Source: a virus
Virus record (IMG/VR): IMGVR_UViG_3300035183_000460
Location: 48,563 to 112,562 of that record
Length of the DNA: 64,000 nucleotides
Strand: one strand, 5' to 3'
Every line of letters begins with the position of its first letter. The first letter of the stretch is position 1. Below the pieces are notes generated by a model. It saw only the letters and a program-made list of their open reading frames with translations. It had not been told where the DNA came from and did no database searches. This document shows positions 1 to 64,000 of the stretch, piece by piece. The translations under genes were made by a program, and so were the position numbers.

Positions 1-1
1 T

Positions 2-130
2 AGTAAGCGTAATACTTGGGCTGGTAGAAAGCACTCTGAAGAAACTAAAAAGAAAATGTCTATAGCTAGAAAAAACTATTGGAAATATAAAAAAGGAGAT
101 TTAAATCAATCACCAGCAGAACAAGCCTAA
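2..130 (+). CDS. C-terminal end of a NUMOD3-containing homing endonuclease (cut by window edge)
   Basis: An open frame enters from the left edge and ends at TAA 128-130, giving 42 residues. It contains the segment GRKHSEETKKKMSIARK, which matches the NUMOD3 pattern (G-x-x-H-S-E-E-T-K-x-K-M-S). NUMOD3 is a small DNA-binding module usually found at the C-terminus of GIY-YIG or HNH homing endonucleases. The nuclease domain lies outside the window, so its class cannot be told. The position, just before a gap and the start of the head gene block, fits a free-standing homing gene. The family call rests on one motif only. Confidence 0.65.
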   Translation, partial: SKRNTWAGRKHSEETKKKMSIARKNYWKYKKGDLNQSPAEQA

Positions 131-473
131 TAATTTGTAATTATCATCACTTACGATACTATTGGTTGATTTGTCTACTATAGTATAGATTAATATATAG
201 ATATATAAGTATAATTTTGAATATTATCTTAATTGTATATTAATTTGAGACATATATAAGTATATTTGTTGATCTTAAATAATAAATGAAGCAGTCAATA
301 TTTGTTATTGTTAATAAACAAATCGTAACAATTATAAGATAAAGGTAGTATGTATAGTGCTAATTTACTGGTAATAAAATGGAATGTATGTATACTAAAA
401 TTATAAATAAAGTTAATATTATTATCAATATTACTTTATCTAATATAGGGTATTTTCCATTTATGGAGATGTA
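131..473 (+). promoter_or_regulatory. AT-rich intergenic region with a TATAAATA late-promoter-like box at 402-409
   Basis: No gene is visible in these 343 bases. They consist of A/T-rich runs with many TATA-like strings. The octamer TATAAATA, identical to the T4-type late promoter -10 box, lies at 402-409, 64 nt before the ATG at 474. The same octamer occurs 63 nt before the portal gene and 67 nt before the gene at 55013. In DNA this AT-rich the octamer is expected several times by chance, so only the similar spacing is suggestive. A weak SD-like GGAGATGTA precedes the ATG. Confidence 0.25.
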
Positions 474-944
474 ATGTCAAAATTTTCTGTTGATTATAAA
501 TCAGTTGAGGACAAATTATATAAAAAAGTTTATAGGTTATCAGAAGTTAATGATAAAATAGAAAAGGTGGCTTTTGATATAGTTAGATTTCGTGATGATG
601 ATAATGCTAGTAAGCTCTGGCAAATTCATAGTGCTGATGATGGCGATTATATAGTTGCATTATATGATACAGAAGAGGATGTCGTTAAAACTGCAAGCGA
701 AAAATCTAAATGGTCTGTAAGTATTAATAAAATATCAAAGGATTTAAATGTTTATTATAATGGAGATCCTATTGTTAGGCTATCTTCAGATTCTTTAGGT
801 ATTCCAGAATCAGAAATTCATTTAACAGCGCGTTATTTGCCGTCTAGATTATCAGAAAATAAGAAGTTAGTACGTGCTTTATTAAATAATTTGGATGAAT
901 TAACTAAAAAAGATGTATTAAGTAAATACCCAGAGTTGTTTTAA
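474..944 (+). CDS. Hypothetical protein, 156 aa, first gene of the head block
   Basis: I do not recognise this family. The product is a soluble, charged, mixed alpha/beta protein with no signal peptide or membrane segment. The middle (about residues 40-110) looks like beta strands (WQIHSADDGDYIVALYDTEE, then LNVYYNGDPIVRL). The last 40 residues look helical and end in KYPELF. It is the first gene after a 343-base gap and lies 20 nt ahead of the next gene, so it probably opens an operon leading to the terminase. A structural or packaging role is inferred from position only. Confidence 0.55.
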   Translation: MSKFSVDYKSVEDKLYKKVYRLSEVNDKIEKVAFDIVRFRDDDNASKLWQIHSADDGDYIVALYDTEEDVVKTASEKSKWSVSINKISKDLNVYYNGDPIVRLSSDSLGIPESEIHLTARYLPSRLSENKKLVRALLNNLDELTKKDVLSKYPELF

Positions 945-964
945 GTTTTTGAAATAGGTGTGCA

Positions 965-2581
965 ATGGACATTGATAAAATCAATAAATTAACTGTTTCG
1001 CTGTCAAAGACAATCGAAGATAATCAAAAATTGGCTTTACCTATTCTTTCAGCAAAGTTAAATAAATTAGCAAAATCATATCCCAACGATCAAACAATTT
1101 TAGCAATATCTAATATTGTTGATAAATTATCAGATAAACAGTTTTTTATTACAAGAGCAGAATTAAAAAAGTTATACAATACACTTTATTCTAGAAATAC
1201 AAAATTTGCAGAATTTTTTGTTGATGAATTAGGTAAAATAGATAACGCACCTGCATCACCTACATTATATAAACGTGATTCTAGCTCTAATAATGAGCTA
1301 AATATATCTAAATTTGGAGATGCTGTTTTAGCATCTGCATTAGAAAGTGTTTTTGATAAAACTATACCACTTAAAAATTATTCTAAAGATGCAGCTACAA
1401 AGGCAATAAAATCTGTTACATCTATTTTAGATTCTTGGAATTTAAAAGCCGCACATATTGATGTTGCGAATGGAAATGAAAAATTTTTAGTTGTTAGAGC
1501 AGAATATCATACACCTAAAGGTTCTACCAGCTTTTATATACCAGTAGAGGTTAACAATAATGATATATCTGAACCAGATATATTCATGGGTAATACTGGA
1601 CCTAAAACGTTAAATTATACAAATATTAAAGAATATTTAACGCAATTTGCTGGAGATAAGTTAAAGATCAAAGCTGATGAAATGTTAGATGTGTTAGTCT
1701 CTGTTGCATCTAGTAATAGAAAGATTTCGGATGCTGAAATAGCACTTATTAAATTAAATGCTAATAAAAAATCTAGTTTGGGAGAATTTGGTAATCAAAT
1801 AATTGGACAACGTGTAGAAGAAAAACCTGTCTCTGATATTAAAACTGATAGATCTGAAGAATCATTCTGTTTTGAGAAAAAATTTAATTCTCCGTTTGGT
1901 ATTGCATCTATTAATTTTGGACAAGATAAAGTTAAATTAGGCAGTGATTTGGTATCAAGACATTTGAAATCATTTGGTTACGATAATCATCGTATTACTG
2001 TAAATAGTTCTGACTCTAATACTATTTTTTATGGTGTATCACTAGATTGTGGAAGAGTTGCATTTACCGTTCCGGTTAAAGTTGCCTCTAATAAGGTTTT
2101 TGAACCAACTGTATTATTGTGTGAAGGTTCAATTTCTCCATTTTCATCTAAAACAATTAATAAGTTATATATGGAAAATATTACTGATTCTAGGATTGCA
2201 GCAACCGCTTCTGCACAATATGGTCTAAAACCAAGTGAACTTATTGATAATATAAGAAATGCTGTTAAAAATAATAATTTTGCTAGCGCAGAGGATTCTT
2301 TAAATGTGTTGAGAAATTATGGAGACGAAAAAGCTTATGCTATTGGATTTAAAATTTATTCAAGTGCATTAGCTGGCAATATTCCATCTGGACCAGAAGA
2401 ATCAGGATGTTCGCATACAATTAAATCTTCTAACAATCAGGTTCCAGTTTGTGTACATACTGGATTACCAATAAATAAAGTGTATCAAGATAAGTATGGA
2501 AATTGTCGTCCACTTTATCGTAAAGGTATGGATGAATCTTACGAAGGCGCTTACTTTATGAATCATAAGATTTTTGGATAA
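965..2581 (+). CDS. Hypothetical head-region protein, 538 aa, with Cys/His-rich C-terminus
   Basis: Unrecognised protein. The N-terminal 80 residues look helical. Two regions appear related to each other: about 150-230 (ending PVEVNNNDISEPDIFMG) and about 295-385 (ending PVKVASNKVFEPTVLLCEG). In both, an FxVPVxV strand is followed by an N/K-x-x-x-E-P segment, suggesting an internal duplication of one beta domain. The C-terminus from about 480 carries a Cys and His cluster (SGCSH, PVCVHTG, GNCRP) that could bind zinc. The gene ends 3 nt before the next, so the two are surely co-transcribed. A virion role is inferred from context. Confidence 0.55.
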   Translation: MDIDKINKLTVSLSKTIEDNQKLALPILSAKLNKLAKSYPNDQTILAISNIVDKLSDKQFFITRAELKKLYNTLYSRNTKFAEFFVDELGKIDNAPASPTLYKRDSSSNNELNISKFGDAVLASALESVFDKTIPLKNYSKDAATKAIKSVTSILDSWNLKAAHIDVANGNEKFLVVRAEYHTPKGSTSFYIPVEVNNNDISEPDIFMGNTGPKTLNYTNIKEYLTQFAGDKLKIKADEMLDVLVSVASSNRKISDAEIALIKLNANKKSSLGEFGNQIIGQRVEEKPVSDIKTDRSEESFCFEKKFNSPFGIASINFGQDKVKLGSDLVSRHLKSFGYDNHRITVNSSDSNTIFYGVSLDCGRVAFTVPVKVASNKVFEPTVLLCEGSISPFSSKTINKLYMENITDSRIAATASAQYGLKPSELIDNIRNAVKNNNFASAEDSLNVLRNYGDEKAYAIGFKIYSSALAGNIPSGPEESGCSHTIKSSNNQVPVCVHTGLPINKVYQDKYGNCRPLYRKGMDESYEGAYFMNHKIFG

Positions 2582-2584
2582 AAT

Positions 2585-3370
2585 ATGAAAACAGTTGTAT
2601 TAGGAAGATTTTTTGAAAACAAATATTTTAGATCAAACGCATCTTCTATAAGAGAAGTTATTTATGATATTAAAAAAGATCTAATTAATGCATATAAAAA
2701 TTATGTATCTGGCAGCTCAGCAAAAGAACCTATATTACAAATGTTAGCAGATGCTGGTGAGCCATTTAGTGTTTCATTTATTCATGAAATGGATAAAATG
2801 ATTGCCAATATTGATACATTGGCAGAAACTCCATATTTATTATTTAGACATTTAAATAAAATGTTGGAAATGATTACACAAGTTAAAGAGGATAATTCTG
2901 TAAGAGAATTTATACATAATGCAGTTCGTGTTACTAAACAATCAGAAAAGAATTATAGAGAACATGTAAAATCTAAATTTGAGATGGTTTTAAGTAGGCT
3001 ATCTTCTATATTAGAAAATAAAGCTAAAATTTTAAGATCTTTTTTGTCAGAATCGGAGTCATTAAAGGGAGGTAGAACTTTACCAAAAAGAAAAGAATTA
3101 AGTCGTGATAAATTATTAATGTTTTCGTACACTCCTGCTGCAGAAAAATATGGACTAGATTCATTAGATGTTTTATCTAAATTATTAGAATATCCAGAAA
3201 CTAAAGAAGCTTTGACAACTCTAATTAATGCTATAGATAGAGGACACATTCCACGTGATGGAGCTAAAATTATGGAAGAAACGAAAGCTATTAGAGAAAT
3301 GTTTGATACAATTAGTTCTAATAATGAAGATTTTTTGAAAAATCGTAATTTTACTATAAAAAACAACTAA
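2585..3370 (+). CDS. Hypothetical helical protein, 261 aa
   Basis: Unrecognised, almost entirely alpha-helical and charged protein without membrane segments. The start follows the preceding stop by 3 nt, which suggests translational coupling. A 131-nt AT-rich gap follows, so this may be the last gene of a small three-gene unit (474-3370). There are no catalytic motifs. The length and helical character would fit a head-internal or chaperone-like protein, but nothing in the sequence settles this. Confidence 0.5.
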   Translation: MKTVVLGRFFENKYFRSNASSIREVIYDIKKDLINAYKNYVSGSSAKEPILQMLADAGEPFSVSFIHEMDKMIANIDTLAETPYLLFRHLNKMLEMITQVKEDNSVREFIHNAVRVTKQSEKNYREHVKSKFEMVLSRLSSILENKAKILRSFLSESESLKGGRTLPKRKELSRDKLLMFSYTPAAEKYGLDSLDVLSKLLEYPETKEALTTLINAIDRGHIPRDGAKIMEETKAIREMFDTISSNNEDFLKNRNFTIKNN

Positions 3371-3501
3371 ATAAATTATAACAAGATATTAAAGATGTTT
3401 TTAAAAATATATGAAGAGGTAAACAATAATATATTGTAATATTTGTATGCAGTTAATTATATAAAATTATATAATATATAAGTATTACTAAAGAGGTATT
3501 T

Positions 3502-4215
3502 ATGAGGATTTCTGAAATGTTATATACAATTGCTTCTTGGTTAGAAAGTCCAAATAATGAAGCTATATTACTTTCTGAATATGATGATGATTGTTTAAAA
3601 ATTGTTGCCTCTTCTTGTGTTGAAGCTGCAGCTTGCTTACGTAAAGCAGCTTTAGAAGTAGATAATATAGAGCCAGTTGAATCAACTAATTTAACTCCTG
3701 AATCATTAGATAGATTGGCTGATATAGCTACTGCTTTTGATGAATCTGGAGATCCAGAATTACAGAAGCAAGCATCTGCAATTGATGAATTATTATTTAC
3801 AATTGCTTCACCTCCTAACTTAATGGAAAATAAAAAAAGAGCAGAAGATAATCGTTTAGAAGAATTGAAAAAAAAATATCATGATTCAGTAGAAGAATTA
3901 AAAAAAATTAATGATATAAATGAGTCTGAAAAAAAAATTAAAGAGAGCGGATTAACTAAAGATTATAATATTTTAGAAGCTCCTTTGAGTTCACGTTGTT
4001 GTCCAGATCATCCAGGCGTTCAAATGGCTAGGGTTGGTGATGATATGTGGCAATGTTCTTTAGATAAGAAGATATATAATTATAGTACAGGTTATACATT
4101 ACAAAATGGATCAAAGGTTCCTGGTGGAAGTGTAGCAAATCAAACACAAACTTTGCAAAATTATCATGCAATTTTTGATACTAGAGAATCTCGTTTAGGT
4201 GGATTTAAACCTTAA
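3502..4215 (+). CDS. Two-helix-module protein with zinc-ribbon-like C-terminus, 237 aa
   Basis: The N-terminus holds two copies of a short helical module that recurs in other proteins here. Residues about 6-52 start LYTIASWLE; residues about 66-103 include LDRLADIATAFDESGD and end DELLFTIAS. A charged coiled-coil stretch (about 108-150) follows. The last third has a Cys/His cluster: RCCPDHPGV near residue 166 and a further Cys in MWQCSLDKK, which looks like a degenerate zinc ribbon. The start is preceded by a good SD (AAAGAGG). No enzymatic function is visible. Head association is inferred from the shared module and the location. Confidence 0.55.
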   Translation: MRISEMLYTIASWLESPNNEAILLSEYDDDCLKIVASSCVEAAACLRKAALEVDNIEPVESTNLTPESLDRLADIATAFDESGDPELQKQASAIDELLFTIASPPNLMENKKRAEDNRLEELKKKYHDSVEELKKINDINESEKKIKESGLTKDYNILEAPLSSRCCPDHPGVQMARVGDDMWQCSLDKKIYNYSTGYTLQNGSKVPGGSVANQTQTLQNYHAIFDTRESRLGGFKP

Positions 4216-4244
4216 TTTTAAATGTTTAGTAAAAATGAACCTTA

Positions 4245-5003
4245 ATGAACAAAACATCTTTAGAAAAAATATTACAACATCCAGATAAAGATGAAATTAT
4301 TTCTAAACTTATTATCGGCATTTCGCCTAAAACTATTACCGAATGGCTTAAAGGAAAGTATACAAATGTCGATGAGTCAAAATTTGTTATTTCAGAAAAA
4401 ACAATAAAATCTTTTAAAGATAATTATTTAGATATTTATAAAATATTAAAAGAAGATTTTGACAAAACTAAAAATGCATTAGCTACTAATGCAGAAGATC
4501 AGTTAATGCTTTCTGTTCAAAATAATCCAACTTATAAAAATAAAATGATTGAGTTGGCAAGCCAAGAAATAGATATTAAAAAAATGTTGGCTAATATGAT
4601 TATTGCTATAGAAACAAGGGCTGCGCAAATATTTGATTCTATTCAAGAAGATCCAAGAAATATAAATTCTAGAAATGATAGAGTATTGCGAGAATGGTTT
4701 GATACTTTGGGAGCTAATTTAGAAAGATTTCATAAATTAGTAAATGGTGCACCTGATCAAATTATTCAACATAATATTACATTACAAGCAGTAGATCAGC
4801 ATATTTCTGTATTTCATGATGTTATTAGAGACGTTTTATCTAAAATGGATTTAGAAAGTTCAATGTATTTTATGGAATTATTTAATGAAAGAATGTCTAA
4901 ACTCAAGCAACCTGATACAAATAACATGTCTACTGAAGAACGATTAGTTGAAGCAAAAATATTAAATGAAACAATTACTAAAAAAATAAATGAAACAGGA
5001 TAA
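4245..5003 (+). CDS. Possible small terminase subunit / HTH protein, 252 aa
   Basis: The N-terminal 60 residues read like a helix-turn-helix of the phage small-terminase type (ISKLIIGISPKTITEWLKGK, then a second helix KTIKSFKDNYLDIY). The rest is long helices, as in the oligomerisation core of small terminases. The gene lies about 5 kb before terL, whereas TerS is often adjacent, so the assignment is tentative. It overlaps the next gene by 14 nt. Alternatives are another DNA-binding head protein or a transcriptional regulator. The gene has no distinctive catalytic residues. Confidence 0.4.
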   Translation: MNKTSLEKILQHPDKDEIISKLIIGISPKTITEWLKGKYTNVDESKFVISEKTIKSFKDNYLDIYKILKEDFDKTKNALATNAEDQLMLSVQNNPTYKNKMIELASQEIDIKKMLANMIIAIETRAAQIFDSIQEDPRNINSRNDRVLREWFDTLGANLERFHKLVNGAPDQIIQHNITLQAVDQHISVFHDVIRDVLSKMDLESSMYFMELFNERMSKLKQPDTNNMSTEERLVEAKILNETITKKINETG

Positions 5004-6720
5004 TAAATATTTATTAGATCAACAATATGAAATTGATTTTAATGACCCTTATGTCCAAAAACGGCTTAAGAGTATTAAAAAATTTTTTGATCAATATGAT
5101 ATTGATGTTGATGAAAAATTCGAGATTCCTAACTTAGAACTAAAATCTAAGGCATATCCAAATTTTGAAAGTTATTTTCCCGTTTCATCTCCTAGAAATT
5201 TACAAAAATGGTTAAAAGCGATACAAGATATCTATAATCTAGAAAATTCTGGGATTGGTAGAAATCAAGCATTATTTCGCATAATTGGTAGGTGGGATGA
5301 TATGGAAAAATTAGATTTTATGCACTGGCTTAGATTTTATGAAGAAGGTAATCATTTAAAATATAAAACTGCATCTAATTGGTATGAAGGTATTGCGCCA
5401 GGCTATATTTTGCCACTTGGAAATTCTAATACAGTAACAGATTATCACAAATCACAAGATTCAGAAAACAGTGAATCTCTAGATAAGAGACAAATAATAG
5501 AGAAGCAACGTTCCAAAATTATTGGAAGGTTAGACTCTACTGAAAAATTACTTAGATCACAAGAAGGACAATTATTTGCAGGTAAAGAATTTGAAACATT
5601 ATTAGAGATAATTTATCAATTGAAAAAGAAAATTCAAATGATAAATAAAAAAAGTGCTTCTACAAAGCTATATGAAGATATAATTATTAGAGAAGCTAAT
5701 GTTTTGAAACGTGATGGCTTTGTTAAAGCTGCTGATTTTCTTTATACTATTGCACAAATGCCATCAGATATTAGCACAATTCCTGCTCCGATGCCTCCAG
5801 CATCGCCTACTGATGTATCTGGTTCACCAACTACTGTTCCTGCAGCCGCTATTGGTAATACACCACCGGATAATAATCCGCCTGATATTTTTAATAAAAA
5901 AGATGAACAAATTAATGAAGGAATTAGTGAATTTTTAAGTGGACTTAAAGGTGGAAATATATCTGGTGAGATTGATAAAGCTGATGATGCGCTAGAAATA
6001 AATGATTCAAATGATGAACTAGAAATAAATGATTCAACTGATGAATTAGTTGTTGAAGCTCAAGTGGTCTCTAAAGATCAAGCAACTGTTTCATCGCCAT
6101 CTGCTACAACACAACCAGTAAAAGCAGATGAAAAGACTAATATTAAATTAGAAGATAAGAGTAAAACTTTTGATAATTTAATTGATGCAGCATTTGCTAA
6201 CATTAAAGTAGATGATGTAATTAATAAATTAGATGAGTTGTCTAAAATATTTAAGATTAGAGAGGTTCCTCGTCAACTGGCAATAGTAGATATGATGTTA
6301 GATACTTTAGGTCTATCGTCATTTTTCCCATCTTTAGCAGAGGCAACGAATAAATCATTAGAATCAAATCAATATATTCTTACACGTATAGAAGACGTTT
6401 TATCAAAATTGCGTGGAAGCCTTGAATCAATTCATAAAATTGATATTTCTCCTGAAGATACAGAAAGATCTGATGTGAAAGAATTAAAGAAACAGTTACA
6501 GCAAAACATAGATAAAGAAAAAGCAAGAAAACAAATTAGAAAAGAGCTAGAAGATCAAGCTATTGAACAACAAGTTAAAGAAACGCCAGAAGTAAAAATT
6601 GAAGAGGATTTAGCAGCACCAACTACAATTTCTACACCAGAAGCAGTTCCAACTTCTAAACCAGCAACTTCTGTTCAAACACCTTCTCAAACAACACCTT
6701 CTAAAACACAAACTAAATAA
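4990..6720 (+). CDS. Hypothetical virion/packaging protein, 576 aa, with disordered linkers
   Basis: The N-terminal domain (about 1-130) has a tryptophan-rich segment around RIIGRWDDMEKLDFMHWLRF that looks like a folded helical domain. A coiled-coil region follows, with one copy of the recurrent two-helix module at about 228-256 (GFVKAADFLYTIA). A Pro/Thr/Ser-rich linker (about 260-300), a small acidic repeat (ALEINDSNDELEINDSTDEL, about 330-350), another helical domain and a long Glu/Lys then Thr/Pro-rich tail complete the protein. The modular helices joined by disordered tethers suggest a scaffold or core protein, not an enzyme. It overlaps the preceding gene by 14 nt. Confidence 0.5.
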   Translation: MKQDNKYLLDQQYEIDFNDPYVQKRLKSIKKFFDQYDIDVDEKFEIPNLELKSKAYPNFESYFPVSSPRNLQKWLKAIQDIYNLENSGIGRNQALFRIIGRWDDMEKLDFMHWLRFYEEGNHLKYKTASNWYEGIAPGYILPLGNSNTVTDYHKSQDSENSESLDKRQIIEKQRSKIIGRLDSTEKLLRSQEGQLFAGKEFETLLEIIYQLKKKIQMINKKSASTKLYEDIIIREANVLKRDGFVKAADFLYTIAQMPSDISTIPAPMPPASPTDVSGSPTTVPAAAIGNTPPDNNPPDIFNKKDEQINEGISEFLSGLKGGNISGEIDKADDALEINDSNDELEINDSTDELVVEAQVVSKDQATVSSPSATTQPVKADEKTNIKLEDKSKTFDNLIDAAFANIKVDDVINKLDELSKIFKIREVPRQLAIVDMMLDTLGLSSFFPSLAEATNKSLESNQYILTRIEDVLSKLRGSLESIHKIDISPEDTERSDVKELKKQLQQNIDKEKARKQIRKELEDQAIEQQVKETPEVKIEEDLAAPTTISTPEAVPTSKPATSVQTPSQTTPSKTQTK

Positions 6721-6861
6721 TACATAAGTATGAATAAAATATAATATGTTTATGATTTTAAAGTAGTGTTTTTGTGTTAATTGTAGTTAATAAATATAAG
6801 AATAAACAATATTTTGTAAAATAAAATTAATTAAACAGTAAGTATATGATGGACATATTAA

Positions 6862-7620
6862 ATGAGATTAAAAGATTTATTAAATATAATGCAAAATATT
6901 GCAAAAGAAAAATTAATATCATCACCAATGATATGTGGTGGAACTCCAAGAGATAAATTATTAGGTCGTTTAGATATAGTTTCTGATTTGGATATTACAA
7001 CTGGCGATAAAACTGTTAGTTATTTAGCAAAAGAATTATCTATAATTTTATCAAAAAAATATAATATTATAACTAAAACAATGGATGATGGACATTCATC
7101 TATTTTTATAGGAAATCTAAAACTTGATTTTTCTTCTAATTTTAATATTCCAAATATAGATAAAATATTGTATAATATAGGAATTAAAGATCCAACAAGT
7201 ATGCAGAAAGAATTATATAGTAGAGATTTTACATGTAACGCATTATTAATGTCTTTAGATTTAAAGAATATTTATGATATACTTGGTCGTGGAATAGATG
7301 ATATTAAAAATAAAAAAATATCTACATGTTTGGATCCTTCTATTACCCTTACAGTTAATAAAAATAGAGTTATAAGATCTATTTATCTATCAGCAAAGTT
7401 AGATTTTGATATTGATTTAAATATTGTTAATTGGGTTTCTAAAAATCCAGAATCTATAAGATTTGCTTCGGAAAAATCTATGTCAGAAAAATTAAATAAG
7501 GCTATGGAATATAATCCAGAAAGAACATTATATTGGTTAAATAAAATGAATGTGTGGAATTATATTCCTATTACTGAATCTTTATACCCATATTATATTA
7601 AACATGTTAAAGGTAAATAA
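6862..7620 (+). CDS. Nucleotidyltransferase of the class II CCA-adding / poly(A) polymerase family, 252 aa
   Basis: The head-domain signature is clear. [11 protein letters not shown] (about 26-36) is followed by SDLDITTGD (41-49), where the D42-x-D44 pair is the expected metal-binding dyad. [13 protein letters not shown] (121-133) followed by [12 protein letters not shown] matches the second conserved block. Family members add CCA to tRNA 3' ends or poly(A) to RNA. Cellular CCA enzymes are usually around 400 residues, so this one keeps the catalytic and neck regions but lacks most of the C-terminal tRNA-binding body. Its substrate is therefore uncertain. It sits in the head gene block and its stop overlaps the next start (TAATG). 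Confidence 0.8.
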
Positions 7621-8132
7621 TGTCAAACGGTAATGATTTAGGTCATATAAATTCTAGAAAATTATTCTTTAAGAATTATGATTTATATGATACTGATGGA
7701 ACTGATAATTCTGACAAGAATGGTCCAGGTACTGGATTGTATCAAAATATGATTAAATATAAAAGTGTTTATGATTTTTTAAAACAAAAAAGAAAAAAAA
7801 GAATGAAAAATAGAAAAAATGCATTATTAAAGTTTTTGTGTGCATCGTATGATATCAATAGTATTGATTTTCCTTTGGATGAAAGTTCTAATACAATTAT
7901 GTATGACAATACAGAATTATCAAATATTGGTTTACTTGATGGTATTAATCCAGAACAAATTGATGATGAATGGCATACTGTTGGAAAGTTATATTATGGT
8001 ACTAAAGATTCTCCTACTACAATTTTATATAATCCTTTAGGAATTCAAGATGGTAATAAAAGAGCCATTGATGAAGAGCCAGAAGAAATTAAGAATATTT
8101 ATTATGGCATAAATAGAATGGGGCACCCCTAA
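7620..8132 (+). CDS. Hypothetical protein, 170 aa, coupled to the nucleotidyltransferase
   Basis: The ATG shares its first base with the stop of the nucleotidyltransferase gene, so translation is very likely coupled. The N-terminal half contains a strongly basic helix ([19 protein letters not shown], about 56-74), which could bind nucleic acid. The C-terminal half is acidic and aromatic ([16 protein letters not shown]). I know of no family for it. Coupling to a putative RNA-modifying enzyme and the basic stretch make an RNA-binding partner conceivable, but this is inference. Confidence 0.5.
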
Positions 8133-8188
8133 TATTTTATCATTATTAATGTATATATATAATAAAATGGTATAATTTTGAGGTATTT

Positions 8189-9169
8189 ATGTCTTTGCAA
8201 ACAACAGCACAAGAGCTAGAAGTAGTAGAAGAGACGCCATCTGAATATGTAGTTTTACAGCCTGTATCTACTCAAATACAACCATCTATGATAACTGTAC
8301 ATACAACGGCTGAACCAACAACGTCTAAACCAACAATATCTGAAGAATATGTTGAAAGTGTAAAGCCTGTTGAGTGTTTAGAACTTGTTGAATGTGTAGA
8401 ACCTACAGATGAAATTGTTGTTGAAGATTTGGGAGAAATACCTGGATTAAATGGTAAATTGGATCCGGTTAAAGAAAAAGTTCTTGAAGTATCAGAATCT
8501 GATTCTAATGAAGAAGATAAGTTAGATGTTAATGATAATACCAAATCTAAAAAAGATGATCGTTGGGATTGGGAGTCTAAAGGTCCAGTAGGATTTGTAG
8601 CTTGGGTATATGATAGATTTGCATCTGTACCAAAACATTCTGGATATGATTCTGCTGGAATAGAACGAGCAATTGCATTTTTAGAAAAATTAGATAATGA
8701 AATTTCTAGGGCTATGCGATTGGACCTAGATGGTGAATTAGATTTTAATCAAATAGAAGATATTCGTTCCAAAATAGAAGATGGAATTGAAAGACTATAT
8801 AATAGATTAGATAAAATTAAAAGCAAATCAAAAAAGAAACGTAAAAAAGCTGATGAATCGTATGAGCTAATCAAAGAAGCTCAAAAAATTCCTGGTGTTT
8901 CTGGAATATATGTAACTGTTCCTTTATTAATTTCTAGAATTGCTAGAGTTTGTATAAATGGTATGGTATCTGCAGGGCATGATATTGAAGATCTGTTTAA
9001 TCGACAAGTTAAAAAATATAAACTTAATGATCGTGAAAAAGCAGAAACAATGCAATTATTATCAGATATGGGGTATCCATTAAGACAAGATCGTGGATTT
9101 TTGTTAGATGAAGATGTAGATACTCGTTCTTCTGATAATTTTGATTGGAATGCAAACTATAAGGGATAA
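8189..9169 (+). CDS. Hypothetical protein, 326 aa, upstream of terL
   Basis: Residues 1-110 are a low-complexity Val/Glu/Pro/Thr/Ser-rich, probably disordered arm. A folded helical domain starts at DRWDWESKGPVGFVAWVYDR (about 122). It contains a highly basic helix (KSKSKKKRKKADESY, around 211-225) and ends with a hydrophobic helical region (GVSGIYVTVPLLISRIARV). The start has the SD GAGG. The protein is otherwise unrecognised. Placement just before the terminase suggests a packaging or head-completion role. Confidence 0.5.
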   Translation: MSLQTTAQELEVVEETPSEYVVLQPVSTQIQPSMITVHTTAEPTTSKPTISEEYVESVKPVECLELVECVEPTDEIVVEDLGEIPGLNGKLDPVKEKVLEVSESDSNEEDKLDVNDNTKSKKDDRWDWESKGPVGFVAWVYDRFASVPKHSGYDSAGIERAIAFLEKLDNEISRAMRLDLDGELDFNQIEDIRSKIEDGIERLYNRLDKIKSKSKKKRKKADESYELIKEAQKIPGVSGIYVTVPLLISRIARVCINGMVSAGHDIEDLFNRQVKKYKLNDREKAETMQLLSDMGYPLRQDRGFLLDEDVDTRSSDNFDWNANYKG

Positions 9170-9170
9170 T

Positions 9171-9779
9171 ATGTCAAGAAATAGATATCAAAATATAATT
9201 TCTAGAGAATCTGATGCTTCAATTGTTGATGACTATTGGTTTAAACAATATCAAAAAATGTTAGATAAAAATGCCGTACAACCATTATCTAAGACAAAAT
9301 CTATTTATGATCAAATATCTGCAATCATAAATAAAAAATCTAAATTTCCTTCAGTAGAAGCTGCAGTTAAAGATATGCAAGAACGAAGTGGAATTATTGC
9401 TTATTGGGAAAAATTATCTAAAAAATCAAATGTTAATTTAAAAAAAGCTGATGTAGAGACTACAGAACCTGAAATATTAAAAAAATTTCCTAATATTAAA
9501 AAAACTTTAGAAAATTATATTCGTGATACTAAAGGTAATTTAGATTTGCCTGCTATAATAGAGAAAGTTAAAACCATACATAAACTTGATGGTCCACAAT
9601 CCAAAGATTGGGAAGATGAGAATTTCATTAGGTTTGTATATAAAATGAATTTTGATGAGAAATCAAAATATGATCAAAATTCTTCTGATTTTGCAAATTT
9701 AGGAAAATTAGATCGCGATAATGATATTGATCCTGCAAATACTGATGCATTTTTTGGATTGATGCCATATAAAATATAA
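9171..9779 (+). CDS. Hypothetical protein, 202 aa, immediately before terL
   Basis: An open frame also exists from an ATG at 9141 that overlaps the preceding gene. The ATG at 9171 has an AAGG Shine-Dalgarno about 7 nt upstream and directly follows the previous stop, so I choose MSRNRYQN as the start. The protein is charged and helical with no motif that I know. The C-terminus ends DPANTDAFFGLMPYKI. It lies 28 nt before terL, where some phages encode the small terminase, but no HTH is visible here. Confidence 0.5.
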   Translation: MSRNRYQNIISRESDASIVDDYWFKQYQKMLDKNAVQPLSKTKSIYDQISAIINKKSKFPSVEAAVKDMQERSGIIAYWEKLSKKSNVNLKKADVETTEPEILKKFPNIKKTLENYIRDTKGNLDLPAIIEKVKTIHKLDGPQSKDWEDENFIRFVYKMNFDEKSKYDQNSSDFANLGKLDRDNDIDPANTDAFFGLMPYKI

Positions 9780-9807
9780 TATATGTCAATATATTGTAAT
9801 AGTTTAT

Positions 9808-11670
9808 ATGACAAGTAGCTCTAAAGAACTATTTGATAAATTAAGAATATCTTTATTAAATATTGATCCTGTAGCGTTTGTTGAATCCTATTTAACATTG
9901 GACGGACATCCATTTTCATTAACTAATAATGGATATAAACCCTTTGCAGATATTTATAGATATGTTGGCATTAAAGCATTAGAACCAGATTCTAAACCTG
10001 TTATTTTAGTAAAAGGTCGTCAGGTAGGCGGTACAACAATGGCAACCGCTTTGGAAATGTATTTTATGGGCAGCGGATTATTTGGTACAGGAAATAAGCC
10101 TCCAATTAGAATCATACACGCTTTTCCTCAATTGGAAGTTGCTGCAGCATATTCTAAAACTAAATTAAATCCAATGATTTCTGGGTCAGTTCGTAGAGAC
10201 TCACATTCAAAAAAATCTGGAGAAAAAAACAAATCTTATTTGCAATCATTATTAGATACTACAACAGATACAAATAATTCTTTACATTTTAAACAGTTTG
10301 TTGGTGGTAATCATATTTGGATTGAATCTACAGGTTTAGATGCTGACCGTCTTCGTGGTCGTACCGCAGATGTTATTTTTTTTGATGAATGTCAAGATAT
10401 TCCAGATGTTGCAATTAACAATGCAACTAAAATGCTTTCACAGGCAAAATATGGTGCTATTGGATCTGGGGTTCAAATGTATTTTGGTACTCCTAAGAAA
10501 AAAGGATCTGGATATCACAAAATGTGGCTGGCATCCAACCAACAATATTATTATCTTGGTTGTGAAAAATGTAAAAAACATTTTCCTTTATATACACCAG
10601 AATCAGATGATTGGGAGAAAATTTGGTTGTATGAATACATTGTAAGATGTACTCACTGCAATCATGAACAAGATAAAAGACAGGCTGCTGAGAGAGGTAA
10701 ATGGGTAGCATCTACTAATACAGAAGACGCTATTTATATAGGATTTCATATTAATCAATTATATATGCCTTTATTGAAAAAGGAGCATATTTTATCACAA
10801 AAACCTGGAGTACATCCAACTGCAACTGAAAGATCTTATCGTAATGAAGTTTTAGGAGAATTTTTTCAAGGAGATGCAAGTCCTATTACTCCAGAAGAAA
10901 TTAGAATTAATTGTGGTGATATTGAAAGGAAATTTAGAGCAAGAATACAACCAAATGAAGAAAAAATGGTTGTATTAGGAATTGACTATGGTGCTAGATC
11001 TGATTTAGAGCAATTAGCAAATCCAAATACATCTAAGATTCAGGGACAATCATATAGTACTGCAGTTGTTTTATCAGTTAAAGGTCCCGGTCTATTATCT
11101 ATAGAATTCGCTACAAAATTTAAAAGAAATGATATGGATAGTAAAAAGGGAATTATTGATCAAATAATGAGGCAATATAGTGTAAATTTAGCAATTGGAG
11201 ATATAGGATATTCAAATGATTTTTCTACTATGCTTCATAACAGTTATGGTGACAGATATATCGTATCTAGAGCTCATAATAAAGTAAATAATCACATAAA
11301 GTATAATAAGGATTCATATCCTAAAGAATTAGTTTTTGAGAGAGATTTTTATATTAGCGAATTATTTGAAATTATGAAAAAAGGACAAATAAGGTTTCCA
11401 TTAGGAGATTTTGAAAAAGTAGGATGGTTAATAAATCATTGTTCTAGCATGGAAATTAAATCGTCTATATCTAGATCTGGAGATCCAACTGTTCATTATG
11501 TTAAAGGTAGTACACCTAATGATGGATTTATGGCATTACTAAATGCTTATTTAGCATATAAGTTTTTATTAACTGACGGATTTACAAATTTTAACCCATT
11601 ATTACAAAAACAAGAATTAAAAAATAATAAGCCTTTGGCTGTAATTGGATTTATTCCTCGTAGATTTTAA
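9808..11670 (+). CDS. terL: Terminase large subunit (DNA-packaging ATPase/nuclease), 620 aa
   Basis: This is the motor that pumps DNA into proheads and cuts the concatemer. The N-terminal ATPase shows a Walker A variant KGRQVGGTT (about 69-77) and Walker B VIFFDECQD (about 189-197) with the catalytic Glu. A four-Cys zinc knuckle is inserted at C252/C255 and C281/C284, a feature of GpA-like large terminases. The C-terminal RNase H-like nuclease starts at VLGIDYGARSD (catalytic Asp about 393), with a second acidic site in AIGDIGYSND (about 465). The length is normal for the family. No intron or intein interrupts it, unlike in many phages. Confidence 0.95.
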   Translation: MTSSSKELFDKLRISLLNIDPVAFVESYLTLDGHPFSLTNNGYKPFADIYRYVGIKALEPDSKPVILVKGRQVGGTTMATALEMYFMGSGLFGTGNKPPIRIIHAFPQLEVAAAYSKTKLNPMISGSVRRDSHSKKSGEKNKSYLQSLLDTTTDTNNSLHFKQFVGGNHIWIESTGLDADRLRGRTADVIFFDECQDIPDVAINNATKMLSQAKYGAIGSGVQMYFGTPKKKGSGYHKMWLASNQQYYYLGCEKCKKHFPLYTPESDDWEKIWLYEYIVRCTHCNHEQDKRQAAERGKWVASTNTEDAIYIGFHINQLYMPLLKKEHILSQKPGVHPTATERSYRNEVLGEFFQGDASPITPEEIRINCGDIERKFRARIQPNEEKMVVLGIDYGARSDLEQLANPNTSKIQGQSYSTAVVLSVKGPGLLSIEFATKFKRNDMDSKKGIIDQIMRQYSVNLAIGDIGYSNDFSTMLHNSYGDRYIVSRAHNKVNNHIKYNKDSYPKELVFERDFYISELFEIMKKGQIRFPLGDFEKVGWLINHCSSMEIKSSISRSGDPTVHYVKGSTPNDGFMALLNAYLAYKFLLTDGFTNFNPLLQKQELKNNKPLAVIGFIPRRF

Positions 11671-11977
11671 ATATTTAATTGTTTTATGCAAATAAAACAA
11701 TAAGATTCGTTATAATGATCATTTACATATAATTTAATGTATTGTTATATATTTTCACAATAGTATATGTTTTCATTATAACCAACTATTATACTGATAT
11801 ATCTAAAGATAGAATATACATTGAAAATAAATAAATAACTTTATATATTTTGCTATGAAAACACAAAAAGTATAGACGTCAGAACATCAATAAGTCTATT
11901 TTACAGTATAAATAATGATAGTTACAAGATATCTACATTATATTGTTAATAATTGACAGTCTACTATAAAAGGAAAT
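11671..11977 (+). promoter_or_regulatory. Intergenic region terL-portal: hairpin with GCAA loop (11679-11700) and TATAAATA box (11907-11914)
   Basis: This 307-base gap has no gene. Just after the terL stop there is a perfect 9-bp stem TTGTTTTAT/ATAAAACAA closed by a GCAA (GNRA-type) tetraloop. It has no U-tract, so mRNA 3'-end protection is as likely as termination. TATAAATA at 11907-11914 lies 63 nt before the portal ATG and is a candidate late promoter. The portal start has an AAAAGGAAAT Shine-Dalgarno. The rest of the gap is featureless AT-rich DNA. Confidence 0.35.
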
Positions 11978-13735
11978 ATGTCTTTTATTAAATCAAAATC
12001 AGAAAAGTTCTTAGAGCGTAGAGGAAATGTTCCTCAAATTAGTGCTATAATGGCACAATCAGTATCAGAATATAGACGTGATATGTTAGCAAACGAAGTT
12101 GCTCACGGATTATTTTCAGATGGATCAGATAGAAATATAAAAAATGAATTAACTGATGCTGGAAATGTTACATCATCAGTTGGCATTATTAAAAATGCAC
12201 AGGTTACTACCACTAATTATCGTGGTAACAATGATACAGTAAAACAAACACCTGAAATTTATTCTCCTTTATGGTTAAATTCAAATCTTAATTTACCAAG
12301 AGATCGTGCAACTATTAATGCGTGGTGTCGTAGTTTTTATGCATTAAATCCATTTGTTCATAATGCTATAAATCTTCATAGTACATATCCTATTAGCAAA
12401 TTAAATATAAAATGTGCCAACAAGGAAGTTGAAAATTTCTTTAATGATATGATTGAAGAAATTGATTTGATGAATATTTGTGTTCAAATAGCACAAGAAT
12501 TTTGGTTATTAGGAGAAGCTTTTGTTTATGCCGAATTAGATATTTCTAAGGGAAAATGGAGTAGGTTATTTATTCAAAATCCTGACTACATGATAGTTAA
12601 ACGTACAGCAATAGCATCAGATCCTATAATAATGTTAAGACCTGATGAAAATTTGAAACGAATAGTATTTTCTAATAAGCCGTCAGATATTGAGCAAAGA
12701 AAGCAATTAAATAATCATATTATTGATTGTGTTAAGCGTGGAGAAAATATTCCTTTAGATGGATTCAATGTTTCTCATTTATCAAGAAAAATTAGCCCAT
12801 ATGAAATTCGTGGAACCGGTTTACCTGTATGTATTTTTCGTCAATTAATGCTTTTTGATAAACTTCGTGAAAGCAAATATGCTCAAGCCGATAATATGAT
12901 TAATCCGCTAACATTAGTTAAAGTTGGTGGCGGTGATGGTGGATATAAGCCTACTTTTGCTGATCTTGAAAATTGGAGATCGATTTTTGAAGAAGCTCAA
13001 TATGATAAAGATTTTAAAATATTTACTCATGAAGGTGTTACTATAGAGCGTATTGGTGCAGGTAGTGGCATATATGATATTTCTTCTGATATTACTCAAT
13101 TAGTTAAAGAAATTTATACAGGTTTGCAAGTTCCATCAGTATTAATGGATGGCGGATCTGATACCACTTATGCAAACGGAGGGGTAGCTTTAGATGTATT
13201 AAGACAACGCTATATGCAGTTTAGAAATATGTTAGCAATATGGCTAAAAAGAAAAATATTTGCTCCAATTTCTAAATTACAAGGATTTTATGAATATAAG
13301 GGTAATGGTAATAAATCTGAAAAGCAATTAATCGTGCCAGAAGTAGAATGGAATCATATGTCATTATTTGATGCTGGCGATTATATTCAAAATTTGATTA
13401 ATTTAACTCAAGGAGAAGGTGAAGCAAAACGTGTATCATTGACTACATTATATAAGTCGCTAGGACTAGAATGGGAAGATGAAATGCGTAAAATGCGTAA
13501 AGAGGCTATTTGTGCTGCTATTGCTAAAAAAGAAAAAGCAGCATTAGAGGCAATGGATTTGACAGCATTGAGATCTTTAAGTGATGATGATGAGATTATG
13601 GAGCCATCATCTACCAATGAATCTGCTGTACCTGGTGAACCGTCTGGAGAAAAATCTGATTTAGGTACGTTACCAGGAATGGAATCACCAACTGCATCTC
13701 CATCTATGCCTCCTGCAACTCCACCTACATCATAA
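11978..13735 (+). CDS. Portal protein, 585 aa
   Basis: The portal forms the dodecameric ring at the head vertex through which DNA enters and leaves. The call rests on the family-like central region. It includes a helical clip/stem portion (INAWCRSFYALNPFVHNAIN near 110), VENFFNDMIEEIDLMNICVQ, then the wing segment GEAFVYAELD, FIQNPDYMIV and the SDTTYANGGVALDVLR region around 390. The size and position directly after terL are typical. The C-terminal 50 residues are a Ser/Pro/Thr-rich tail that looks disordered. It is preceded by a 307-nt gap and followed by a 254-nt gap, so it is probably transcribed as its own unit. Confidence 0.88.
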   Translation: MSFIKSKSEKFLERRGNVPQISAIMAQSVSEYRRDMLANEVAHGLFSDGSDRNIKNELTDAGNVTSSVGIIKNAQVTTTNYRGNNDTVKQTPEIYSPLWLNSNLNLPRDRATINAWCRSFYALNPFVHNAINLHSTYPISKLNIKCANKEVENFFNDMIEEIDLMNICVQIAQEFWLLGEAFVYAELDISKGKWSRLFIQNPDYMIVKRTAIASDPIIMLRPDENLKRIVFSNKPSDIEQRKQLNNHIIDCVKRGENIPLDGFNVSHLSRKISPYEIRGTGLPVCIFRQLMLFDKLRESKYAQADNMINPLTLVKVGGGDGGYKPTFADLENWRSIFEEAQYDKDFKIFTHEGVTIERIGAGSGIYDISSDITQLVKEIYTGLQVPSVLMDGGSDTTYANGGVALDVLRQRYMQFRNMLAIWLKRKIFAPISKLQGFYEYKGNGNKSEKQLIVPEVEWNHMSLFDAGDYIQNLINLTQGEGEAKRVSLTTLYKSLGLEWEDEMRKMRKEAICAAIAKKEKAALEAMDLTALRSLSDDDEIMEPSSTNESAVPGEPSGEKSDLGTLPGMESPTASPSMPPATPPTS

Positions 13736-13989
13736 TATAGATTATAGGCGGCAAATAATCATTAGTTTATTATTGTTATTTTGATGTTATAATGTACTTA
13801 TTAACATACATCACACTATATTTATAATTGTATTAATAATTACATATTGAGCAACATGAGATATGTATCATAAGACTATACAAAGAAATCTTATAATCAT
13901 ACTATTTTGGTAGTCTGAATACATAAGACTATGTATATTTAGGTATCAATTATGTTAAATATACTAGTTACATTAGTATTGGAGTATTT

Positions 13990-15210
13990 ATGAATAAAAT
14001 AGCTCAGAGAAGAAGTCTACTCAGTAAATTGCGTGAAAAATTAGATATTGGTGGTCATGCTGCTGAAATGTTTAGTCCTACATTTGCTAAAATTATGGAA
14101 GATCTAAATAATATTGATGATTCTATTAGAGAAATATTATTAGAATCTGATTTAAAGGGTTTACTTGCAGAGGCAAGATCTAATTTTAATCGTCGAGAAT
14201 ATATGTTATCAGTTTCAAAATTAAAAGATTTTCATACAATATTAGATAAAATTTATAAGATTCTTAGTAATTTTAAAGCAGATGTTTCTCGTGTTCATGA
14301 AGAATTTTTATTTAAAGATTTAGATGAAGAAACAAAACAAAGTTTGCTTGGATTAAAATCAAAATTTGATACAACTGCATCTTTATCTAATATCTTGTTT
14401 AAAGAAGCAGGCATTTTAGATTGGTGGTATACTATTACTACTGATCGTGGTAAAGCTATGAGGGCTTGGGAAAAAAGATATCCTGATAAAATGAGACAAT
14501 TAAAATCTCAAACAGATTTATTAATTTCTAGGTCTGAGCAGCTTTTTGATCTACTATTAAAAGAATTAAAAAATATGTCTTGGGCTCGCGCCAAAAGAAA
14601 AGTTGAAGACTATTTAAAATCATCTGAAAAATTCATTAAAAAATATGAAGAATATAATAAACAATTTAAACAATATTATGTAGATAATATTAAAAATTTT
14701 GTTGAAAAATTACAACTAGAAACATCTAAAAAAGTTGTAACTGATGACGATGAAGGTAAGCAATTAATTTCTTTGCCTAAGACAGAACCTATTAAGCCAA
14801 AGATACCTACCGAACAGGCTAAACAAGAATCTTTGAGTAAGTTAGACACTATTTATGGTCCTGATACAGAAACTGCTGAAAAAAGGCGCCAGAAAGCTGA
14901 ATTAAGAAAAGAATTAGAGTATGCCGAACAACAGAAAAAAAAGCAACTTGCAGAGGAAAGTGCAAAAAATACAGTAGATAAAGATAAAGAAAAAAATACA
15001 GTAGATAAAGAAAAAGATAAAGATAACGATAAAAATGTAAAATCATCAAAATCTTCTCATCAGAGATTTCTAAATACTTTAGAGATATTAGCAAATGAGC
15101 ATCCTATAATTTTAGCTAAAGAAATATATAAATACGCTAAATATATAGAAAATACAGACAAACAAACTAGTTTAAAACTTTTTAAAATTGTTGATGGTAT
15201 TATAAAGTAA
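13990..15210 (+). CDS. Helical protein, 406 aa, with recurrent two-helix module at C-terminus
   Basis: Unrecognised. It is long-helical throughout (about 1-240) with tryptophans at DWWYTITTDRGKAMRAWEKR (about 143-162). A lysine/glutamate/aspartate-rich low-complexity linker follows (VDKDKEKNTVDKEKDKDNDK, about 328-350). The last 50 residues form another helical hairpin (FLNTLEILANEHPIILAKEI) resembling the module in several neighbours. The ATG has the SD GGAG. Its stop overlaps the ATG of the lysin gene, so the two are coupled. This suggests an internal virion protein or a partner of the lysin, but function is unknown. Confidence 0.5.
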   Translation: MNKIAQRRSLLSKLREKLDIGGHAAEMFSPTFAKIMEDLNNIDDSIREILLESDLKGLLAEARSNFNRREYMLSVSKLKDFHTILDKIYKILSNFKADVSRVHEEFLFKDLDEETKQSLLGLKSKFDTTASLSNILFKEAGILDWWYTITTDRGKAMRAWEKRYPDKMRQLKSQTDLLISRSEQLFDLLLKELKNMSWARAKRKVEDYLKSSEKFIKKYEEYNKQFKQYYVDNIKNFVEKLQLETSKKVVTDDDEGKQLISLPKTEPIKPKIPTEQAKQESLSKLDTIYGPDTETAEKRRQKAELRKELEYAEQQKKKQLAEESAKNTVDKDKEKNTVDKEKDKDNDKNVKSSKSSHQRFLNTLEILANEHPIILAKEIYKYAKYIENTDKQTSLKLFKIVDGIIK

Positions 15211-15980
15211 TGGGTCAAAGAGTTCCACGTATTAGAACAGAAGTCTCTGAATCAGAACTGGTAAAAGCATTAATTGATGCTTGGCAGAAACTTTTTGGTT
15301 CTATGCCAACTAAAGAACAAATAGCTATGCTATTGGCACAAAATGCTTTGGAAACTGGGCATAGAAGAAGTATGTGGAACTACAATATTGGTAATGTAAC
15401 TACTGATGGCAAAGGAAAATACAATTATTTTGATGATCTTACAACAAATGAACAAATTTCTCCAGGTAAATGGAAGAAAATGAATTTGAAGTATCGTGCT
15501 TTTAATACTTTAGAGGAGGGTGCGTTAGATTATATTCAATTTTTGAAAAATAATTATGCTAATGCATGGCAGCATATAATAAATCCAAATCCAGAAGAAT
15601 ATTCTAAAGCATTAAAAAAAGCCGGATATTATACTGCAGATGAAATTCCATATACACAAAATATGGTTAGTTTGTTTTCACATTTTAATAAGTCGCCTGA
15701 ATATGATAAAGTAAAATCTGGAATTACAGAAGAATCAAACGTGATGGTAAATAACGATTCTATATCTAATAAATCTAATTTTATTATGAAAATAAAGGAC
15801 TTGTTAGATGAGTTAATGGTATCATTATCATCGTTAGAAAAATATAATATTGTTAAAAAACAAAAATTAAATATTAATACTTTTTCATATATAGATAGGG
15901 CGTATAAAAATAAAAAAATTGCTAGGAAAAATTTTATTAAAATAATGGATAAAATATGGTATCCGAACAAGAATGTTTAA
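15210..15980 (+). CDS. Glucosaminidase-like peptidoglycan hydrolase, 256 aa
   Basis: Residues 15-150 match the glucosaminidase/lysozyme-superfamily pattern. LLAQNALETGHRRSMWNYNIGN (about 41-62) holds the probable catalytic Glu48. It is followed by YRAFNTLEEGALDYIQFL (about 95-112) and a GYYTADEIPYT segment (about 139-149), as in flagellar FlgJ-type and phage N-acetylglucosaminidases. The enzyme would cleave glycan strands. There is no signal peptide. A location in the head and portal region, not with a holin, favours a virion-carried enzyme acting at DNA entry, though an endolysin role is possible. The C-terminal 80 residues are Lys/Ile/Asn-rich and may anchor it. Confidence 0.78.
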   Translation: MGQRVPRIRTEVSESELVKALIDAWQKLFGSMPTKEQIAMLLAQNALETGHRRSMWNYNIGNVTTDGKGKYNYFDDLTTNEQISPGKWKKMNLKYRAFNTLEEGALDYIQFLKNNYANAWQHIINPNPEEYSKALKKAGYYTADEIPYTQNMVSLFSHFNKSPEYDKVKSGITEESNVMVNNDSISNKSNFIMKIKDLLDELMVSLSSLEKYNIVKKQKLNINTFSYIDRAYKNKKIARKNFIKIMDKIWYPNKNV

Positions 15981-16339
15981 ATTTGGCGTCAGAATTAAGT
16001 AGTAAAGAACATACTTTTGCAGAATACATTGCCAAATTATTTACAGGAAAATTAATTGAATTATATGTTGGTGATTCATATGAGCATATTACTTTAGATC
16101 AGCATTCTTCACAATATCCTGCAGTGTTTTGTGGTAAAGTAGTTGGAGCATATAAAGAATGTTTAATTATAAATTCTGTTTATGTTAAAGAAAAACAAAT
16201 TACATTTGGTAAAATAATATTAATTAATGAAAGATCTATTAAAGCTTTAAGTGAAGTTGATGGAAAAGGTAAATTACAAGAATTATTTTTGAGTAGTGCC
16301 GATACAGTTAGGGTAATAAAAGATTTGGTTGGTAAATAA
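15956..16339 (+). CDS. Hypothetical small beta-rich protein, 127 aa
   Basis: The ATG lies 25 nt inside the end of the lysin gene and the stop overlaps the next ATG, so it sits in a coupled chain of four genes (13990-17022). After a 20-residue helix the protein is a run of strands (FTGKLIELYVGD, AVFCGKVVGAYKECLIINSV, ITFGKIILINERSIKAL). This layout resembles a small SH3- or Sm-like barrel, but no diagnostic motif is present. Function unknown. Confidence 0.5.
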   Translation: MVSEQECLNLASELSSKEHTFAEYIAKLFTGKLIELYVGDSYEHITLDQHSSQYPAVFCGKVVGAYKECLIINSVYVKEKQITFGKIILINERSIKALSEVDGKGKLQELFLSSADTVRVIKDLVGK

Positions 16340-17022
16340 TGAATGAAAATTATATTTATAAAATCGCTTATATTAAAAAATTGCCTGGCAATAAATGGAG
16401 AGTCCTTTCAGAAAAAGGAAAAAATTTAGGAACATATGATTCAAAAGAAGAGGCAGAAAAGCGATTAAAACAAATTGAAATGTTTAAACATATGAAAAAA
16501 AAGAAGGCTTCTGTTATTGATTTAACAGATGTAGATAATTTTAGTCTATCTGCAATTATGAGAAAAATGAGAAAAGAATGTTCTAATGAACAGATATTAG
16601 ACTTTCTTAAAATTTATAAAAATTATTTTGATGATGCTATTAAAAGGGGATTGGAAAATCCAGAAAAATTATCTTTATCAAAATCATTGGTAGATTTTAA
16701 TAAAATTAATCCAATAAAAATAAATAAAAATGTAATTAAAACTGCAGCTATTACAGAGCTTGGAAATCCTGCTCAAGTAGGTCAATATTTAGCTAATATT
16801 ATTAAATTTATATTAAGAAGGATATCTGAAAAAAATCGTGTAAAAGCAATTTTAAATCTTAAAAGTAAATTATATAATTTAAATGTTAATGAAATTGCTT
16901 CTAAGCAAATGCCAGCATCATCTGCACTTGGACAATCTATTACTTTAGTTAAACATATTTTATTTAATCATGATCCTAAATATGTTAAAGAAGTTATTGA
17001 TAACATAATAATAAACTTATAA
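16339..17022 (+). CDS. Hypothetical protein, 227 aa, with N-terminal KWRVLSEKGKNLG module
   Basis: Residues 8-48 form a compact beta-alpha unit: KLPGNKWRVLSEKGKNLGTY, then DSKEEAEKRLKQIEMFK. A cell- and phage-wide mini-domain of this type often tops phage structural proteins. The remainder is basic and helical. The start overlaps the upstream stop (TAATG). A new gene begins 9 nt downstream. No catalytic motif is visible. A DNA- or capsid-binding role would be speculation. Confidence 0.5.
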   Translation: MNENYIYKIAYIKKLPGNKWRVLSEKGKNLGTYDSKEEAEKRLKQIEMFKHMKKKKASVIDLTDVDNFSLSAIMRKMRKECSNEQILDFLKIYKNYFDDAIKRGLENPEKLSLSKSLVDFNKINPIKINKNVIKTAAITELGNPAQVGQYLANIIKFILRRISEKNRVKAILNLKSKLYNLNVNEIASKQMPASSALGQSITLVKHILFNHDPKYVKEVIDNIIINL

Positions 17023-17031
17023 TGATAAAAA

Positions 17032-17766
17032 ATGATAAAACGATTTAGAAAAGTAACAAATAATTTGTATAGAGGCGGTGCTCCATCAGTAAAAGATGTA
17101 GTTAAGCTTAATAAATTATTTGGTATACAAAAAATTGTAAGTTTAGATGCTTCTGCAGGAGAAAAAATACATAATATATGCAAAATGTTAAACATAGAAC
17201 ATATTATTATTCCTTTAGATGGTTCTAGAAAAAGTATATTTAATTTATTTTCTTATGATTTAAAAGAATTATTGGATAGTGGTGTTCCTACATTTGTACA
17301 TTGTCAAGAAGGCAAAGATAGAACTGGTTTTGTTATAGCATTATTTAAATGTAAATATTTAAATGTAGATCCTTCAGATGCTATTAAAGAAGCGGAAGGT
17401 TTAGGGTTTGGTAAAGGAGTATCTCCATCTGTTATTAATCTATATAAAAAAATAATTAATTCAAATGCAGACATAAATAATTCTGATATTGTATCAAATG
17501 AAAGAGAGTATATACAAGATGAAAAATCATCTGCTTTAGATAGAGCAGATAGGGGTTCTTTTGCTCCTTATCTAGATAAGACTAGGCAATATCCATACGA
17601 TTCGGTATATCAATATCAAAATAGACAGGGAGATACTAGAGATAGTTGCAATGAAAAATATTATGTAAAAACCACACATATTCCGTTAGTTGGATTGTAT
17701 GATAATACTTCTGGGATAAAAGGAGTTGGACCAGTAGAAATTGGTGGAGGTTTTGTTGGAATATAA
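17032..17766 (+). CDS. Dual-specificity / tyrosine phosphatase-like protein, 244 aa
   Basis: The protein carries the cysteine-phosphatase P-loop HCQEGKDRTG at about 90-99 (C91-x5-R97, the CX5R signature). Upstream lie NNLYRGGAPS and IVSLDASAGEK, typical of the DSP/PTP fold; D63 in IIPLDGSRKS may be the general acid. The family removes phosphate from Tyr/Ser/Thr, phosphoinositides or RNA 5' ends. The C-terminal 80 residues are a separate Gly/Asp/Tyr-rich tail ending in GGGFVGI, possibly tethering it to the virion. A phosphatase inside a head gene cluster is unusual. The alternative, a catalytically inactive structural copy, is unlikely with the P-loop intact. Confidence 0.8.
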   Translation: MIKRFRKVTNNLYRGGAPSVKDVVKLNKLFGIQKIVSLDASAGEKIHNICKMLNIEHIIIPLDGSRKSIFNLFSYDLKELLDSGVPTFVHCQEGKDRTGFVIALFKCKYLNVDPSDAIKEAEGLGFGKGVSPSVINLYKKIINSNADINNSDIVSNEREYIQDEKSSALDRADRGSFAPYLDKTRQYPYDSVYQYQNRQGDTRDSCNEKYYVKTTHIPLVGLYDNTSGIKGVGPVEIGGGFVGI

Positions 17767-17839
17767 TCATATTTTAAGTAAATATAATAATTATAAGTAC
17801 AATATTAATATTAAAATTCAATAGATGTTGGAAAAATAA

Positions 17840-18457
17840 ATGAAAAAAGTAGGACTCTCCATAGAAATGTCATATGATATAACTGATGCTGAAAAACAAC
17901 AGGCAGAAAAAGCTGTTTATGCATTTAAACAATCTCTAAAAGTTTTAAAACAAGCTAAAGATCATTTAAATATTATGCTTACTCCATTTAAAGATCATCC
18001 AGATATATCAGAAGATCAAATATTTAAATTTAGAGCAGCATTAAGGCGTTATCGTGATAAATCTATAGAAAATTTTAATAATTTTAAAATTATGGCATTC
18101 AAATGCATTACATTAATGCAAATGTTTTCTTTTGATACTCAAATTTATAAATTAATGAAATCATTTATTGCTTCGATTGAAAAATTAGAAATAGAGGTAA
18201 ATAAATTTGCAGACTTGTTTTCAAATTTAAAATCAAAAGAATTTGTATCAGATATTGTAAAAAGTATTGAGTCTATTAAGAAAGAATGCGACAATATTTA
18301 TAATATTGTTGATTCTCGTCTTATAAGTCATATTAGTACTAATATATTAGCTACTAATTGGGTAGATGAAGTTGGTAAAAAAATTAATAAATCAATAGAG
18401 TATAAAGCTCCATTGATTATTGATTTGTTTAATAAACACAATAATGAAAATAGTTAG
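17840..18457 (+). CDS. Hypothetical all-helical protein, 205 aa
   Basis: The protein consists of four or five long amphipathic helices with abundant Lys/Glu/Asn and a conserved-looking FDTQIYKLMKSFIASIEKLE centre. No membrane segment or enzymatic motif is visible. A 73-nt gap precedes it and a 124-nt AT-rich gap follows, so it stands alone. It could be an inner-capsid or core protein given its position before the protease-scaffold gene, but I do not recognise it. Confidence 0.45.
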   Translation: MKKVGLSIEMSYDITDAEKQQAEKAVYAFKQSLKVLKQAKDHLNIMLTPFKDHPDISEDQIFKFRAALRRYRDKSIENFNNFKIMAFKCITLMQMFSFDTQIYKLMKSFIASIEKLEIEVNKFADLFSNLKSKEFVSDIVKSIESIKKECDNIYNIVDSRLISHISTNILATNWVDEVGKKINKSIEYKAPLIIDLFNKHNNENS

Positions 18458-18581
18458 TAATAATATTAAAAATAATTCTATGAATATTATAATATAGGTG
18501 TTGTATAACTATTTTAGTTGCTTTTTGGTAATAATTAGTTATAATTGTGTGATTATTAAATAATCTTTATAAGGATATATA

Positions 18582-18743
18582 ATGTTTATTAAACATGGTG
18601 ATGGTAAAATAATCTCAGTTTTTAAAAAAGAAGATATTGACGAACAACAAAAAACAGCAATTAATGAAGTCGAAAGTGAAATAAAAAAAGAATCATATAT
18701 AGATCATAAAGATCTTAAAAGTAAAGAACAGAGGTTTAATTAA
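18582..18743 (+). CDS. Small protein, 53 aa, coupled to the protease-scaffold gene
   Basis: ATG 18582 follows the SD AAGGATATATA, and the frame reads MFIKHGDGKIISVFKKEDI onward to TAA 18741-18743. The last base of that stop is the first base of the next ATG, so it is probably translationally coupled to the protease. The product is very charged (Lys/Glu/Asp) and helical after a short beta hairpin. T4-like phages also carry tiny prohead-core genes just upstream of the head protease. Equivalence is inferred from position only. Confidence 0.6.
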   Translation: MFIKHGDGKIISVFKKEDIDEQQKTAINEVESEIKKESYIDHKDLKSKEQRFN

Positions 18744-21700
18744 TGCAATATGGATTTATTAAATTAGGTGAATGGCTAGAAGCTAGCAGAGTTGAAGAAT
18801 TTTCCTCAGTAGCTCCAATTATTGATGATTTTGTTGTTCAAGAACATTTTAAGAAGATAGCCGCAGGTTTGAAAACAATAGCTCCCAAAGCAGAGGATTT
18901 TTTATATTTTTCTGCTGTAATGATGCATGCCGCTGAAGCTAGCGCGCTTAATCCAGATGGCACACCAAAATTAACAGCAACTGGTGAGCCAGTTAAAGTT
19001 GGTTGGATTAAAGATAAAGGATCTTGGCGTTGGACTACAAATGATAAATCTATTAGACCATATAAAAATTCTAATGGAGACATCTTTCCAGAAGAAGAAT
19101 TAATAAAAGCCCATAGAAAATGGGTTGGTAAACCTCTTTGTGTCGATCATAAATCTGATTCTGTAGATCATGTAAGAGGTTTTATAGTTGATACTTATTA
19201 TGATCGTAATTTAAAACGTGTAGTTGCTTTATGTGCACTTGATAAACATAATTATCCTGAATTAGCTAGAAAAGTAGCAACAGGTTATTCAACATGTGTT
19301 TCTATGGGTACTGCAGTAGGTCAAGCTATTTGTTCTGATTGTGGTCAAGTAGCTAGAACTGAAAAAGATTTTTGTAATCATATGCGCAGTAAAACATGTT
19401 ATGGTGAAATTAATATTGATTTAAGTCCAATTGAATTATCAATTGTTGTTAATGGGGCAGATCCTCAGGCTAAAATTAAACACATTATTGCTGCGGCTAA
19501 TAATTTAAATAATTATGTTTCTTTAAAAGAAAAAGAATTAAACAAACTATCAGTTAATAATAATGCATATGAATTAATTAATATTAGAAAAGATTTAGAT
19601 GAAACTATAACAAAGTTGGCTAAATTGGAAGAAATTATATTAGAAGAAAAATTACAAAAAGATACTAATGATTTAGCATTAAATCAAACGGCTAGTACAG
19701 CAACGATGCAAGAAACTGATGTACCTAGCACAGATTTTAATATAGCTCCGCCAGCTCAAAGATTAGCATCTAAAGAAAAAGATGCTTTAATTAAAGAATT
19801 TCAAGCTATTGCAACTTCATTAGAGGCAAAGGTTGCTGACATGAAAAAAAATTTGGATAAGTTATCAAATAATAATATTTTAAATAAAGAGGAACATATG
19901 TCTGAATCAAAGGATAATTTAAATAAACAAGCATTTTATCAAGGAACAGAAGAACCTACTCCAGGTCAAGCTAAATATACTAAAGATCCATTAAATGAAA
20001 AACTTCGTACTGATGGAGATAAACACATGAATCTTAATCCTAAAGATATTGGAGAAGTTGATGAAATTTTCCCTGGAGATCTAGAAAAGAAAAAAATGCT
20101 GGCTAGGGCTCAGGCTGAAGAACGCGCAATGCGTAGACAATATGCCATATCTAAAGCAAAAGAAGCTTTGGAAAAAAAGTCTTGGTTTCAAGGTGGTGGT
20201 GGCGTTAATGAACCAACTCCTGGTAAAACAAAATATACACCTGATAAAATGAATGAAGATTTGCGTGAAAAATCTGATAAGCAAATGGTTGGCAAAAAAC
20301 CTTTCCCAGGTGTCGGAGATGTAGATGATATGTATCCGAATGATAGAAAAGTTAAAGAGCCACTTAAGAGAGCTTCATTAAGGGCACGATTCGTTAAGGC
20401 TGCTAATAAAGATGGCACTCAAAATCTTGGTGATAGTGCATGGGAAGTTTATTTGGGTGACGAATTATTACTTACTGCTTCCGTATCTGATCTTTCTGGT
20501 CAACGTGCAGAATTACTATATGATACTATTGCTACAAAAGATTTTGGTAGCAAATTAATTGAAAAGATAAAAGTGTTTGGTGCTGATAAAGTTGCTAAAA
20601 TGTACAAAATTGCACAAGATGTTGCTCCAGGTACTGCAGCACAAAACGTAGCTCCAGCACAAAACGCAGCTCCAGCACAAGTTACACCTCCAAATCCTAA
20701 TGTAGTTCCAGCTAAAGATGCTGTTCAGACACCTGATGCAACTCAAACATCAAGTACTGATGCAACTACAGATGCTGGTTCAGCAAAAGGTGATCCAAAA
20801 GAAACAGTTAAAGATTTAATGAATAAGACAGTAGATGTAGTATCTGATCTTAAAGAATCAGTTGATGCATTAATTGGTGAGCAATCTGAAATGGGTGATT
20901 TGGGAGAGTTGGGCAAATCTGCTTCAGATACCAATACTGCTTTAAATAAGATGAGAGTTGAACTTAATGGCGCTCTTATTGATGCTATGAAAGAAACAAT
21001 TGCAGAATTAGAAGATCATCATGAAGAATTAAAGATGATTTATGCAATGTATGATAAAGGCACAATTAGTTCGTCAAATGATGAATTTGTTAAATCTATT
21101 GTTGAAGACGCTATAACTGACGCAAAAACTTCACTTGCTGACTCATTTAAATTAATGAGTGCGTTTGTTAAATATGCCCGTGGTACTGAGGCTATTGTAA
21201 AGCGTGCATCATTAGAGGCAGATTTAAATAAATTAGCAGAATCAAATATGGAATTAGAAGAATCAGATTTAGATGATTTAGATCGTGATAATAATGGAGA
21301 ATTAATGGATATGATAGAGTCTACCGATACAGATCTCTCTAATCTAAAAAAAGAAGTTGATTATGTAGATGATTCATCATCTGTTGATTCGTCTTCTTCT
21401 GATTCATCATCTGTTGATTCGTCTTCTTATGATTCATCATCTGTTGATTCATCTTCTTCTGATTCATCATCAGTTGATGATTCTTGTGATGAACAATCTG
21501 CAGATATGGTAGCTGTAGAAACACCATCTGGTAAAAAAGTAACAGTTCCACAAGGTTCTAAGGTTTCTGAAGCTTCATTTGATTTACAAACAAAAGAAGG
21601 CAGGGCATTATATAGAGCTAAATTAGCATCTGAAATGTTAGAAACAAGCCCTCATTTAAATGAAGCTCATCCAAAAGGTGGGTATACTACTGATTTAGAT

Positions 21701-22300
21701 GTTAAGCCAAGTGGCGATTTAGCTAAGGTTGAAGATCTTAATGAACAACATGATGCTATGATGGATGTTGCAACTGCTCCTCCAAAAGTACGTAAAGAAG
21801 CAGAAGCAATTCAACAATTAATTGTTGAAGGCAAGCTTGATCCAAATGAAGTAGATGCATTAGTTGCAGAAGGTCTTGATAAAGACGCTGTTGCTTATTG
21901 GAAGAAATTCTATGGTCAAGTCGGTTCTGAAGGATCAGAATTCGCTGCTGAATTAGTTAAAGAGCATGCTAAGGCAAAAGCACAAGAAGAAATGGAAGCT
22001 TATAAAGTTAAGCTTGCTAGAGCTTATGAATTAACCTATGATATGGTTGATCGTGGACTATGCGCTCGTGATAGATCAGCCATTACTGCTCAAGTTAACG
22101 AAATTATGAAATTTAACGATGAAGGATTTGAATCACTTAAACGTGTGGTTTCAAGACATAATTTAGTTAAAGAGGCTGGTCATGTACCGCAAGTTGGATT
22201 AATTGGTTCTAGCGAATCCGTTGCCGCTAAAGTTGAATCAGATAATTTATTTGAACAATTAAATGCCGCGTTTTCAAAATCAACAAAGAGATTGTTTTAA
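18743..22300 (+). CDS. Prohead protease fused to scaffold-like region, 1185 aa
   Basis: The N-terminal domain (about 1-250) looks like a head maturation protease. GKPLCVDHKSDSVDHVRGFI (about 129-148) supplies candidate catalytic His136. YSTCVSMGTAVG (about 182-193) supplies a Ser. NIDLSPIELSIVVNGADPQA (about 224-243) resembles the conserved C-terminal strand of these enzymes. A zinc-type insertion (C197, C200, C211, H213) sits between. From residue 386 the protein is low-complexity and helical. It has two copies of an EPTPG-containing repeat (about 398-455 and 480-540), a beta-alpha domain (AWEVYLGDELLLTASVSDLS), Ala/Pro linkers, a Ser/Asp repeat and a conserved-looking helical C-terminus with AHPKGG at about 976. 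It probably supplies both scaffold and protease for prohead assembly. Confidence 0.75.
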   Translation: MQYGFIKLGEWLEASRVEEFSSVAPIIDDFVVQEHFKKIAAGLKTIAPKAEDFLYFSAVMMHAAEASALNPDGTPKLTATGEPVKVGWIKDKGSWRWTTNDKSIRPYKNSNGDIFPEEELIKAHRKWVGKPLCVDHKSDSVDHVRGFIVDTYYDRNLKRVVALCALDKHNYPELARKVATGYSTCVSMGTAVGQAICSDCGQVARTEKDFCNHMRSKTCYGEINIDLSPIELSIVVNGADPQAKIKHIIAAANNLNNYVSLKEKELNKLSVNNNAYELINIRKDLDETITKLAKLEEIILEEKLQKDTNDLALNQTASTATMQETDVPSTDFNIAPPAQRLASKEKDALIKEFQAIATSLEAKVADMKKNLDKLSNNNILNKEEHMSESKDNLNKQAFYQGTEEPTPGQAKYTKDPLNEKLRTDGDKHMNLNPKDIGEVDEIFPGDLEKKKMLARAQAEERAMRRQYAISKAKEALEKKSWFQGGGGVNEPTPGKTKYTPDKMNEDLREKSDKQMVGKKPFPGVGDVDDMYPNDRKVKEPLKRASLRARFVKAANKDGTQNLGDSAWEVYLGDELLLTASVSDLSGQRAELLYDTIATKDFGSKLIEKIKVFGADKVAKMYKIAQDVAPGTAAQNVAPAQNAAPAQVTPPNPNVVPAKDAVQTPDATQTSSTDATTDAGSAKGDPKETVKDLMNKTVDVVSDLKESVDALIGEQSEMGDLGELGKSASDTNTALNKMRVELNGALIDAMKETIAELEDHHEELKMIYAMYDKGTISSSNDEFVKSIVEDAITDAKTSLADSFKLMSAFVKYARGTEAIVKRASLEADLNKLAESNMELEESDLDDLDRDNNGELMDMIESTDTDLSNLKKEVDYVDDSSSVDSSSSDSSSVDSSSYDSSSVDSSSSDSSSVDDSCDEQSADMVAVETPSGKKVTVPQGSKVSEASFDLQTKEGRALYRAKLASEMLETSPHLNEAHPKGGYTTDLDVKPSGDLAKVEDLNEQHDAMMDVATAPPKVRKEAEAIQQLIVEGKLDPNEVDALVAEGLDKDAVAYWKKFYGQVGSEGSEFAAELVKEHAKAKAQEEMEAYKVKLARAYELTYDMVDRGLCARDRSAITAQVNEIMKFNDEGFESLKRVVSRHNLVKEAGHVPQVGLIGSSESVAAKVESDNLFEQLNAAFSKSTKRLF
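19898..22300 (+). CDS. Nested in-frame product: scaffold protein from internal start, 800 aa
   Basis: Inside the protease gene the sequence AAAGAGGAACAT directly precedes an in-frame ATG at 19898 (codon 386). This is a Shine-Dalgarno as good as any gene start in the window, and it lies exactly at the boundary between the protease domain and the scaffold-like part. The resulting protein would begin MSESKDNLNKQAFYQG. The arrangement mirrors lambda C/Nu3 and other phages where the scaffold is made from an internal start in the protease gene. That analogy is known; the use of this start is inference. Confidence 0.6.
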   Translation: MSESKDNLNKQAFYQGTEEPTPGQAKYTKDPLNEKLRTDGDKHMNLNPKDIGEVDEIFPGDLEKKKMLARAQAEERAMRRQYAISKAKEALEKKSWFQGGGGVNEPTPGKTKYTPDKMNEDLREKSDKQMVGKKPFPGVGDVDDMYPNDRKVKEPLKRASLRARFVKAANKDGTQNLGDSAWEVYLGDELLLTASVSDLSGQRAELLYDTIATKDFGSKLIEKIKVFGADKVAKMYKIAQDVAPGTAAQNVAPAQNAAPAQVTPPNPNVVPAKDAVQTPDATQTSSTDATTDAGSAKGDPKETVKDLMNKTVDVVSDLKESVDALIGEQSEMGDLGELGKSASDTNTALNKMRVELNGALIDAMKETIAELEDHHEELKMIYAMYDKGTISSSNDEFVKSIVEDAITDAKTSLADSFKLMSAFVKYARGTEAIVKRASLEADLNKLAESNMELEESDLDDLDRDNNGELMDMIESTDTDLSNLKKEVDYVDDSSSVDSSSSDSSSVDSSSYDSSSVDSSSSDSSSVDDSCDEQSADMVAVETPSGKKVTVPQGSKVSEASFDLQTKEGRALYRAKLASEMLETSPHLNEAHPKGGYTTDLDVKPSGDLAKVEDLNEQHDAMMDVATAPPKVRKEAEAIQQLIVEGKLDPNEVDALVAEGLDKDAVAYWKKFYGQVGSEGSEFAAELVKEHAKAKAQEEMEAYKVKLARAYELTYDMVDRGLCARDRSAITAQVNEIMKFNDEGFESLKRVVSRHNLVKEAGHVPQVGLIGSSESVAAKVESDNLFEQLNAAFSKSTKRLF
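21371..21490 (+). repeat. Tandem 30-bp repeat x4 (DSSSVDSSSS) in the scaffold
   Basis: Four 30-bp units start at 21371, 21401, 21431 and 21461 and encode DSSSVDSSS followed by S or Y. The last copy diverges into a DDSCDEQ end. The units are nearly identical at the DNA level, so the array probably arose by recent slippage or unequal recombination. It forms a flexible acidic Ser/Asp linker between helical domains. Confidence 0.9.
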
Positions 22301-22315
22301 TAAGGGGCAATGAAT

Positions 22316-22951
22316 ATGAAAACAAAAAGCGTATCTGAATTAATAGCACTAGGAATGAACGACGTTCTTAATAGCGAAGAGATGTCAAATTTATTCAATA
22401 CTAATTATAAAACAGCCAAACATAAATGTGACTGTGAATGTGAATGTGAAATGGATCATGATAATTCTTTGGATAAAGAAGACTGTAGCATGTCATCTGT
22501 TGAAGAGTACGATGATGATTCTAAAGAAGTTGAAGCATATAATATTGCAATAGAAGGTTTGATAAAAGCATCGGCAGCACTTGATTATGTTGGATTTGAA
22601 AAGGGTGCGTTTGCTAGCCTTGGACTAGCTAGTTTGGTTGCAGAAGCAAAAAAGAAAAAACAAAAAGATAAGAAAGATAAAAAAGATAAACAAGATAAAA
22701 AAGATTCTACAAAATCTTTAAAAGATAGTGGTAAATCAATGAAAGATTCTACAAAATCTTTAAAAGATAGTGGTAAATCAATGAAAGATTCTACAAAATC
22801 TTTAAAAGATAGCGGTAAATCAATGAAAGATTCTACAAAATCTTCAAATTCAAAAGATAGCGGTAAATCAATGAATGATTCTACAAAATCTTCAAAAGAT
22901 AGTGTTAGATCAATGAAAGATGCTACGAAATATGTAAAAAAATATGTATAA
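22316..22951 (+). CDS. Cys-cluster protein with lysine-rich repeat tail, 211 aa
   Basis: Two in-frame ATGs exist (22310 and 22316). The AAGGGG Shine-Dalgarno at 22302-22307 is 2 nt from the first and 8 nt from the second, so MKTKSVSELIALGMN is the better start. A Cys cluster (HKCDCECECEMDH) follows at about 38-50 and may bind metal. Residues about 67-102 carry the recurrent two-helix module (SAALDYVGFEKGAFASLGLA). The C-terminal third is a basic repeat of DSTKSLKDSGKSMK. It lies 15 nt behind the scaffold gene and is presumably co-expressed as a DNA-binding core protein (inference). Confidence 0.6.
   Translation: MKTKSVSELIALGMNDVLNSEEMSNLFNTNYKTAKHKCDCECECEMDHDNSLDKEDCSMSSVEEYDDDSKEVEAYNIAIEGLIKASAALDYVGFEKGAFASLGLASLVAEAKKKKQKDKKDKKDKQDKKDSTKSLKDSGKSMKDSTKSLKDSGKSMKDSTKSLKDSGKSMKDSTKSSNSKDSGKSMNDSTKSSKDSVRSMKDATKYVKKYV
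22703..22918 (+). repeat. Tandem 42-bp repeat x5 (DSTKSLKDSGKSMK)
   Basis: Units of 42 bp start at 22703, 22745 and 22787. A 48-bp variant starts at 22829 and another 42-bp unit at 22877, followed by a degraded partial copy. The first three are almost identical in DNA. The encoded tail is Lys/Ser/Asp-rich, resembling basic histone-like tails, and could bind packaged DNA. Confidence 0.9.
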
Positions 22952-22978
22952 GTTGTATAAAACATTAAATTAAATTTT

Positions 22979-22986
22979 TATAAATA
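22979..22986 (+). promoter_or_regulatory. TATAAATA box upstream of the gene at 23065
   Basis: A TATAAATA octamer lies in the 113-nt gap between two genes, 78 nt before the ATG at 23065. The spacing is slightly longer than the 63-67 nt seen at three other genes. Chance occurrence cannot be excluded in DNA of this composition. Confidence 0.2.
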
Positions 22987-23064
22987 TTGAAAATAAATAA
23001 ACACTTATACTAATAAAATATTTGTGTTAATTTTATCTATAAAATAGAAATAATAAGGTATAAT

Positions 23065-23460
23065 ATGACCGATAGATTGTTTAAATTGGGAAGCGTTGCA
23101 GATGAATTGATGACAAATATGGAAAAAGAGCTTTCCTCTATTCAGAAAGATAATAAAATAGCAAAAGTGTCAAAAGCTTTTGATTATTTAAATTATGCAG
23201 CAGAATTATTTGATGATGTTGGTCGTATTAAAGAAGCAGAAGTAATTACTAAATTAATTGAAAAAATGGCTAGTGATGATATTCCAGAAGTATTTGAAAT
23301 AAAAAGTTTGTTGCATGATACTGAAGAAAAATCATCTGAAGAACCTGAAGGTAAACTTTTAAAGTTCAAAAGTTTGTTACATAAAGAAAAGCCAAAGTCT
23401 CATCCAGGTGATGAGCTTTTTGAATTTGATGAAAAAGATTTTACTAAAAAAAAAGTATAG
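23065..23460 (+). CDS. Two-helix-module protein, 131 aa, ending at an A9 slippery run
   Basis: The helical N-terminal half contains a clear copy of the recurrent module (FDYLNYAAELFDDVGRIKEAEVITKLIEKMA, about 33-64, abbreviated here by its ends FDYLN and IEKMA). An acidic/basic tail follows, with a duplicated LLxFKSLLH-type segment (EIKSLLHD and LKFKSLLHK). The zero frame ends ACT AAA AAA AAA GTA TAG. The -1 frame opens exactly in the A-run and stays open for 66 codons after it, so a longer fusion product may be made. A good SD (AAGG) precedes ATG 23065. Confidence 0.6.
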   Translation: MTDRLFKLGSVADELMTNMEKELSSIQKDNKIAKVSKAFDYLNYAAELFDDVGRIKEAEVITKLIEKMASDDIPEVFEIKSLLHDTEEKSSEEPEGKLLKFKSLLHKEKPKSHPGDELFEFDEKDFTKKKV

Positions 23461-23654
23461 CTACTAATAAAAATAAAAATATTAATTTATCATCTAAGCA
23501 AATAATAAAAAATTTATTAGAAACAGGTAATTCATTTTATTATTATGCTGATGATAAAAATTATGCTGATTTATTAAATTCAGATATTGAAGATTGTATC
23601 GAAGTAAATAATTCAGATTCTTATTTAGATATGGAATTTGAGGACGAGATATAA
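23448..23654 (+). CDS. -1 frame extension of the preceding gene (candidate frameshift product)
   Basis: In the -1 frame a stop (TAA 23445-23447) is followed immediately by an open frame through AAA AAA AGT ATA GCT to TAA 23652-23654. The encoded extension starts with SIATNKNKNINLSSKQIIKN and ends with an acidic DMEFEDEI. Its composition looks coding. There is no ATG start or SD for it as an independent gene. The slippery heptamer A AAA AAA occupies 23448-23454 in the zero frame. A single missing A in the assembly (A9 for A10) would give the same picture. Confidence 0.5.
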   Translation, partial: KKSIATNKNKNINLSSKQIIKNLLETGNSFYYYADDKNYADLLNSDIEDCIEVNNSDSYLDMEFEDEI

Positions 23655-23699
23655 TTTTATATATATATTTGATATATTCAAATATAAAAAGGTAAGATA

Positions 23700-24386
23700 A
23701 TGCTTCGATTGGTTAATATTGGAAATTCTCAGCCAGTTAGTTTTATATGTGATCCAAGTGCTCAATTTGAGCCAGGAATGATTGCAGAATTAACAGTAAT
23801 AGGTAATCAGGTAATGGCAACGGTTTCTAAAGGAACCGCTCCAATTGGAGTAATTGATGATATTAGGACTAAAGCATTTTATGCAGTTTCCTGGAATGAA
23901 GTAGTAATTGTTCCTGCTACTGGAGTTATGAGTGGTGGTAAATTAGTTACTCCAGTAGATATTACTGCTAATTTAAAATATCCATATATTACAGCATCAA
24001 GCTTTGCTTCAACAGTTGATGTTAAATTAAATGCTATAAATGGAACTATTACTTTTATAGCTGGAACTGAACTTAATTTTGATGCGACTGGAAGCGGATC
24101 GCCAAATGCAATTAGAACTATTGTCAGTTATACTTATCAAGTTCCTAATATTCCAGGAGATGATAGCACCCAAGGTTCTGGACGCATTACAGTCTGGTAT
24201 CAACGAATGTTTTTTCAGACTAATAAATATGAAACTAATCAACAATATCCAGTTAAAGCAAATCTTTATGTTAGCGAAAATGGATTATTAACTACTAGAA
24301 AGCCTAGTAATATTCATCCTGCTGTTGCTATGGTTACTGCGCCACCTTCCCCAATTAATTCTTTTATTGAAGCGCTTTGGTTTTAA
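23700..24386 (+). CDS. Probable capsid decoration-type structural protein, 228 aa
   Basis: Beta-rich, with low charge and no disordered arms. The second half (GSGRITVWYQRMFFQ at about 159, then NLYVSENGLLTTRK at about 188, VAMVTAPPS and the C-terminal FIEALWF) parallels the decoration-type protein at 31236-31919. There GSGKVTCWDKPGLYAV, LLYATSSGLITPN and FKWAVFHF occur in the same order. The two seem distant paralogues. APIGVID at about 46 resembles turns in head-stabilising proteins. The start has an AAAAAGGTAAG SD. The role on the capsid surface is inferred. Confidence 0.5.
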   Translation: MLRLVNIGNSQPVSFICDPSAQFEPGMIAELTVIGNQVMATVSKGTAPIGVIDDIRTKAFYAVSWNEVVIVPATGVMSGGKLVTPVDITANLKYPYITASSFASTVDVKLNAINGTITFIAGTELNFDATGSGSPNAIRTIVSYTYQVPNIPGDDSTQGSGRITVWYQRMFFQTNKYETNQQYPVKANLYVSENGLLTTRKPSNIHPAVAMVTAPPSPINSFIEALWF

Positions 24387-24485
24387 ATTATATTCAATAA
24401 ATTAAAAATATCGATAATAAGACATCATTTATATCTATACTTTAGCATAGTTATAGATTAATTTTATTTTATTGAGGTCTAAATA

Positions 24486-25967
24486 ATGTCTTTTAAACAT
24501 ATTAAATTTGAAGATTCAATCACTATGAGATCATTAGAAAAATTAGCAGTTTCTAAGGGTTTGATTAAACCTGATGCTGTTATTAAAATTGCAAACAAAT
24601 CAGAAAACAAGGATTTTAGACCAACAAATGATTTTACAGTGAATATAATTAAATTATGTGAAGGTTTAAGATCATTTGGTTTTACTAAACAAGCAGAAGA
24701 AATTGAATTAAAATTTTTATTATTTAAAAAAGCTTCTGCAGATAATTATAACACTTCAAAAGAAGTTGGAGAAGATTTGGTTGAAGCTGCACATCCAGAA
24801 GGAAGTCATACTATTGAAAATGTTTTAGGTGATGCCGTCGTAGAAACAATTGTTGATCAAAAAAAGAAAATTGAAGATATTGTTAATAAAAAGCCAACCG
24901 GCAAATTTGCATCAAATAAAGATATTGTAGAGGCAGTAAAATTATCTTTAGGTGGAGTTGCAGAATTTAGTGCGGCAGATTTAGGATCCAAACAAGGTGT
25001 ATTTGCAAAAATTTTGCAGTTATTAACTAGATCTTCTCCAGCTACTATAGAAACAGGAGGAGCTGTAGGAGCAGGAGAAGTGGCAGCTACAGGAATAGGA
25101 GCAACTACAGTTTCTACTACCGCTTCTGCATTAGCAATTCCATTAGCTGCCATTGTTGGTGGATACATTGGATACAAAATATTTGAGAATAAATTTTATT
25201 CTACTGATTTAAAAAAAGCTTATGACAATTGCATTTCAGAGGCAAATGATGTTTTAAAATTGATGTCAGATAAACAAATTGTTGATTTGAAACATTTAAA
25301 AGAAAATTTTATGGCTGCAATGGATTTATCTGAAAAAATGTCTGCAAATGCAAAAGATCCAAAAGTTAAAGATGTCATGATGATGAAATCATATATTAAT
25401 CATTTACTAGATGCTATGAATGCAGCCGCATCATTAATGTCATGGGCTCGTGGTAAACGCACTAAAACAGAAGGTATGAAACCTGGAACGTTTGTTAGCG
25501 ATGACAGTATATGGTCAGAATATATAGCTTCGTCGCCTTTTCTTTTGCTGTCTGATGCATCTCAGCTAAAAGATTTAGAACTGGCTGCTGGTAATTTTAT
25601 TAATGTTGCTTCAAAAGCAAAAGCAGAAACTCAGCATACAATTAATTCTATAATTTCTGATGTTACAGAAAAAGCTAATGAAGAAATAAAACAACAAGGT
25701 GGAGAATCAGTTGTAGAGTTACAAAAAGCACAAGATGAAGCATTAAAAACTATTAATATATGGAAATACAAAATCAATGCTGGACAATATGAAAATAAAA
25801 ATGTTTTATTAAGCTTTTTAAATAAAGCTGAAAAAATTATTACAGATCAGAAAAATGCTTTTGACTCTGCAAAAGAAAACAAAGTATATATTGTTAAAGA
25901 ATATAAAGAGAAATTAGATAAAGTTTTACAAAAATTAGAAATATTTAAGAGCCACTGGATAAAGTAA
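24486..25967 (+). CDS. Putative internal head/ejection protein, 493 aa, with glycine-rich hydrophobic hairpin
   Basis: The N-terminal region (about 50-85) carries the recurrent two-helix module (LCEGLRSFGFTKQAEEIE). Next comes an AHP module at about 98-140 (LVEAAHPEGSHTIE, then QKKKIEDIVNKKPTGK) shared with the genes at 29826 and the end of the scaffold. Residues about 190-232 are Gly/Ala-rich and hydrophobic (TTASALAIPLAAIVGGYIGY), enough to span or perturb a membrane. The remainder is coiled coil. The combination of a soluble helical protein with one membrane-active hairpin suggests a protein released with DNA. No homologue is recognised. Confidence 0.5.
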   Translation: MSFKHIKFEDSITMRSLEKLAVSKGLIKPDAVIKIANKSENKDFRPTNDFTVNIIKLCEGLRSFGFTKQAEEIELKFLLFKKASADNYNTSKEVGEDLVEAAHPEGSHTIENVLGDAVVETIVDQKKKIEDIVNKKPTGKFASNKDIVEAVKLSLGGVAEFSAADLGSKQGVFAKILQLLTRSSPATIETGGAVGAGEVAATGIGATTVSTTASALAIPLAAIVGGYIGYKIFENKFYSTDLKKAYDNCISEANDVLKLMSDKQIVDLKHLKENFMAAMDLSEKMSANAKDPKVKDVMMMKSYINHLLDAMNAAASLMSWARGKRTKTEGMKPGTFVSDDSIWSEYIASSPFLLLSDASQLKDLELAAGNFINVASKAKAETQHTINSIISDVTEKANEEIKQQGGESVVELQKAQDEALKTINIWKYKINAGQYENKNVLLSFLNKAEKIITDQKNAFDSAKENKVYIVKEYKEKLDKVLQKLEIFKSHWIK

Positions 25968-25970
25968 TAA

Positions 25971-27167
25971 ATGAAAAATATAGTTCAATTAATAAAAAAA
26001 ATAGCAAAAGACGATGATTTAGATGTTCCTTTAAATCCAAACATTTCTAAACCATCATCCGTGTCAAAAGACGATGATTTAGATGTTCCTTTAAATCCAA
26101 ACATTTCTAAACCATCATCTGTGTCAAAAGACAATAATGTAAGTGTCCCTTCTGATACAACTGCACAAAAATCTAAATATGTGTTAGCCAGATCTCCTCT
26201 CATTAAAGAAATGCAAGAAAAAATGCAAAAATTGGCTGACATTATTTCTGAACAAATTGATTTCGATTCATTATTTCAAGGTATACTGTATCCTCAAGCA
26301 GCAAATCTTCAAAATATCAGTAAATCATTAGGTCGTACATCATTTAGTAATTTTATGGTTTTATCATATTTAAGAGATTCTGCTGTAAAAGGTGTTGAAT
26401 TTGATCCTGATCCTAAGAAATCAAAATTAAGTCAAAAAATGCCATCAGATTTAAAAAATATGTATGTTGTTTTAGATTCAATTAAAAGATTAGGTTCAGA
26501 AAGTAATGAATTTGCTGTGGATGGTATATGGGGTCCAAGAACTAATAATTCTTTGAGAAATATTGTTGCAATTGCAGATGCTATTTTAAGAATTAGTGAT
26601 GATTTAGGTTTTAAAGTAAAATCATTTAATTCATTACAATTAAAAGATTTGCAATCAATGATTCCTTTAACTGATAAAGATATTTCATTACAAGAAAAAA
26701 ATATACGCGCACCATTTATTTCTAAATATTTAGATGATTTGATTTCTTTATTTAAAGAATTTAATGAAGAAATATTGAATAGTCCATATAATAAACAACA
26801 AATAGAGGGCGCTAGTTTTATAACATACAAAAAAAGTAAAACTAAAGATGTTCCAGATATGAGTGATGATGAGAAAAATATTTATTTAGATTTGGTAAAA
26901 AATAAAAATCAAAGTTTTTATGTACAGCCAGATCAAGCAAAATTTAAAATAAATTTGGGTAGTGGTACACCATTTATAATTACAGCCGCTGATTTACTAA
27001 ATGCACAATCTTTAGACAATTGGGCAAGTCGTAATTCATATACTAATGAATGGCGTAAAAATCCTGAACACTGGAAAATTGTAGTTGATCAAATAATAAA
27101 GCAGGTTAAACAACAAATAAATCAACAACTTTCATTAACGAGAGTACCAGAACCAAAAGGAATATAA
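25971..27167 (+). CDS. Structural protein with peptidoglycan-binding-like segment, 398 aa
   Basis: The protein starts 3 nt after the preceding stop. Residues 13-52 are a duplicated 20-residue linker. Around 160-200 the segment FAVDGIWGPRTNNSLRNI matches the core of peptidoglycan-binding domains (D-G-x-x-G-x-x-T-x-x-A/S-L). This supports cell-wall contact, or use of the fold as a structural module. A C-terminal region (FIITAADLLNAQSLDNWASR, about 340-360) has a W-A pattern also seen in the next gene. There is no catalytic domain. Location in the ejection-protein cluster suggests a virion component that meets peptidoglycan. Confidence 0.55.
   Translation: MKNIVQLIKKIAKDDDLDVPLNPNISKPSSVSKDDDLDVPLNPNISKPSSVSKDNNVSVPSDTTAQKSKYVLARSPLIKEMQEKMQKLADIISEQIDFDSLFQGILYPQAANLQNISKSLGRTSFSNFMVLSYLRDSAVKGVEFDPDPKKSKLSQKMPSDLKNMYVVLDSIKRLGSESNEFAVDGIWGPRTNNSLRNIVAIADAILRISDDLGFKVKSFNSLQLKDLQSMIPLTDKDISLQEKNIRAPFISKYLDDLISLFKEFNEEILNSPYNKQQIEGASFITYKKSKTKDVPDMSDDEKNIYLDLVKNKNQSFYVQPDQAKFKINLGSGTPFIITAADLLNAQSLDNWASRNSYTNEWRKNPEHWKIVVDQIIKQVKQQINQQLSLTRVPEPKGI
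26007..26126 (+). repeat. Tandem 60-bp duplication (20-residue linker x2)
   Basis: Two 60-bp copies, 26007-26066 and 26067-26126, encode K-DDDLDVPLNPNISKPSSVS twice with one or two base differences. A third, decayed copy (KDNNVSVPSDTTAQKS) follows. The near identity indicates a recent duplication that lengthened an N-terminal flexible arm. Confidence 0.9.
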
Positions 27168-27173
27168 AATATT

Positions 27174-28700
27174 ATGAGTTTTATATATAATGATAAAAAC
27201 TTAATACTTACTTTAATTAAAAGTGGTATTGATTTTGAGAATAAATATGTTCGAAAAAATGCGCAAACTTTACCTTTGGATCCAAATGCAGATCCAAGTG
27301 TTAAAAATTATTTATTATTAACTCGTAAACTAGTTGATCAATTAGAGCAAAATTTTTATAATAAAGATAAAGGTCAAAATGTTCCTGCAGAAATTTCAAC
27401 AGAATTAGATGTGTCATCACCATTAAATGTTTCCAGTTTAAGTTCTTTTGGAAATTTTTTGCAATATCTAGAACAAAATAAAATATTAGTTAATGGCAAC
27501 CGTGTTGTATATTTTGGAGAAAATCCAGATCCTAAATCATATTTGCCAGTTTCTGGTGAACTTGATAATATGATGGAAACTGGTAAACGAGAATCTATAA
27601 AACAAGAATATTTTGTTAATATAAAATTACTTCAAGATTATTTACTTTCATTACAAAAATTAGCTCAAGATACAAAAGATAAAGTGTTAGAGATAATGGT
27701 AGGTAAGAGAGTTGAAGATGTTAATAAGATTTTTAGAATGAGTTTACCTAAAAAATATCAAGAACCAGAATATGTATTATCTCAAGAAGAAACATTAACC
27801 ACATTTCCACGTACTATTGATTATAGTAATTATACTGCTGATGGATCAATTCAATTATTATACAAAGATATTGCTGACGCTAATTCTTTTAGGTCATGGG
27901 CTTTTTCTAATAAAATACAACTTAAGATACCTGGATATGATAAAGAATTTAATGTAACTGATGCCGATTTTGATTTCTGTAATTTAATTAAGGTTGTATA
28001 CTTAAAGGCGCGTTGGTTATTAAGTAGATCAATATCTAAAGATCAAGAAAGAAAATATAATATTTTTGTAAAACAAATAGAAATGGTTAGTAAAGGAATT
28101 AGTGGTCCTAATGGAGAAGCTTGCTCATTAACTTCATATGAATATGATAATAAATCAAAAAGTACTAATAAATCAAAAAGTCCTAATGTAACAGATCGTA
28201 GTGAAGTTGAAAAATCTGATGTAGATTATAATAGGGCAAAAATAATTAATTCAATGAAAAATATGTTTCCTTATAAGGAAGGTGAAATAGATTTTGATAG
28301 AATAACTAGATTTGTTGATAAATATTCACAAATAGAACCAAGCATTTCTTCATTTGCAAATACTGTTAAACAGCAAATTAAAAAAGCGAAAAGTATGCTT
28401 GGTGAGGCAGCAACAGGACAGTTTCTTAATGAAGAGGTTGATGATATTCAAAAGAAATTAGAACATCCAGAAAGAATTGCCGAATATTTATTGACATTGC
28501 AATATATAATTGAAACTGTTGCTAAAATAATGATGGTTTTCAAATCTAAAGATTTTGATTATATGGATGATCACACAAAAGATGAATTTATAAAACAAGT
28601 TGGTAGCGATGCCAATGATGCGTCTGCACTTCGTTACAATAATGCTTTGGTTATTAAAAACTGGCAAAGTAATTTACATAGAGTTCTTAGAAATAATTAG
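27174..28700 (+). CDS. Hypothetical structural protein, 508 aa
   Basis: Mixed helical protein in the same co-directional cluster, 6 nt after its neighbour. It has a segment DANSFRSWAFSNKIQLKIPG at about 240-260 that resembles the W-A segment of the preceding protein, suggesting a shared small module. A long helical region follows (YLKARWLLSRSISKDQERKY) and a charged linker (SKSTNKSKSPNVTDRSEVEK, about 322-341). No membrane segment or enzyme motif is visible. Probably a virion-internal protein by context. Confidence 0.45.
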   Translation: MSFIYNDKNLILTLIKSGIDFENKYVRKNAQTLPLDPNADPSVKNYLLLTRKLVDQLEQNFYNKDKGQNVPAEISTELDVSSPLNVSSLSSFGNFLQYLEQNKILVNGNRVVYFGENPDPKSYLPVSGELDNMMETGKRESIKQEYFVNIKLLQDYLLSLQKLAQDTKDKVLEIMVGKRVEDVNKIFRMSLPKKYQEPEYVLSQEETLTTFPRTIDYSNYTADGSIQLLYKDIADANSFRSWAFSNKIQLKIPGYDKEFNVTDADFDFCNLIKVVYLKARWLLSRSISKDQERKYNIFVKQIEMVSKGISGPNGEACSLTSYEYDNKSKSTNKSKSPNVTDRSEVEKSDVDYNRAKIINSMKNMFPYKEGEIDFDRITRFVDKYSQIEPSISSFANTVKQQIKKAKSMLGEAATGQFLNEEVDDIQKKLEHPERIAEYLLTLQYIIETVAKIMMVFKSKDFDYMDDHTKDEFIKQVGSDANDASALRYNNALVIKNWQSNLHRVLRNN

Positions 28701-28718
28701 AATTTTTAGAAGGATATA

Positions 28719-29789
28719 ATGTTGTATAAAAAGAATAGAGCAATAAATCTTTATGTTGATGCATTGATAATTCAAGCAGCTTTTGGTGATGAAGTTATTA
28801 CTAAAAAAGCTGAAGGAGAATTTGTTGCATCGCTTATTTCTTCTGTTAAAGATTATGTTGATGCACACATAGATCCAAATGATAAAGTTGGTAGTGTAGT
28901 TAATTTATTGGCTCCTGGAGCGTTTTCTACATTAGTTAGTTCATTATTTCCTAGTTTGAAATGGCTGTCATTTATTTTTGGTTTAGCAATGCGTATATTC
29001 AATATTGATGTTGCTAGTATATTAAAAAATATTTCTTCAGACATAAAATCGTTAATTTCTGGAGGTAAAGAAATCTCCTCAGATCATGTAGATAATATTG
29101 TTACATCGCACTTTAGTGCAGTTCCACCAGCTACACAAGAAGATGCAGAGCGGTTTTTAAAATCTTCTCATATACGAATTAGAGAGGCAAAATTAATTAA
29201 ATTAGCACTTATTAATATAAATGATCAATTAATTAAAAATTCAAAATCTGATAATACTGCCTCTTCATTTATTCTTGGTAAACGCAACACTGTTAACTTA
29301 TTAGCTAAAGCTATAGGATGGATCATAAAAATTATTTTAGCTTCTGCAGGTTTAATGGTTGCGGGTGATGCAGCAAATGCTTTACTAGGAAAACCTAGCG
29401 CATTTACAGGTACACTACAACATGGTAAACCTATTGATGCTACCAAATCTAAACAAACTAGGTTTAAAGTTAATACATCATATTCTGATATTGCTAAAAA
29501 TACTAACTCATCTGTATGGGTAGAGAATGTTAGCCCATCACGTAATAATATTATAAATTTAGTTCTTGATTTTATGGAAGAGGTCTATCCAGAAACTAAA
29601 GATTTTAACAATGAGGCAATGTCAACTCCAGGATTTCAGGTAATAGTAGATGAAATTTTAGATTATAATGAAGCTAATCAAAATAGACAAATGACATATA
29701 TACCAAAAGCTTTTGATACAAAAAAAAGACTTGTAGATATGTTTATTGATCAAGTGGCAGAAAAAGCTGGAAATATGCAAAAATCTTAA
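28719..29789 (+). CDS. Putative membrane-active internal virion protein, 356 aa
   Basis: A good SD (AGAAGGATATA) precedes ATG 28719. Residues about 58-95 are hydrophobic (VGSVVNLLAPGAFSTLVSSL and KWLSFIFGLAMRIF). A second hydrophobic stretch, AKAIGWIIKIILASAGLMVA, lies at about 196-215. The rest is soluble helix. Two such segments in a head-cluster protein without a signal peptide resemble ejection proteins that enter membranes during infection. Family not recognised; a holin is less likely because of the length and context. Confidence 0.45.
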   Translation: MLYKKNRAINLYVDALIIQAAFGDEVITKKAEGEFVASLISSVKDYVDAHIDPNDKVGSVVNLLAPGAFSTLVSSLFPSLKWLSFIFGLAMRIFNIDVASILKNISSDIKSLISGGKEISSDHVDNIVTSHFSAVPPATQEDAERFLKSSHIRIREAKLIKLALININDQLIKNSKSDNTASSFILGKRNTVNLLAKAIGWIIKIILASAGLMVAGDAANALLGKPSAFTGTLQHGKPIDATKSKQTRFKVNTSYSDIAKNTNSSVWVENVSPSRNNIINLVLDFMEEVYPETKDFNNEAMSTPGFQVIVDEILDYNEANQNRQMTYIPKAFDTKKRLVDMFIDQVAEKAGNMQKS

Positions 29790-29825
29790 ATGAATGAATA
29801 TAATGTCATATTAATAAGGTGAACA

Positions 29826-31094
29826 ATGTCAAATAGTGAGATTTTTGATAAATATGCAGAACGTGCTATAGAAAATGGTCTTATTTCTAGGGCAGATACA
29901 AAAGAAAAATTAGAAAGTGGAGCTGGTGTTGATTCATTAGATATTTCAGCTATTGAATCTCTTTATGGTATTAAACCAAATCTTCCTAAAAACATGCAAT
30001 ATAAAAAAAATATAGTTGAAGATGCTCATCCAAATGCGGTAATAGTATCTCCTTCCTATGATAAATTAAATGGATTGGTTGAAAATATTAATGAGCGTCA
30101 AAATATTATATTAAATATTGTTAATAAGCCTGCTGATGGACATCATACACAGCATAAATATGCAAATGACTTAATATTATCTTTAGTTAGAGTAGCTAAT
30201 TATATGGATAATATTGATAATAATGAATTAATGATACTCGCAGATAAATGTATTGAACAATTAAATATGAAAAAGACCATTGCATCCCCATTGGGATGGG
30301 CTGCTGGGGTTGCCGCAGTGGCAGTTATTGGAGGACTAATTTATTGGTCTCAACATACTGATGAGATAAATAAGGGTTTTGTACAAAATGCAGAAAATCT
30401 AATTAAACAATTAGAAGATTTAATTACTTCTGGTACTGGATCTTTGTCTACTAGAACAGAATATCGTGATGAATTTAAAAATCAATTGAAAGATGTACAA
30501 AATAAGATAAAAGAAGTTTTACAATCTTACGATAAGATTAATGAAATTATTGATGAAATTGAAGCTCCAAAAGCTGCTACTTCTTTATATAATCAATTGC
30601 AAGCAGCCAAACAAATATCTAATAAACCATCATATATTGATATTTATAATAAATTTAAAGTTCAGGTTCAAGATTTAGAGCCTATGCTAATTAGTTTAGA
30701 GAAGAATTTTAAGAATGAATCATATAAGCGTCGTCAAGTTAAAAAAGATGAAAGTGTTTGGTCAAAAATAAATGATATGTTTGGCGGAATATTCTATGGT
30801 GGTAAAGGACTTATTGCAGATGAATTTGATGATGTCGTTCATGCAATTCCACCGTTTAGAAAATCAATAGAAGAAATTCAAGAAATTATTCAACATGCAC
30901 AACAAGCTGAGAAAACGGCTATAAATAAATATAAAGATTCTTTGCTTCAAATGCAGAAATACGAATTAAAACCTGAAACATCATCATCTTCTCAAAATAA
31001 AAATGATGAATTTAAATTAACTAATCTTCCTTCAAACGTAGAAGATTTAATAAAGTATATGAAAACTATGGAAGATTATGATAATAAGTTATAA
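29826..31094 (+). CDS. AHP-module and two-helix-module protein with one membrane segment, 422 aa
   Basis: Residues about 62-105 hold the AHP module (IVEDAHPNAVIVSPSYDKLN, then ERQNIILNIVNKPADG). It runs straight into the two-helix module (DLILSLVRVANYMDNIDNNE, about 115-134). A hydrophobic span follows at about 153-175 (SPLGWAAGVAAVAVIGGLIY). The C-terminal 240 residues are long coiled coil. The order of modules is close to that of the gene at 24486, so the two are probably diverged paralogues. An ejected or inner-head role is inferred. Confidence 0.5.
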   Translation: MSNSEIFDKYAERAIENGLISRADTKEKLESGAGVDSLDISAIESLYGIKPNLPKNMQYKKNIVEDAHPNAVIVSPSYDKLNGLVENINERQNIILNIVNKPADGHHTQHKYANDLILSLVRVANYMDNIDNNELMILADKCIEQLNMKKTIASPLGWAAGVAAVAVIGGLIYWSQHTDEINKGFVQNAENLIKQLEDLITSGTGSLSTRTEYRDEFKNQLKDVQNKIKEVLQSYDKINEIIDEIEAPKAATSLYNQLQAAKQISNKPSYIDIYNKFKVQVQDLEPMLISLEKNFKNESYKRRQVKKDESVWSKINDMFGGIFYGGKGLIADEFDDVVHAIPPFRKSIEEIQEIIQHAQQAEKTAINKYKDSLLQMQKYELKPETSSSSQNKNDEFKLTNLPSNVEDLIKYMKTMEDYDNKL

Positions 31095-31136
31095 AATTTT
31101 AATGTAATATATCAATAATGTGATATTTTGTTGTAT

Positions 31137-31210
31137 CCAATAATTAAAATTATTGGTAGTTCACATATTTTAGTAAGTTTTGGTGTAAGTCTGCCGTAAT
31201 CTATTCGGCA
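31137..31210 (+). promoter_or_regulatory. Two leader hairpins upstream of the decoration-type gene
   Basis: CCAATAAT (31137-31144), loop TAAA, then ATTATTGG (31149-31156) is a perfect 8-bp stem. TGCCG (31192-31196) pairs with CGGCA (31206-31210) and is followed by TTTTAA. Both lie in the 141-nt gap before the gene at 31236 and would be in its 5' leader. They may protect the transcript of an abundantly made protein or attenuate read-through. Confidence 0.4.
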
Positions 31211-31235
31211 TTTTAACATTTAAAAGGAAAAACAA

Positions 31236-31919
31236 ATGGCTTTAAGATTATTACAACCAGGTACACAACCACTTGGTCAATTTGATGGTTATGATGCAGA
31301 TTTAACAGTCACCGGTCTGAAAGGTGGTGAAGTTGTTACTTTAGTTGGTTATCCTTTAACAGGTACTGATAAAGCAGCATCTGATGTTTTTGACGGTTAT
31401 ACTAACACGGGCTCACAAGAGAAGCGTGTTGTTGTTACAAAGAACCTTCCAGTTGGCGCAAAATTATTAATGTTAGCTGATGAAGGTACATCTGACTATG
31501 GAACAATACTTGGTTATGTAGTCGGTGGAACTGCCGGACAATCAGTTTCTGGTGGTGCCGTTCTAGGACCTCATACTGCAACTGGTTCTGGCAAAGTTAC
31601 TTGCTGGGATAAGCCAGGTCTATATGCTGTATCTCTAGATGCATGTGATACAAACGCATCTACCGGTTTGCAACCAACAAATACTACTTTAGCTTCAGGT
31701 GATTTGCTTTATGCAACATCATCTGGATTAATTACTCCAAATGCATCACTATCTTTCGCAGGTGCTGGACAAAAACCAATCGGACAATTTGTTTCTTTCG
31801 AGACAAATGGTTCTTTGGTAAATACTCCATCTAAACTTGCTCAGGCTTTAAATAGCCCAAGTGGTTCATCTGCAGTAGCAAAATCATTCAAGTGGGCAGT
31901 ATTCCACTTTAATCCATAA
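31236..31919 (+). CDS. Probable capsid decoration protein, 227 aa
   Basis: Compact Gly/Thr/Ala-rich beta protein with few charges. It has its own leader and a strong terminator, and its codons are richer in C-ending forms than those of neighbours, as expected for an abundant structural protein. It contains two Asp-Gly-Tyr tripeptides (FDGYDAD, FDGYTNT). The C-terminal layout (GSGKVTCWDKPGLYAV, GLITPN, FKWAVFHF) parallels the protein at 23700. The position just before the major capsid gene supports a head-surface role. A tail-tube protein is an alternative. Confidence 0.6.
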   Translation: MALRLLQPGTQPLGQFDGYDADLTVTGLKGGEVVTLVGYPLTGTDKAASDVFDGYTNTGSQEKRVVVTKNLPVGAKLLMLADEGTSDYGTILGYVVGGTAGQSVSGGAVLGPHTATGSGKVTCWDKPGLYAVSLDACDTNASTGLQPTNTTLASGDLLYATSSGLITPNASLSFAGAGQKPIGQFVSFETNGSLVNTPSKLAQALNSPSGSSAVAKSFKWAVFHFNP

Positions 31920-31942
31920 TATATAATAATTGAATAAATAAA

Positions 31943-31974
31943 AAAAAAGCCGGGATTTAATTCCCGGCTTTTTT
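31943..31974. terminator. Strong rho-independent terminator, bidirectional
   Basis: GCCGGGA (31949-31955) pairs with TCCCGGC (31962-31968), extended by A-run/T-run pairing on both sides. On the + strand a T-rich tract follows the stem. On the - strand the A-run gives a U-tract too, so it can also end the convergent homing-endonuclease gene. Confidence 0.92.
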
Positions 31975-33109
31975 ATTTTTTGTAGGTTTTAATTCTATGA
32001 ATCCAACTATAAAATTCATTCATTGACAAATTTCTTTTTATAAAATTACAAGATTTACAACATGGCACTACATTATTTTTATTGTGTGGCATAGTATAAT
32101 CTATACGGTTTAATAAATTATAATTAAATTTATAAATTTTATTTTTACCACGTTGAATGCAATTTGATGATTTTGAATTACAAAAATGACATGTCATTTG
32201 AGATAAATAAAAAAAGTCTTCTATTGATAAATCGCCATCATTATAATTTGATTTATAAATAAATTTAACTAAATTTTTGAAGCGTTTATCATGTAATTTG
32301 TTTAAATTAACATCATCATTTATATGATAATGTAAATTATTCTTAATATTTAATTTTTGAATAAATTTATAAAATTCTTCAACACTTTTTTTATTTTTTG
32401 CTCTACTACACAATAAACAACAAGATACGCAATTATCATTAATATATGGTTTATTGTTATTTAACTTATCTAATATATTATAAATAAAAGTTCCGTTGCT
32501 AATCGAATAATTCGATCCTTTATTATGCGCATATTTAAATAAATTAAATTTATTTGATGGTAATATACCACAGTAATAACATGGCATTTGTGATTTTTTA
32601 TAAAATTCTTCAAATGTTAATAGTGGTGATTTGCTTGTTACCCCATCTGCATAACAATAATTTTGCCAAATTCTTCTTGCTGATGCTATTTCTGGTTTAA
32701 ATTTTCTCCTCTTGTTTATGGCAATATTTATATTTTTTTTGTTTATTTCTTTTTTAAGACAACCACATGATTTCGTTTTTCCACTAATTAATCTATTAGA
32801 TTTAATATTTTTAATTGTTCCGCATACACATTTACATTCCCATAAACTAGATCCTAAATATTTTTCAGTAACTAATCTTCCAAAAATTTGTTTTGGTTTT
32901 ATTTTTAAACGCAAATGTTCTCTTAAACATCCACATGATTTAGTTCCACCACGTGTTAAATCGATTGTTTTAGCTAATATTTTTTTACCACATTCGCATA
33001 CACATATCCATGTGGTATATTTTTTATTAGTTTTGCTAATAATTGTTTTACCTTCTGAAACTACAGTTAATCTACCAAATTTTAAATTAGATAAATTTTG
33101 TTTTTTCAT
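31973..33109 (-). CDS. HNH-type homing endonuclease-like protein, 378 aa
   Basis: The N-terminus has two copies of a small zinc-binding repeat (W-x-C-x-C-x-C-G ... S-C-G-C-L, about 34-60 and 89-117), common in phage homing endonucleases. Two similar HNH-like nuclease regions follow. The first starts at PCYYCG (about 176) with CCLLCSRAKN at about 230; the second starts at TCHFCNSKSS (about 310) with NVVPCCKSCNFIKR near 347. The gene is antisense to all neighbours and lies between the decoration and capsid genes, the classic setting of a free-standing homing gene. It has no role in virion assembly. Confidence 0.82.
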   Translation of the reverse strand: MKKQNLSNLKFGRLTVVSEGKTIISKTNKKYTTWICVCECGKKILAKTIDLTRGGTKSCGCLREHLRLKIKPKQIFGRLVTEKYLGSSLWECKCVCGTIKNIKSNRLISGKTKSCGCLKKEINKKNINIAINKRRKFKPEIASARRIWQNYCYADGVTSKSPLLTFEEFYKKSQMPCYYCGILPSNKFNLFKYAHNKGSNYSISNGTFIYNILDKLNNNKPYINDNCVSCCLLCSRAKNKKSVEEFYKFIQKLNIKNNLHYHINDDVNLNKLHDKRFKNLVKFIYKSNYNDGDLSIEDFFYLSQMTCHFCNSKSSNCIQRGKNKIYKFNYNLLNRIDYTMPHNKNNVVPCCKSCNFIKRNLSMNEFYSWIHRIKTYKK

Positions 33110-33201
33110 TAATAATCATGCATTAATATAACCCTTTCTATTTGTTTATCAAATAATATTATTTTTATATTATTTTTATGGTATTATTATTGAATAATTT
33201 T

Positions 33202-33219
33202 AGATGTTTCTAAACATCT
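33202..33219 (+). promoter_or_regulatory. Leader hairpin upstream of the major capsid gene
   Basis: AGATGTT (33202-33208) pairs with AACATCT (33213-33219) across a TCTA loop. It lies about 80 nt before the capsid ATG. A third partial copy of the arm (TTAGATGTTTTAC) follows at about 33227. Likely a 5' leader or transcript-stability element. No clear promoter box was distinguishable nearby. Confidence 0.35.
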
Positions 33220-33296
33220 ATGTACTTAGATGTTTTACATTTGTATACAAAAGCTGGTAAGACTGGCAAATAATTCTAAACTAGGAGAATATAAAA

Positions 33297-34313
33297 ATGA
33301 GTTCAATGTTCAACAATAAAGGTGAACTTAATGCGTCATCATTAAAAGATGCATTACAGACACTTGTAAAATATGCTTCAATTCTTGAAGAAAATCAACC
33401 ATCTAATGTAGGTTTAGCTGGACAACCAGCTCTTTCTGATGAAAAGCGCGATGAGTTAATTTCTCGTGCTATTATGACTCAGGAAGGTAAAATAGCTTTA
33501 GCTCAAGCTATGGCAAACCCAATTCGTAGAAACTTGGATTATCATGGAATTGCTCGTAGAGCACTTGTAGTAGATCCATTACCTCAAGGCGCAATGCCAA
33601 CATACGATCGTGATATCGACGTAGCTGCTGTTGTTATTTCTAGCAATGGCACTGGTCCAGAAAGCCGCGTATTCGGTGAGCGCGTTGTTGTTCCTGAATT
33701 CGAAATCTTTTCTAACCCAACTGTACGTATTGCTGAAGTTAAACGTCGTAGATTTAATGTAATTGATCGTGCAGTTCAAAAGGCTCGCCAGGAAATTATG
33801 GCTCAAGAGGATGCAAACGTTTTTGCTGCTCTTGATGCTGCAGCCAGTGTTGAAAATACACTACAAGATGTATCAGACTTTGGTATGTTGAAGAAAGATC
33901 TTATAGAAATTAAGGCTCAAGTTGATCGTTGGGACTTAGTTACAACCAAATTCTTCATGAATATCAATGAGTTTAATGATATCTTAAAGTGGGGATCTGG
34001 TGGTGGACAAGGCGTTGGTGGTGGAGAAGTTGATCCAGTTACCATGCGCGAAGTTCTACAAACTGGATTATATGCTCGTATTTGGGGCGCTGATGTAATG
34101 GTTAGCAAGATTGTTCCTCCCGGAACTGTCTATGGATGCGCAGATCCTGAATTCGTAGGTGTAATGCCAGTTCGTCAGGATATTGAAGTTCTTCCAGCCG
34201 ATGAACCAAAACAGTTAAAATTAGGTTGGGTTGTGAGCGAAATAATTGGAATTGGAATCGTAAACCCACGCGGTGTTGCAGCTGGTCGTAAGAGTGTAGT
34301 AATCGGCAGCTAA
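33297..34313 (+). CDS. Major capsid protein, 338 aa
   Basis: The order is typical for HK97-fold phage capsid proteins. A helical N-terminal arm (about 1-75, rich in Glu/Ala/Leu) precedes the shell domain with DRDIDVAAVVISSNGTG (about 103-119), an E-loop/P-domain region (FGERVVVPEFEIFSNPTVRI), a spine helix (VIDRAVQKARQEIMAQEDAN) and a C-terminal A-domain ending PRGVAAGRKSVVIGS. Codons are richer in C-ending and GC-rich forms (CGC, TTC, AAC) than in neighbouring genes, fitting very high expression. The SD is AGGAG and a strong terminator follows. The N-terminal arm may be removed by the head protease (inference). Confidence 0.85.
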   Translation: MSSMFNNKGELNASSLKDALQTLVKYASILEENQPSNVGLAGQPALSDEKRDELISRAIMTQEGKIALAQAMANPIRRNLDYHGIARRALVVDPLPQGAMPTYDRDIDVAAVVISSNGTGPESRVFGERVVVPEFEIFSNPTVRIAEVKRRRFNVIDRAVQKARQEIMAQEDANVFAALDAAASVENTLQDVSDFGMLKKDLIEIKAQVDRWDLVTTKFFMNINEFNDILKWGSGGGQGVGGGEVDPVTMREVLQTGLYARIWGADVMVSKIVPPGTVYGCADPEFVGVMPVRQDIEVLPADEPKQLKLGWVVSEIIGIGIVNPRGVAAGRKSVVIGS

Positions 34314-34345
34314 TTCCAATTAAACAAAATAATTGCCTAATTAAA

Positions 34346-34374
34346 GAAAAAGCCGCTTAATTAGCGGCTTTTTC
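34346..34374 (+). terminator. Rho-independent terminator after the major capsid gene
   Basis: GAAAAAGCCGC (34346-34356) and GCGGCTTTTTC (34364-34374) form an 11-bp stem with a 7-nt loop, followed by ATTTTT. It is the cleanest signal that capsid transcription ends here, before the homing-gene insert. Confidence 0.93.
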
Positions 34375-34375
34375 A

Positions 34376-34424
34376 TTTTTATGATCTTATGCCAAGAAAC
34401 CCACCAGCCTTGTGCTGGTGTATA
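34376..34424 (+). repeat. Dispersed hairpin repeat, copy A
   Basis: About 49 bp beginning TTTTTATGATCTTATGCC and containing the 7-bp stem CACCAGC (34402-34408)/GCTGGTG (34414-34420) with loop CTTGT. It matches copies at 49331-49380 (inverted) and 54886-54934. It follows the capsid terminator directly and precedes a homing-endonuclease gene. Function unknown. Confidence 0.85.
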
Positions 34425-34438
34425 TATGTATATTATTG

Positions 34439-35332
34439 ATGTCATGTATTATAATAAAACCAATTAAACAAAGAAATACTAAAAATAATATTCTTATCGA
34501 TTTGTACATTAATGAAATTAATAAACTTTATAATAGAGGTTTATCTCTTACAAAAATTTCAGAAAAATTTGGCATTAGTAGAAAATCTTTAACAAGATTA
34601 TTTAAGAAGAATGGCGTAAGTTCTAGAAAAGGTTTTCATTATGTAAGAAAATATAATTTAAATGAACATTATTTAGATGTAGTAAATACAGAAGAAAAAG
34701 CTTATATGCTTGGATTCATTTATGCTGATGGTAATAATTTATTTAAATTAAATAGAATTAGTATTCACTTATCTAAGAAAGATGAGGAAATTTTAAGAAA
34801 ATTTTCTCGTATATTATATAATGGAGATGAAATCATTAAATATACAAAAATTAAAAATAATAAAGGAAAAGAATTTGTTTATGCATGGCTAAATATCTAT
34901 AGTAATCATATGTCTAAGCATCTTGCTTCGCTTGGTGTCATTGAAAGAAAATCTCATAAATTAGTTTTTCCAGATTGGTTGGATAAATCGCTATATCGAC
35001 ATTTCATAAGAGGATTGATAGACGGAGATGGATGGATTTATGTTCCAAACAGCAATAGAGATAGTCCAAATGTTGGTTTAATTTGTACTAGACAAGTTAA
35101 TGATACATTAAAAAATATATTTGAAAAAGAATTAAATTTAAAATCATATATAATTAAAGCGTATAAACAAGATATTAATATTATGTGCGAAATTCGCATT
35201 AAAAATTATCATCAATGTAAAATTTTTCTTGATTGGATATACAATAATGCTACAATTTATCTTGAGAGAAAATACGATTTATATAAAAAATTTTTAAATA
35301 TATGGGAAAATCTTAGAAAACAAAATAAATAA
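34439..35332 (+). CDS. LAGLIDADG homing endonuclease with N-terminal HTH, 297 aa
   Basis: A GTG at 34412 is in frame but lies inside the hairpin repeat, so the ATG at 34439 is the likelier start; no strong SD is visible. An HTH (ISEKFGISRKSLTRLFKKNG, about 40-59) precedes two LAGLIDADG motifs, MLGFIYADG (about 90-98) and FIRGLIDGDG (about 189-198), each with the catalytic Asp. The protein should act as a monomer that cleaves a long target near the capsid gene. It is related to the genes at 35442 and 50521. No splice signals suggest an intein. Confidence 0.88.
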   Translation: MSCIIIKPIKQRNTKNNILIDLYINEINKLYNRGLSLTKISEKFGISRKSLTRLFKKNGVSSRKGFHYVRKYNLNEHYLDVVNTEEKAYMLGFIYADGNNLFKLNRISIHLSKKDEEILRKFSRILYNGDEIIKYTKIKNNKGKEFVYAWLNIYSNHMSKHLASLGVIERKSHKLVFPDWLDKSLYRHFIRGLIDGDGWIYVPNSNRDSPNVGLICTRQVNDTLKNIFEKELNLKSYIIKAYKQDINIMCEIRIKNYHQCKIFLDWIYNNATIYLERKYDLYKKFLNIWENLRKQNK

Positions 35333-35441
35333 TAATATATACAATATTATATTTTTAGGTAATTATTATATAAATTATAATTATTGAGTCAAAATAACTT
35401 AATAGTTATATAATATATTTGTGTATGAGATAAATGTAAAA

Positions 35442-37526
35442 ATGTATAAAGAAAAAATTAAACAAATGGTACAAGATGGTTTTGCTAATAAAAGAATTGC
35501 AAAACTGTTATCTTTACCTACTAAAGAAGTTAAAAAAATTGTTACGGAAAATAACTGGAAATTGCTAAATGAAGAATTCACAAATGATAAAATTGATCAT
35601 ATATGTGAATTATATAAACAAGGTGTATCATCTAAAGCATTAGGAATTAAATACTCTATTGATAAAAGAAGAATTCAAAGGTGGGCAAAAAGTAAAAATA
35701 TTTTGAGAGATAAAAGCCTATCACACAGATTTACACATTTTAATCAAAATATTTTTGATGAAATTGATACCGAAGAAAAGGCATATTGGTTAGGATTTTT
35801 TTATGCAGATGCTTATAATTGTGATATAACAAATACAATTTCATTATCATTACAAGTATTAGATAAAAACCATTTAGAAAAATTATCAAAATTTATTGAT
35901 TTACCATCGGATAAGATAATTTATTATAAAAATAAAGAAGGTCATGAATATTTTACATTAAAAATGTATAGTAAGCATTTATCTGAAGTTTTAACCTCAA
36001 AAGGGTGTCCCAGAGCTAAAAGTTTTATTATTAAATACCCATCTTGGTTATTACCTAGACTAAATGTGCATTTTATTAGAGGCATGTTTGATGGAGATGG
36101 TAGTTTAGCACGTAGGTTTAATAATGAATGGAAATGGTCATTAACTACTACTTTAGAATGTGGAGAGTATATACAAAAAATAATTTTTGATGAGTTAAAT
36201 TTAATGGTTAATTTATCTTATATTTCAAAAACTGGAAATAATACATATGAATTAGAAAGCAATGGAAATAAAAAAGTATTAATGTTATCAGAATGGTTAT
36301 ATAAAAATTCCACATATTCTACTAGATTAGATAGAAAATATGAAAGATATTTGGAACTATTAGATCAACAAAATAATAAACATATAAATCAATTATCAAA
36401 AGAAAATTATATTATTATTGATGAAGGTAAATTTAAAGCAAATAATTTGAATGTTGATAGAAACAATAAAATGACTGTTTTTAATTATAAAAATAATAAA
36501 AATAAATCTATTTATAATAAAGTAGCTTCTATTAATGGACAACCAATTACTGCTAAATATGTGAAAACATTAAATTATAATGAGAGGGAGGCATTAGTTG
36601 AGCCGTTATTTAATTATTTTAGGGCTCAAGGTTGGCTTTATCCAGATGATGATTCTAAACTACATAAAAGTTATAAAAAATTGTGTAATTGGACGCCTGA
36701 TTTATCTACATGTGAATTATTTAATAATAATTCTTTAGCAACTGACATTTGTAAGTATTTTTGTCATAAATTTTATGATGCTACTGAACGTAATAAACCT
36801 ACCATGAAAGAAATATTTCATGATGATGATAAATTAAAATATCTTATTAGAAATAGACTTGGTCTTGATTGGTATGGTACAGGTAATGATGAAACGTTTA
36901 ATATTTCTTTTAGAATGTTAATTCAAGGCATGAGGTCGTCAAGATTAGTTCCAAGTATTTCAATATTTAAACCAAATATTGCTAAATTTTTATATTTAAA
37001 ATATTCTAGTGAAAATGATGTAGTTTATGATTATTCTGCAGGATGGGGAGGCAGAATGCTTGGAGCAACATCATGTAATAGAAGGTATATTGGAGTTGAT
37101 CCATTTACAACAGATGAATTATCTAAAATGTCAGATTATTTATCATTAAATAATGTTAAATTAATTAATGATGGTTCTGAAAATGTAAGATTAATGGAAA
37201 ATAGTGTTGATTTTAGTTTCAGTAGTCCTCCATATTATTCACAAGAATATTATTCTTCAGAATATACTCAAGCTTATAATAAAGGAGAAGATTATTTTTA
37301 TAATACGTATTGGAAAAATACATTAGAGAACATTAAATATATGTTAAAGCCAGGTAAGTATTTTGGATTGAATGTTAAAAATTATCCAAAAATGGTTGAT
37401 ATGGCTAAGTATTATTTTGGAGACATTATTGAAGAAATAAAATTAAAGACAGTTAGAAGCCATCTAAATAAAATGGCTGGTACTATTAAATATGAGCCTA
37501 TTTATATATTTAAAAATATTAAATAA
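35442..37526 (+). CDS. LAGLIDADG endonuclease fused to a SAM-dependent DNA methyltransferase, 694 aa
   Basis: The open frame also runs from a GTG at 35421; ATG 35442 is chosen because it is the first ATG. Residues 1-95 hold two HTH units. LAGLIDADG motifs are WLGFFYADAY (about 115-124) and FIRGMFDGDG (about 211-220). From about 360 on, a second protein is fused: a methyltransferase with motif I DYSAGWGGRMLG (about 530-541), a likely acidic SAM-binding strand YIGVDPF and catalytic motif IV SSPPY (about 594-598), typical of N6-adenine or N4-cytosine DNA methyltransferases. No stop, frameshift or splice-like residue separates the parts. Confidence 0.85.
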   Translation: MYKEKIKQMVQDGFANKRIAKLLSLPTKEVKKIVTENNWKLLNEEFTNDKIDHICELYKQGVSSKALGIKYSIDKRRIQRWAKSKNILRDKSLSHRFTHFNQNIFDEIDTEEKAYWLGFFYADAYNCDITNTISLSLQVLDKNHLEKLSKFIDLPSDKIIYYKNKEGHEYFTLKMYSKHLSEVLTSKGCPRAKSFIIKYPSWLLPRLNVHFIRGMFDGDGSLARRFNNEWKWSLTTTLECGEYIQKIIFDELNLMVNLSYISKTGNNTYELESNGNKKVLMLSEWLYKNSTYSTRLDRKYERYLELLDQQNNKHINQLSKENYIIIDEGKFKANNLNVDRNNKMTVFNYKNNKNKSIYNKVASINGQPITAKYVKTLNYNEREALVEPLFNYFRAQGWLYPDDDSKLHKSYKKLCNWTPDLSTCELFNNNSLATDICKYFCHKFYDATERNKPTMKEIFHDDDKLKYLIRNRLGLDWYGTGNDETFNISFRMLIQGMRSSRLVPSISIFKPNIAKFLYLKYSSENDVVYDYSAGWGGRMLGATSCNRRYIGVDPFTTDELSKMSDYLSLNNVKLINDGSENVRLMENSVDFSFSSPPYYSQEYYSSEYTQAYNKGEDYFYNTYWKNTLENIKYMLKPGKYFGLNVKNYPKMVDMAKYYFGDIIEEIKLKTVRSHLNKMAGTIKYEPIYIFKNIK

Positions 37527-37694
37527 GTAATGTATGATGTTATGCTAATAAAATCGTAAATTTTGTTGCTGTAATTTATTCTACGATATCCAATACCTAC
37601 GAATCTAATAATATTAAGAAGTTATAGCATATCAGTATTCATTGATAATATTAATAATCTTGTATTAATAAGTAGTTCAACTTTTAGTAATAGC

Positions 37695-38399
37695 ATGAAT
37701 ATCGAAGACTTTTCAGAATTATATTTATTAGTTTTTGGAAGTTCTAAAGATATATACTCTCGTAAAGAGTCTATTTCTTTAAGAAAAGATAGTTTAAATT
37801 CACTAATTAATAGTGGATTTAAGAAAATTGCTTTCGATACTAGAAGAATTAATCAAGAAATAGATTTTAATCCGCGCCGTGGTTTGCAAAATTATCATCG
37901 TAGCGAAAAGTTTATTTCAGAAGCAACTTCTCAAAAAATCAAAAATTTTCTTAAATTAAAAAAAGTATTACAGGATTTAAAAGATAAATATGGTAGAGAG
38001 CCTGAATGGCAAGATAGTTATGCTCGCGTATTATTAAATGCATTGGAAAAATCGTTAAGAATTGAAGAAAAAGATGGAGATTATGCTGAAGGACAACCAG
38101 GCATAGGAAGTTTCGATTATTTAGAAGAATTGCTTTATGTTAGATATAGATTAGATATGAATAATATACAATCTATGTCTGAGGAAAAATTGAAGAAAGT
38201 AATTTTAGATAAAGATGAAAATTTGACACATACAGATCCTAATGCTGCTACAACTTGTGAAATATCTAAGCGAGATATTGCTACTCAATCATATGATACG
38301 TTATTAGAAAAATTATTTGGTGGAGTTAAAGCTACAGCTGAAAATCCTGAAGTTGAGCGAACTGTAACTATTACAATTAGAGACAAATTTGTGGGATAA
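37695..38399 (+). CDS. Hypothetical head-tail region protein, 234 aa
   Basis: This is the first structural-type gene after the homing insert. It is helical with a strand-rich C-terminus (ERTVTITIRDKFVG) and a basic N-terminal part (KIAFDTRRINQEIDFNPRRG). A GQPGIGSFDYLEELLYVRYR segment (about 137-156) looks like a folded core. There is no SD of note; ATG 37695 follows AGTAATAGC. It lies 3 nt upstream of the next gene. Position after the capsid gene would fit a head-completion or connector protein, without sequence proof. Confidence 0.5.
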   Translation: MNIEDFSELYLLVFGSSKDIYSRKESISLRKDSLNSLINSGFKKIAFDTRRINQEIDFNPRRGLQNYHRSEKFISEATSQKIKNFLKLKKVLQDLKDKYGREPEWQDSYARVLLNALEKSLRIEEKDGDYAEGQPGIGSFDYLEELLYVRYRLDMNNIQSMSEEKLKKVILDKDENLTHTDPNAATTCEISKRDIATQSYDTLLEKLFGGVKATAENPEVERTVTITIRDKFVG

Positions 38400-38402
38400 A
38401 TT

Positions 38403-39032
38403 ATGAGTGGCTTAGACGACTTCGCTCCGTATCGTAAAAAATATGGATGTTTTACAGTTTTAAATATTTCTCATTTAAATCAGAATTATGGTCCATATAG
38501 AAAAAAAGTAGTTAAAATTTTTAATTATCCAATTTTACCTGGACACACCAGAGACTTATTAGCAATTCCTGGAGTTTCAGAAGCTGATATTAGAGCTTCT
38601 TTATTAAAAGGAGAAATTCGTCATAAGATATTAGCTCAAGATATTATAGTAGTTTGTAGTGATATTGATTTATTACAATTTAATAATGACCAAAAGCAAT
38701 TTTTAATGCAAGCCGGAATAACCAACGGTTTGGAAATTAATATACCACCAGGTAATTTATCTTATGCTTGGAGAGAAAAAATACCATTAATTGGATTAAG
38801 GAACGGTATTAATAGAATATTTTTTACACCAGATAAATTTATTAATGGTTCATATAATGGAAATATATTTCATATATCTATAGAGCATAATGGTAAAGCA
38901 TTATATGAAGGAATAGATTTTAATATAAAGGAATCTGGAGGTTTAGGCACTGGTTATGATACTATAGAGATGTTTTCTCTAACACCAAATTCACATAGTT
39001 TATTGTTTGCAACATATGCGATAAAAATTTAA
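38403..39032 (+). CDS. Hypothetical beta-rich structural protein, 209 aa
   Basis: Unrecognised. The N-terminus (YGCFTVLNISHLNQNYGPYR) is followed by a repeated basic/aromatic motif and IPGVSEADIRASLLKGEIRH, a helix-hairpin-like stretch (about 58-77) found in several phage connector proteins. The second half is beta strands (IFHISIEHNGKALYEGIDFN). It is coupled with the gene 3 nt upstream. A neck, tail-terminator or tail-completion role is possible but unproven. Confidence 0.5.
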   Translation: MSGLDDFAPYRKKYGCFTVLNISHLNQNYGPYRKKVVKIFNYPILPGHTRDLLAIPGVSEADIRASLLKGEIRHKILAQDIIVVCSDIDLLQFNNDQKQFLMQAGITNGLEINIPPGNLSYAWREKIPLIGLRNGINRIFFTPDKFINGSYNGNIFHISIEHNGKALYEGIDFNIKESGGLGTGYDTIEMFSLTPNSHSLLFATYAIKI

Positions 39033-39129
39033 TAAATTTAATAAACTATTATAATAATGTAATATACATATATAATAGTATAATATAAAGTTATAATTTT
39101 TTAATATCCTAAAAAAAGGGAAAATTATC

Positions 39130-40626
39130 ATGACTGCATATGTGCGACAAAATGCGCTCGATCAAGCTCTTGATATAGCAGGTTCTTTGTTGCAGTCAGA
39201 TACAAGAATCCTATCTAACGAGCCAGATGGTTATGGTGCCCCAGTTGCTGGACAATCAGGTACAGATGGATATGTATCAGCAGTTAACGCAGGTATTGCT
39301 ACTATAACCGGTTTAACTGGTATGACTGTGCAATCTGTAGGTAGATTTTTAACTTTGGTAGATAGCTCAAATTCTGGTAACACCGGAACATTTTTGATTG
39401 TTGGTTATAATTCAGCCACTTCTGTTAATATTTCTAATGCTAATGCAGTAGTTAATACTTCAAACCCAATAATTTGGACTGAAAGAAATCCATATACTTT
39501 AGAAGACGATCTTAATTTTGCTCGTACAGATCGAAGATTAATTAAAGGTACTTCAACATTTTATAGCGATATTCCAACTTATCAGCGTCCAACTGCTATT
39601 GGTACTAACGTTCCTGCCAATTTAACAAATATTTCTGGTAAGACTTTGGATGCTCATGCATGGATAGTTAATAGAGTTTTTCGTGCTGATACTGTTGCAG
39701 TTGGTGATGGTTACACTACAATTACTGCAACTGGACAGTTACAATATGCTGATGCCATAGATAGGACTGGTATCCCAATTTGGGACGGATTTGATGCTGG
39801 AAATTGGGCAGCTACTTATGTAGAAATTATTAATCCTGTAACAGAAAATTCTTTAATTGCAGTTGGCGGATCAGTTGATGGTTATAGAATTTTTGGACGT
39901 ACTCGTCAAGGAACAACTGGTGTTGAGCCAAATAGCGTAGAAATTGAGTTTAGAGCTGTTCCAATGGGTGCAGATATTTCAACATCTGTAGCTTATACTT
40001 GGGACGGTTATCAACCAACAGTAGTTGATTATTATTATCCTTATCGAGAGAGAGCAGATCAATTAACGGAAACTGCTTTTAGAACAACATTAATAAATGG
40101 TTTGTTTGCAGATTCCAATAATTCCACTAATACAAACAGTATTTTACAGATTCTTGGATCTATTTCTGGAGATACTTATCTTACCGGCTTAACAAATACT
40201 GGCATTTATTATCCATTTAATAATTTGCCTGATGCAACACCTTCAGTTACTGAAGCATTAAATACACTTAATGCACAAATTGGCAATCGTAATTATACTG
40301 GAAACATTTTAACTGATGGTTATACTATTACTGCTTCATTACAGCAATTAGCTGATGCAATAGCTTCTGCTAATTTTGTAAGAATTATTGAGCGCCTTAC
40401 ATCTGATATTGCTGCTAATACAGCACATACAATTCCTGGTGGAAATACATATACCCCTGATCCGACAAATAATGGACAGAATTTAATTGTATATACAAGA
40501 GGAATATTACGTGATCCTGGACCTGTAATTAATGGAAATGATTATGCTGAAACTAGCACAACTCAAATCACATTCTATACAAAACAAAAATCAGGAGATC
40601 ATATTAACTACTTTATTTACGCATAA
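39130..40626 (+). CDS. Abundant virion structural protein, 498 aa, rich in DGY tripeptides
   Basis: Beta-rich, Thr/Ala/Asn/Gly-rich and weakly charged, with six Asp-Gly-Tyr tripeptides (e.g. PDGYGAP, WDGYQPT, TDGYTIT). An early segment (about 50-110: AGIATITGLTGMTVQSVGRF, VDSSNSGNTGTFLIVGYN) looks like the small repeat domain common in tail proteins. Codons are less AT-biased than in neighbouring hypothetical genes, suggesting strong expression. The SD is AAAGGGAAAA, and a clear terminator follows. It could be the main tail or collar/whisker component. I cannot match it to sheath or tube families. Confidence 0.55.
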   Translation: MTAYVRQNALDQALDIAGSLLQSDTRILSNEPDGYGAPVAGQSGTDGYVSAVNAGIATITGLTGMTVQSVGRFLTLVDSSNSGNTGTFLIVGYNSATSVNISNANAVVNTSNPIIWTERNPYTLEDDLNFARTDRRLIKGTSTFYSDIPTYQRPTAIGTNVPANLTNISGKTLDAHAWIVNRVFRADTVAVGDGYTTITATGQLQYADAIDRTGIPIWDGFDAGNWAATYVEIINPVTENSLIAVGGSVDGYRIFGRTRQGTTGVEPNSVEIEFRAVPMGADISTSVAYTWDGYQPTVVDYYYPYRERADQLTETAFRTTLINGLFADSNNSTNTNSILQILGSISGDTYLTGLTNTGIYYPFNNLPDATPSVTEALNTLNAQIGNRNYTGNILTDGYTITASLQQLADAIASANFVRIIERLTSDIAANTAHTIPGGNTYTPDPTNNGQNLIVYTRGILRDPGPVINGNDYAETSTTQITFYTKQKSGDHINYFIYA

Positions 40627-40634
40627 TAATTAAC

Positions 40635-40710
<76 letters not shown>

Positions 40711-40749
40711 TGTAATAATATATACATATCTGATATATTAAAAAAAAAG

Positions 40750-40968
40750 ATGAATTTAAAAAATCCAGATTTAACTTATAAACAAGTTTTTTCTACAAAT
40801 TTGCAATGTTCTTCTGGACATATAGCTCCAATGAATTTTAAAATAGATGGTAATGAAGCGCCAACTAGATTTTTTGAAATTCATAAGGATACTATATATT
40901 TAGGAACTTTTTGTGAACCGTGTTTAATAATTGCAAATTATATAGCCAAATTACAAAAAAAGAGGTAA
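40750..40968 (+). CDS. Small zinc-binding-type protein, 72 aa
   Basis: Two half-knuckles are visible: LQCSSGHIAPMNF (C22, H26) and FCEPCLII (C57, C60). This is the spacing of a small treble-clef or ribbon. The start follows an AAAAAAAAAG stretch with little SD. It is separated by 3 nt from the next gene. Small Cys-rich proteins in tail regions can be assembly factors or regulators; the specific role is unknown. Confidence 0.5.
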   Translation: MNLKNPDLTYKQVFSTNLQCSSGHIAPMNFKIDGNEAPTRFFEIHKDTIYLGTFCEPCLIIANYIAKLQKKR

Positions 40969-40971
40969 GAA

Positions 40972-41382
40972 ATGGTATATGCTGATGAATTAGTTAAATT
41001 AAGAAAAAGAATGTTAGACGCTTTAAATTTAGGTGTTATTGATACTAATTCTAAGGATATATATGAAGCAACTTTAATTCAAATTATGAATGAAGCTGAG
41101 CGCCAACGGCAAACATGTGTAGCTAGAGCCGAGGATCTAAGACGTCAAGCGGCTATTGCCGATGGACAAGCAGCAGCATTTACTCAAGTTGGAAGTATTG
41201 TGTATAATGTTCTAAATGGATATATTATTGTTGCTGAAAGACAAAAAAGAGAAGAGCAAGAACGTGCTGCTGAAATGGAAGAAAAGCGTGCAGCCATGGA
41301 AGCAGCAGCGCAGAATAAATCTGCAGAAGAATTGGAAAATGATTCCACTATAGAAGTAACAAATAAACGTCGTAAAAAGTAA
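40972..41382 (+). CDS. Hypothetical helical protein, 136 aa
   Basis: Almost wholly helical. An Arg/Gln/Ala-rich coiled-coil centre (RQRQTCVARAEDLRRQAAIA) and a Glu/Ala/Lys-rich tail ending NKRRKK frame a short hydrophobic segment (VGSIVYNVLNGYIIVA, about 76-91) that could be a membrane-contacting helix. The SD is AAGAGGTAAGA. It resembles small tail-assembly or chaperone-type proteins in composition, but no family is recognised. Confidence 0.45.
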   Translation: MVYADELVKLRKRMLDALNLGVIDTNSKDIYEATLIQIMNEAERQRQTCVARAEDLRRQAAIADGQAAAFTQVGSIVYNVLNGYIIVAERQKREEQERAAEMEEKRAAMEAAAQNKSAEELENDSTIEVTNKRRKK

Positions 41383-41428
41383 TATTTTATTTAAAACATT
41401 CCATTCGATATTTTTGTATTATTATGAA

Positions 41429-42559
41429 ATGAATGGAATTCGTAAGGAAGATTTAGTTGATTTAGATATTATTGATGCATCTGAACTTGCTTCAGATGGT
41501 TATTCTGTTTATTTAACAACTACATTAGTTTCAACTACAAATGCCGGCAGTCTAGTTACTATTAATTTACCACAAGATGGTGAAGGGTTAATTACTGGTA
41601 AAGATCATCCATTATCACCAGGTGATAGAGTTTGGATAACCGGAACTTCCGGTGGTTTAGCCGATGGATATTATATTTGTAATAATGTAATTTCTGATAC
41701 AAGTTTTTCTGTAACATCTCCAATATTATCTTCTACTGGCGGTACAATATATTTTATGCATCCTGCAGGAGCATTTAATGTTGGATTTGATTTATCAAAT
41801 TATACAGCAATACATGTAACTCATAAAAATGTTCAAGAGGCTATTCAAGATTTAGATTTAGCTATTTCTGGATCTGGTGGAGGAATAACTGCATCTCAAC
41901 ATGAAACATTAAGGCAACTTATACATTTAGCAGATGGTGTTGGTGGACCATTTGAAGGATTTGCAACTAATGCATATCGTGAAGTTTTACCAATTAATTC
42001 GGCTTTTCCAACATCCATTATTTGGTGGAAAAATGCTGCTAAAACACATAAATATGTGGAAAAAACTATTACGTTTAATACAAATAAAACTCCAGCACTT
42101 ATTGAATGGAAAGTATATGGTACTGATGGATTTACTGTTTTAGCCACTGTCACAGATACGATAACTTATTCTGGTCCATTTGAATTATATAGAGTTCGTG
42201 GAATTATAGATAATACTATAGATTTTAGTAATCTAACAATAGAATCTCATAAATATGTTAGGCAGCTTATACATTTAGCAGATGGTGTTGGTGGACCGTT
42301 TGAAGGATTTACTTCTGGAGCGTACAGGGAAATATTGCCTATGGCTAGCCCATTTCCTACCTCTATTATTTGGTACGATAATAACACTAAAACTAAAAAA
42401 ATTGTTGAAAAAACAATTGTTTATAATACCAATAAAACCGTATCATTAATAACTTGGAAAGTATATGACATTGATGGAATTACTGTATTAGCAACAGTTT
42501 CTGATAATATGACATACTCAGGTATATTTGAAAATAATAGAACAAGATCGATAAGTTAA
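41429..42559 (+). CDS. Tail/fibre-type protein with tandem domain duplication, 376 aa
   Basis: The frame can be read from a TTG at 41414, but ATG 41429 (MNGIRKEDLVDLD) is the likelier start. Residues about 20-110 form a beta domain (STTNAGSLVTINLP, HPLSPGDRVWITGTSGG) similar to the repeats of the large fibre at 56319. The C-terminal two thirds are two tandem copies of a 116-residue domain beginning RQLIHLADGVGGPFEGF. The protein has DGY tripeptides at SDGYSVY and ADGYYIC. Likely a receptor-binding or decoration component of the tail. Confidence 0.6.
   Translation: MNGIRKEDLVDLDIIDASELASDGYSVYLTTTLVSTTNAGSLVTINLPQDGEGLITGKDHPLSPGDRVWITGTSGGLADGYYICNNVISDTSFSVTSPILSSTGGTIYFMHPAGAFNVGFDLSNYTAIHVTHKNVQEAIQDLDLAISGSGGGITASQHETLRQLIHLADGVGGPFEGFATNAYREVLPINSAFPTSIIWWKNAAKTHKYVEKTITFNTNKTPALIEWKVYGTDGFTVLATVTDTITYSGPFELYRVRGIIDNTIDFSNLTIESHKYVRQLIHLADGVGGPFEGFTSGAYREILPMASPFPTSIIWYDNNTKTKKIVEKTIVYNTNKTVSLITWKVYDIDGITVLATVSDNMTYSGIFENNRTRSIS
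41909..42556 (+). repeat. Tandem duplication of a 348-bp coding unit
   Basis: The DNA from 41909 (ttaaggcaacttatac) is repeated from 42257 with the same reading frame. The first ~50 bp (encoding RQLIHLADGVGGPFEGF) are almost identical. The rest is diverged but alignable (TSIIWWKNAAKTHK versus TSIIWYDNNTKTKK). The second copy ends at the gene's stop. Confidence 0.9.
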
Positions 42560-42572
42560 AGGTAAATGATAA

Positions 42573-43925
42573 ATGGCAACTGATTCTCCCGTAGCAATAT
42601 TATTTAATACTGATGGTTATGAAGTTAATGTCAGACCAAACGTTACAATACCATCCGGCACTAGCGCTATTATTGCTGGAGGTTCAGATTCAGGTACTGC
42701 AAGATTTTTATCTGTTGATTCTTCTGGTAGACCTATTATTTCAGGAGCTGGTACAGCAGGAACACCTATTGGCGGAGTTGTTACTGTTCAAGGAATTTCT
42801 GGAGGTGTAGCAATACCTATTTCTGGCACTGTTACAGCATCTAATCCATCAGTTGGCGCTAATGGATCACCTATACTAGGTTCTTCAACTCAAATTGGAG
42901 TTTCTGATGGAACTAATATTCAGGTGCCAAGATGTTATGATTTAGATACAGGAAGTGGAACTCAATATAATTTAGGAGTTAATTTAAGAATTTCTGCAAA
43001 TGGTGGATCAGTAGAATTTGGTACAAATACGAACCCTATTCGTATTGATCCAACAGGTACTACAACGCAACCAATTTCTGGTACAATTACAGCCAATGCA
43101 GGAACTGGAAATTTTAATACTAATATTTCTCAGTATGGTGGCACTAATGTAGGCGCAGGAAATGCGATTCATGTGCAACCTGGAACTGGAGCAACTTTTA
43201 ACATAGCTGGCACTGTATCTGCCACTCAATCTGGTATTTGGACAGTACAGCCAGGAAATACGGCAAATACTACTCCTTGGTTAACTACTATCAGTCAAGG
43301 TGGTAACTCTGCCGCTGTAAAACCAGCTTCTACGGCAGCTGTTTCAACTGATCCGGCTTTGGTAGTTGCAACATCTCCTAATAATACAACATTTATAAGA
43401 CATAAAGAATTTGCTACTTTTACCGCGTTAGCTACAAATGTTACTCTTGCTAGTAACAAATCACTATTATCAATTGGTAATGCTTCAGGTAGTACTGTTA
43501 AATGTAAAATTCTTGAAGTCTATATTATTAATGTTCAATTGGTTGCTGTCACTGGCGTTGTAGTTAATTTTGAATTGCGAAGAGCAACCTCTCATACAGC
43601 AGGCACTCAAATTACAGCAATTGAAACAATGGAAACAACAGATAGTCTTAATCCAAATATTACTGTTAGAACAAATGCAACTATTTCAGGTGAATCTTCT
43701 AATTTGCTTTGGCGTACACTATTTAGTTCTGATGAATGGGCTGCAGGAACATTAGACCTTGACGGTATGGATCATATAAATCAAGCACTGTTTCCAATTT
43801 ATAGTAGAAAAGATCCATCTACTAAACCAATAACATTAAATGCAAATGAAGCGTTAACTATCAAATGTGCAACAAATACGACAGTTGGTACTTTTGATGT
43901 ATTTGTTGTGTTTACTCAGGAATAA
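42573..43925 (+). CDS. Tail fibre-like structural protein, 450 aa
   Basis: The N-terminal 280 residues are Gly/Thr/Ser/Asn-rich with repetitive beta motifs (PISGTVTASN, PISGTITANAG, NIAGTVSATQSG), typical of fibrous tail proteins. From about 285 a globular beta domain follows (NKSLLSIGNASGSTVKCKIL, ITLNANEALTIKCATNTTVG) ending FDVFVVFTQE. The next protein ends in the same kind of domain. One DGY (NTDGYEVN) is near the start. Probable trimeric fibre or adhesin. The SD is GGTAAATG, weak. Confidence 0.6.
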   Translation: MATDSPVAILFNTDGYEVNVRPNVTIPSGTSAIIAGGSDSGTARFLSVDSSGRPIISGAGTAGTPIGGVVTVQGISGGVAIPISGTVTASNPSVGANGSPILGSSTQIGVSDGTNIQVPRCYDLDTGSGTQYNLGVNLRISANGGSVEFGTNTNPIRIDPTGTTTQPISGTITANAGTGNFNTNISQYGGTNVGAGNAIHVQPGTGATFNIAGTVSATQSGIWTVQPGNTANTTPWLTTISQGGNSAAVKPASTAAVSTDPALVVATSPNNTTFIRHKEFATFTALATNVTLASNKSLLSIGNASGSTVKCKILEVYIINVQLVAVTGVVVNFELRRATSHTAGTQITAIETMETTDSLNPNITVRTNATISGESSNLLWRTLFSSDEWAAGTLDLDGMDHINQALFPIYSRKDPSTKPITLNANEALTIKCATNTTVGTFDVFVVFTQE

Positions 43926-43930
43926 TTAAA

Positions 43931-44698
43931 ATGGTATCTTATAATGGTATAATAACGTTAAATGTATCTTGGTCTAGTTTAAAATCTATTGCTAGATCTA
44001 AAAATCTTAGTATTCAATACGAGCAAACTGAAAATGCTTATGAAATTTTTTGTTTAGATGGCAATGTTTGTTATAAGGCTATTATTTTTAAATTCTCTGT
44101 TCCTGATACAATTAATTTTAATCAAAGTACAAATGATGAAGACAAATTTGATTTTGAGACTAATTATAAAGATATTATTACTAATAAAAAAATTTCAGCA
44201 AATTATACTATTGCAACATACTCTGCTGTTGCTTTAAACTTTGCACCACCAACTACTCCAACTGATATTTTTACCATTTCTGGTAGTGATAGTAAGATAG
44301 TATATGTTAATAGAATAGTTATTACAGGAACTCAAAATTATGGTGCATTTAGAGACATTCTATTTATAAAAAGATCTACTAAAAATACTGGTGGTGCCTT
44401 TACTATATTAAAATCAATTCCATACGATTCTATTAGTCCTAATGCTACAGCGGAAGTTCGTGCATATACTGCAAATCCAATACTAGGAACCGCTATTGGA
44501 ACAATTTTTGCAGCTAAAGTTTTTATTCCTAGTAATAATGCTTTAGCATCACAAAATGATAAATATATAAATTTTGGTATAAATAATGGTAAACCGATTA
44601 TTCTTAGAGGTACAAGTGAACTACTTGCAGTAAACTTAAATTCTATTACAAGTCCTGGTAACTTAATAAGTATAAGCATTGAATGGACAGAGGAATAA
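43931..44698 (+). CDS. Tail structural protein sharing a C-terminal domain with its neighbour, 255 aa
   Basis: It starts 5 nt after the preceding stop. The N-terminal 60 residues (YNGIITLNVSWSSLKSIARS, then YEIFCLDGNVCYKAIIFKF) form one small beta domain. From about 100 on, the protein parallels the C-terminal domain of the preceding protein: ISGSDSKIVYVNRIVITGTQ, PIILRGTSELLAVNLN and the terminal ISIEWTEE mirror the neighbour's GNASGSTVKC, EALTIKCATN and FVVFTQE. A paralogous capping or receptor-binding domain is likely. Confidence 0.55.
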   Translation: MVSYNGIITLNVSWSSLKSIARSKNLSIQYEQTENAYEIFCLDGNVCYKAIIFKFSVPDTINFNQSTNDEDKFDFETNYKDIITNKKISANYTIATYSAVALNFAPPTTPTDIFTISGSDSKIVYVNRIVITGTQNYGAFRDILFIKRSTKNTGGAFTILKSIPYDSISPNATAEVRAYTANPILGTAIGTIFAAKVFIPSNNALASQNDKYINFGINNGKPIILRGTSELLAVNLNSITSPGNLISISIEWTEE

Positions 44699-44699
44699 T

Positions 44700-45875
44700 A
44701 TGCCTGTTGAATTTTCTAATAATCTGACAAAAAGACAATATGTTTGGAGTGAATTCAAAATACATCTTTCTGCAAGAAACGGCGCATTGCAATGTGAAAA
44801 ATTTTCAGATCATTATATGATTTGGTTTTATGATGGTCCAGAAGTGTTCATTTGTAATATTTGGATTGGACCTGTTCCACATGATATATCATTACAATGG
44901 AATTTAACACAAAAACAAAATGATGATGATAAAAAAGAATTTGAACAATATTATTTAAATACATGTAATTTGTCTATTTCTAAATTAGATAATACATCTA
45001 GATGTATAGTTGTTCCAGAACCAAGACTTGGTAATGAAGTAATTTATACTACTCACAATTTTTGTGATAAAGTAACTTGGTTTTCTACCAGTGAAAGAAT
45101 TAATGATGAAGTATTAACATCTAAAGATGGTCATGTATGGAAATCTGTTAATACTTATTGGATTGACATGATCTCAGGAAGAGTTCAAGATGATGATGGT
45201 TGGGTAGAACAACAAAGACAATTAAATCCGTCAGATCCTCATGGATACCAAGTTATTGTTAAAGTAGATGGAATTGAGAAAACAATGAGAGAACCATTTA
45301 TGGAAGATGGTGGTGATTACGAAGTTTTTTGGGAAGATGGCTACATCAAATCTTTTGAAGATTGGACAGGAAAAATTGTAACAGCGTCATATTCTAAAGC
45401 TATAGATAGCACATTTATTTTATCTCCATTGCCAGGTACCAAATTAAATATTGAGGCTGCCGAGGCAGATTTTACTACAGATGTAGAAATGTGTGATTCT
45501 ATTGAGTACAATATTTATGGTTATGCTAATATTTTTGCTCCAGAATTAGGACTGCCTGAAGGTACTAAAATTCCTCTTAAAAGAACTGTATACAAAAGAT
45601 TATCTCAAATTTTTAATGAAGCTATTGGTGCGTATCCATTGGTAGAAATTCATGGATCAAACCCTTATTATAATGCTATGAACAATAAAGATCGCAGAAA
45701 AGTTTCTCGTGGAATTTCTTCATATTTACAATCTATTCCATTTAGATATGGTACAATAAGACCACTTCAATCTAGCTTAGGTCTAGAAGTAAGAATAAAA
45801 TTAACTCATAATATAGAGTTTAAAGGAGATATGGCTGTATGTACTTTCTATTGTATATCAGAACCAGAAATTTAA
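44700..45875 (+). CDS. Baseplate/tail structural protein, 391 aa
   Basis: An ATG at 44679 overlaps the preceding gene. ATG 44700 sits just after that gene's stop with AGAGGA upstream, so I use MPVEFSNNLTKRQYVWSEF. The protein is rich in Trp, Tyr and Asp, with compact folded character. FWEDGYIKSFEDWTGKIVTA (about 221-240) is a phage structural motif similar to tail-completion proteins, and the end has RVKLTHN-like strands. It has one DGY. No enzymatic site is visible. Likely a baseplate, tail-completion or collar protein. Confidence 0.55.
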   Translation: MPVEFSNNLTKRQYVWSEFKIHLSARNGALQCEKFSDHYMIWFYDGPEVFICNIWIGPVPHDISLQWNLTQKQNDDDKKEFEQYYLNTCNLSISKLDNTSRCIVVPEPRLGNEVIYTTHNFCDKVTWFSTSERINDEVLTSKDGHVWKSVNTYWIDMISGRVQDDDGWVEQQRQLNPSDPHGYQVIVKVDGIEKTMREPFMEDGGDYEVFWEDGYIKSFEDWTGKIVTASYSKAIDSTFILSPLPGTKLNIEAAEADFTTDVEMCDSIEYNIYGYANIFAPELGLPEGTKIPLKRTVYKRLSQIFNEAIGAYPLVEIHGSNPYYNAMNNKDRRKVSRGISSYLQSIPFRYGTIRPLQSSLGLEVRIKLTHNIEFKGDMAVCTFYCISEPEI

Positions 45876-45938
45876 TTAAATAATAAAGCATTATATTAAT
45901 ATTAATTCATTTAAATAACAATATGTGGAGTTGTATAT

Positions 45939-46802
45939 ATGAAAGCTCTTGTACTCAGTGGTGGCGGCTCTAAGGGAGCATATCAAGTTGGAGCTTTAAA
46001 ATATATTTTAGGGGAACTTAAAATATCCTATGACGCCTTTTGTGGAATTTCTGTTGGTGCTATTAATAGTGCTTTTCTTGGTCAATTTAAATATGGAGAA
46101 GAACAATTATCAATAAATGAATTATGTAAACTTTGGAGTAGAGTAGAAACCAACAAAATATATAAACGATGGTTTCCATTTGGAATTTTACACGGATTTT
46201 GGTTACCTAGTCTAAAAAATAGCCGTCCATTACTTAATTGGATAGAGTCAGAATTAGATATTAATAAAGTAAGAAATAGTGGTAAAATAGTTAAAGTTGG
46301 CGCCGTTTCTCTTAATACCGGAGAATATAAATTATTTGATCAAAATTATGCAGATTTTCATAAGGCTGTTGCAGCATCATCATCATTTCCTGGATATTTA
46401 ATACCAATTGAAATGGAAAATCAAATTTGGTCTGATGGTGGTGTTAAAGAAATAACACCATTACAAGCTGCTATTGATTTAGGGGCAGATGAAATAGATG
46501 TAATTATAACATCTCCGGAATATGATATATCCACTTTTGATAAAAAACCAAATGCTATTAATGTATTAAAAAGAACATTAGATTTAATGTCTGACGAGAT
46601 CATAGCTAATGATATTGATAAAGCCTTACTTTATAATAAATTAGTAAAAGCAAATGTGGCACCAGATAAGAGATATATTAAATTGAATATAATTAGACCA
46701 GAAAAAGTTTTAATTGATGATTCTTTAGATTTTAGCCCATCAAAAATAAAAGAAATGATGGATATTGGTTATTCTATGGCTAAATCTAAATATATATTAT
46801 AA
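45939..46802 (+). CDS. Patatin-like phospholipase, 287 aa
   Basis: All patatin signatures are present: oxyanion hole LSGGGSKGAYQ (about 7-17), nucleophile motif GISVG (36-40, Ser38) and the dyad Asp in SDGG (about 165-168). The family hydrolyses acyl esters of phospholipids at membranes using a Ser-Asp dyad. There is no signal peptide. The gene sits in the tail operon with a GGAG-type SD (TGTGGAGTTGTATAT). It could be virion-carried and act on the host membrane at entry, or act late in lysis. The sequence does not decide between these. Length is normal. Confidence 0.88.
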   Translation: MKALVLSGGGSKGAYQVGALKYILGELKISYDAFCGISVGAINSAFLGQFKYGEEQLSINELCKLWSRVETNKIYKRWFPFGILHGFWLPSLKNSRPLLNWIESELDINKVRNSGKIVKVGAVSLNTGEYKLFDQNYADFHKAVAASSSFPGYLIPIEMENQIWSDGGVKEITPLQAAIDLGADEIDVIITSPEYDISTFDKKPNAINVLKRTLDLMSDEIIANDIDKALLYNKLVKANVAPDKRYIKLNIIRPEKVLIDDSLDFSPSKIKEMMDIGYSMAKSKYIL

Positions 46803-46830
46803 TTATATTGCATATATTTGGAGCTAATTA

Positions 46831-47178
46831 ATGGTAGTATATACTAATATAGGTAAAAAAATACTTGGTAGAGATTTTAATTTTTTTCAAAAAAAAGCAA
46901 TTTCTAATACTACTTTTGGCACAGTGGTTGATGGATATAAGCCAGATATGATTATTACTGTTGCTACTAAATATGGAGGAGTAATATTTAATACAGAAGG
47001 AACTGGAACCAATACAGTTGAATATTCTTTTAATGGCAACACTGTTCACGGTGAATTGGTTCCTGGAACAAACAGAGCAACTTTATATTTTAGAAATAGA
47101 AATATTAGTATGATATGGTTTAGGGTTAAACAAGGAAGTTCTGGACCAATTACTGTAAGTGTTGAGGCTTGGGAATAA
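46831..47178 (+). CDS. Small tail-region beta protein, 115 aa
   Basis: A beta-sandwich-like protein rich in strands (DMIITVATKYGGVIFNTEGT, TVEYSFNGNTVHGELVPGTN, SMIWFRVKQGSSGPITVSVE). It has one DGY (VVDGYKPD). It resembles the small domains at the ends of fibre proteins and could be a fibre-attachment or decoration subunit. The SD is TTTGGAG. It stands between the patatin and an HNH gene. Confidence 0.5.
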   Translation: MVVYTNIGKKILGRDFNFFQKKAISNTTFGTVVDGYKPDMIITVATKYGGVIFNTEGTGTNTVEYSFNGNTVHGELVPGTNRATLYFRNRNISMIWFRVKQGSSGPITVSVEAWE

Positions 47179-47188
47179 TATGACATAT

Positions 47189-47204
47189 CTCATACATATA
47201 TGAG
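47189..47204 (+). promoter_or_regulatory. Hairpin enclosing the HNH gene start codon
   Basis: CTCATA (47189-47194), loop CATA and TATGAG (47199-47204) form a 6-bp stem whose 3' arm contains the ATG at 47200. In mRNA this would hide the start codon. Hairpins that silence translation of homing endonucleases from read-through transcripts are known in T-even phages. Use here is inferred. Confidence 0.4.
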
Positions 47205-47514
47205 AGTTAAAAAGTTAGTTAAGCATAAATGTGAAATAGAATCGTGCAATGTAACTGACCCTAAATTGTTACATTTTCATCATATAATTGAAAGAACAGA
47301 TATTAATACTACAAACCATACATATAATTTAGCAATTTTGTGTGCTAATTGTCATTCACTATGTCATACAGGACGATTAAATATTATCGGAGTTTATCCT
47401 GCAACAATACCACCTAATAATAGGATATTAATTTATGAGCTTGATGGTAAGAAAAATGTTGAAGAAATAAATGAACCTTATGTTAAGTTTAAGAATAAAT
47501 CATATAAAATATAG
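47200..47514 (+). CDS. Small HNH endonuclease, 104 aa
   Basis: The compact HNH pattern is CEIESC (about 11-16), then HFHHIIER (about 25-32) with the catalytic His, and NLAILCANCHSLCH (about 43-56) completing a zinc-held beta-beta-alpha fold. There is no recognisable SD, and the ATG is in a hairpin. Such tiny HNH proteins are often free-standing homing endonucleases or terminase-linked nucleases. Placement between tail and cold-shock genes favours a homing gene. Confidence 0.8.
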   Translation: MRVKKLVKHKCEIESCNVTDPKLLHFHHIIERTDINTTNHTYNLAILCANCHSLCHTGRLNIIGVYPATIPPNNRILIYELDGKKNVEEINEPYVKFKNKSYKI

Positions 47515-47525
47515 AAGGAAAGTCT

Positions 47526-47759
47526 ATGTCTGATAATGAATTCATGGGTGAAGTTTGTTGGTTTAATGCCAGAAAAGGTTATGGTTTTATTTTATGGATG
47601 AAAGATGGAATAAAACAAAAAGATTTATTTGTTCATTTTTCTGATATTAATTGTGAAGGATTTAAAACACTTTATAAGGGACAAAAGGTTTCTTTTGGAA
47701 TAGGAACAAATAAAAAAGGTGATCCAAAAGCAATTAATGTTATTGTATTGAAAGATTGA
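47526..47759 (+). CDS. Cold-shock domain protein, 77 aa
   Basis: The small OB-fold has the two RNA-binding motifs: KGYGFI (RNP1, about 17-22) and DLFVHFSDI (RNP2, about 33-41), preceded by VCWFNARKG. Csp proteins bind single-stranded RNA or DNA and act as RNA chaperones. The SD is AGAAGGAAAG. The gene ends exactly where the minus-strand cluster begins (stop 47759, convergent stop 47760). It probably helps late mRNA translation (inference). Confidence 0.92.
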   Translation: MSDNEFMGEVCWFNARKGYGFILWMKDGIKQKDLFVHFSDINCEGFKTLYKGQKVSFGIGTNKKGDPKAINVIVLKD

Positions 47760-48050
47760 TTATTTTTTGGCAAATATTTGTATTAATTGAATAATTAATG
47801 ATATTAATCCACTAGCTAACAAAACTTCTATTTTTAATAGTTTTCTGTCATTTTCATCTATTCGTTCTTTAATTTTTTCTAATAGTTTTATTATTTCTTC
47901 ATCATTTTTCTTATTTTCTTCTAATCCCTCAATGATTTTTTCATTTTGATCAGATACTTCTAGTTGAACTTCAATAGTTTTTCTATTTACTTCAATAATA
48001 GTATCTAAATCAGATTTAGATAAGTTATCATCATCCTTCTTTGTAGCCAT
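47760..48050 (-). CDS. Coiled-coil protein with C-terminal membrane helix, 96 aa
   Basis: Residues 10-72 are charged heptad-like helix (EENKKNDEEIIKLLEKIKER). One hydrophobic helix follows (KIEVLLASGLISLIIQLIQI, about 73-92), ending FAKK. This is the layout of XhlA-type holin-associated proteins and some spanin or anti-holin proteins. With a membrane anchor and a cytoplasmic coiled coil, a lysis or superinfection function is plausible. It belongs to a three-gene minus-strand cluster that is divergent from all structural genes. Confidence 0.55.
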   Translation of the reverse strand: MATKKDDDNLSKSDLDTIIEVNRKTIEVQLEVSDQNEKIIEGLEENKKNDEEIIKLLEKIKERIDENDRKLLKIEVLLASGLISLIIQLIQIFAKK

Positions 48051-48059
48051 AATATTATG

Positions 48060-48218
48060 TTATTTATTTGACTGTCTAATTTTTCTTTTTTTTATTTTTT
48101 CTAAAATTATATCGCATTTATCATTTAAATTTTTATAAGTGATTTTTATGTTATCTTCTTTTTTGTCTTCCATATTTTCTTGCATTATAATTGTTGCACT
48201 ATCATTTATTGATGTCAT
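48060..48218 (-). CDS. Small hypothetical protein, 52 aa
   Basis: The minus-strand frame starts at ATG 48218 (MTSINDSATIIMQENMEDKK) with an AAGGAAATTTA Shine-Dalgarno, and ends at TAA 48060-48062. The product is charged with a very basic C-terminus (KIKKRKIRQSNK). It lies between two other minus-strand genes, 9 nt from the next, so it is probably real despite its size. Function unknown. Confidence 0.55.
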   Translation of the reverse strand: MTSINDSATIIMQENMEDKKEDNIKITYKNLNDKCDIILEKIKKRKIRQSNK

Positions 48219-48247
48219 TAAATTTCCTTATTTAGTTTTGTGGTAAA

Positions 48248-48616
48248 TTATTGATCTAGATCTATTAGATCAGCATTTTCTTTTGCAAACTCTTCATCAG
48301 AAACCATTAATTCTTCATATTTTTCTTCCTTGATTTCTAGAACAGATCTTTCTCTACTTGGTATATTTGCATCAGACATATTTACAATATTCATTTTTAT
48401 AAATTCTGGTGGGAATGTTCTTTTAACTATTTTATCTCTCTTTCTAAATATAGATCCTGATGCTACCGATTTTTCTAATTGTTCTAATGTATAATTATAT
48501 TTTTTTCCCAATAAATTTACTGATGTAAAAGCTTTAATTGTTAAATTTAAATCTGCAAGACTAACGTCTCGATTTGATAAATTAGTTACCCAAAATTCTT
48601 TATTCGTTTTTTTCAT
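48248..48616 (-). CDS. Hypothetical protein, 122 aa, first gene of the minus-strand cluster
   Basis: A TTG at 48628 is in frame, but ATG 48616 (MKKTNKEFWVTNLSNRDVSL) is the likelier start. The N-terminal half is strand-rich (VTNLSNRDVSLADLNLTIKA). YTLEQLEKSVASGSIFRKRD (about 42-61) follows, a pattern seen in small proteins of phage structural clusters. The C-terminus is acidic. It probably shares a promoter in the 257-nt divergent region with the two genes behind it. Confidence 0.5.
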   Translation of the reverse strand: MKKTNKEFWVTNLSNRDVSLADLNLTIKAFTSVNLLGKKYNYTLEQLEKSVASGSIFRKRDKIVKRTFPPEFIKMNIVNMSDANIPSRERSVLEIKEEKYEELMVSDEEFAKENADLIDLDQ

Positions 48617-48815
48617 GATCTTTAGCAATAATACCTAACACTCATAGATGGCATATTAATTGCCACCACTTAATTATTTTGTTTTGTATTGTTTTTTATT
48701 TAATTTTATTTATTATATCTCAACAAAAATGACATAATAGTAATATGTTTAAATAACAAAATTTTTAACATTAGTCGTTTAATGTAGATTAAATTTAATG
48801 ATACTTACATACCAT

Positions 48816-48834
48816 TAGCATTATATTTATGCTA
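48816..48834. promoter_or_regulatory. Hairpin in the divergent intergenic region
   Basis: TAGCAT (48816-48821), loop TATATTT, ATGCTA (48829-48834). It lies in the 257-nt region between divergent genes, about 50 nt before the ATG at 48886. A second small stem TGGCA/TGCCA lies at 48649-48665. The region must hold promoters for both directions, but no -35/-10 pair stands out from the AT-rich background. Confidence 0.35.
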
Positions 48835-48885
48835 GTTTTACAAACTTTGTTATTGATAAAATTGTAATATTATTACATATAGTGT

Positions 48886-49239
48886 ATGATTAGTTTTTTA
48901 CATTATACTCCTGGACAAGAGGTTACTATATATTTAGAAATATTAAATTCTGATGGTTATCGATTTGATGGCTATGTGGATGGTTATGCACCAGTCGTAA
49001 ACAGAATTATAAAACCAGATTTGTCTTTAATGACAGATGGATACTATCCTAAAACTATGTCTAAAATAGATATAGGATTGTATAGATATAAATTTACTTT
49101 ACCAACAGGTAGTGTCGCCGTAGGGTCATATTTAATAGATGTTTCATATAAAAGTTCCGTTACACTTCAATTAAAACAACAATTATATCAGATAATTGTA
49201 AATGCCCCATTTGGCAATTATGGGCTTATAACTGGGTAA
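48886..49239 (+). CDS. Ig-like tail protein, 117 aa, with four DGY tripeptides
   Basis: One Ig-like beta domain: YTPGQEVTIYLEILN, NRIIKPDLSLMT, IGLYRYKFTLPTGSVAVGSY and LIDVSYKS. Between strands B and C the chain reads SDGYRFDGYVDGYAPV, then TDGYYPK, four Asp-Gly-Tyr units in about 40 residues. The protein is related in layout to the N-terminal domain of the gene at 49580. No SD is visible right before the ATG (ATATAGTGT), so the start is uncertain. Probably a fibre-attachment or decoration domain. Confidence 0.6.
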   Translation: MISFLHYTPGQEVTIYLEILNSDGYRFDGYVDGYAPVVNRIIKPDLSLMTDGYYPKTMSKIDIGLYRYKFTLPTGSVAVGSYLIDVSYKSSVTLQLKQQLYQIIVNAPFGNYGLITG

Positions 49240-49579
49240 AATTTATATTTGTTTTTATATAAATATGAGATAAACAAATTTTTAAAATTTTTGAATATTT
49301 CTATATTGTATATGTTTGTTGATGGTAGTCAATTACCACCAGCACAAGGTTGGTAGTTTTCTTGTCATAATATCATAAAATACCGTTAAATAAGCTTAGT
49401 TCATTATCATATTTAAAAATATTTTCAGCACATATATAAGCACATTTAAAATATTTTTTTTTACATATCCTCACAAATCTCATATTCATATTCTAGCATT
49501 TTTGTAGAAAATATTTTTACATGATTGTTTGCTCATATGTAAGTGTATATCATCACATGTATATTTTAGGAGACGATCC
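49240..49579. other. 340-nt intergenic region with inverted copy of the hairpin repeat
   Basis: No gene of useful size is visible. The region holds repeat copy B (49331-49380) and is otherwise AT-rich. An open frame begins upstream at 49529, but it lacks an SD and adds only a cysteine-rich nonsense-like stretch, so this part is treated as leader of the gene at 49580. Confidence 0.5.
49331..49380 (-). repeat. Dispersed hairpin repeat, copy B (inverted)
   Basis: On the minus strand it reads TTTTATGATATTATGACAAG and continues into the stem-loop ACCAAC-CTTGT-GCTGGT, matching copy A over about 45 of 50 positions by eye. On the + strand the stem ACCAGC (49338-49343)/GTTGGT (49349-49354) closes with one G-T wobble. 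Confidence 0.85.
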
Positions 49580-50479
49580 ATGGTTATAAAATCAAGAGGG
49601 GAATTTGTTGATGTTACTGAGCAAATTAATCTAACAGTTCAATTTAAAGATAATTTTGGCAATCCAAAAGACACTGATACTTTCCCTACTATATCTATTC
49701 AACAACCTAATGGATCTGTGTTATTTTCGCCTACCTCTGTAGGTGTTACTAAAATTGCTACAGGAAAATATTCTTATATATTTACGGTTCCTATTAATGG
49801 TCCTTATGGAGTATTTTCTGATATTTGGGTTGGCTATATAAATGGATTCAGAATAGAAGCATCTTTTAATTTTGTAGTATCTGCTACTCAAATGCCAGGA
49901 ATTAATTCTGACGGCTATACTAAATTAGGAGATGACCCAGGATTCCAATACTCTCAAGCGGCAATTAATAATATTAATAAATTAATTAAAATGTTGCGAG
50001 CTAGGTTAAATAGCTCTGGAAAAGCAAAGAAAAAAGATGCTTATGGTAATGTTATGTATGTTACTTGTGATATCTATTCTGTAGATATGTTAACTACATT
50101 TTTGGCAACAGCATTAAGTGATTTTAATCAAATACCTCATTTTACTATGTTTTCTTTTGATGATGATGCATTTGTTGCTCAATTTGGAGAAATTTTGGTT
50201 GAAGGCGCTACTTTATATGCTTTAGCGTCTAAGGCTTTAATTGAAAGGGGTCGTGAATTTCAAATTACTGATAATAGCATAAATTTTAATCCTCCAACCG
50301 TATCAGAACTGTTAAATACTCAGTATAACACTTTATTAACTAATTATTGGGAAAGATTGAAGTTTATTAAGAATTCATTGAAACCAAGCCCATTGGGACT
50401 TGGAGTATTTGGTATGACAAGTGCTATAAATCCAGCAATTAGTCGCCTACGACACTTACGAGCAAGACGCATATTATAA
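49580..50479 (+). CDS. Tail structural protein with N-terminal Ig-like domain, 299 aa
   Basis: The start at 49580 is chosen because TTTAGGAGACGATCC is an excellent Shine-Dalgarno for MVIKSRGEFVDVTEQ. Residues 5-95 form an Ig-like domain (INLTVQFKDNFGNPKDTDTF, KYSYIFTVPINGPYG) related to the gene at 48886. NSDGYTKLGDDPGFQYSQAA (about 107-126) links to a helical C-terminal domain (INKLIKMLRARLNSSG, IPHFTMFSFDDDAFVAQFGE) with a basic end (RLRHLRARRIL). A helical assembly domain plus Ig domain suggests a baseplate or fibre-anchor subunit. Confidence 0.6.
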   Translation: MVIKSRGEFVDVTEQINLTVQFKDNFGNPKDTDTFPTISIQQPNGSVLFSPTSVGVTKIATGKYSYIFTVPINGPYGVFSDIWVGYINGFRIEASFNFVVSATQMPGINSDGYTKLGDDPGFQYSQAAINNINKLIKMLRARLNSSGKAKKKDAYGNVMYVTCDIYSVDMLTTFLATALSDFNQIPHFTMFSFDDDAFVAQFGEILVEGATLYALASKALIERGREFQITDNSINFNPPTVSELLNTQYNTLLTNYWERLKFIKNSLKPSPLGLGVFGMTSAINPAISRLRHLRARRIL

Positions 50480-50520
50480 AGAAATAAAGTATTATATAAT
50501 TATTTGTATACAATATTTGT

Positions 50521-51516
50521 ATGAAAAACAAATTATTAGAAATATTAACACCTGAACAATTACAAAAAGAATTAAAATATTTAGGATCTGTAACAAAAAT
50601 TGCTGAGAAATATAAAATTAATTCGATTACGGTTTATTCGGCATTTAAAAAATGCAATATAAATTATTTTGTTAAGCCTAGACGTGATAATTTATTAAAT
50701 AAAGAGGCACTTGAAAAAGCATATATTGAATGTGGAAGCTTAAAAGCGGTAGGTAGAAAATTTGGTGTTGCGCCAAATACTGTTAAATATTATATGCAAA
50801 AATATAATTTGGATTTTAAACCTCAAGTGCGATATGATTGTAATCATTATTTTTTTTCTGAGGATAATGAAAAAAGCTTTTATATTGCTGGATTTATTGC
50901 TGCAGATGGTTGTGTGAAAATACATAAAAAAGGTAATTCGTTTATTGTGCAAATTGGTATATCTAAATTAGATAAAAATTTTCTTGAACATATAAAATCT
51001 ATATTAAGAGCAGAAGCGCCAATACGTGATTTTATCATTAAAAACTCTAAACTGAATTCAAAGTGGAATGATACATGGAAATCAGAATTATCAATAACAT
51101 CAAAGCAAATGTTTAATGATTTATCTCGTTTTAATATAATTCCATGTAAAAGTCTTATATATACATTTCCAGAATGGTTAATAAATCATCCATTAAAACA
51201 TCACTTTATGCGTGGCTATAATGATGGAGATGGATCATTCTATATACCTCGTTTAGCTGAAGGAAAGAAAACTAAACAAGTATATTTTTCATTACGTGGC
51301 ACTCCAAAATTTTTAGAAATATATCGTTCCATTTTAGAAAAAGAATGTGATTTAGAAATTAGAAATAAATCTATAAGAATTTCTAGTGGTCATGGATGTT
51401 TAGAATATGGTGGTAATGGAATAGTTACAAAAATTGCAAATTATCTATATAAAGATGCAACTATTTATCTTCCACGAAAATATGATGTAGTCATGGCAGC
51501 TAAAAACTTTATCTAG
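50521..51516 (+). CDS. LAGLIDADG homing endonuclease with tandem HTH, 331 aa
   Basis: Two HTH units (TKIAEKYKINSITVYSAFKK, about 25-44; VGRKFGVAPNTVKYYMQKYN, about 77-96) precede LAGLIDADG motifs YIAGFIAADG (about 121-130) and FMRGYNDGDG (about 229-238). It is a monomeric-type free-standing homing endonuclease, related to the genes at 34439 and 35442. There is no SD. It separates two virion genes and plays no structural part. Confidence 0.88.
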   Translation: MKNKLLEILTPEQLQKELKYLGSVTKIAEKYKINSITVYSAFKKCNINYFVKPRRDNLLNKEALEKAYIECGSLKAVGRKFGVAPNTVKYYMQKYNLDFKPQVRYDCNHYFFSEDNEKSFYIAGFIAADGCVKIHKKGNSFIVQIGISKLDKNFLEHIKSILRAEAPIRDFIIKNSKLNSKWNDTWKSELSITSKQMFNDLSRFNIIPCKSLIYTFPEWLINHPLKHHFMRGYNDGDGSFYIPRLAEGKKTKQVYFSLRGTPKFLEIYRSILEKECDLEIRNKSIRISSGHGCLEYGGNGIVTKIANYLYKDATIYLPRKYDVVMAAKNFI

Positions 51517-51642
51517 CTAAATTTGTTAAGTTAGGTATATTGTTTACATTGTTTAAATCTAATATTCTACATGATTTTATCATAATTATTACCAATATAG
51601 TACAATATATAATATATTACTTTATTTGCATACATAGTAGAC

Positions 51643-52158
51643 ATGGCAAAACAAAAATTAACAATTGATGAGGTAAAAAAGATACCGCCAACCTTATTAT
51701 TAAGGTTGATAAATAAAATGAAAAGCTATATAAAAACAGATCCAACTTTAATTGACATATTCAATAAATATAATATAAGCATTGATGAATTAGAGTTTAT
51801 TCCAATGAAATTTGGTGATATTGATGTTAGTGCAAAAACAGATCACGGAGTAATTATTTTTAGTTATAGATTATTAACAGATGGTGATTTTTTTAAAGAT
51901 TATTCTTATGCTATTCACGAATTGAGTCATTATGCTCAACAAACTACAGGAAATAAACCTACTAAGGGATCAGCCGACGGTAACTATCTTGATAATCCAT
52001 ACGAAATTGAAGGTTTTCAAAATCAAATAGAATATATTGCTCATGAATTTGGAGAACATGAAGCAAACAAATATGTAGAAAATTTATTGAATCATCATAA
52101 TATAAAAGATAAAGAAGAAAAAAAAGATAAAAAAGAAGAATTATTGGCTAAGGTTTAA
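51643..52158 (+). CDS. Zinc metallopeptidase-like protein (HELSH), 171 aa
   Basis: The zincin motif IHELSH lies at about 91-96, with catalytic Glu93. A third ligand could be Glu in NPYEIEGFQNQIEY or IAHEFGEHEANKY downstream (about 117-145). The C-terminus is Lys/Glu-rich. Family unknown beyond the HExxH class. It lies 1 nt upstream of a second HExxH protein, and the two genes are obviously paired. Possible roles: processing virion proteins, degrading a host surface or cell-wall protein, or a non-catalytic structural domain. Confidence 0.7.
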   Translation: MAKQKLTIDEVKKIPPTLLLRLINKMKSYIKTDPTLIDIFNKYNISIDELEFIPMKFGDIDVSAKTDHGVIIFSYRLLTDGDFFKDYSYAIHELSHYAQQTTGNKPTKGSADGNYLDNPYEIEGFQNQIEYIAHEFGEHEANKYVENLLNHHNIKDKEEKKDKKEELLAKV

Positions 52159-52159
52159 T

Positions 52160-53152
52160 ATGGATTTTGTTTTGTTAGAGCGTAAATGTAATTTATTTTT
52201 TAAAAAAGCCGGTCTATTTCGCCCTCCTCCAAATATGTTAAGCGATTTAATTAAAAGAGCGGTTTATATTTTCGCAAGCGCAGCTTTGTATGAAGCCAAT
52301 AAATTGCCTGATAGTAATGAAAAGCGAGATTTGATTAATGAAATTACTAAATATAGTACCAAACCATTGTCTTCTAGGCATGATGTTGTAACACTTCTAG
52401 ATATAAATTTAGATGATTGGGATTATATGAATGATAAACTCAATTCATTGGTTAAAATGTGGTTGAAAGAAGGGTTATTAAATGAGACTGTTAAATGTGT
52501 GTTTTCCTTTACAGAGCATGAAAAACAATATCAAGGAATGTATGAATTTTCATCTCAAAAATTAACAATTTATATGGGTTCTCCTGCAGTAAATTCAGTT
52601 TATGAATTCAATACAAAATTAGATAATATTAAAACTACTGTAAGACATGAATTACAACATTTTGCACAAGGATTATTAAGTAATTTACTAAGGAAAAATT
52701 ATTTACATATTGATCCAAAATCTAAAGGAGATTTGGCAGGATTATCTCCAAAAAAATATAGATCAAAAGATCTAGATATTTATGGTCGTCCGTTAGCTAG
52801 AACTAACGCAAAAGATTATGCAGAACACGAATTAAGAGATGTAGAATTTTATACAAATTTAGAGGATTCTATTGTATTATTTAAAAATTATATACAAAAT
52901 TTAGATTTAGATTCTGATTTAAAAAGAGAATTAGCAAAATCATGGGTTGGTTTGCCATCTTCTTTTAAAGATAAGAGATTGAATCAAATAGAAAATTTAG
53001 ACATTTCAGAAGATGATAAGGAACAATTAATGCTTCATGCTTTAAGTTTATCTAGACCACAATATCCATTTAAAACATTAAAAGAAAAAGATGAAAATAA
53101 ATGGAAATTGGCTGTTAAAATCTTTTGGAAAGAAATTCAATATTTATTGTAA
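52160..53152 (+). CDS. Zinc metallopeptidase-like protein (HELQH), 330 aa
   Basis: VRHELQHFAQ at about 161-170 gives HExxH with Glu164. HELRDVEFYT at about 226-235 supplies more potential ligands, including a conserved-looking Glu. The upstream strand region (LTIYMGSPAVNSVYEF) is as in zincins before the active helix. An N-terminal part (about 1-50) resembles a helical targeting segment with FRPPPNM. Paired with the gene at 51643, 1 nt away. There is no signal peptide, so the action is either in the host cytoplasm or in the virion. Confidence 0.7.
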   Translation: MDFVLLERKCNLFFKKAGLFRPPPNMLSDLIKRAVYIFASAALYEANKLPDSNEKRDLINEITKYSTKPLSSRHDVVTLLDINLDDWDYMNDKLNSLVKMWLKEGLLNETVKCVFSFTEHEKQYQGMYEFSSQKLTIYMGSPAVNSVYEFNTKLDNIKTTVRHELQHFAQGLLSNLLRKNYLHIDPKSKGDLAGLSPKKYRSKDLDIYGRPLARTNAKDYAEHELRDVEFYTNLEDSIVLFKNYIQNLDLDSDLKRELAKSWVGLPSSFKDKRLNQIENLDISEDDKEQLMLHALSLSRPQYPFKTLKEKDENKWKLAVKIFWKEIQYLL

Positions 53153-53282
53153 CATAATAACATATGGTACTTACTATATAATTATTTATAATATATTGTA
53201 TTAAAATGATTAAAGTAATTTAACTCTTAGTATTAAGATAATAAACTATACACTGTAAAAGCTAATAAATTAGAATATTATT

Positions 53283-54860
53283 ATGGTTTATTATCTTTCA
53301 AGAGTAAATGAAGGATTAATTTCTTGTCATTCAAAGGGTGATGGGTACACTATCACTTTAAAATGGTCTTCGGCATATCCTTCATCTTCAACAAATAAAG
53401 TGGCGTATCATATTTATATGTCTACCGATGAGAGTAAAGTTTTTTCGGAAGGTGTAAAGTATGTTGTAGATGGTTATACACAAGCAGATATTATTGATTT
53501 AAATCCAGGACAACTATATCATTTTGCAGTTAGAGCAGTTGAATATAATCCAAATATAGTAAGTATAAATAGTTTGCCTGTCGCTTATAATAATTTAAAA
53601 GTTTATCCTAATTCCTTATTAAGAAATAATATTTCAAGTTCTGATACTATTATTCCACTTGTTGATGTTACAGGTTTTCCTTCTTATGGTATTATTCAGG
53701 TTGGTGTTGAATTTATTAATTATTTATCAGTTGATACCTTTAACAACAATTTAGTTTTAACTAATGCCTCTTTGCAACGTGGGTATTTAAATACGAAAGC
53801 AACTATTCATAATATAGATGGATATGATGGTTATGTTACTTGGACGCCACCATATTGCTCTTATATTTTGGGCAGAGAGGAAATGAATACTAGAATTTTC
53901 CCATGTCAAAATAGATTTGATATAAATAATTATCAATATACTGTTACTGACGGATATCACCAAGTTATAAAGGATTTATTAACGTCAGATTTATCTGGCA
54001 GTGATGAATATAATAAAGATTTTAATTCATATGATTATGCCGGGTGGCATCGTACTGATCCTGTACAACTATTAAACGGAGAATGTGTTGGTAGCTATAT
54101 TGGAGGAGAACAATTTTGTGCAGATGGATATGAAACCGTAGGATCTGTTATACGCGGCATGTCTTTACAAGAACATAATAATCAAAGACAAGAATTGTTG
54201 CTCAGTATTACTGGTGAGCCTGTTGTATTGATTAAACGCATGAGGACAGGTATTACTTGTGATTGTTTTACTCCTGGACAAGAATATCCTGATGATAGAT
54301 GTGAGAAATGCCATGGAACTAAATTTGTCATAGGATATGAACAATATTTTAATCCAAGAAGATCTGATGGGCGAATTATGGTTCGTTTCAGTCCGGCAGA
54401 TGAAGATCTTAAAATGCAAGAGGCTGGATTAGAGTCTGATCTTCAAGCAGATGTTTGGACATTAACTGTGCCAACTATAAAAGACAGAGATATTTTAGTT
54501 AGATTTGATCAAGATGATAATGAAGAATTTAGATATGAAGTTTTATCTGTAAATAGAAATAAAACTATAAGTAGACTTCAGGGTGGTCAAAAATTAAGAG
54601 TTCAAAGAATTCGTAAGTTTGATCCAGCTTACCAAATTCGTGTTTTCAGAAATACAGAAATGTTTCCTAAAGTTATATCTACCGGAATGTCTAGTGTTAA
54701 TGGAATTCCATTGCATAGTCATACTTTAACTATAAATGAAAAAATAACTTCAATTACTCAAATAAATCAAACAACTGGAATTTCTTTTGGACATACACAC
54801 TCTGTTATTAATGGTGTTGTACAGCCTGCATTAGGACATACTCATAATATAATTATTTAA
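53283..54860 (+). CDS. Tail/baseplate protein with FN3 domain, zinc knuckle and C-terminal HxH motifs, 525 aa
   Basis: Residues about 15-105 form a fibronectin type III-like domain (AYHIYMSTDESKVF, DLNPGQLYHFAVRAVE). A four-Cys cluster lies at about 320-343 (CDCFTPGQ and CEKCHGTKF) followed by a beta domain (RIMVRFSPADEDLKMQ). The end has three H-x-H units (PLHSHTLT, GHTHSV, GHTHNI), a layout like metal-binding fibre tips. It has six DGY tripeptides. Likely a baseplate or fibre component. The HxH triplet in T4 gp37-type tips binds iron (known for gp37); the same here is inferred. Confidence 0.6.
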   Translation: MVYYLSRVNEGLISCHSKGDGYTITLKWSSAYPSSSTNKVAYHIYMSTDESKVFSEGVKYVVDGYTQADIIDLNPGQLYHFAVRAVEYNPNIVSINSLPVAYNNLKVYPNSLLRNNISSSDTIIPLVDVTGFPSYGIIQVGVEFINYLSVDTFNNNLVLTNASLQRGYLNTKATIHNIDGYDGYVTWTPPYCSYILGREEMNTRIFPCQNRFDINNYQYTVTDGYHQVIKDLLTSDLSGSDEYNKDFNSYDYAGWHRTDPVQLLNGECVGSYIGGEQFCADGYETVGSVIRGMSLQEHNNQRQELLLSITGEPVVLIKRMRTGITCDCFTPGQEYPDDRCEKCHGTKFVIGYEQYFNPRRSDGRIMVRFSPADEDLKMQEAGLESDLQADVWTLTVPTIKDRDILVRFDQDDNEEFRYEVLSVNRNKTISRLQGGQKLRVQRIRKFDPAYQIRVFRNTEMFPKVISTGMSSVNGIPLHSHTLTINEKITSITQINQTTGISFGHTHSVINGVVQPALGHTHNIII

Positions 54861-54885
54861 ATATATATTATGAGCATGATCAAAA

Positions 54886-54934
54886 TTTTATGATCTAATG
54901 CCAAAGAAATCATCAATATTGTATTGGTGGTAAT
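54886..54934 (+). repeat. Dispersed hairpin repeat, copy C
   Basis: It reads TTTTATGATCTAATGCC with the stem CATCAAT (54911-54917)/ATTGGTG (54923-54929) and loop ATTGT. Relative to copy A, two stem base pairs changed on both sides (G-C to A-T and C-G to T-A), so pairing is kept. It follows the gene ending at 54860 and precedes a TATAAATA box. Confidence 0.85.
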
Positions 54935-54937
54935 ATA

Positions 54938-54997
54938 TATAAATAATTAATATAAAATTCAAATAATTAAGATAATAAAATCACATTTTAAATGTGA
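54938..54997 (+). promoter_or_regulatory. TATAAATA box (54938-54945) and leader hairpin (54981-54997) before the gene at 55013
   Basis: TATAAATA lies 67 nt before the ATG at 55013. Between them TCACATT (54981-54987) pairs with AATGTGA (54991-54997) across TTA, just ahead of the SD TGAGGAAAAA. This promoter-hairpin-SD order is like that of a late phage transcript with a protective 5' hairpin. Confidence 0.35.
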
Positions 54998-55012
54998 AAT
55001 TGAGGAAAAATA

Positions 55013-56317
55013 ATGGTTCAAAATCCAAATTATACTAGAGGTCAAGGCAGATTAGTAACTGATCGTTTTGACTTTGAAAAACATGTAAATGGATCCGATT
55101 TTCATCATAAAGCTGAACATATAGAATTATCGCCATCCATAACTATTGATGGATATTCTCGTACAAATGTACGTAGTGCTATACAAGCATTGGCTAATAT
55201 TGCTTTTCCACCAACAATTGTAGATGCATCTGCTAGTGTTAAAGGTATTTTGAAATTAACTAATGATTTGGGCGGAACAGCAAATTTACCTAGGGTAGTA
55301 GGACTACAGAACTTGCCTGTTAGTGCATTAGCACCAAGTAATGGGCAGGTATTAACATGGAACGGTTCTGCGTGGGCGCCAGCAAATAATACTAATACAT
55401 TTGTAGCCGGTGGAGATCTTACAGGAAATAATATTAGTCAATTTGTTTCAAATATTTCTGGAATATTTGGGGTTGCAAATATATCTGCACCAACGGTTAG
55501 TTATTTAAATTCTGTTTCTTCTCCAACATTAACTCAAGCAGATTCTACATTATCTTCAGGACAAAATCTAACTATTAGAGCTCAAAGTACTACATTTACA
55601 AATGGAAATGGCGGAAATCTTATATTAAGTGGTGGTGCTAAAAACGGCACAGGATTAAAAGGTGGAGTTAAATTACAACTTAATAATTCTGCGACAGACA
55701 CTTTATTACAAGTTATCGAAGTTGCTTCTAATAGAAGAGTTGTTGGATTATTTAAACAAACTATTACTGCCAGCCATGTTCCATCTGGTGATATGGTTAT
55801 GTATATTGGAGATACTACTACACCACCAACATTTGATCCTGCTGGAGGCGTGCTTTTATATTCTGAGGCAGGCGTTGCTAAAGTTAGACAAGGATCAGAT
55901 ACTATAGCAATAGGATCTATTCCAAATCCAAGCGTTTGGGGTCCTGTTGGTGCTCAAGTAAGAACGAGTCAACATCAATTTACAACTACTGATGGATCTA
56001 CTGCTACTGGAGCTCAATATACATTACCAGATAATTCTACTATTAAATTAGATGCAATTGTAGTAGCCCGTCGTACTGATGCTGGTTTTACAGACCAAAC
56101 TGCTCAGTTTAATTTAAGTATGGGATATGTTACTTATAATTCAAATACAACGGAGGTTGGAACAGTAACTATATCAGATACTAGAAATACTACTGGTGCC
56201 ACAACTTGGACAGCAACAATAGATAGATCTAGTAATATAGCTAGAGTAAGGGTTACTGGTGAAGCTAGTAAAACAATTAATTGGTTTATATTATTGCAAG
56301 CAACAATAGGATCATAA
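55013..56317 (+). CDS. Tail fibre protein, 434 aa
   Basis: Gly/Thr/Ser/Asn-rich fibrous protein. After an N-terminal attachment domain with one DGY (IDGYSRTNVRSAIQAL at about 45-60) comes a segment typical of phage fibres (KGILKLTNDLGGTANLPRVV, then LTWNGSAWAPANN, about 83-130). Repetitive beta follows (QNLTIRAQSTTFTNGNGG). A C-terminal globular beta domain ends INWFILLQATIGS. It starts 152 nt after the previous gene with its own promoter-like sequence. A likely receptor-binding trimer. Confidence 0.7.
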   Translation: MVQNPNYTRGQGRLVTDRFDFEKHVNGSDFHHKAEHIELSPSITIDGYSRTNVRSAIQALANIAFPPTIVDASASVKGILKLTNDLGGTANLPRVVGLQNLPVSALAPSNGQVLTWNGSAWAPANNTNTFVAGGDLTGNNISQFVSNISGIFGVANISAPTVSYLNSVSSPTLTQADSTLSSGQNLTIRAQSTTFTNGNGGNLILSGGAKNGTGLKGGVKLQLNNSATDTLLQVIEVASNRRVVGLFKQTITASHVPSGDMVMYIGDTTTPPTFDPAGGVLLYSEAGVAKVRQGSDTIAIGSIPNPSVWGPVGAQVRTSQHQFTTTDGSTATGAQYTLPDNSTIKLDAIVVARRTDAGFTDQTAQFNLSMGYVTYNSNTTEVGTVTISDTRNTTGATTWTATIDRSSNIARVRVTGEASKTINWFILLQATIGS

Positions 56318-56318
56318 T

Positions 56319-58958
56319 ATGCCATCTGGTCTAGGAATGACATTAATACAGAGGTTTACTGTAAAAACAACTACTACAATATTATTAAGCAAAAGATCTG
56401 GAGATAACGCAAATGTTTCGGCTTTAGTTTGTAATCAGCCAATAACTTACATAATTAATGTAAGCTCTTCAATTTCAATTCCTGATGGTTATATATATTT
56501 AATAGACGTAAATACTAATTCTGTAATTGGAGGATCTTCTTTTACTGGTGGCTCTAATAGTATTAATGTTGAAATTACACTATTAAACGGTCTTGATGTA
56601 ATATCTAACGTATATGCTCTTAAGGCTAAATATGATGGATATGTAAGACCTCCACCATTAATATCATTAGCGCCAAGCGAATCCCCTGTTTTTTATCAAG
56701 ATGTATTACCAGATGGTGCCATTCCAGGATATTTGCAAATTGATTCAATTACTACAACAGCTACAGCTGTAGAGTCATTTTTAAATGACTTCGATATTAC
56801 TGCCACCTTATCTCATGGAGCCACTGGATTTCCAGTAGTACTGCCAATTACAAATATAGTTAGTGATACTGTTAATGTATCAGGTGCCACTAACACTAGT
56901 CCAATAGAAATTACAACTGGCTCTAATCACGGATTAGTAACAGGTAGTAATGTAAGTATTTCTGGTGTTGGAGGTAATACTGCAGCTAATGGAATTAGAA
57001 CAATTACAGTAACTGCGCCCAACAAATTTACTCTTAACGGATCAGTCGGAAATGGAAATTATACTTCTGGAGGAACTGTAACAAAAGAGGCAAAAGTTAC
57101 TACAAGTTCTACACATCATTTATTAGTTGGTCAGGTTACAAGAATTACTGGATCTGGAGTGTCTGCATATAATGGTTTTTTTAAAGTTGGACCATCTTTT
57201 CTTACATCAACTACTTTTTCACTATCTAATGTCTTTAATACCGTTTCAGCTGGCGCTAATCCTATTGCAATTAGTTTAGTTTCAAATACAAATCCTGCAG
57301 TTATAACAACTTCTGTTCCGCATAAATTACAAAGTGGAGATTATGTAAGGTTAGAAAATATTTATACAGTGCAAGGTGTGTTTCATATTACTGCTTATTC
57401 TAGCATTAATGGAATTCGGCAAGTAAATGTAATTGATGATTATAAATTTTCAATTCCAGTACCTTCTGATGGATTTTTTTCCTCAGGACATGGAGAAAAA
57501 ATATTTCCATCTTTAAGCGGACCTATTCCAAATACAGATATTAATGATGGTTATATAGATTTTTATGGAATAGAAAACGATTCAAATAATAGTAAGTTTT
57601 TAATTGCTGCAAATGTTCCAGTTTTTAATAATTCTGCTACGGTATCGGCAGATGGTTATGATGGTTATTCAATGGTTTGGCCTGCTCCTTCAGGAACATA
57701 TGGAATAGAGGCTATATATAAACCATCGTCTAGTTGTTTTGCACAATTTAATTCTCCTGATACATTTAGTTCTGCATTAAAAAAAGTCACATTAAATGGA
57801 ATAATATCTGAAATGACGTTAACAGCATCTCCGTATATTATAACTGATGCTAGCAATAACTCACCAATAAGGATAACTACTTCTTTTCAACATGCTTTAA
57901 ATAATAATGATTATGTTAGTATATCTGGAGTAGTTGGTAATACTGCAGCAAACGGTACATTTAAAATTACTACATTGAGTAGTAATATAAGTGCTACTAC
58001 AGTATCTTCACCAATACAAGTAACTACTTCAAGTAATCATAATTTTGTTACTGGACAGTTAGTTACTATTGTAGGTGTAGATGGTAATCCGGCAGCAAAT
58101 GGTGTTTGGACAATTACAGTTACTGGACCAACGACGTTCACATTAAATAATTCAAGTGGTTCATCTAATAGTGGTGTTGGTGGAATAGCTTATAGCTCAA
58201 ATACATTTACATTAAATGGAACTACAGGGAATGGATCTTACATTGGAGGCGGAATTATAACGGTTATAGATGGTAGAGATATATCTGATGCCTATACAGT
58301 CACACCAATAGAAATTACCACTAGTTTATCACACGGACTTTCTAATGGAGATTCTATTACTATTACTGGTACTTCTGCACCAGGTACAAATGGTACTTGG
58401 AATGTGACAGTTATTAACTCAACTAAGTTTTCCTTAAATGGTTCAACTGGAGAATCTACGCCACTTCATTACAATGATGGGATAGTAAATATTGCTAATA
58501 ATAATTTGTTGCGTGCAGATTTTCCAAATGGTCCTCCAGGTACTCCGGGTTATGTTACTTTTGAAAAGATATCGCCATCTGTAGGCAATTTAGGCACATC
58601 TACTATAGCTAATAGATTTGCTTATTTGCGAGTAACACCTTCTATGTGGGTAGGAACTGGAACATTTACAGTTAAAGCTACATATACTTCATCTTCGAAT
58701 ACAGTAGCAGGCGCCTCCAATACTTCACCTATAGTAATTACTACAGGATCTGCTCATGGTTTATCAAGCGGTCAAATTGTAACAATAAGTGGAGTTACAG
58801 GAAATACTGCTGCAAATAATACTTGGGTAATAACTGTTGGTAATAACCCTACTGAGTTTTCTCTAAATGGATCAACAGGAAATGGCTCTTATGGTGGTGG
58901 AGGAACAATTAAAGTTGCTGTTGCAGCAGTGCCGAAAACAATTGATGTTCTTGTATGA
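56319..58958 (+). CDS. Large tail fibre/adhesin with tandem small-domain repeats, 879 aa
   Basis: It begins 1 nt after the preceding stop. At least six copies of a roughly 55-residue beta repeat are present with pattern ITT-x(3)-HGL-x(3)-GxxVxIxGVxGNTAANG, then TFxLNGSxGNGxYxxGG. The clearest lie near residues 205-255, 510-550, 565-630, 660-705 and 805-865. Interspersed are DGY-containing segments (PDGYIYL, YDGYVRP, NDGYIDF, ADGYDGY). Such repeats occur in elongated phage surface proteins and allow length variation. The protein has no enzymatic motif. Probably a long fibre subunit together with the gene at 55013. Confidence 0.7.
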   Translation: MPSGLGMTLIQRFTVKTTTTILLSKRSGDNANVSALVCNQPITYIINVSSSISIPDGYIYLIDVNTNSVIGGSSFTGGSNSINVEITLLNGLDVISNVYALKAKYDGYVRPPPLISLAPSESPVFYQDVLPDGAIPGYLQIDSITTTATAVESFLNDFDITATLSHGATGFPVVLPITNIVSDTVNVSGATNTSPIEITTGSNHGLVTGSNVSISGVGGNTAANGIRTITVTAPNKFTLNGSVGNGNYTSGGTVTKEAKVTTSSTHHLLVGQVTRITGSGVSAYNGFFKVGPSFLTSTTFSLSNVFNTVSAGANPIAISLVSNTNPAVITTSVPHKLQSGDYVRLENIYTVQGVFHITAYSSINGIRQVNVIDDYKFSIPVPSDGFFSSGHGEKIFPSLSGPIPNTDINDGYIDFYGIENDSNNSKFLIAANVPVFNNSATVSADGYDGYSMVWPAPSGTYGIEAIYKPSSSCFAQFNSPDTFSSALKKVTLNGIISEMTLTASPYIITDASNNSPIRITTSFQHALNNNDYVSISGVVGNTAANGTFKITTLSSNISATTVSSPIQVTTSSNHNFVTGQLVTIVGVDGNPAANGVWTITVTGPTTFTLNNSSGSSNSGVGGIAYSSNTFTLNGTTGNGSYIGGGIITVIDGRDISDAYTVTPIEITTSLSHGLSNGDSITITGTSAPGTNGTWNVTVINSTKFSLNGSTGESTPLHYNDGIVNIANNNLLRADFPNGPPGTPGYVTFEKISPSVGNLGTSTIANRFAYLRVTPSMWVGTGTFTVKATYTSSSNTVAGASNTSPIVITTGSAHGLSSGQIVTISGVTGNTAANNTWVITVGNNPTEFSLNGSTGNGSYGGGGTIKVAVAAVPKTIDVLV

Positions 58959-59033
58959 TAATATTTTAAATTTAATTAATAATGCATAAAACAGCAATAT
59001 ATTAATTATTTAGTATGATTATAGGAGAATAAT

Positions 59034-59411
59034 ATGGATACAGGTTTGGAAGCACTTTTAAGTTGGCAATTTTTACTTTTTTGTCTAGGTATTGCAGCTA
59101 TAACATTTGTTATTAGAAAAATAGTTGAATTTGCAGTTTTAGACAACCCAAAAATGCCTGGAAATAGAACATCAAGATTGTGGACAGAATTATTATTACC
59201 AGTTGGTCCAGTATTTACTGGTGCAGCAGTTGCCTTTTTTGCTAAACAATATCCATATCCTAGCGGGATTTCATCAGCTAGCGGCAGAATTTTATTTGGT
59301 TTAGTAGCAGGTTTATTGTCAGGTTTAATTTATAGAGTAATAAGAGGTATGTTAAAATCAAAAATACAAGCAGTGTCTTCTGATTCTTCAAATGCACCAT
59401 CAAATTCCTAA
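59034..59411 (+). CDS. Three-helix membrane protein, 125 aa
   Basis: Three hydrophobic spans are visible at about 10-28 (SWQFLLFCLGIAAITFVIR), 52-71 (ELLLPVGPVFTGAAVAFFAK) and 83-103 (GRILFGLVAGLLSGLIYRVI). Basic loops (GNRTSR, RVIRGMLKSK) suggest cytoplasmic ends. The GGAG Shine-Dalgarno is good. Three helices and small size fit a class I holin-like protein. A fibre-associated membrane protein is the alternative. It lies between two fibre genes and away from the lysin at 15210. Confidence 0.55.
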   Translation: MDTGLEALLSWQFLLFCLGIAAITFVIRKIVEFAVLDNPKMPGNRTSRLWTELLLPVGPVFTGAAVAFFAKQYPYPSGISSASGRILFGLVAGLLSGLIYRVIRGMLKSKIQAVSSDSSNAPSNS

Positions 59412-59432
59412 TAAATATGTATGGACTAAAAT

Positions 59433-62400
59433 ATGAGTAATTTTCCGTTTGACATAGATGATGATGTCACATTACCACCAGTTAATAATAATATTACAGA
59501 GATAGGCGCAGAGGCAATCAATGCTGTTCGTGATGCCGTTTTCTCAATAGAAAAAGAAATAGGTATTGGTGCATCTGGTTCTGCCGGTAGTATAGCCGCT
59601 CGTTTAGGCGTTAGTTTAGATGCCGCAGGAAATATAAAGCCATCGGCTATTACATCTATGGGATTAGTAACGCTTCCAATTTATAATTTTCATATTGCGG
59701 AAAATGCTCAAATTTTAGAATCAAAATTAAAGCTTGACTACAGAACATCTGATTTATTTAATTATATAAAAGATTTAGTCCGTGATGTAAATTCTTCAAT
59801 TGGATGGATTAATGCCACAGGCATGAAATTAGATCCTCATATTTTTGGCGCATTATATCGTCATGAATTAAGTCATATTGATGTTAATGCTTCAAGTAAT
59901 AATTATTTAAAAAATAAATTTGATGTATTAAGAGACAATCTAAATGCATTTAATTTATTAAATGATATAAATTCAGAATTAGTTAAACACCAAAAATTAG
60001 ATGGATCATATAATACAAGTTCTCATATAATTACAGATAATGGTAGTATATTACCTGCAAGATATGCTCATCCCGCATCTGGTATATTTTTAAATACAAG
60101 CAGATTTTCTTCAATTCCACAAACGGCACAAGATTTACAACAATTTGTTGAATTTATTGATAGCGCAAGCATTTTCTTATATGGAACTAGAATTCAAAAT
60201 TTATATTCAAATGGAATTTCTAAATTCTCTAGATCTTCAACTTTAACGTTTGATGGATATGGTCAGACTATAATTCCTCCAACTAAGGCAACAACTTATC
60301 TTTTAAATGGATTAAGCAGTGTCCCTGTTGATAATATTGATTATGGCGATGATATTATAGAATTTAAGCCATCTGTTACAGAATTATCAAACAATACATT
60401 TGATTCTAAATTTCAATTAGTCAAAGCTGGTGATATTTTACGAATAAATTACGGATCTCTTGAAACAACATTTATAATTAAAGAAAAAAAATACATCCAG
60501 AATGGATCAAACAAGAAATTCTATGTTAGAATAAATGGCAAAAATTTGCTCGCAACTACAACTGCCAGTGCCAGGATTGATAAGCCATTAGTTAATCAAA
60601 ACAAATATGGTGTATTGGCTGTATCTGCAGCCAATAACGAATCTAGCTTAAATCCAAGCTTGATTGTTACCAGTCCTAGATCTGCAATGGCTTTAGGTCT
60701 TGGATTTAATCCTAATTTAATTGATTCTACTCACTATTTATTATATTTGGCTATATATCCTACTGGTAATCCTAGTGATGGCTATACTATTTTGCCTGGC
60801 ATTGATATTACTGGTAATTTAGGATCTACTCCAGGACAATATACATTATATTCTATAATTGAAGCAACTAATAACGCTTTTAGGAAAAAAGGATATAATT
60901 TTAGATTTAATGCTTTTCAATATGGTGGAGAATTTGGTATTGCATTAGATCCATATAATAACGCATCATTTTCAATCATAAGTGGTGTAGTTGATCATAC
61001 TGGTGGATATAACCAATCTGGTACATTATTAAATTTTCCAAATAACGTAGTTGGTGTATTCGGATCTAATGGCAAACAGGCTCCTGATGCATTGGGGTTT
61101 GGACCTAATGGTTCTGGTGTTGCAAGTCCACTGCCACAATCAAGTTATTTAACTCCTGAACAAGCTATTAGATCTACTAGAGTTTTTGTTCCGCTAAGAA
61201 GAAATACATATTATGTAGATGGTACAGAACGCGATCGATTACTTACTGATATTGGTCAAGTTCTGGATGTTTATGGAGATGGCTATTGGGTGGCTACAAT
61301 TGATGATGTAACTCAGCCATCATTAACTCGTGTTGCTACTAAGTTTAGAATACGACAAGATTTAAGCACATCTAAATTGAAAGCTGGTAAGACAATTGTA
61401 GTACAAGGATTGAATTCTTCTGCTGGAGATATTATTAATTATGGTAGATATGTAATCGATAGCGTAGCTTTTGATGCTTGTCCTGACCCAATAACAGATA
61501 TTGTTGTTTATGATTCAGTTCATGGAGTTGGTGCAACACCTTATCCAACATTACCAGTTGGATCACAAGTTAGATTATATTTTGGATCTGATTCTGTTGG
61601 ATTTAATTCAGAAAATTCTTCTGACATAACTTCTGTTGTTGCTGGATTTAAGCGTCATTTTGAAGTTTTGGCTGATAAAAATGGTGATGTTATTACTCAT
61701 GAAAGAGCCAGATTTAATGCTGGAGGATCTAACTTAACAATTAATGGTATAACTTTATATAGTTCACCTAATTTAAGTAATATTTCATTAATAAAAGTTT
61801 CGCCAAAATTAAGAGGGTATAATTTCTTTTCAGGAAATAACTCTATAAATAAAATTTCATTAAATATTATTAATTTTAATTCTTCATCAGGATCATTTGA
61901 TGGGTATTTAGCATCTTATGATGGAACTAATCTTACTAGATTGGGACCTATTACTTCTGGTAGAATAGGAGAAGTAATAAGATTTTACGATGAAACAAAT
62001 ATTGATTATATTGATTTAATATTTGAATTTAATAATTTAGGTAGTTTTTCAAATAATATAGCTGATATTCAGCTATTTCCAACGCTCATGCTAGATAGAG
62101 AATTATTACCACTAGCAACGTGTCAATTAGACGATAGCACCAAAAAAGTAGCATACATAAGAGATGAAAGACAATTTGGTAATGTTAGTGAAGAAGAATT
62201 ATCAACTTCAGCAATACAATTCATTAATGCAGGAGATCGTAATCTTCATGAAAATGGAGTAATTAGGGGTTTTGATTTAGCCAATGATATAGCGAATCCA
62301 GTTAAAGAACAAATTAGTATATCTGGTGGTGTTGCATTAGTAAATGGAAAACTAATACAGATAAATAATACTATTACTTCAATACCTATTATTAAAGAAA

Positions 62401-64000
62401 AAGATCCTTTTTCATCTGTTGAATATAATATTAATTGGGCACTTTGTATTAATGATAAATCTGAATTACAATCAATTCCATTGTTAGATTATGACTCTTC
62501 TTTTGGTACACCAAACAATCCAAATAGAAAATTTTTGGCTAGAAATCTATTTAATGGTTCATTGTATAACCTTGATGCAATGACATTTTCTCAAATAATA
62601 AATAAAAGGAAAGATCTTTGCATCTTATACATCGTTTCATCTACTGTTACTGGTAGTGGATTATCTACAGATATTTCTTTATCTGTGACAGATGCTAGAA
62701 GATATGTTAATGATGAAGGCTCTAATTTACCACTTAAATTGACATCTGATAAATCACAGGGTAACTTCAGAAATCCTGAGGCTATATTAAATTGGATTAA
62801 GTTTAATAGTACATTTAATAGTAAAGCAATTTTAAAAGGAGCTAATGCTACAATTAATACTGGATTGAATTTGAATTTCTCTAGCACAGTTTATGTTGAT
62901 GGTGAAAATAATGGTTCATTAATATTTAATGCTCCTATAACAATAGGATCTAATTTAAATGTTAAAGATTTAACTTTGACTTTTAATCAGTCATTAACTA
63001 TAACATCTGCAGTAAACAATTTAATATTTGATCATTGTACATTAATTATAGATAATGTGTCTGCAGGTTCAACAGTATTCAATTTTAATAACGCAAATAA
63101 TGTTATATTTAAAGATTGTACAATTAATGTTAGATATACTAGTGCGCCATTAGGTACTGTATTTAATATTGAAAATTCTAATAACATTAATTTTATTAAT
63201 ACTAGTGTATCTGGAATTGGATTATCACCTATATTCCCTGGTACTTCTAATCAAGAAGGTAATCTATTTAATGTAAATAACTCTCCAGGATTATTAATAG
63301 ATAATTGTATATTTAATGGTAACTTTGTTAGATATATGACTATATCTGATTCTTCCAATTTACAGTTGAAAAATAGTATAATTACATCAAGTCATATAGC
63401 AACAAATGATAGTGGATGGAGTTCTACAGATTATGTAAATAGTGCTTCTGGATTAATTTATTCTAATATTGGTGCAACATTATTATCTGATATTATTATA
63501 GATAATTGTACGTTTAATTTTTCTCCAATATCTGCGTCTTCAAATAGGTGGCCAATTATTAGTTTTGAATTAAGTGCTACAACATCTATACTTAAAAATT
63601 TAGTAGTTAAAGATTGTAAATTTAATAATACAAATACCGGCATTGATATTGTAAATGGATACATAGATGATAAAAGACCTGCAATTTCTATTATTAATTC
63701 TAATGCATCTGGTACGTCTACAAGTAATAGTTCGCAGCCATTATTAATCAACGCAGATATAGTTAACAATGTTTGTAATAGAAATCAATCAATTATTTTA
63801 AGTTCTAAGACGGATGGTTCTGGAATAATGACTTATCCGGGATTATCTGTAGTAAATTGTAATATTTCTGGAAATATATGCGGCACAATAGGTTATTGGG
63901 TATCTGCAGGAACACGAGTTAATAATGTTCCAACATCTACAAATTATAATAGTAAAGGTACCGGTTTAATAATTTACAATAATGATTGTCATTATGTAAC
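59433..64000 (+). CDS. Giant fibre/adhesin with parallel beta-helix region, over 1522 aa, runs off the window
   Basis: ATG 59433 (MSNFPFDIDDDVTLPPVNNN) opens a frame that stays open to the last base in frame TGLIIYNNDCHYV. Residues 1-190 look like an attachment domain with an amphipathic helix segment (NNITEIGAEAINAVRDAVFS). A long beta-rich body follows with at least four DGY units (FDGYGQT, SDGYTIL, GDGYWVA, FDGYLAS). From about residue 1130 onward, short strands recur with pattern D-H/N-C-T/I-x-x-I (IFDHCTLIIDN, IFKDCTINVRY, LLIDNCIFNGN), the rungs of a right-handed beta helix. Likely a long tail or baseplate fibre or depolymerase-like adhesin. The C-terminus is not in the window. Confidence 0.75.
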   Translation, partial: MSNFPFDIDDDVTLPPVNNNITEIGAEAINAVRDAVFSIEKEIGIGASGSAGSIAARLGVSLDAAGNIKPSAITSMGLVTLPIYNFHIAENAQILESKLKLDYRTSDLFNYIKDLVRDVNSSIGWINATGMKLDPHIFGALYRHELSHIDVNASSNNYLKNKFDVLRDNLNAFNLLNDINSELVKHQKLDGSYNTSSHIITDNGSILPARYAHPASGIFLNTSRFSSIPQTAQDLQQFVEFIDSASIFLYGTRIQNLYSNGISKFSRSSTLTFDGYGQTIIPPTKATTYLLNGLSSVPVDNIDYGDDIIEFKPSVTELSNNTFDSKFQLVKAGDILRINYGSLETTFIIKEKKYIQNGSNKKFYVRINGKNLLATTTASARIDKPLVNQNKYGVLAVSAANNESSLNPSLIVTSPRSAMALGLGFNPNLIDSTHYLLYLAIYPTGNPSDGYTILPGIDITGNLGSTPGQYTLYSIIEATNNAFRKKGYNFRFNAFQYGGEFGIALDPYNNASFSIISGVVDHTGGYNQSGTLLNFPNNVVGVFGSNGKQAPDALGFGPNGSGVASPLPQSSYLTPEQAIRSTRVFVPLRRNTYYVDGTERDRLLTDIGQVLDVYGDGYWVATIDDVTQPSLTRVATKFRIRQDLSTSKLKAGKTIVVQGLNSSAGDIINYGRYVIDSVAFDACPDPITDIVVYDSVHGVGATPYPTLPVGSQVRLYFGSDSVGFNSENSSDITSVVAGFKRHFEVLADKNGDVITHERARFNAGGSNLTINGITLYSSPNLSNISLIKVSPKLRGYNFFSGNNSINKISLNIINFNSSSGSFDGYLASYDGTNLTRLGPITSGRIGEVIRFYDETNIDYIDLIFEFNNLGSFSNNIADIQLFPTLMLDRELLPLATCQLDDSTKKVAYIRDERQFGNVSEEELSTSAIQFINAGDRNLHENGVIRGFDLANDIANPVKEQISISGGVALVNGKLIQINNTITSIPIIKEKDPFSSVEYNINWALCINDKSELQSIPLLDYDSSFGTPNNPNRKFLARNLFNGSLYNLDAMTFSQIINKRKDLCILYIVSSTVTGSGLSTDISLSVTDARRYVNDEGSNLPLKLTSDKSQGNFRNPEAILNWIKFNSTFNSKAILKGANATINTGLNLNFSSTVYVDGENNGSLIFNAPITIGSNLNVKDLTLTFNQSLTITSAVNNLIFDHCTLIIDNVSAGSTVFNFNNANNVIFKDCTINVRYTSAPLGTVFNIENSNNINFINTSVSGIGLSPIFPGTSNQEGNLFNVNNSPGLLIDNCIFNGNFVRYMTISDSSNLQLKNSIITSSHIATNDSGWSSTDYVNSASGLIYSNIGATLLSDIIIDNCTFNFSPISASSNRWPIISFELSATTSILKNLVVKDCKFNNTNTGIDIVNGYIDDKRPAISIINSNASGTSTSNSSQPLLINADIVNNVCNRNQSIILSSKTDGSGIMTYPGLSVVNCNISGNICGTIGYWVSAGTRVNNVPTSTNYNSKGTGLIIYNNDCHYV

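Follow-up and report, generated by a model that had tools for sequence, protein, structure and literature searches.

Poly-A tracts at which slippage yields different forms of a protein have been described in bacteria. In the secretion genes tssM1 of Citrobacter rodentium (A11) and tssM3 of Yersinia pseudotuberculosis, poly-A slippage leads to the long form in one species and to a truncated form in the other, and for tssM1 the slippage was proven at the RNA level by mass spectrometry of RT-PCR products (PMC4256274). The dnaX gene of Thermus thermophilus gives two products from a run of nine A's (A9), and for bacteria in which A9/T9 runs slip during transcription, avoidance of these runs has been taken to indicate such slippage (PMC1088944). 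The recoding of phage tail and head genes, as in the G/GT chaperones and the head-protein extensions of T3, A2 and PSA, has been described as ribosomal (PMC5009743), and transcriptional slippage has been proposed for a poly-A tract in the methyltransferase of Campylobacter phage CPt10 (PMC2853527). A search of the open-access literature turned up no account of transcriptional slippage being conserved in the head genes of DNA phages.

The gene investigated here lies in a 64,000-nucleotide stretch (the window) of a 112,562-base virus record. It resembles tssM1 and tssM3, which have no Shine-Dalgarno (SD) or structural stimulators, in having a poly-A tract near a stop codon and, if its in-frame A9 relatives are included, in two (putative) directions of use; those are bacterial secretion genes with proof from RNA, whereas the evidence for this phage head operon is comparative. 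With Thermus dnaX it shares the nine A's, two (putative) products from one gene and closely following stops in the other frames. In dnaX, however, the 0-frame encodes the long form and slippage gives the short one, as would be the case in the in-frame A9 relatives, whereas slippage in the window would give the long form. The G/GT, T3, A2 and PSA genes are likewise phage morphogenesis genes with a frameshifted C-terminal extension, with the direction indifferent among relatives, but they are ribosomal, have no A9 requirement and, for G/GT, belong to tail modules; no sequence relation to them was found. CPt10 is similar in that poly-A transcriptional slippage was put forward for a phage gene, but there it concerns a single apparent frameshift mutation in a methyltransferase, with conservation not reported. 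Taken together, our analysis indicates that the A9 run is probably a conserved, programmed slippage site in a giant-phage head operon, at which slipping of RNA polymerase would allow one gene to encode a short and a long protein.

The A9 run and the frame behind it

The 0-frame of the window gene ends ...GAT TTT ACT AAA AAA AAA GTA TAG (Table 1), and both the A9 run and the last six codons are present as given in the original prediction. The 131-aa product comprises an N-terminal, predicted helical domain (N; approximately residues 5-70; E about 5e-20 against an N-domain HMM) and a linker, and it ends one codon past the run. A TAA abutting the run closes the -1 frame to entry from upstream; behind it the frame is open over 23448-23651 (stop at 23652-23654), without any ATG, GTG or TTG before an ATG at 23631 and without an SD of its own. 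The original prediction of 66 codons lacking a start and SD behind a stop set against the A run was confirmed, and what it had called coding-like composition proved to be a conserved domain (EXT), as the window frame matched an HMM built from the window EXT and its relatives (E 7e-18) and the relative L031 directly by tblastn (E 4e-9). Being without a start codon, EXT is missed by gene callers and left unannotated. Past the last A of the run the extension amounts to 65-66 codons, which would bring the long product to 196 aa, and the predicted N-EXT junction peptide would span ...DFTKKKSIATNK.

The window, 29% GC in this region, contains five A9 runs on the plus strand and one T9. An A9 run is by itself unremarkable in such AT-rich DNA, and its significance comes from the relatives.

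Within the head module the gene follows terminase, portal and protease (18743) and precedes the major head protein (33297); it does not stand just before a tape measure gene in a tail module, where G/GT chaperones are encoded. This agrees with the original prediction, which had noted that the location is not that of a tail chaperone, and it points to a protein of the scaffold, the core or the head interior. Searches of Pfam, PHROGs and PDB sequences gave no convincing family match for N or EXT. A helical N domain is predicted, and EXT is acidic and poorly ordered, in a structure model of an N-EXT protein from a relative (N2-EXT of L008) that was of low confidence (pLDDT 64, pTM 0.28).

Three further features of the module were observed. 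The protease-like region of the 1185-aa protein is its N-terminal part, the protein also has a Ser/Asp-rich stretch, and its counterpart in Bacillus phage G, gp19, has about 300 aa. The gene at 22310 has low-complexity tandem repeats (KDSTKSLKDSGKSMKDS) towards its C-terminal end, at 22680-22930. A 378-aa cysteine-rich ORF, HNH-endonuclease-like by eye, is encoded on the minus strand (31973-33109) just before the major head protein and sits inside the plus-strand head module.

Table 1. Positions of the features discussed, in window coordinates or, where a relative is named, in those of its locus
Feature	Position	Strand	Remarks
Large terminase	9808		head module
Portal	11978		head module
1185-aa protein, N-terminal region head maturation protease-like	18743..22300	+	phrog_2774 2e-17, phrog_18299 6.5e-15
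Upstream gene	22310..22951	+	no A9 in window; homologues carry A9/A10 frame junctions
N1-type gene	23065..23460	+	131-aa short product; groups with the N1 paralogues of relatives
-1 frame TAA	23445..23447	+	abuts A9
A9 candidate slippage run	23446..23454	+	context T-A9-GTA-TAG
EXT, acidic C-terminal domain in -1 frame	23448..23654	+	conserved; no start codon near its 5' end
0-frame TAG stop	23458..23460	+	one codon after A9
Flanking 228-aa protein	23700..24386	+	conserved, up to 77% identity; anchor for relatives
Major head protein	33297..34313	+	phrog_2522 6.7e-77
Upstream-gene A9/A10 junctions in relatives	L032:4330, L082:14345, L225:2274, L255:1585, L258:2123, L273:1060, L200:11348, L020:14223, L065:14654

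Gene arrangements in related phages

A protein search with the 131-aa gene against viral contigs found no relatives, and two other proteins, the protease and the 228-aa flanking one, were therefore taken as anchors. The protease yielded 80 loci, several on contigs of 150-480 kb, and further scans led to 102 distinct loci with the flanking protein, all on metagenome contigs known from consensus sequence only, some of which may stem from overlapping assemblies. They belong to giant phages whose nearest isolate by the protease anchor, Bacillus phage G, is a distant relative (34% over 205 residues) with neither the N nor the EXT domain encoded in its head region. The flanking protein had no relative in bacterial or archaeal genomes or in isolated phages, and L004/L147, the nearest by protease (98%), does not extend as far as the A run.

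EXT was found throughout this group, in three arrangements. Tandem paralogues, a short N1 and an N2 fused in frame to EXT, are encoded at 69 of the 102 loci, mostly without an A run. Ten loci (the window, L005, L028, L031, L034, L050, L060, L082, L099 and L185) have a single N gene with EXT in the -1 frame behind A9 or A10, and seven distant ones encode N and EXT in frame in one gene; EXT was undetected in the remaining 16. At all ten split loci the run lies exactly at the junction and EXT is in -1, never in +1, including the A10 member L034. The other nine all have a T before the run and a -1 frame TAA directly at it, as in the window, and their 0-frame stops 0-3 codons past it. Both the A run and the open -1 frame that the original prediction had proposed to look for in relatives are thus kept, and this conserved junction supports, as probable, its suggestion of a short and a long protein from one gene. 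In N-domain trees the single N gene of the split loci groups with N1, and all ten fall together (SH-aLRT 94), so that the arrangement probably had one origin and was kept by selection, rather than arising in ten events. An independent case may perhaps be found in L132, one of the loci without detected EXT, where N1 and N2 are followed by A10 and a short -1 frame that is EXT-like by eye and below the EXT HMM threshold.

The lengths of the junction runs in the 76 fused loci were bimodal, with 3-7 A's in 62, eight in one and 9-10 in thirteen. In-frame A9/A10 runs occur at 14 fused loci, 13 of them at the junction and in all three codon phases, the other (L224) in the same linker 79 bases upstream of it. 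The alternative frames stop sooner at the in-frame A9 loci than at junctions without A9 (one-sided p = 0.0025 for -1 and 0.016 for +1, the loci not all being independent), and because these frames mostly stop early, slippage at the 14 loci would give a truncated N form. Relatives with an uninterrupted frame and no run, which the original prediction had named as evidence against itself, do exist, but they represent a different arrangement, either tandem paralogues or a distant single in-frame gene. Four of the seven distant N-EXT genes have no A run of eight or more at the junction. The existence of loci with only an in-frame N-EXT gene implies that not all relatives require the short form, and these distant loci are exceptions to a rule by which every relative would either duplicate or slip.

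Frame junctions in the upstream gene

Homologues of the upstream gene also carry A9/A10 runs (Table 1). In L032, L225, L082, L255, L258 and L273 the 0-frame ends at once after the run and a new -1 frame begins, the extensions of L032 and L225 being homologous by eye. The long frame is +1 in L200 and, with a very short extension, in L020, and in L065/L193 the gene continues in frame after A10; these +1 and in-frame cases are rarer than the -1 splits. Several junctions have the motif A9-GTAAGTAA, by which the two remaining frames are closed immediately behind the run, and the C-terminal extensions vary widely among homologues. The frame relation is thus -1 or 0 at the window gene and -1, +1 or 0 in the upstream gene.

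In addition, an apparent homologue of the window gene at 17840-18457 has an in-frame A9 near its 3' end, identically placed in L022 (9622) and L048 (1185), with the other frames stopping a few codons on; this is possibly a third slippage gene.

We lean slightly towards a broader reading of these junctions, namely that this giant DNA phage clade makes permanent use of polymerase slippage at A9/A10 for dual coding in two or more adjacent genes of the head operon, with the run kept, the frame relation drifting between -1, 0 and +1, and slippage interchanged with gene duplication as routes to a short and a long form of one protein.

Long A runs and the likely mechanism

Purifying selection acts on EXT in the -1 frame, in which identity at the three codon positions was 0.61/0.74/0.44. 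The nine A's at the split junctions never vary except to ten, and are never seven or eight, in lineages whose third codon positions are near saturation. In these phages AAA-AAA-AAA encodes 14 of 441 KKK tripeptides compared to about 111 expected, and 13 of the 14 are at A-run junctions (1 of 428 outside them). A codon-shuffle null over 319,132 codons from 795 other genes of the phages gave observed/expected ratios of 0.90 for A7, 0.60 for A8, 0.11 for A9, 0.00 for A10 or longer (none in coding sequence elsewhere vs 34 expected) and 0.18 for T8. Runs of nine or more A's were low in all codon phases, and A7 reached 0.86 of expectation where its first A fell on codon position 3, as in A AAA AAG. 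Among the loci compared, on both strands, 20 runs of A9 or longer fell in the 82 kb that immediately precede the flanking gene, and the other 983 kb had 8. The sequences themselves show the junction and its conservation, that EXT is coding, and that such runs are avoided elsewhere across the genomes. The avoidance could also in part reflect replicative hypermutability, which leaves the presence of runs at the junctions unexplained. In the coding regions of L004-L083 the sharp, phase-independent avoidance of A9+ and T8+ is usable as a genome-wide flag for recoding sites.

Three sequence features expected of a transcriptional slippage site, a homopolymer of about nine or more A/T, phase-independent avoidance elsewhere and conserved coding sequence in the shifted frame, are found here. 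Faithful transcripts would yield the 131-aa protein with the N domain, and stuttering of RNA polymerase on the nine A's, with one A gained (or two lost), would join the frames into a 196-aa N-KKK-EXT. The two products would be counterparts of the N1 and N2-EXT that most relatives make from tandem paralogous genes. We infer that slippage occurs, that it does so during transcription and that both products have a role in head assembly. The restriction of the window gene to -1 and 0 relations, never +1, counts against a transcriptional event.

The foremost competing explanation, which we regard as unlikely, is programmed -1 frameshifting by the ribosome at A AAA AAA G in the manner of dnaX or G/GT, with the first two A's incidental; it would suit the -1 relation of all split members at this gene. 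A AAA AAA, which the original prediction considered ideal for bacterial ribosomes, is indeed a usable heptamer in the correct 0-frame phase (23448-23454) with a stop one codon downstream; two upstream-gene members (L258 and L273) read A AAA AAG TAA in the 0-frame, and modest downstream folds occur in a few members (L185 z -3.7, L028 z -2.8). As the mechanism, however, the heptamer fits less well than RNA-polymerase slippage. It does not require AAA as the first codon, and would have let the flanking A's vary, yet nine or ten A's are kept in all members despite the saturated synonymous sites; A7 in the ribosomal phase is tolerated across the genomes, whereas A9 is avoided in any phase; and the frame relation varies, with +1 cases in the upstream gene. 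No SD-like element or fold common to the slippage sites was found at 17 sites (mean z -1.07, a few individual folds), and no stimulator was seen in the window (z -0.16, SD -0.9). RNA-polymerase slippage was ranked over a ribosomal event on account of the strict need for nine A's, the phase-independent A9 avoidance with near-normal A7 and the lack of shared ribosomal stimulators.

DNA-level phase variation, in which replication alters the length of the tract and EXT is thereby toggled on and off between virions, would suit the mutability of homopolymers this long and the avoidance of slippage-prone tracts elsewhere, but it is very improbable, as all ten split consensus sequences are in -1, whereas about one in three would be expected in frame if switching were random. 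Homopolymers are also error-prone in sequencing and assembly, yet a true A10 within a continuous gene is hardly credible when ten divergent contigs, including one with A10 (L034), have the same -1 relation and in none does N1 read through the run into EXT in one frame. Equally implausible is a separate EXT protein made by reinitiation or coupling at the 0-frame stop, which does lie at the start of the EXT frame, since the window lacks a start codon before 23631, the EXT frame of L082 has no ATG at all and the A9 would be left unexplained.

Biological significance

The recoding of phage structural genes is normally credited to ribosomes, and a conserved transcriptional version, if true, would add a layer of expression control. 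The locus provides a compact test case, as the mechanism at one short sequence is decidable by a single reporter series. If polymerase slippage does operate here, these phages would present a natural case in which gene duplication and slippage replace one another in serving a single need.
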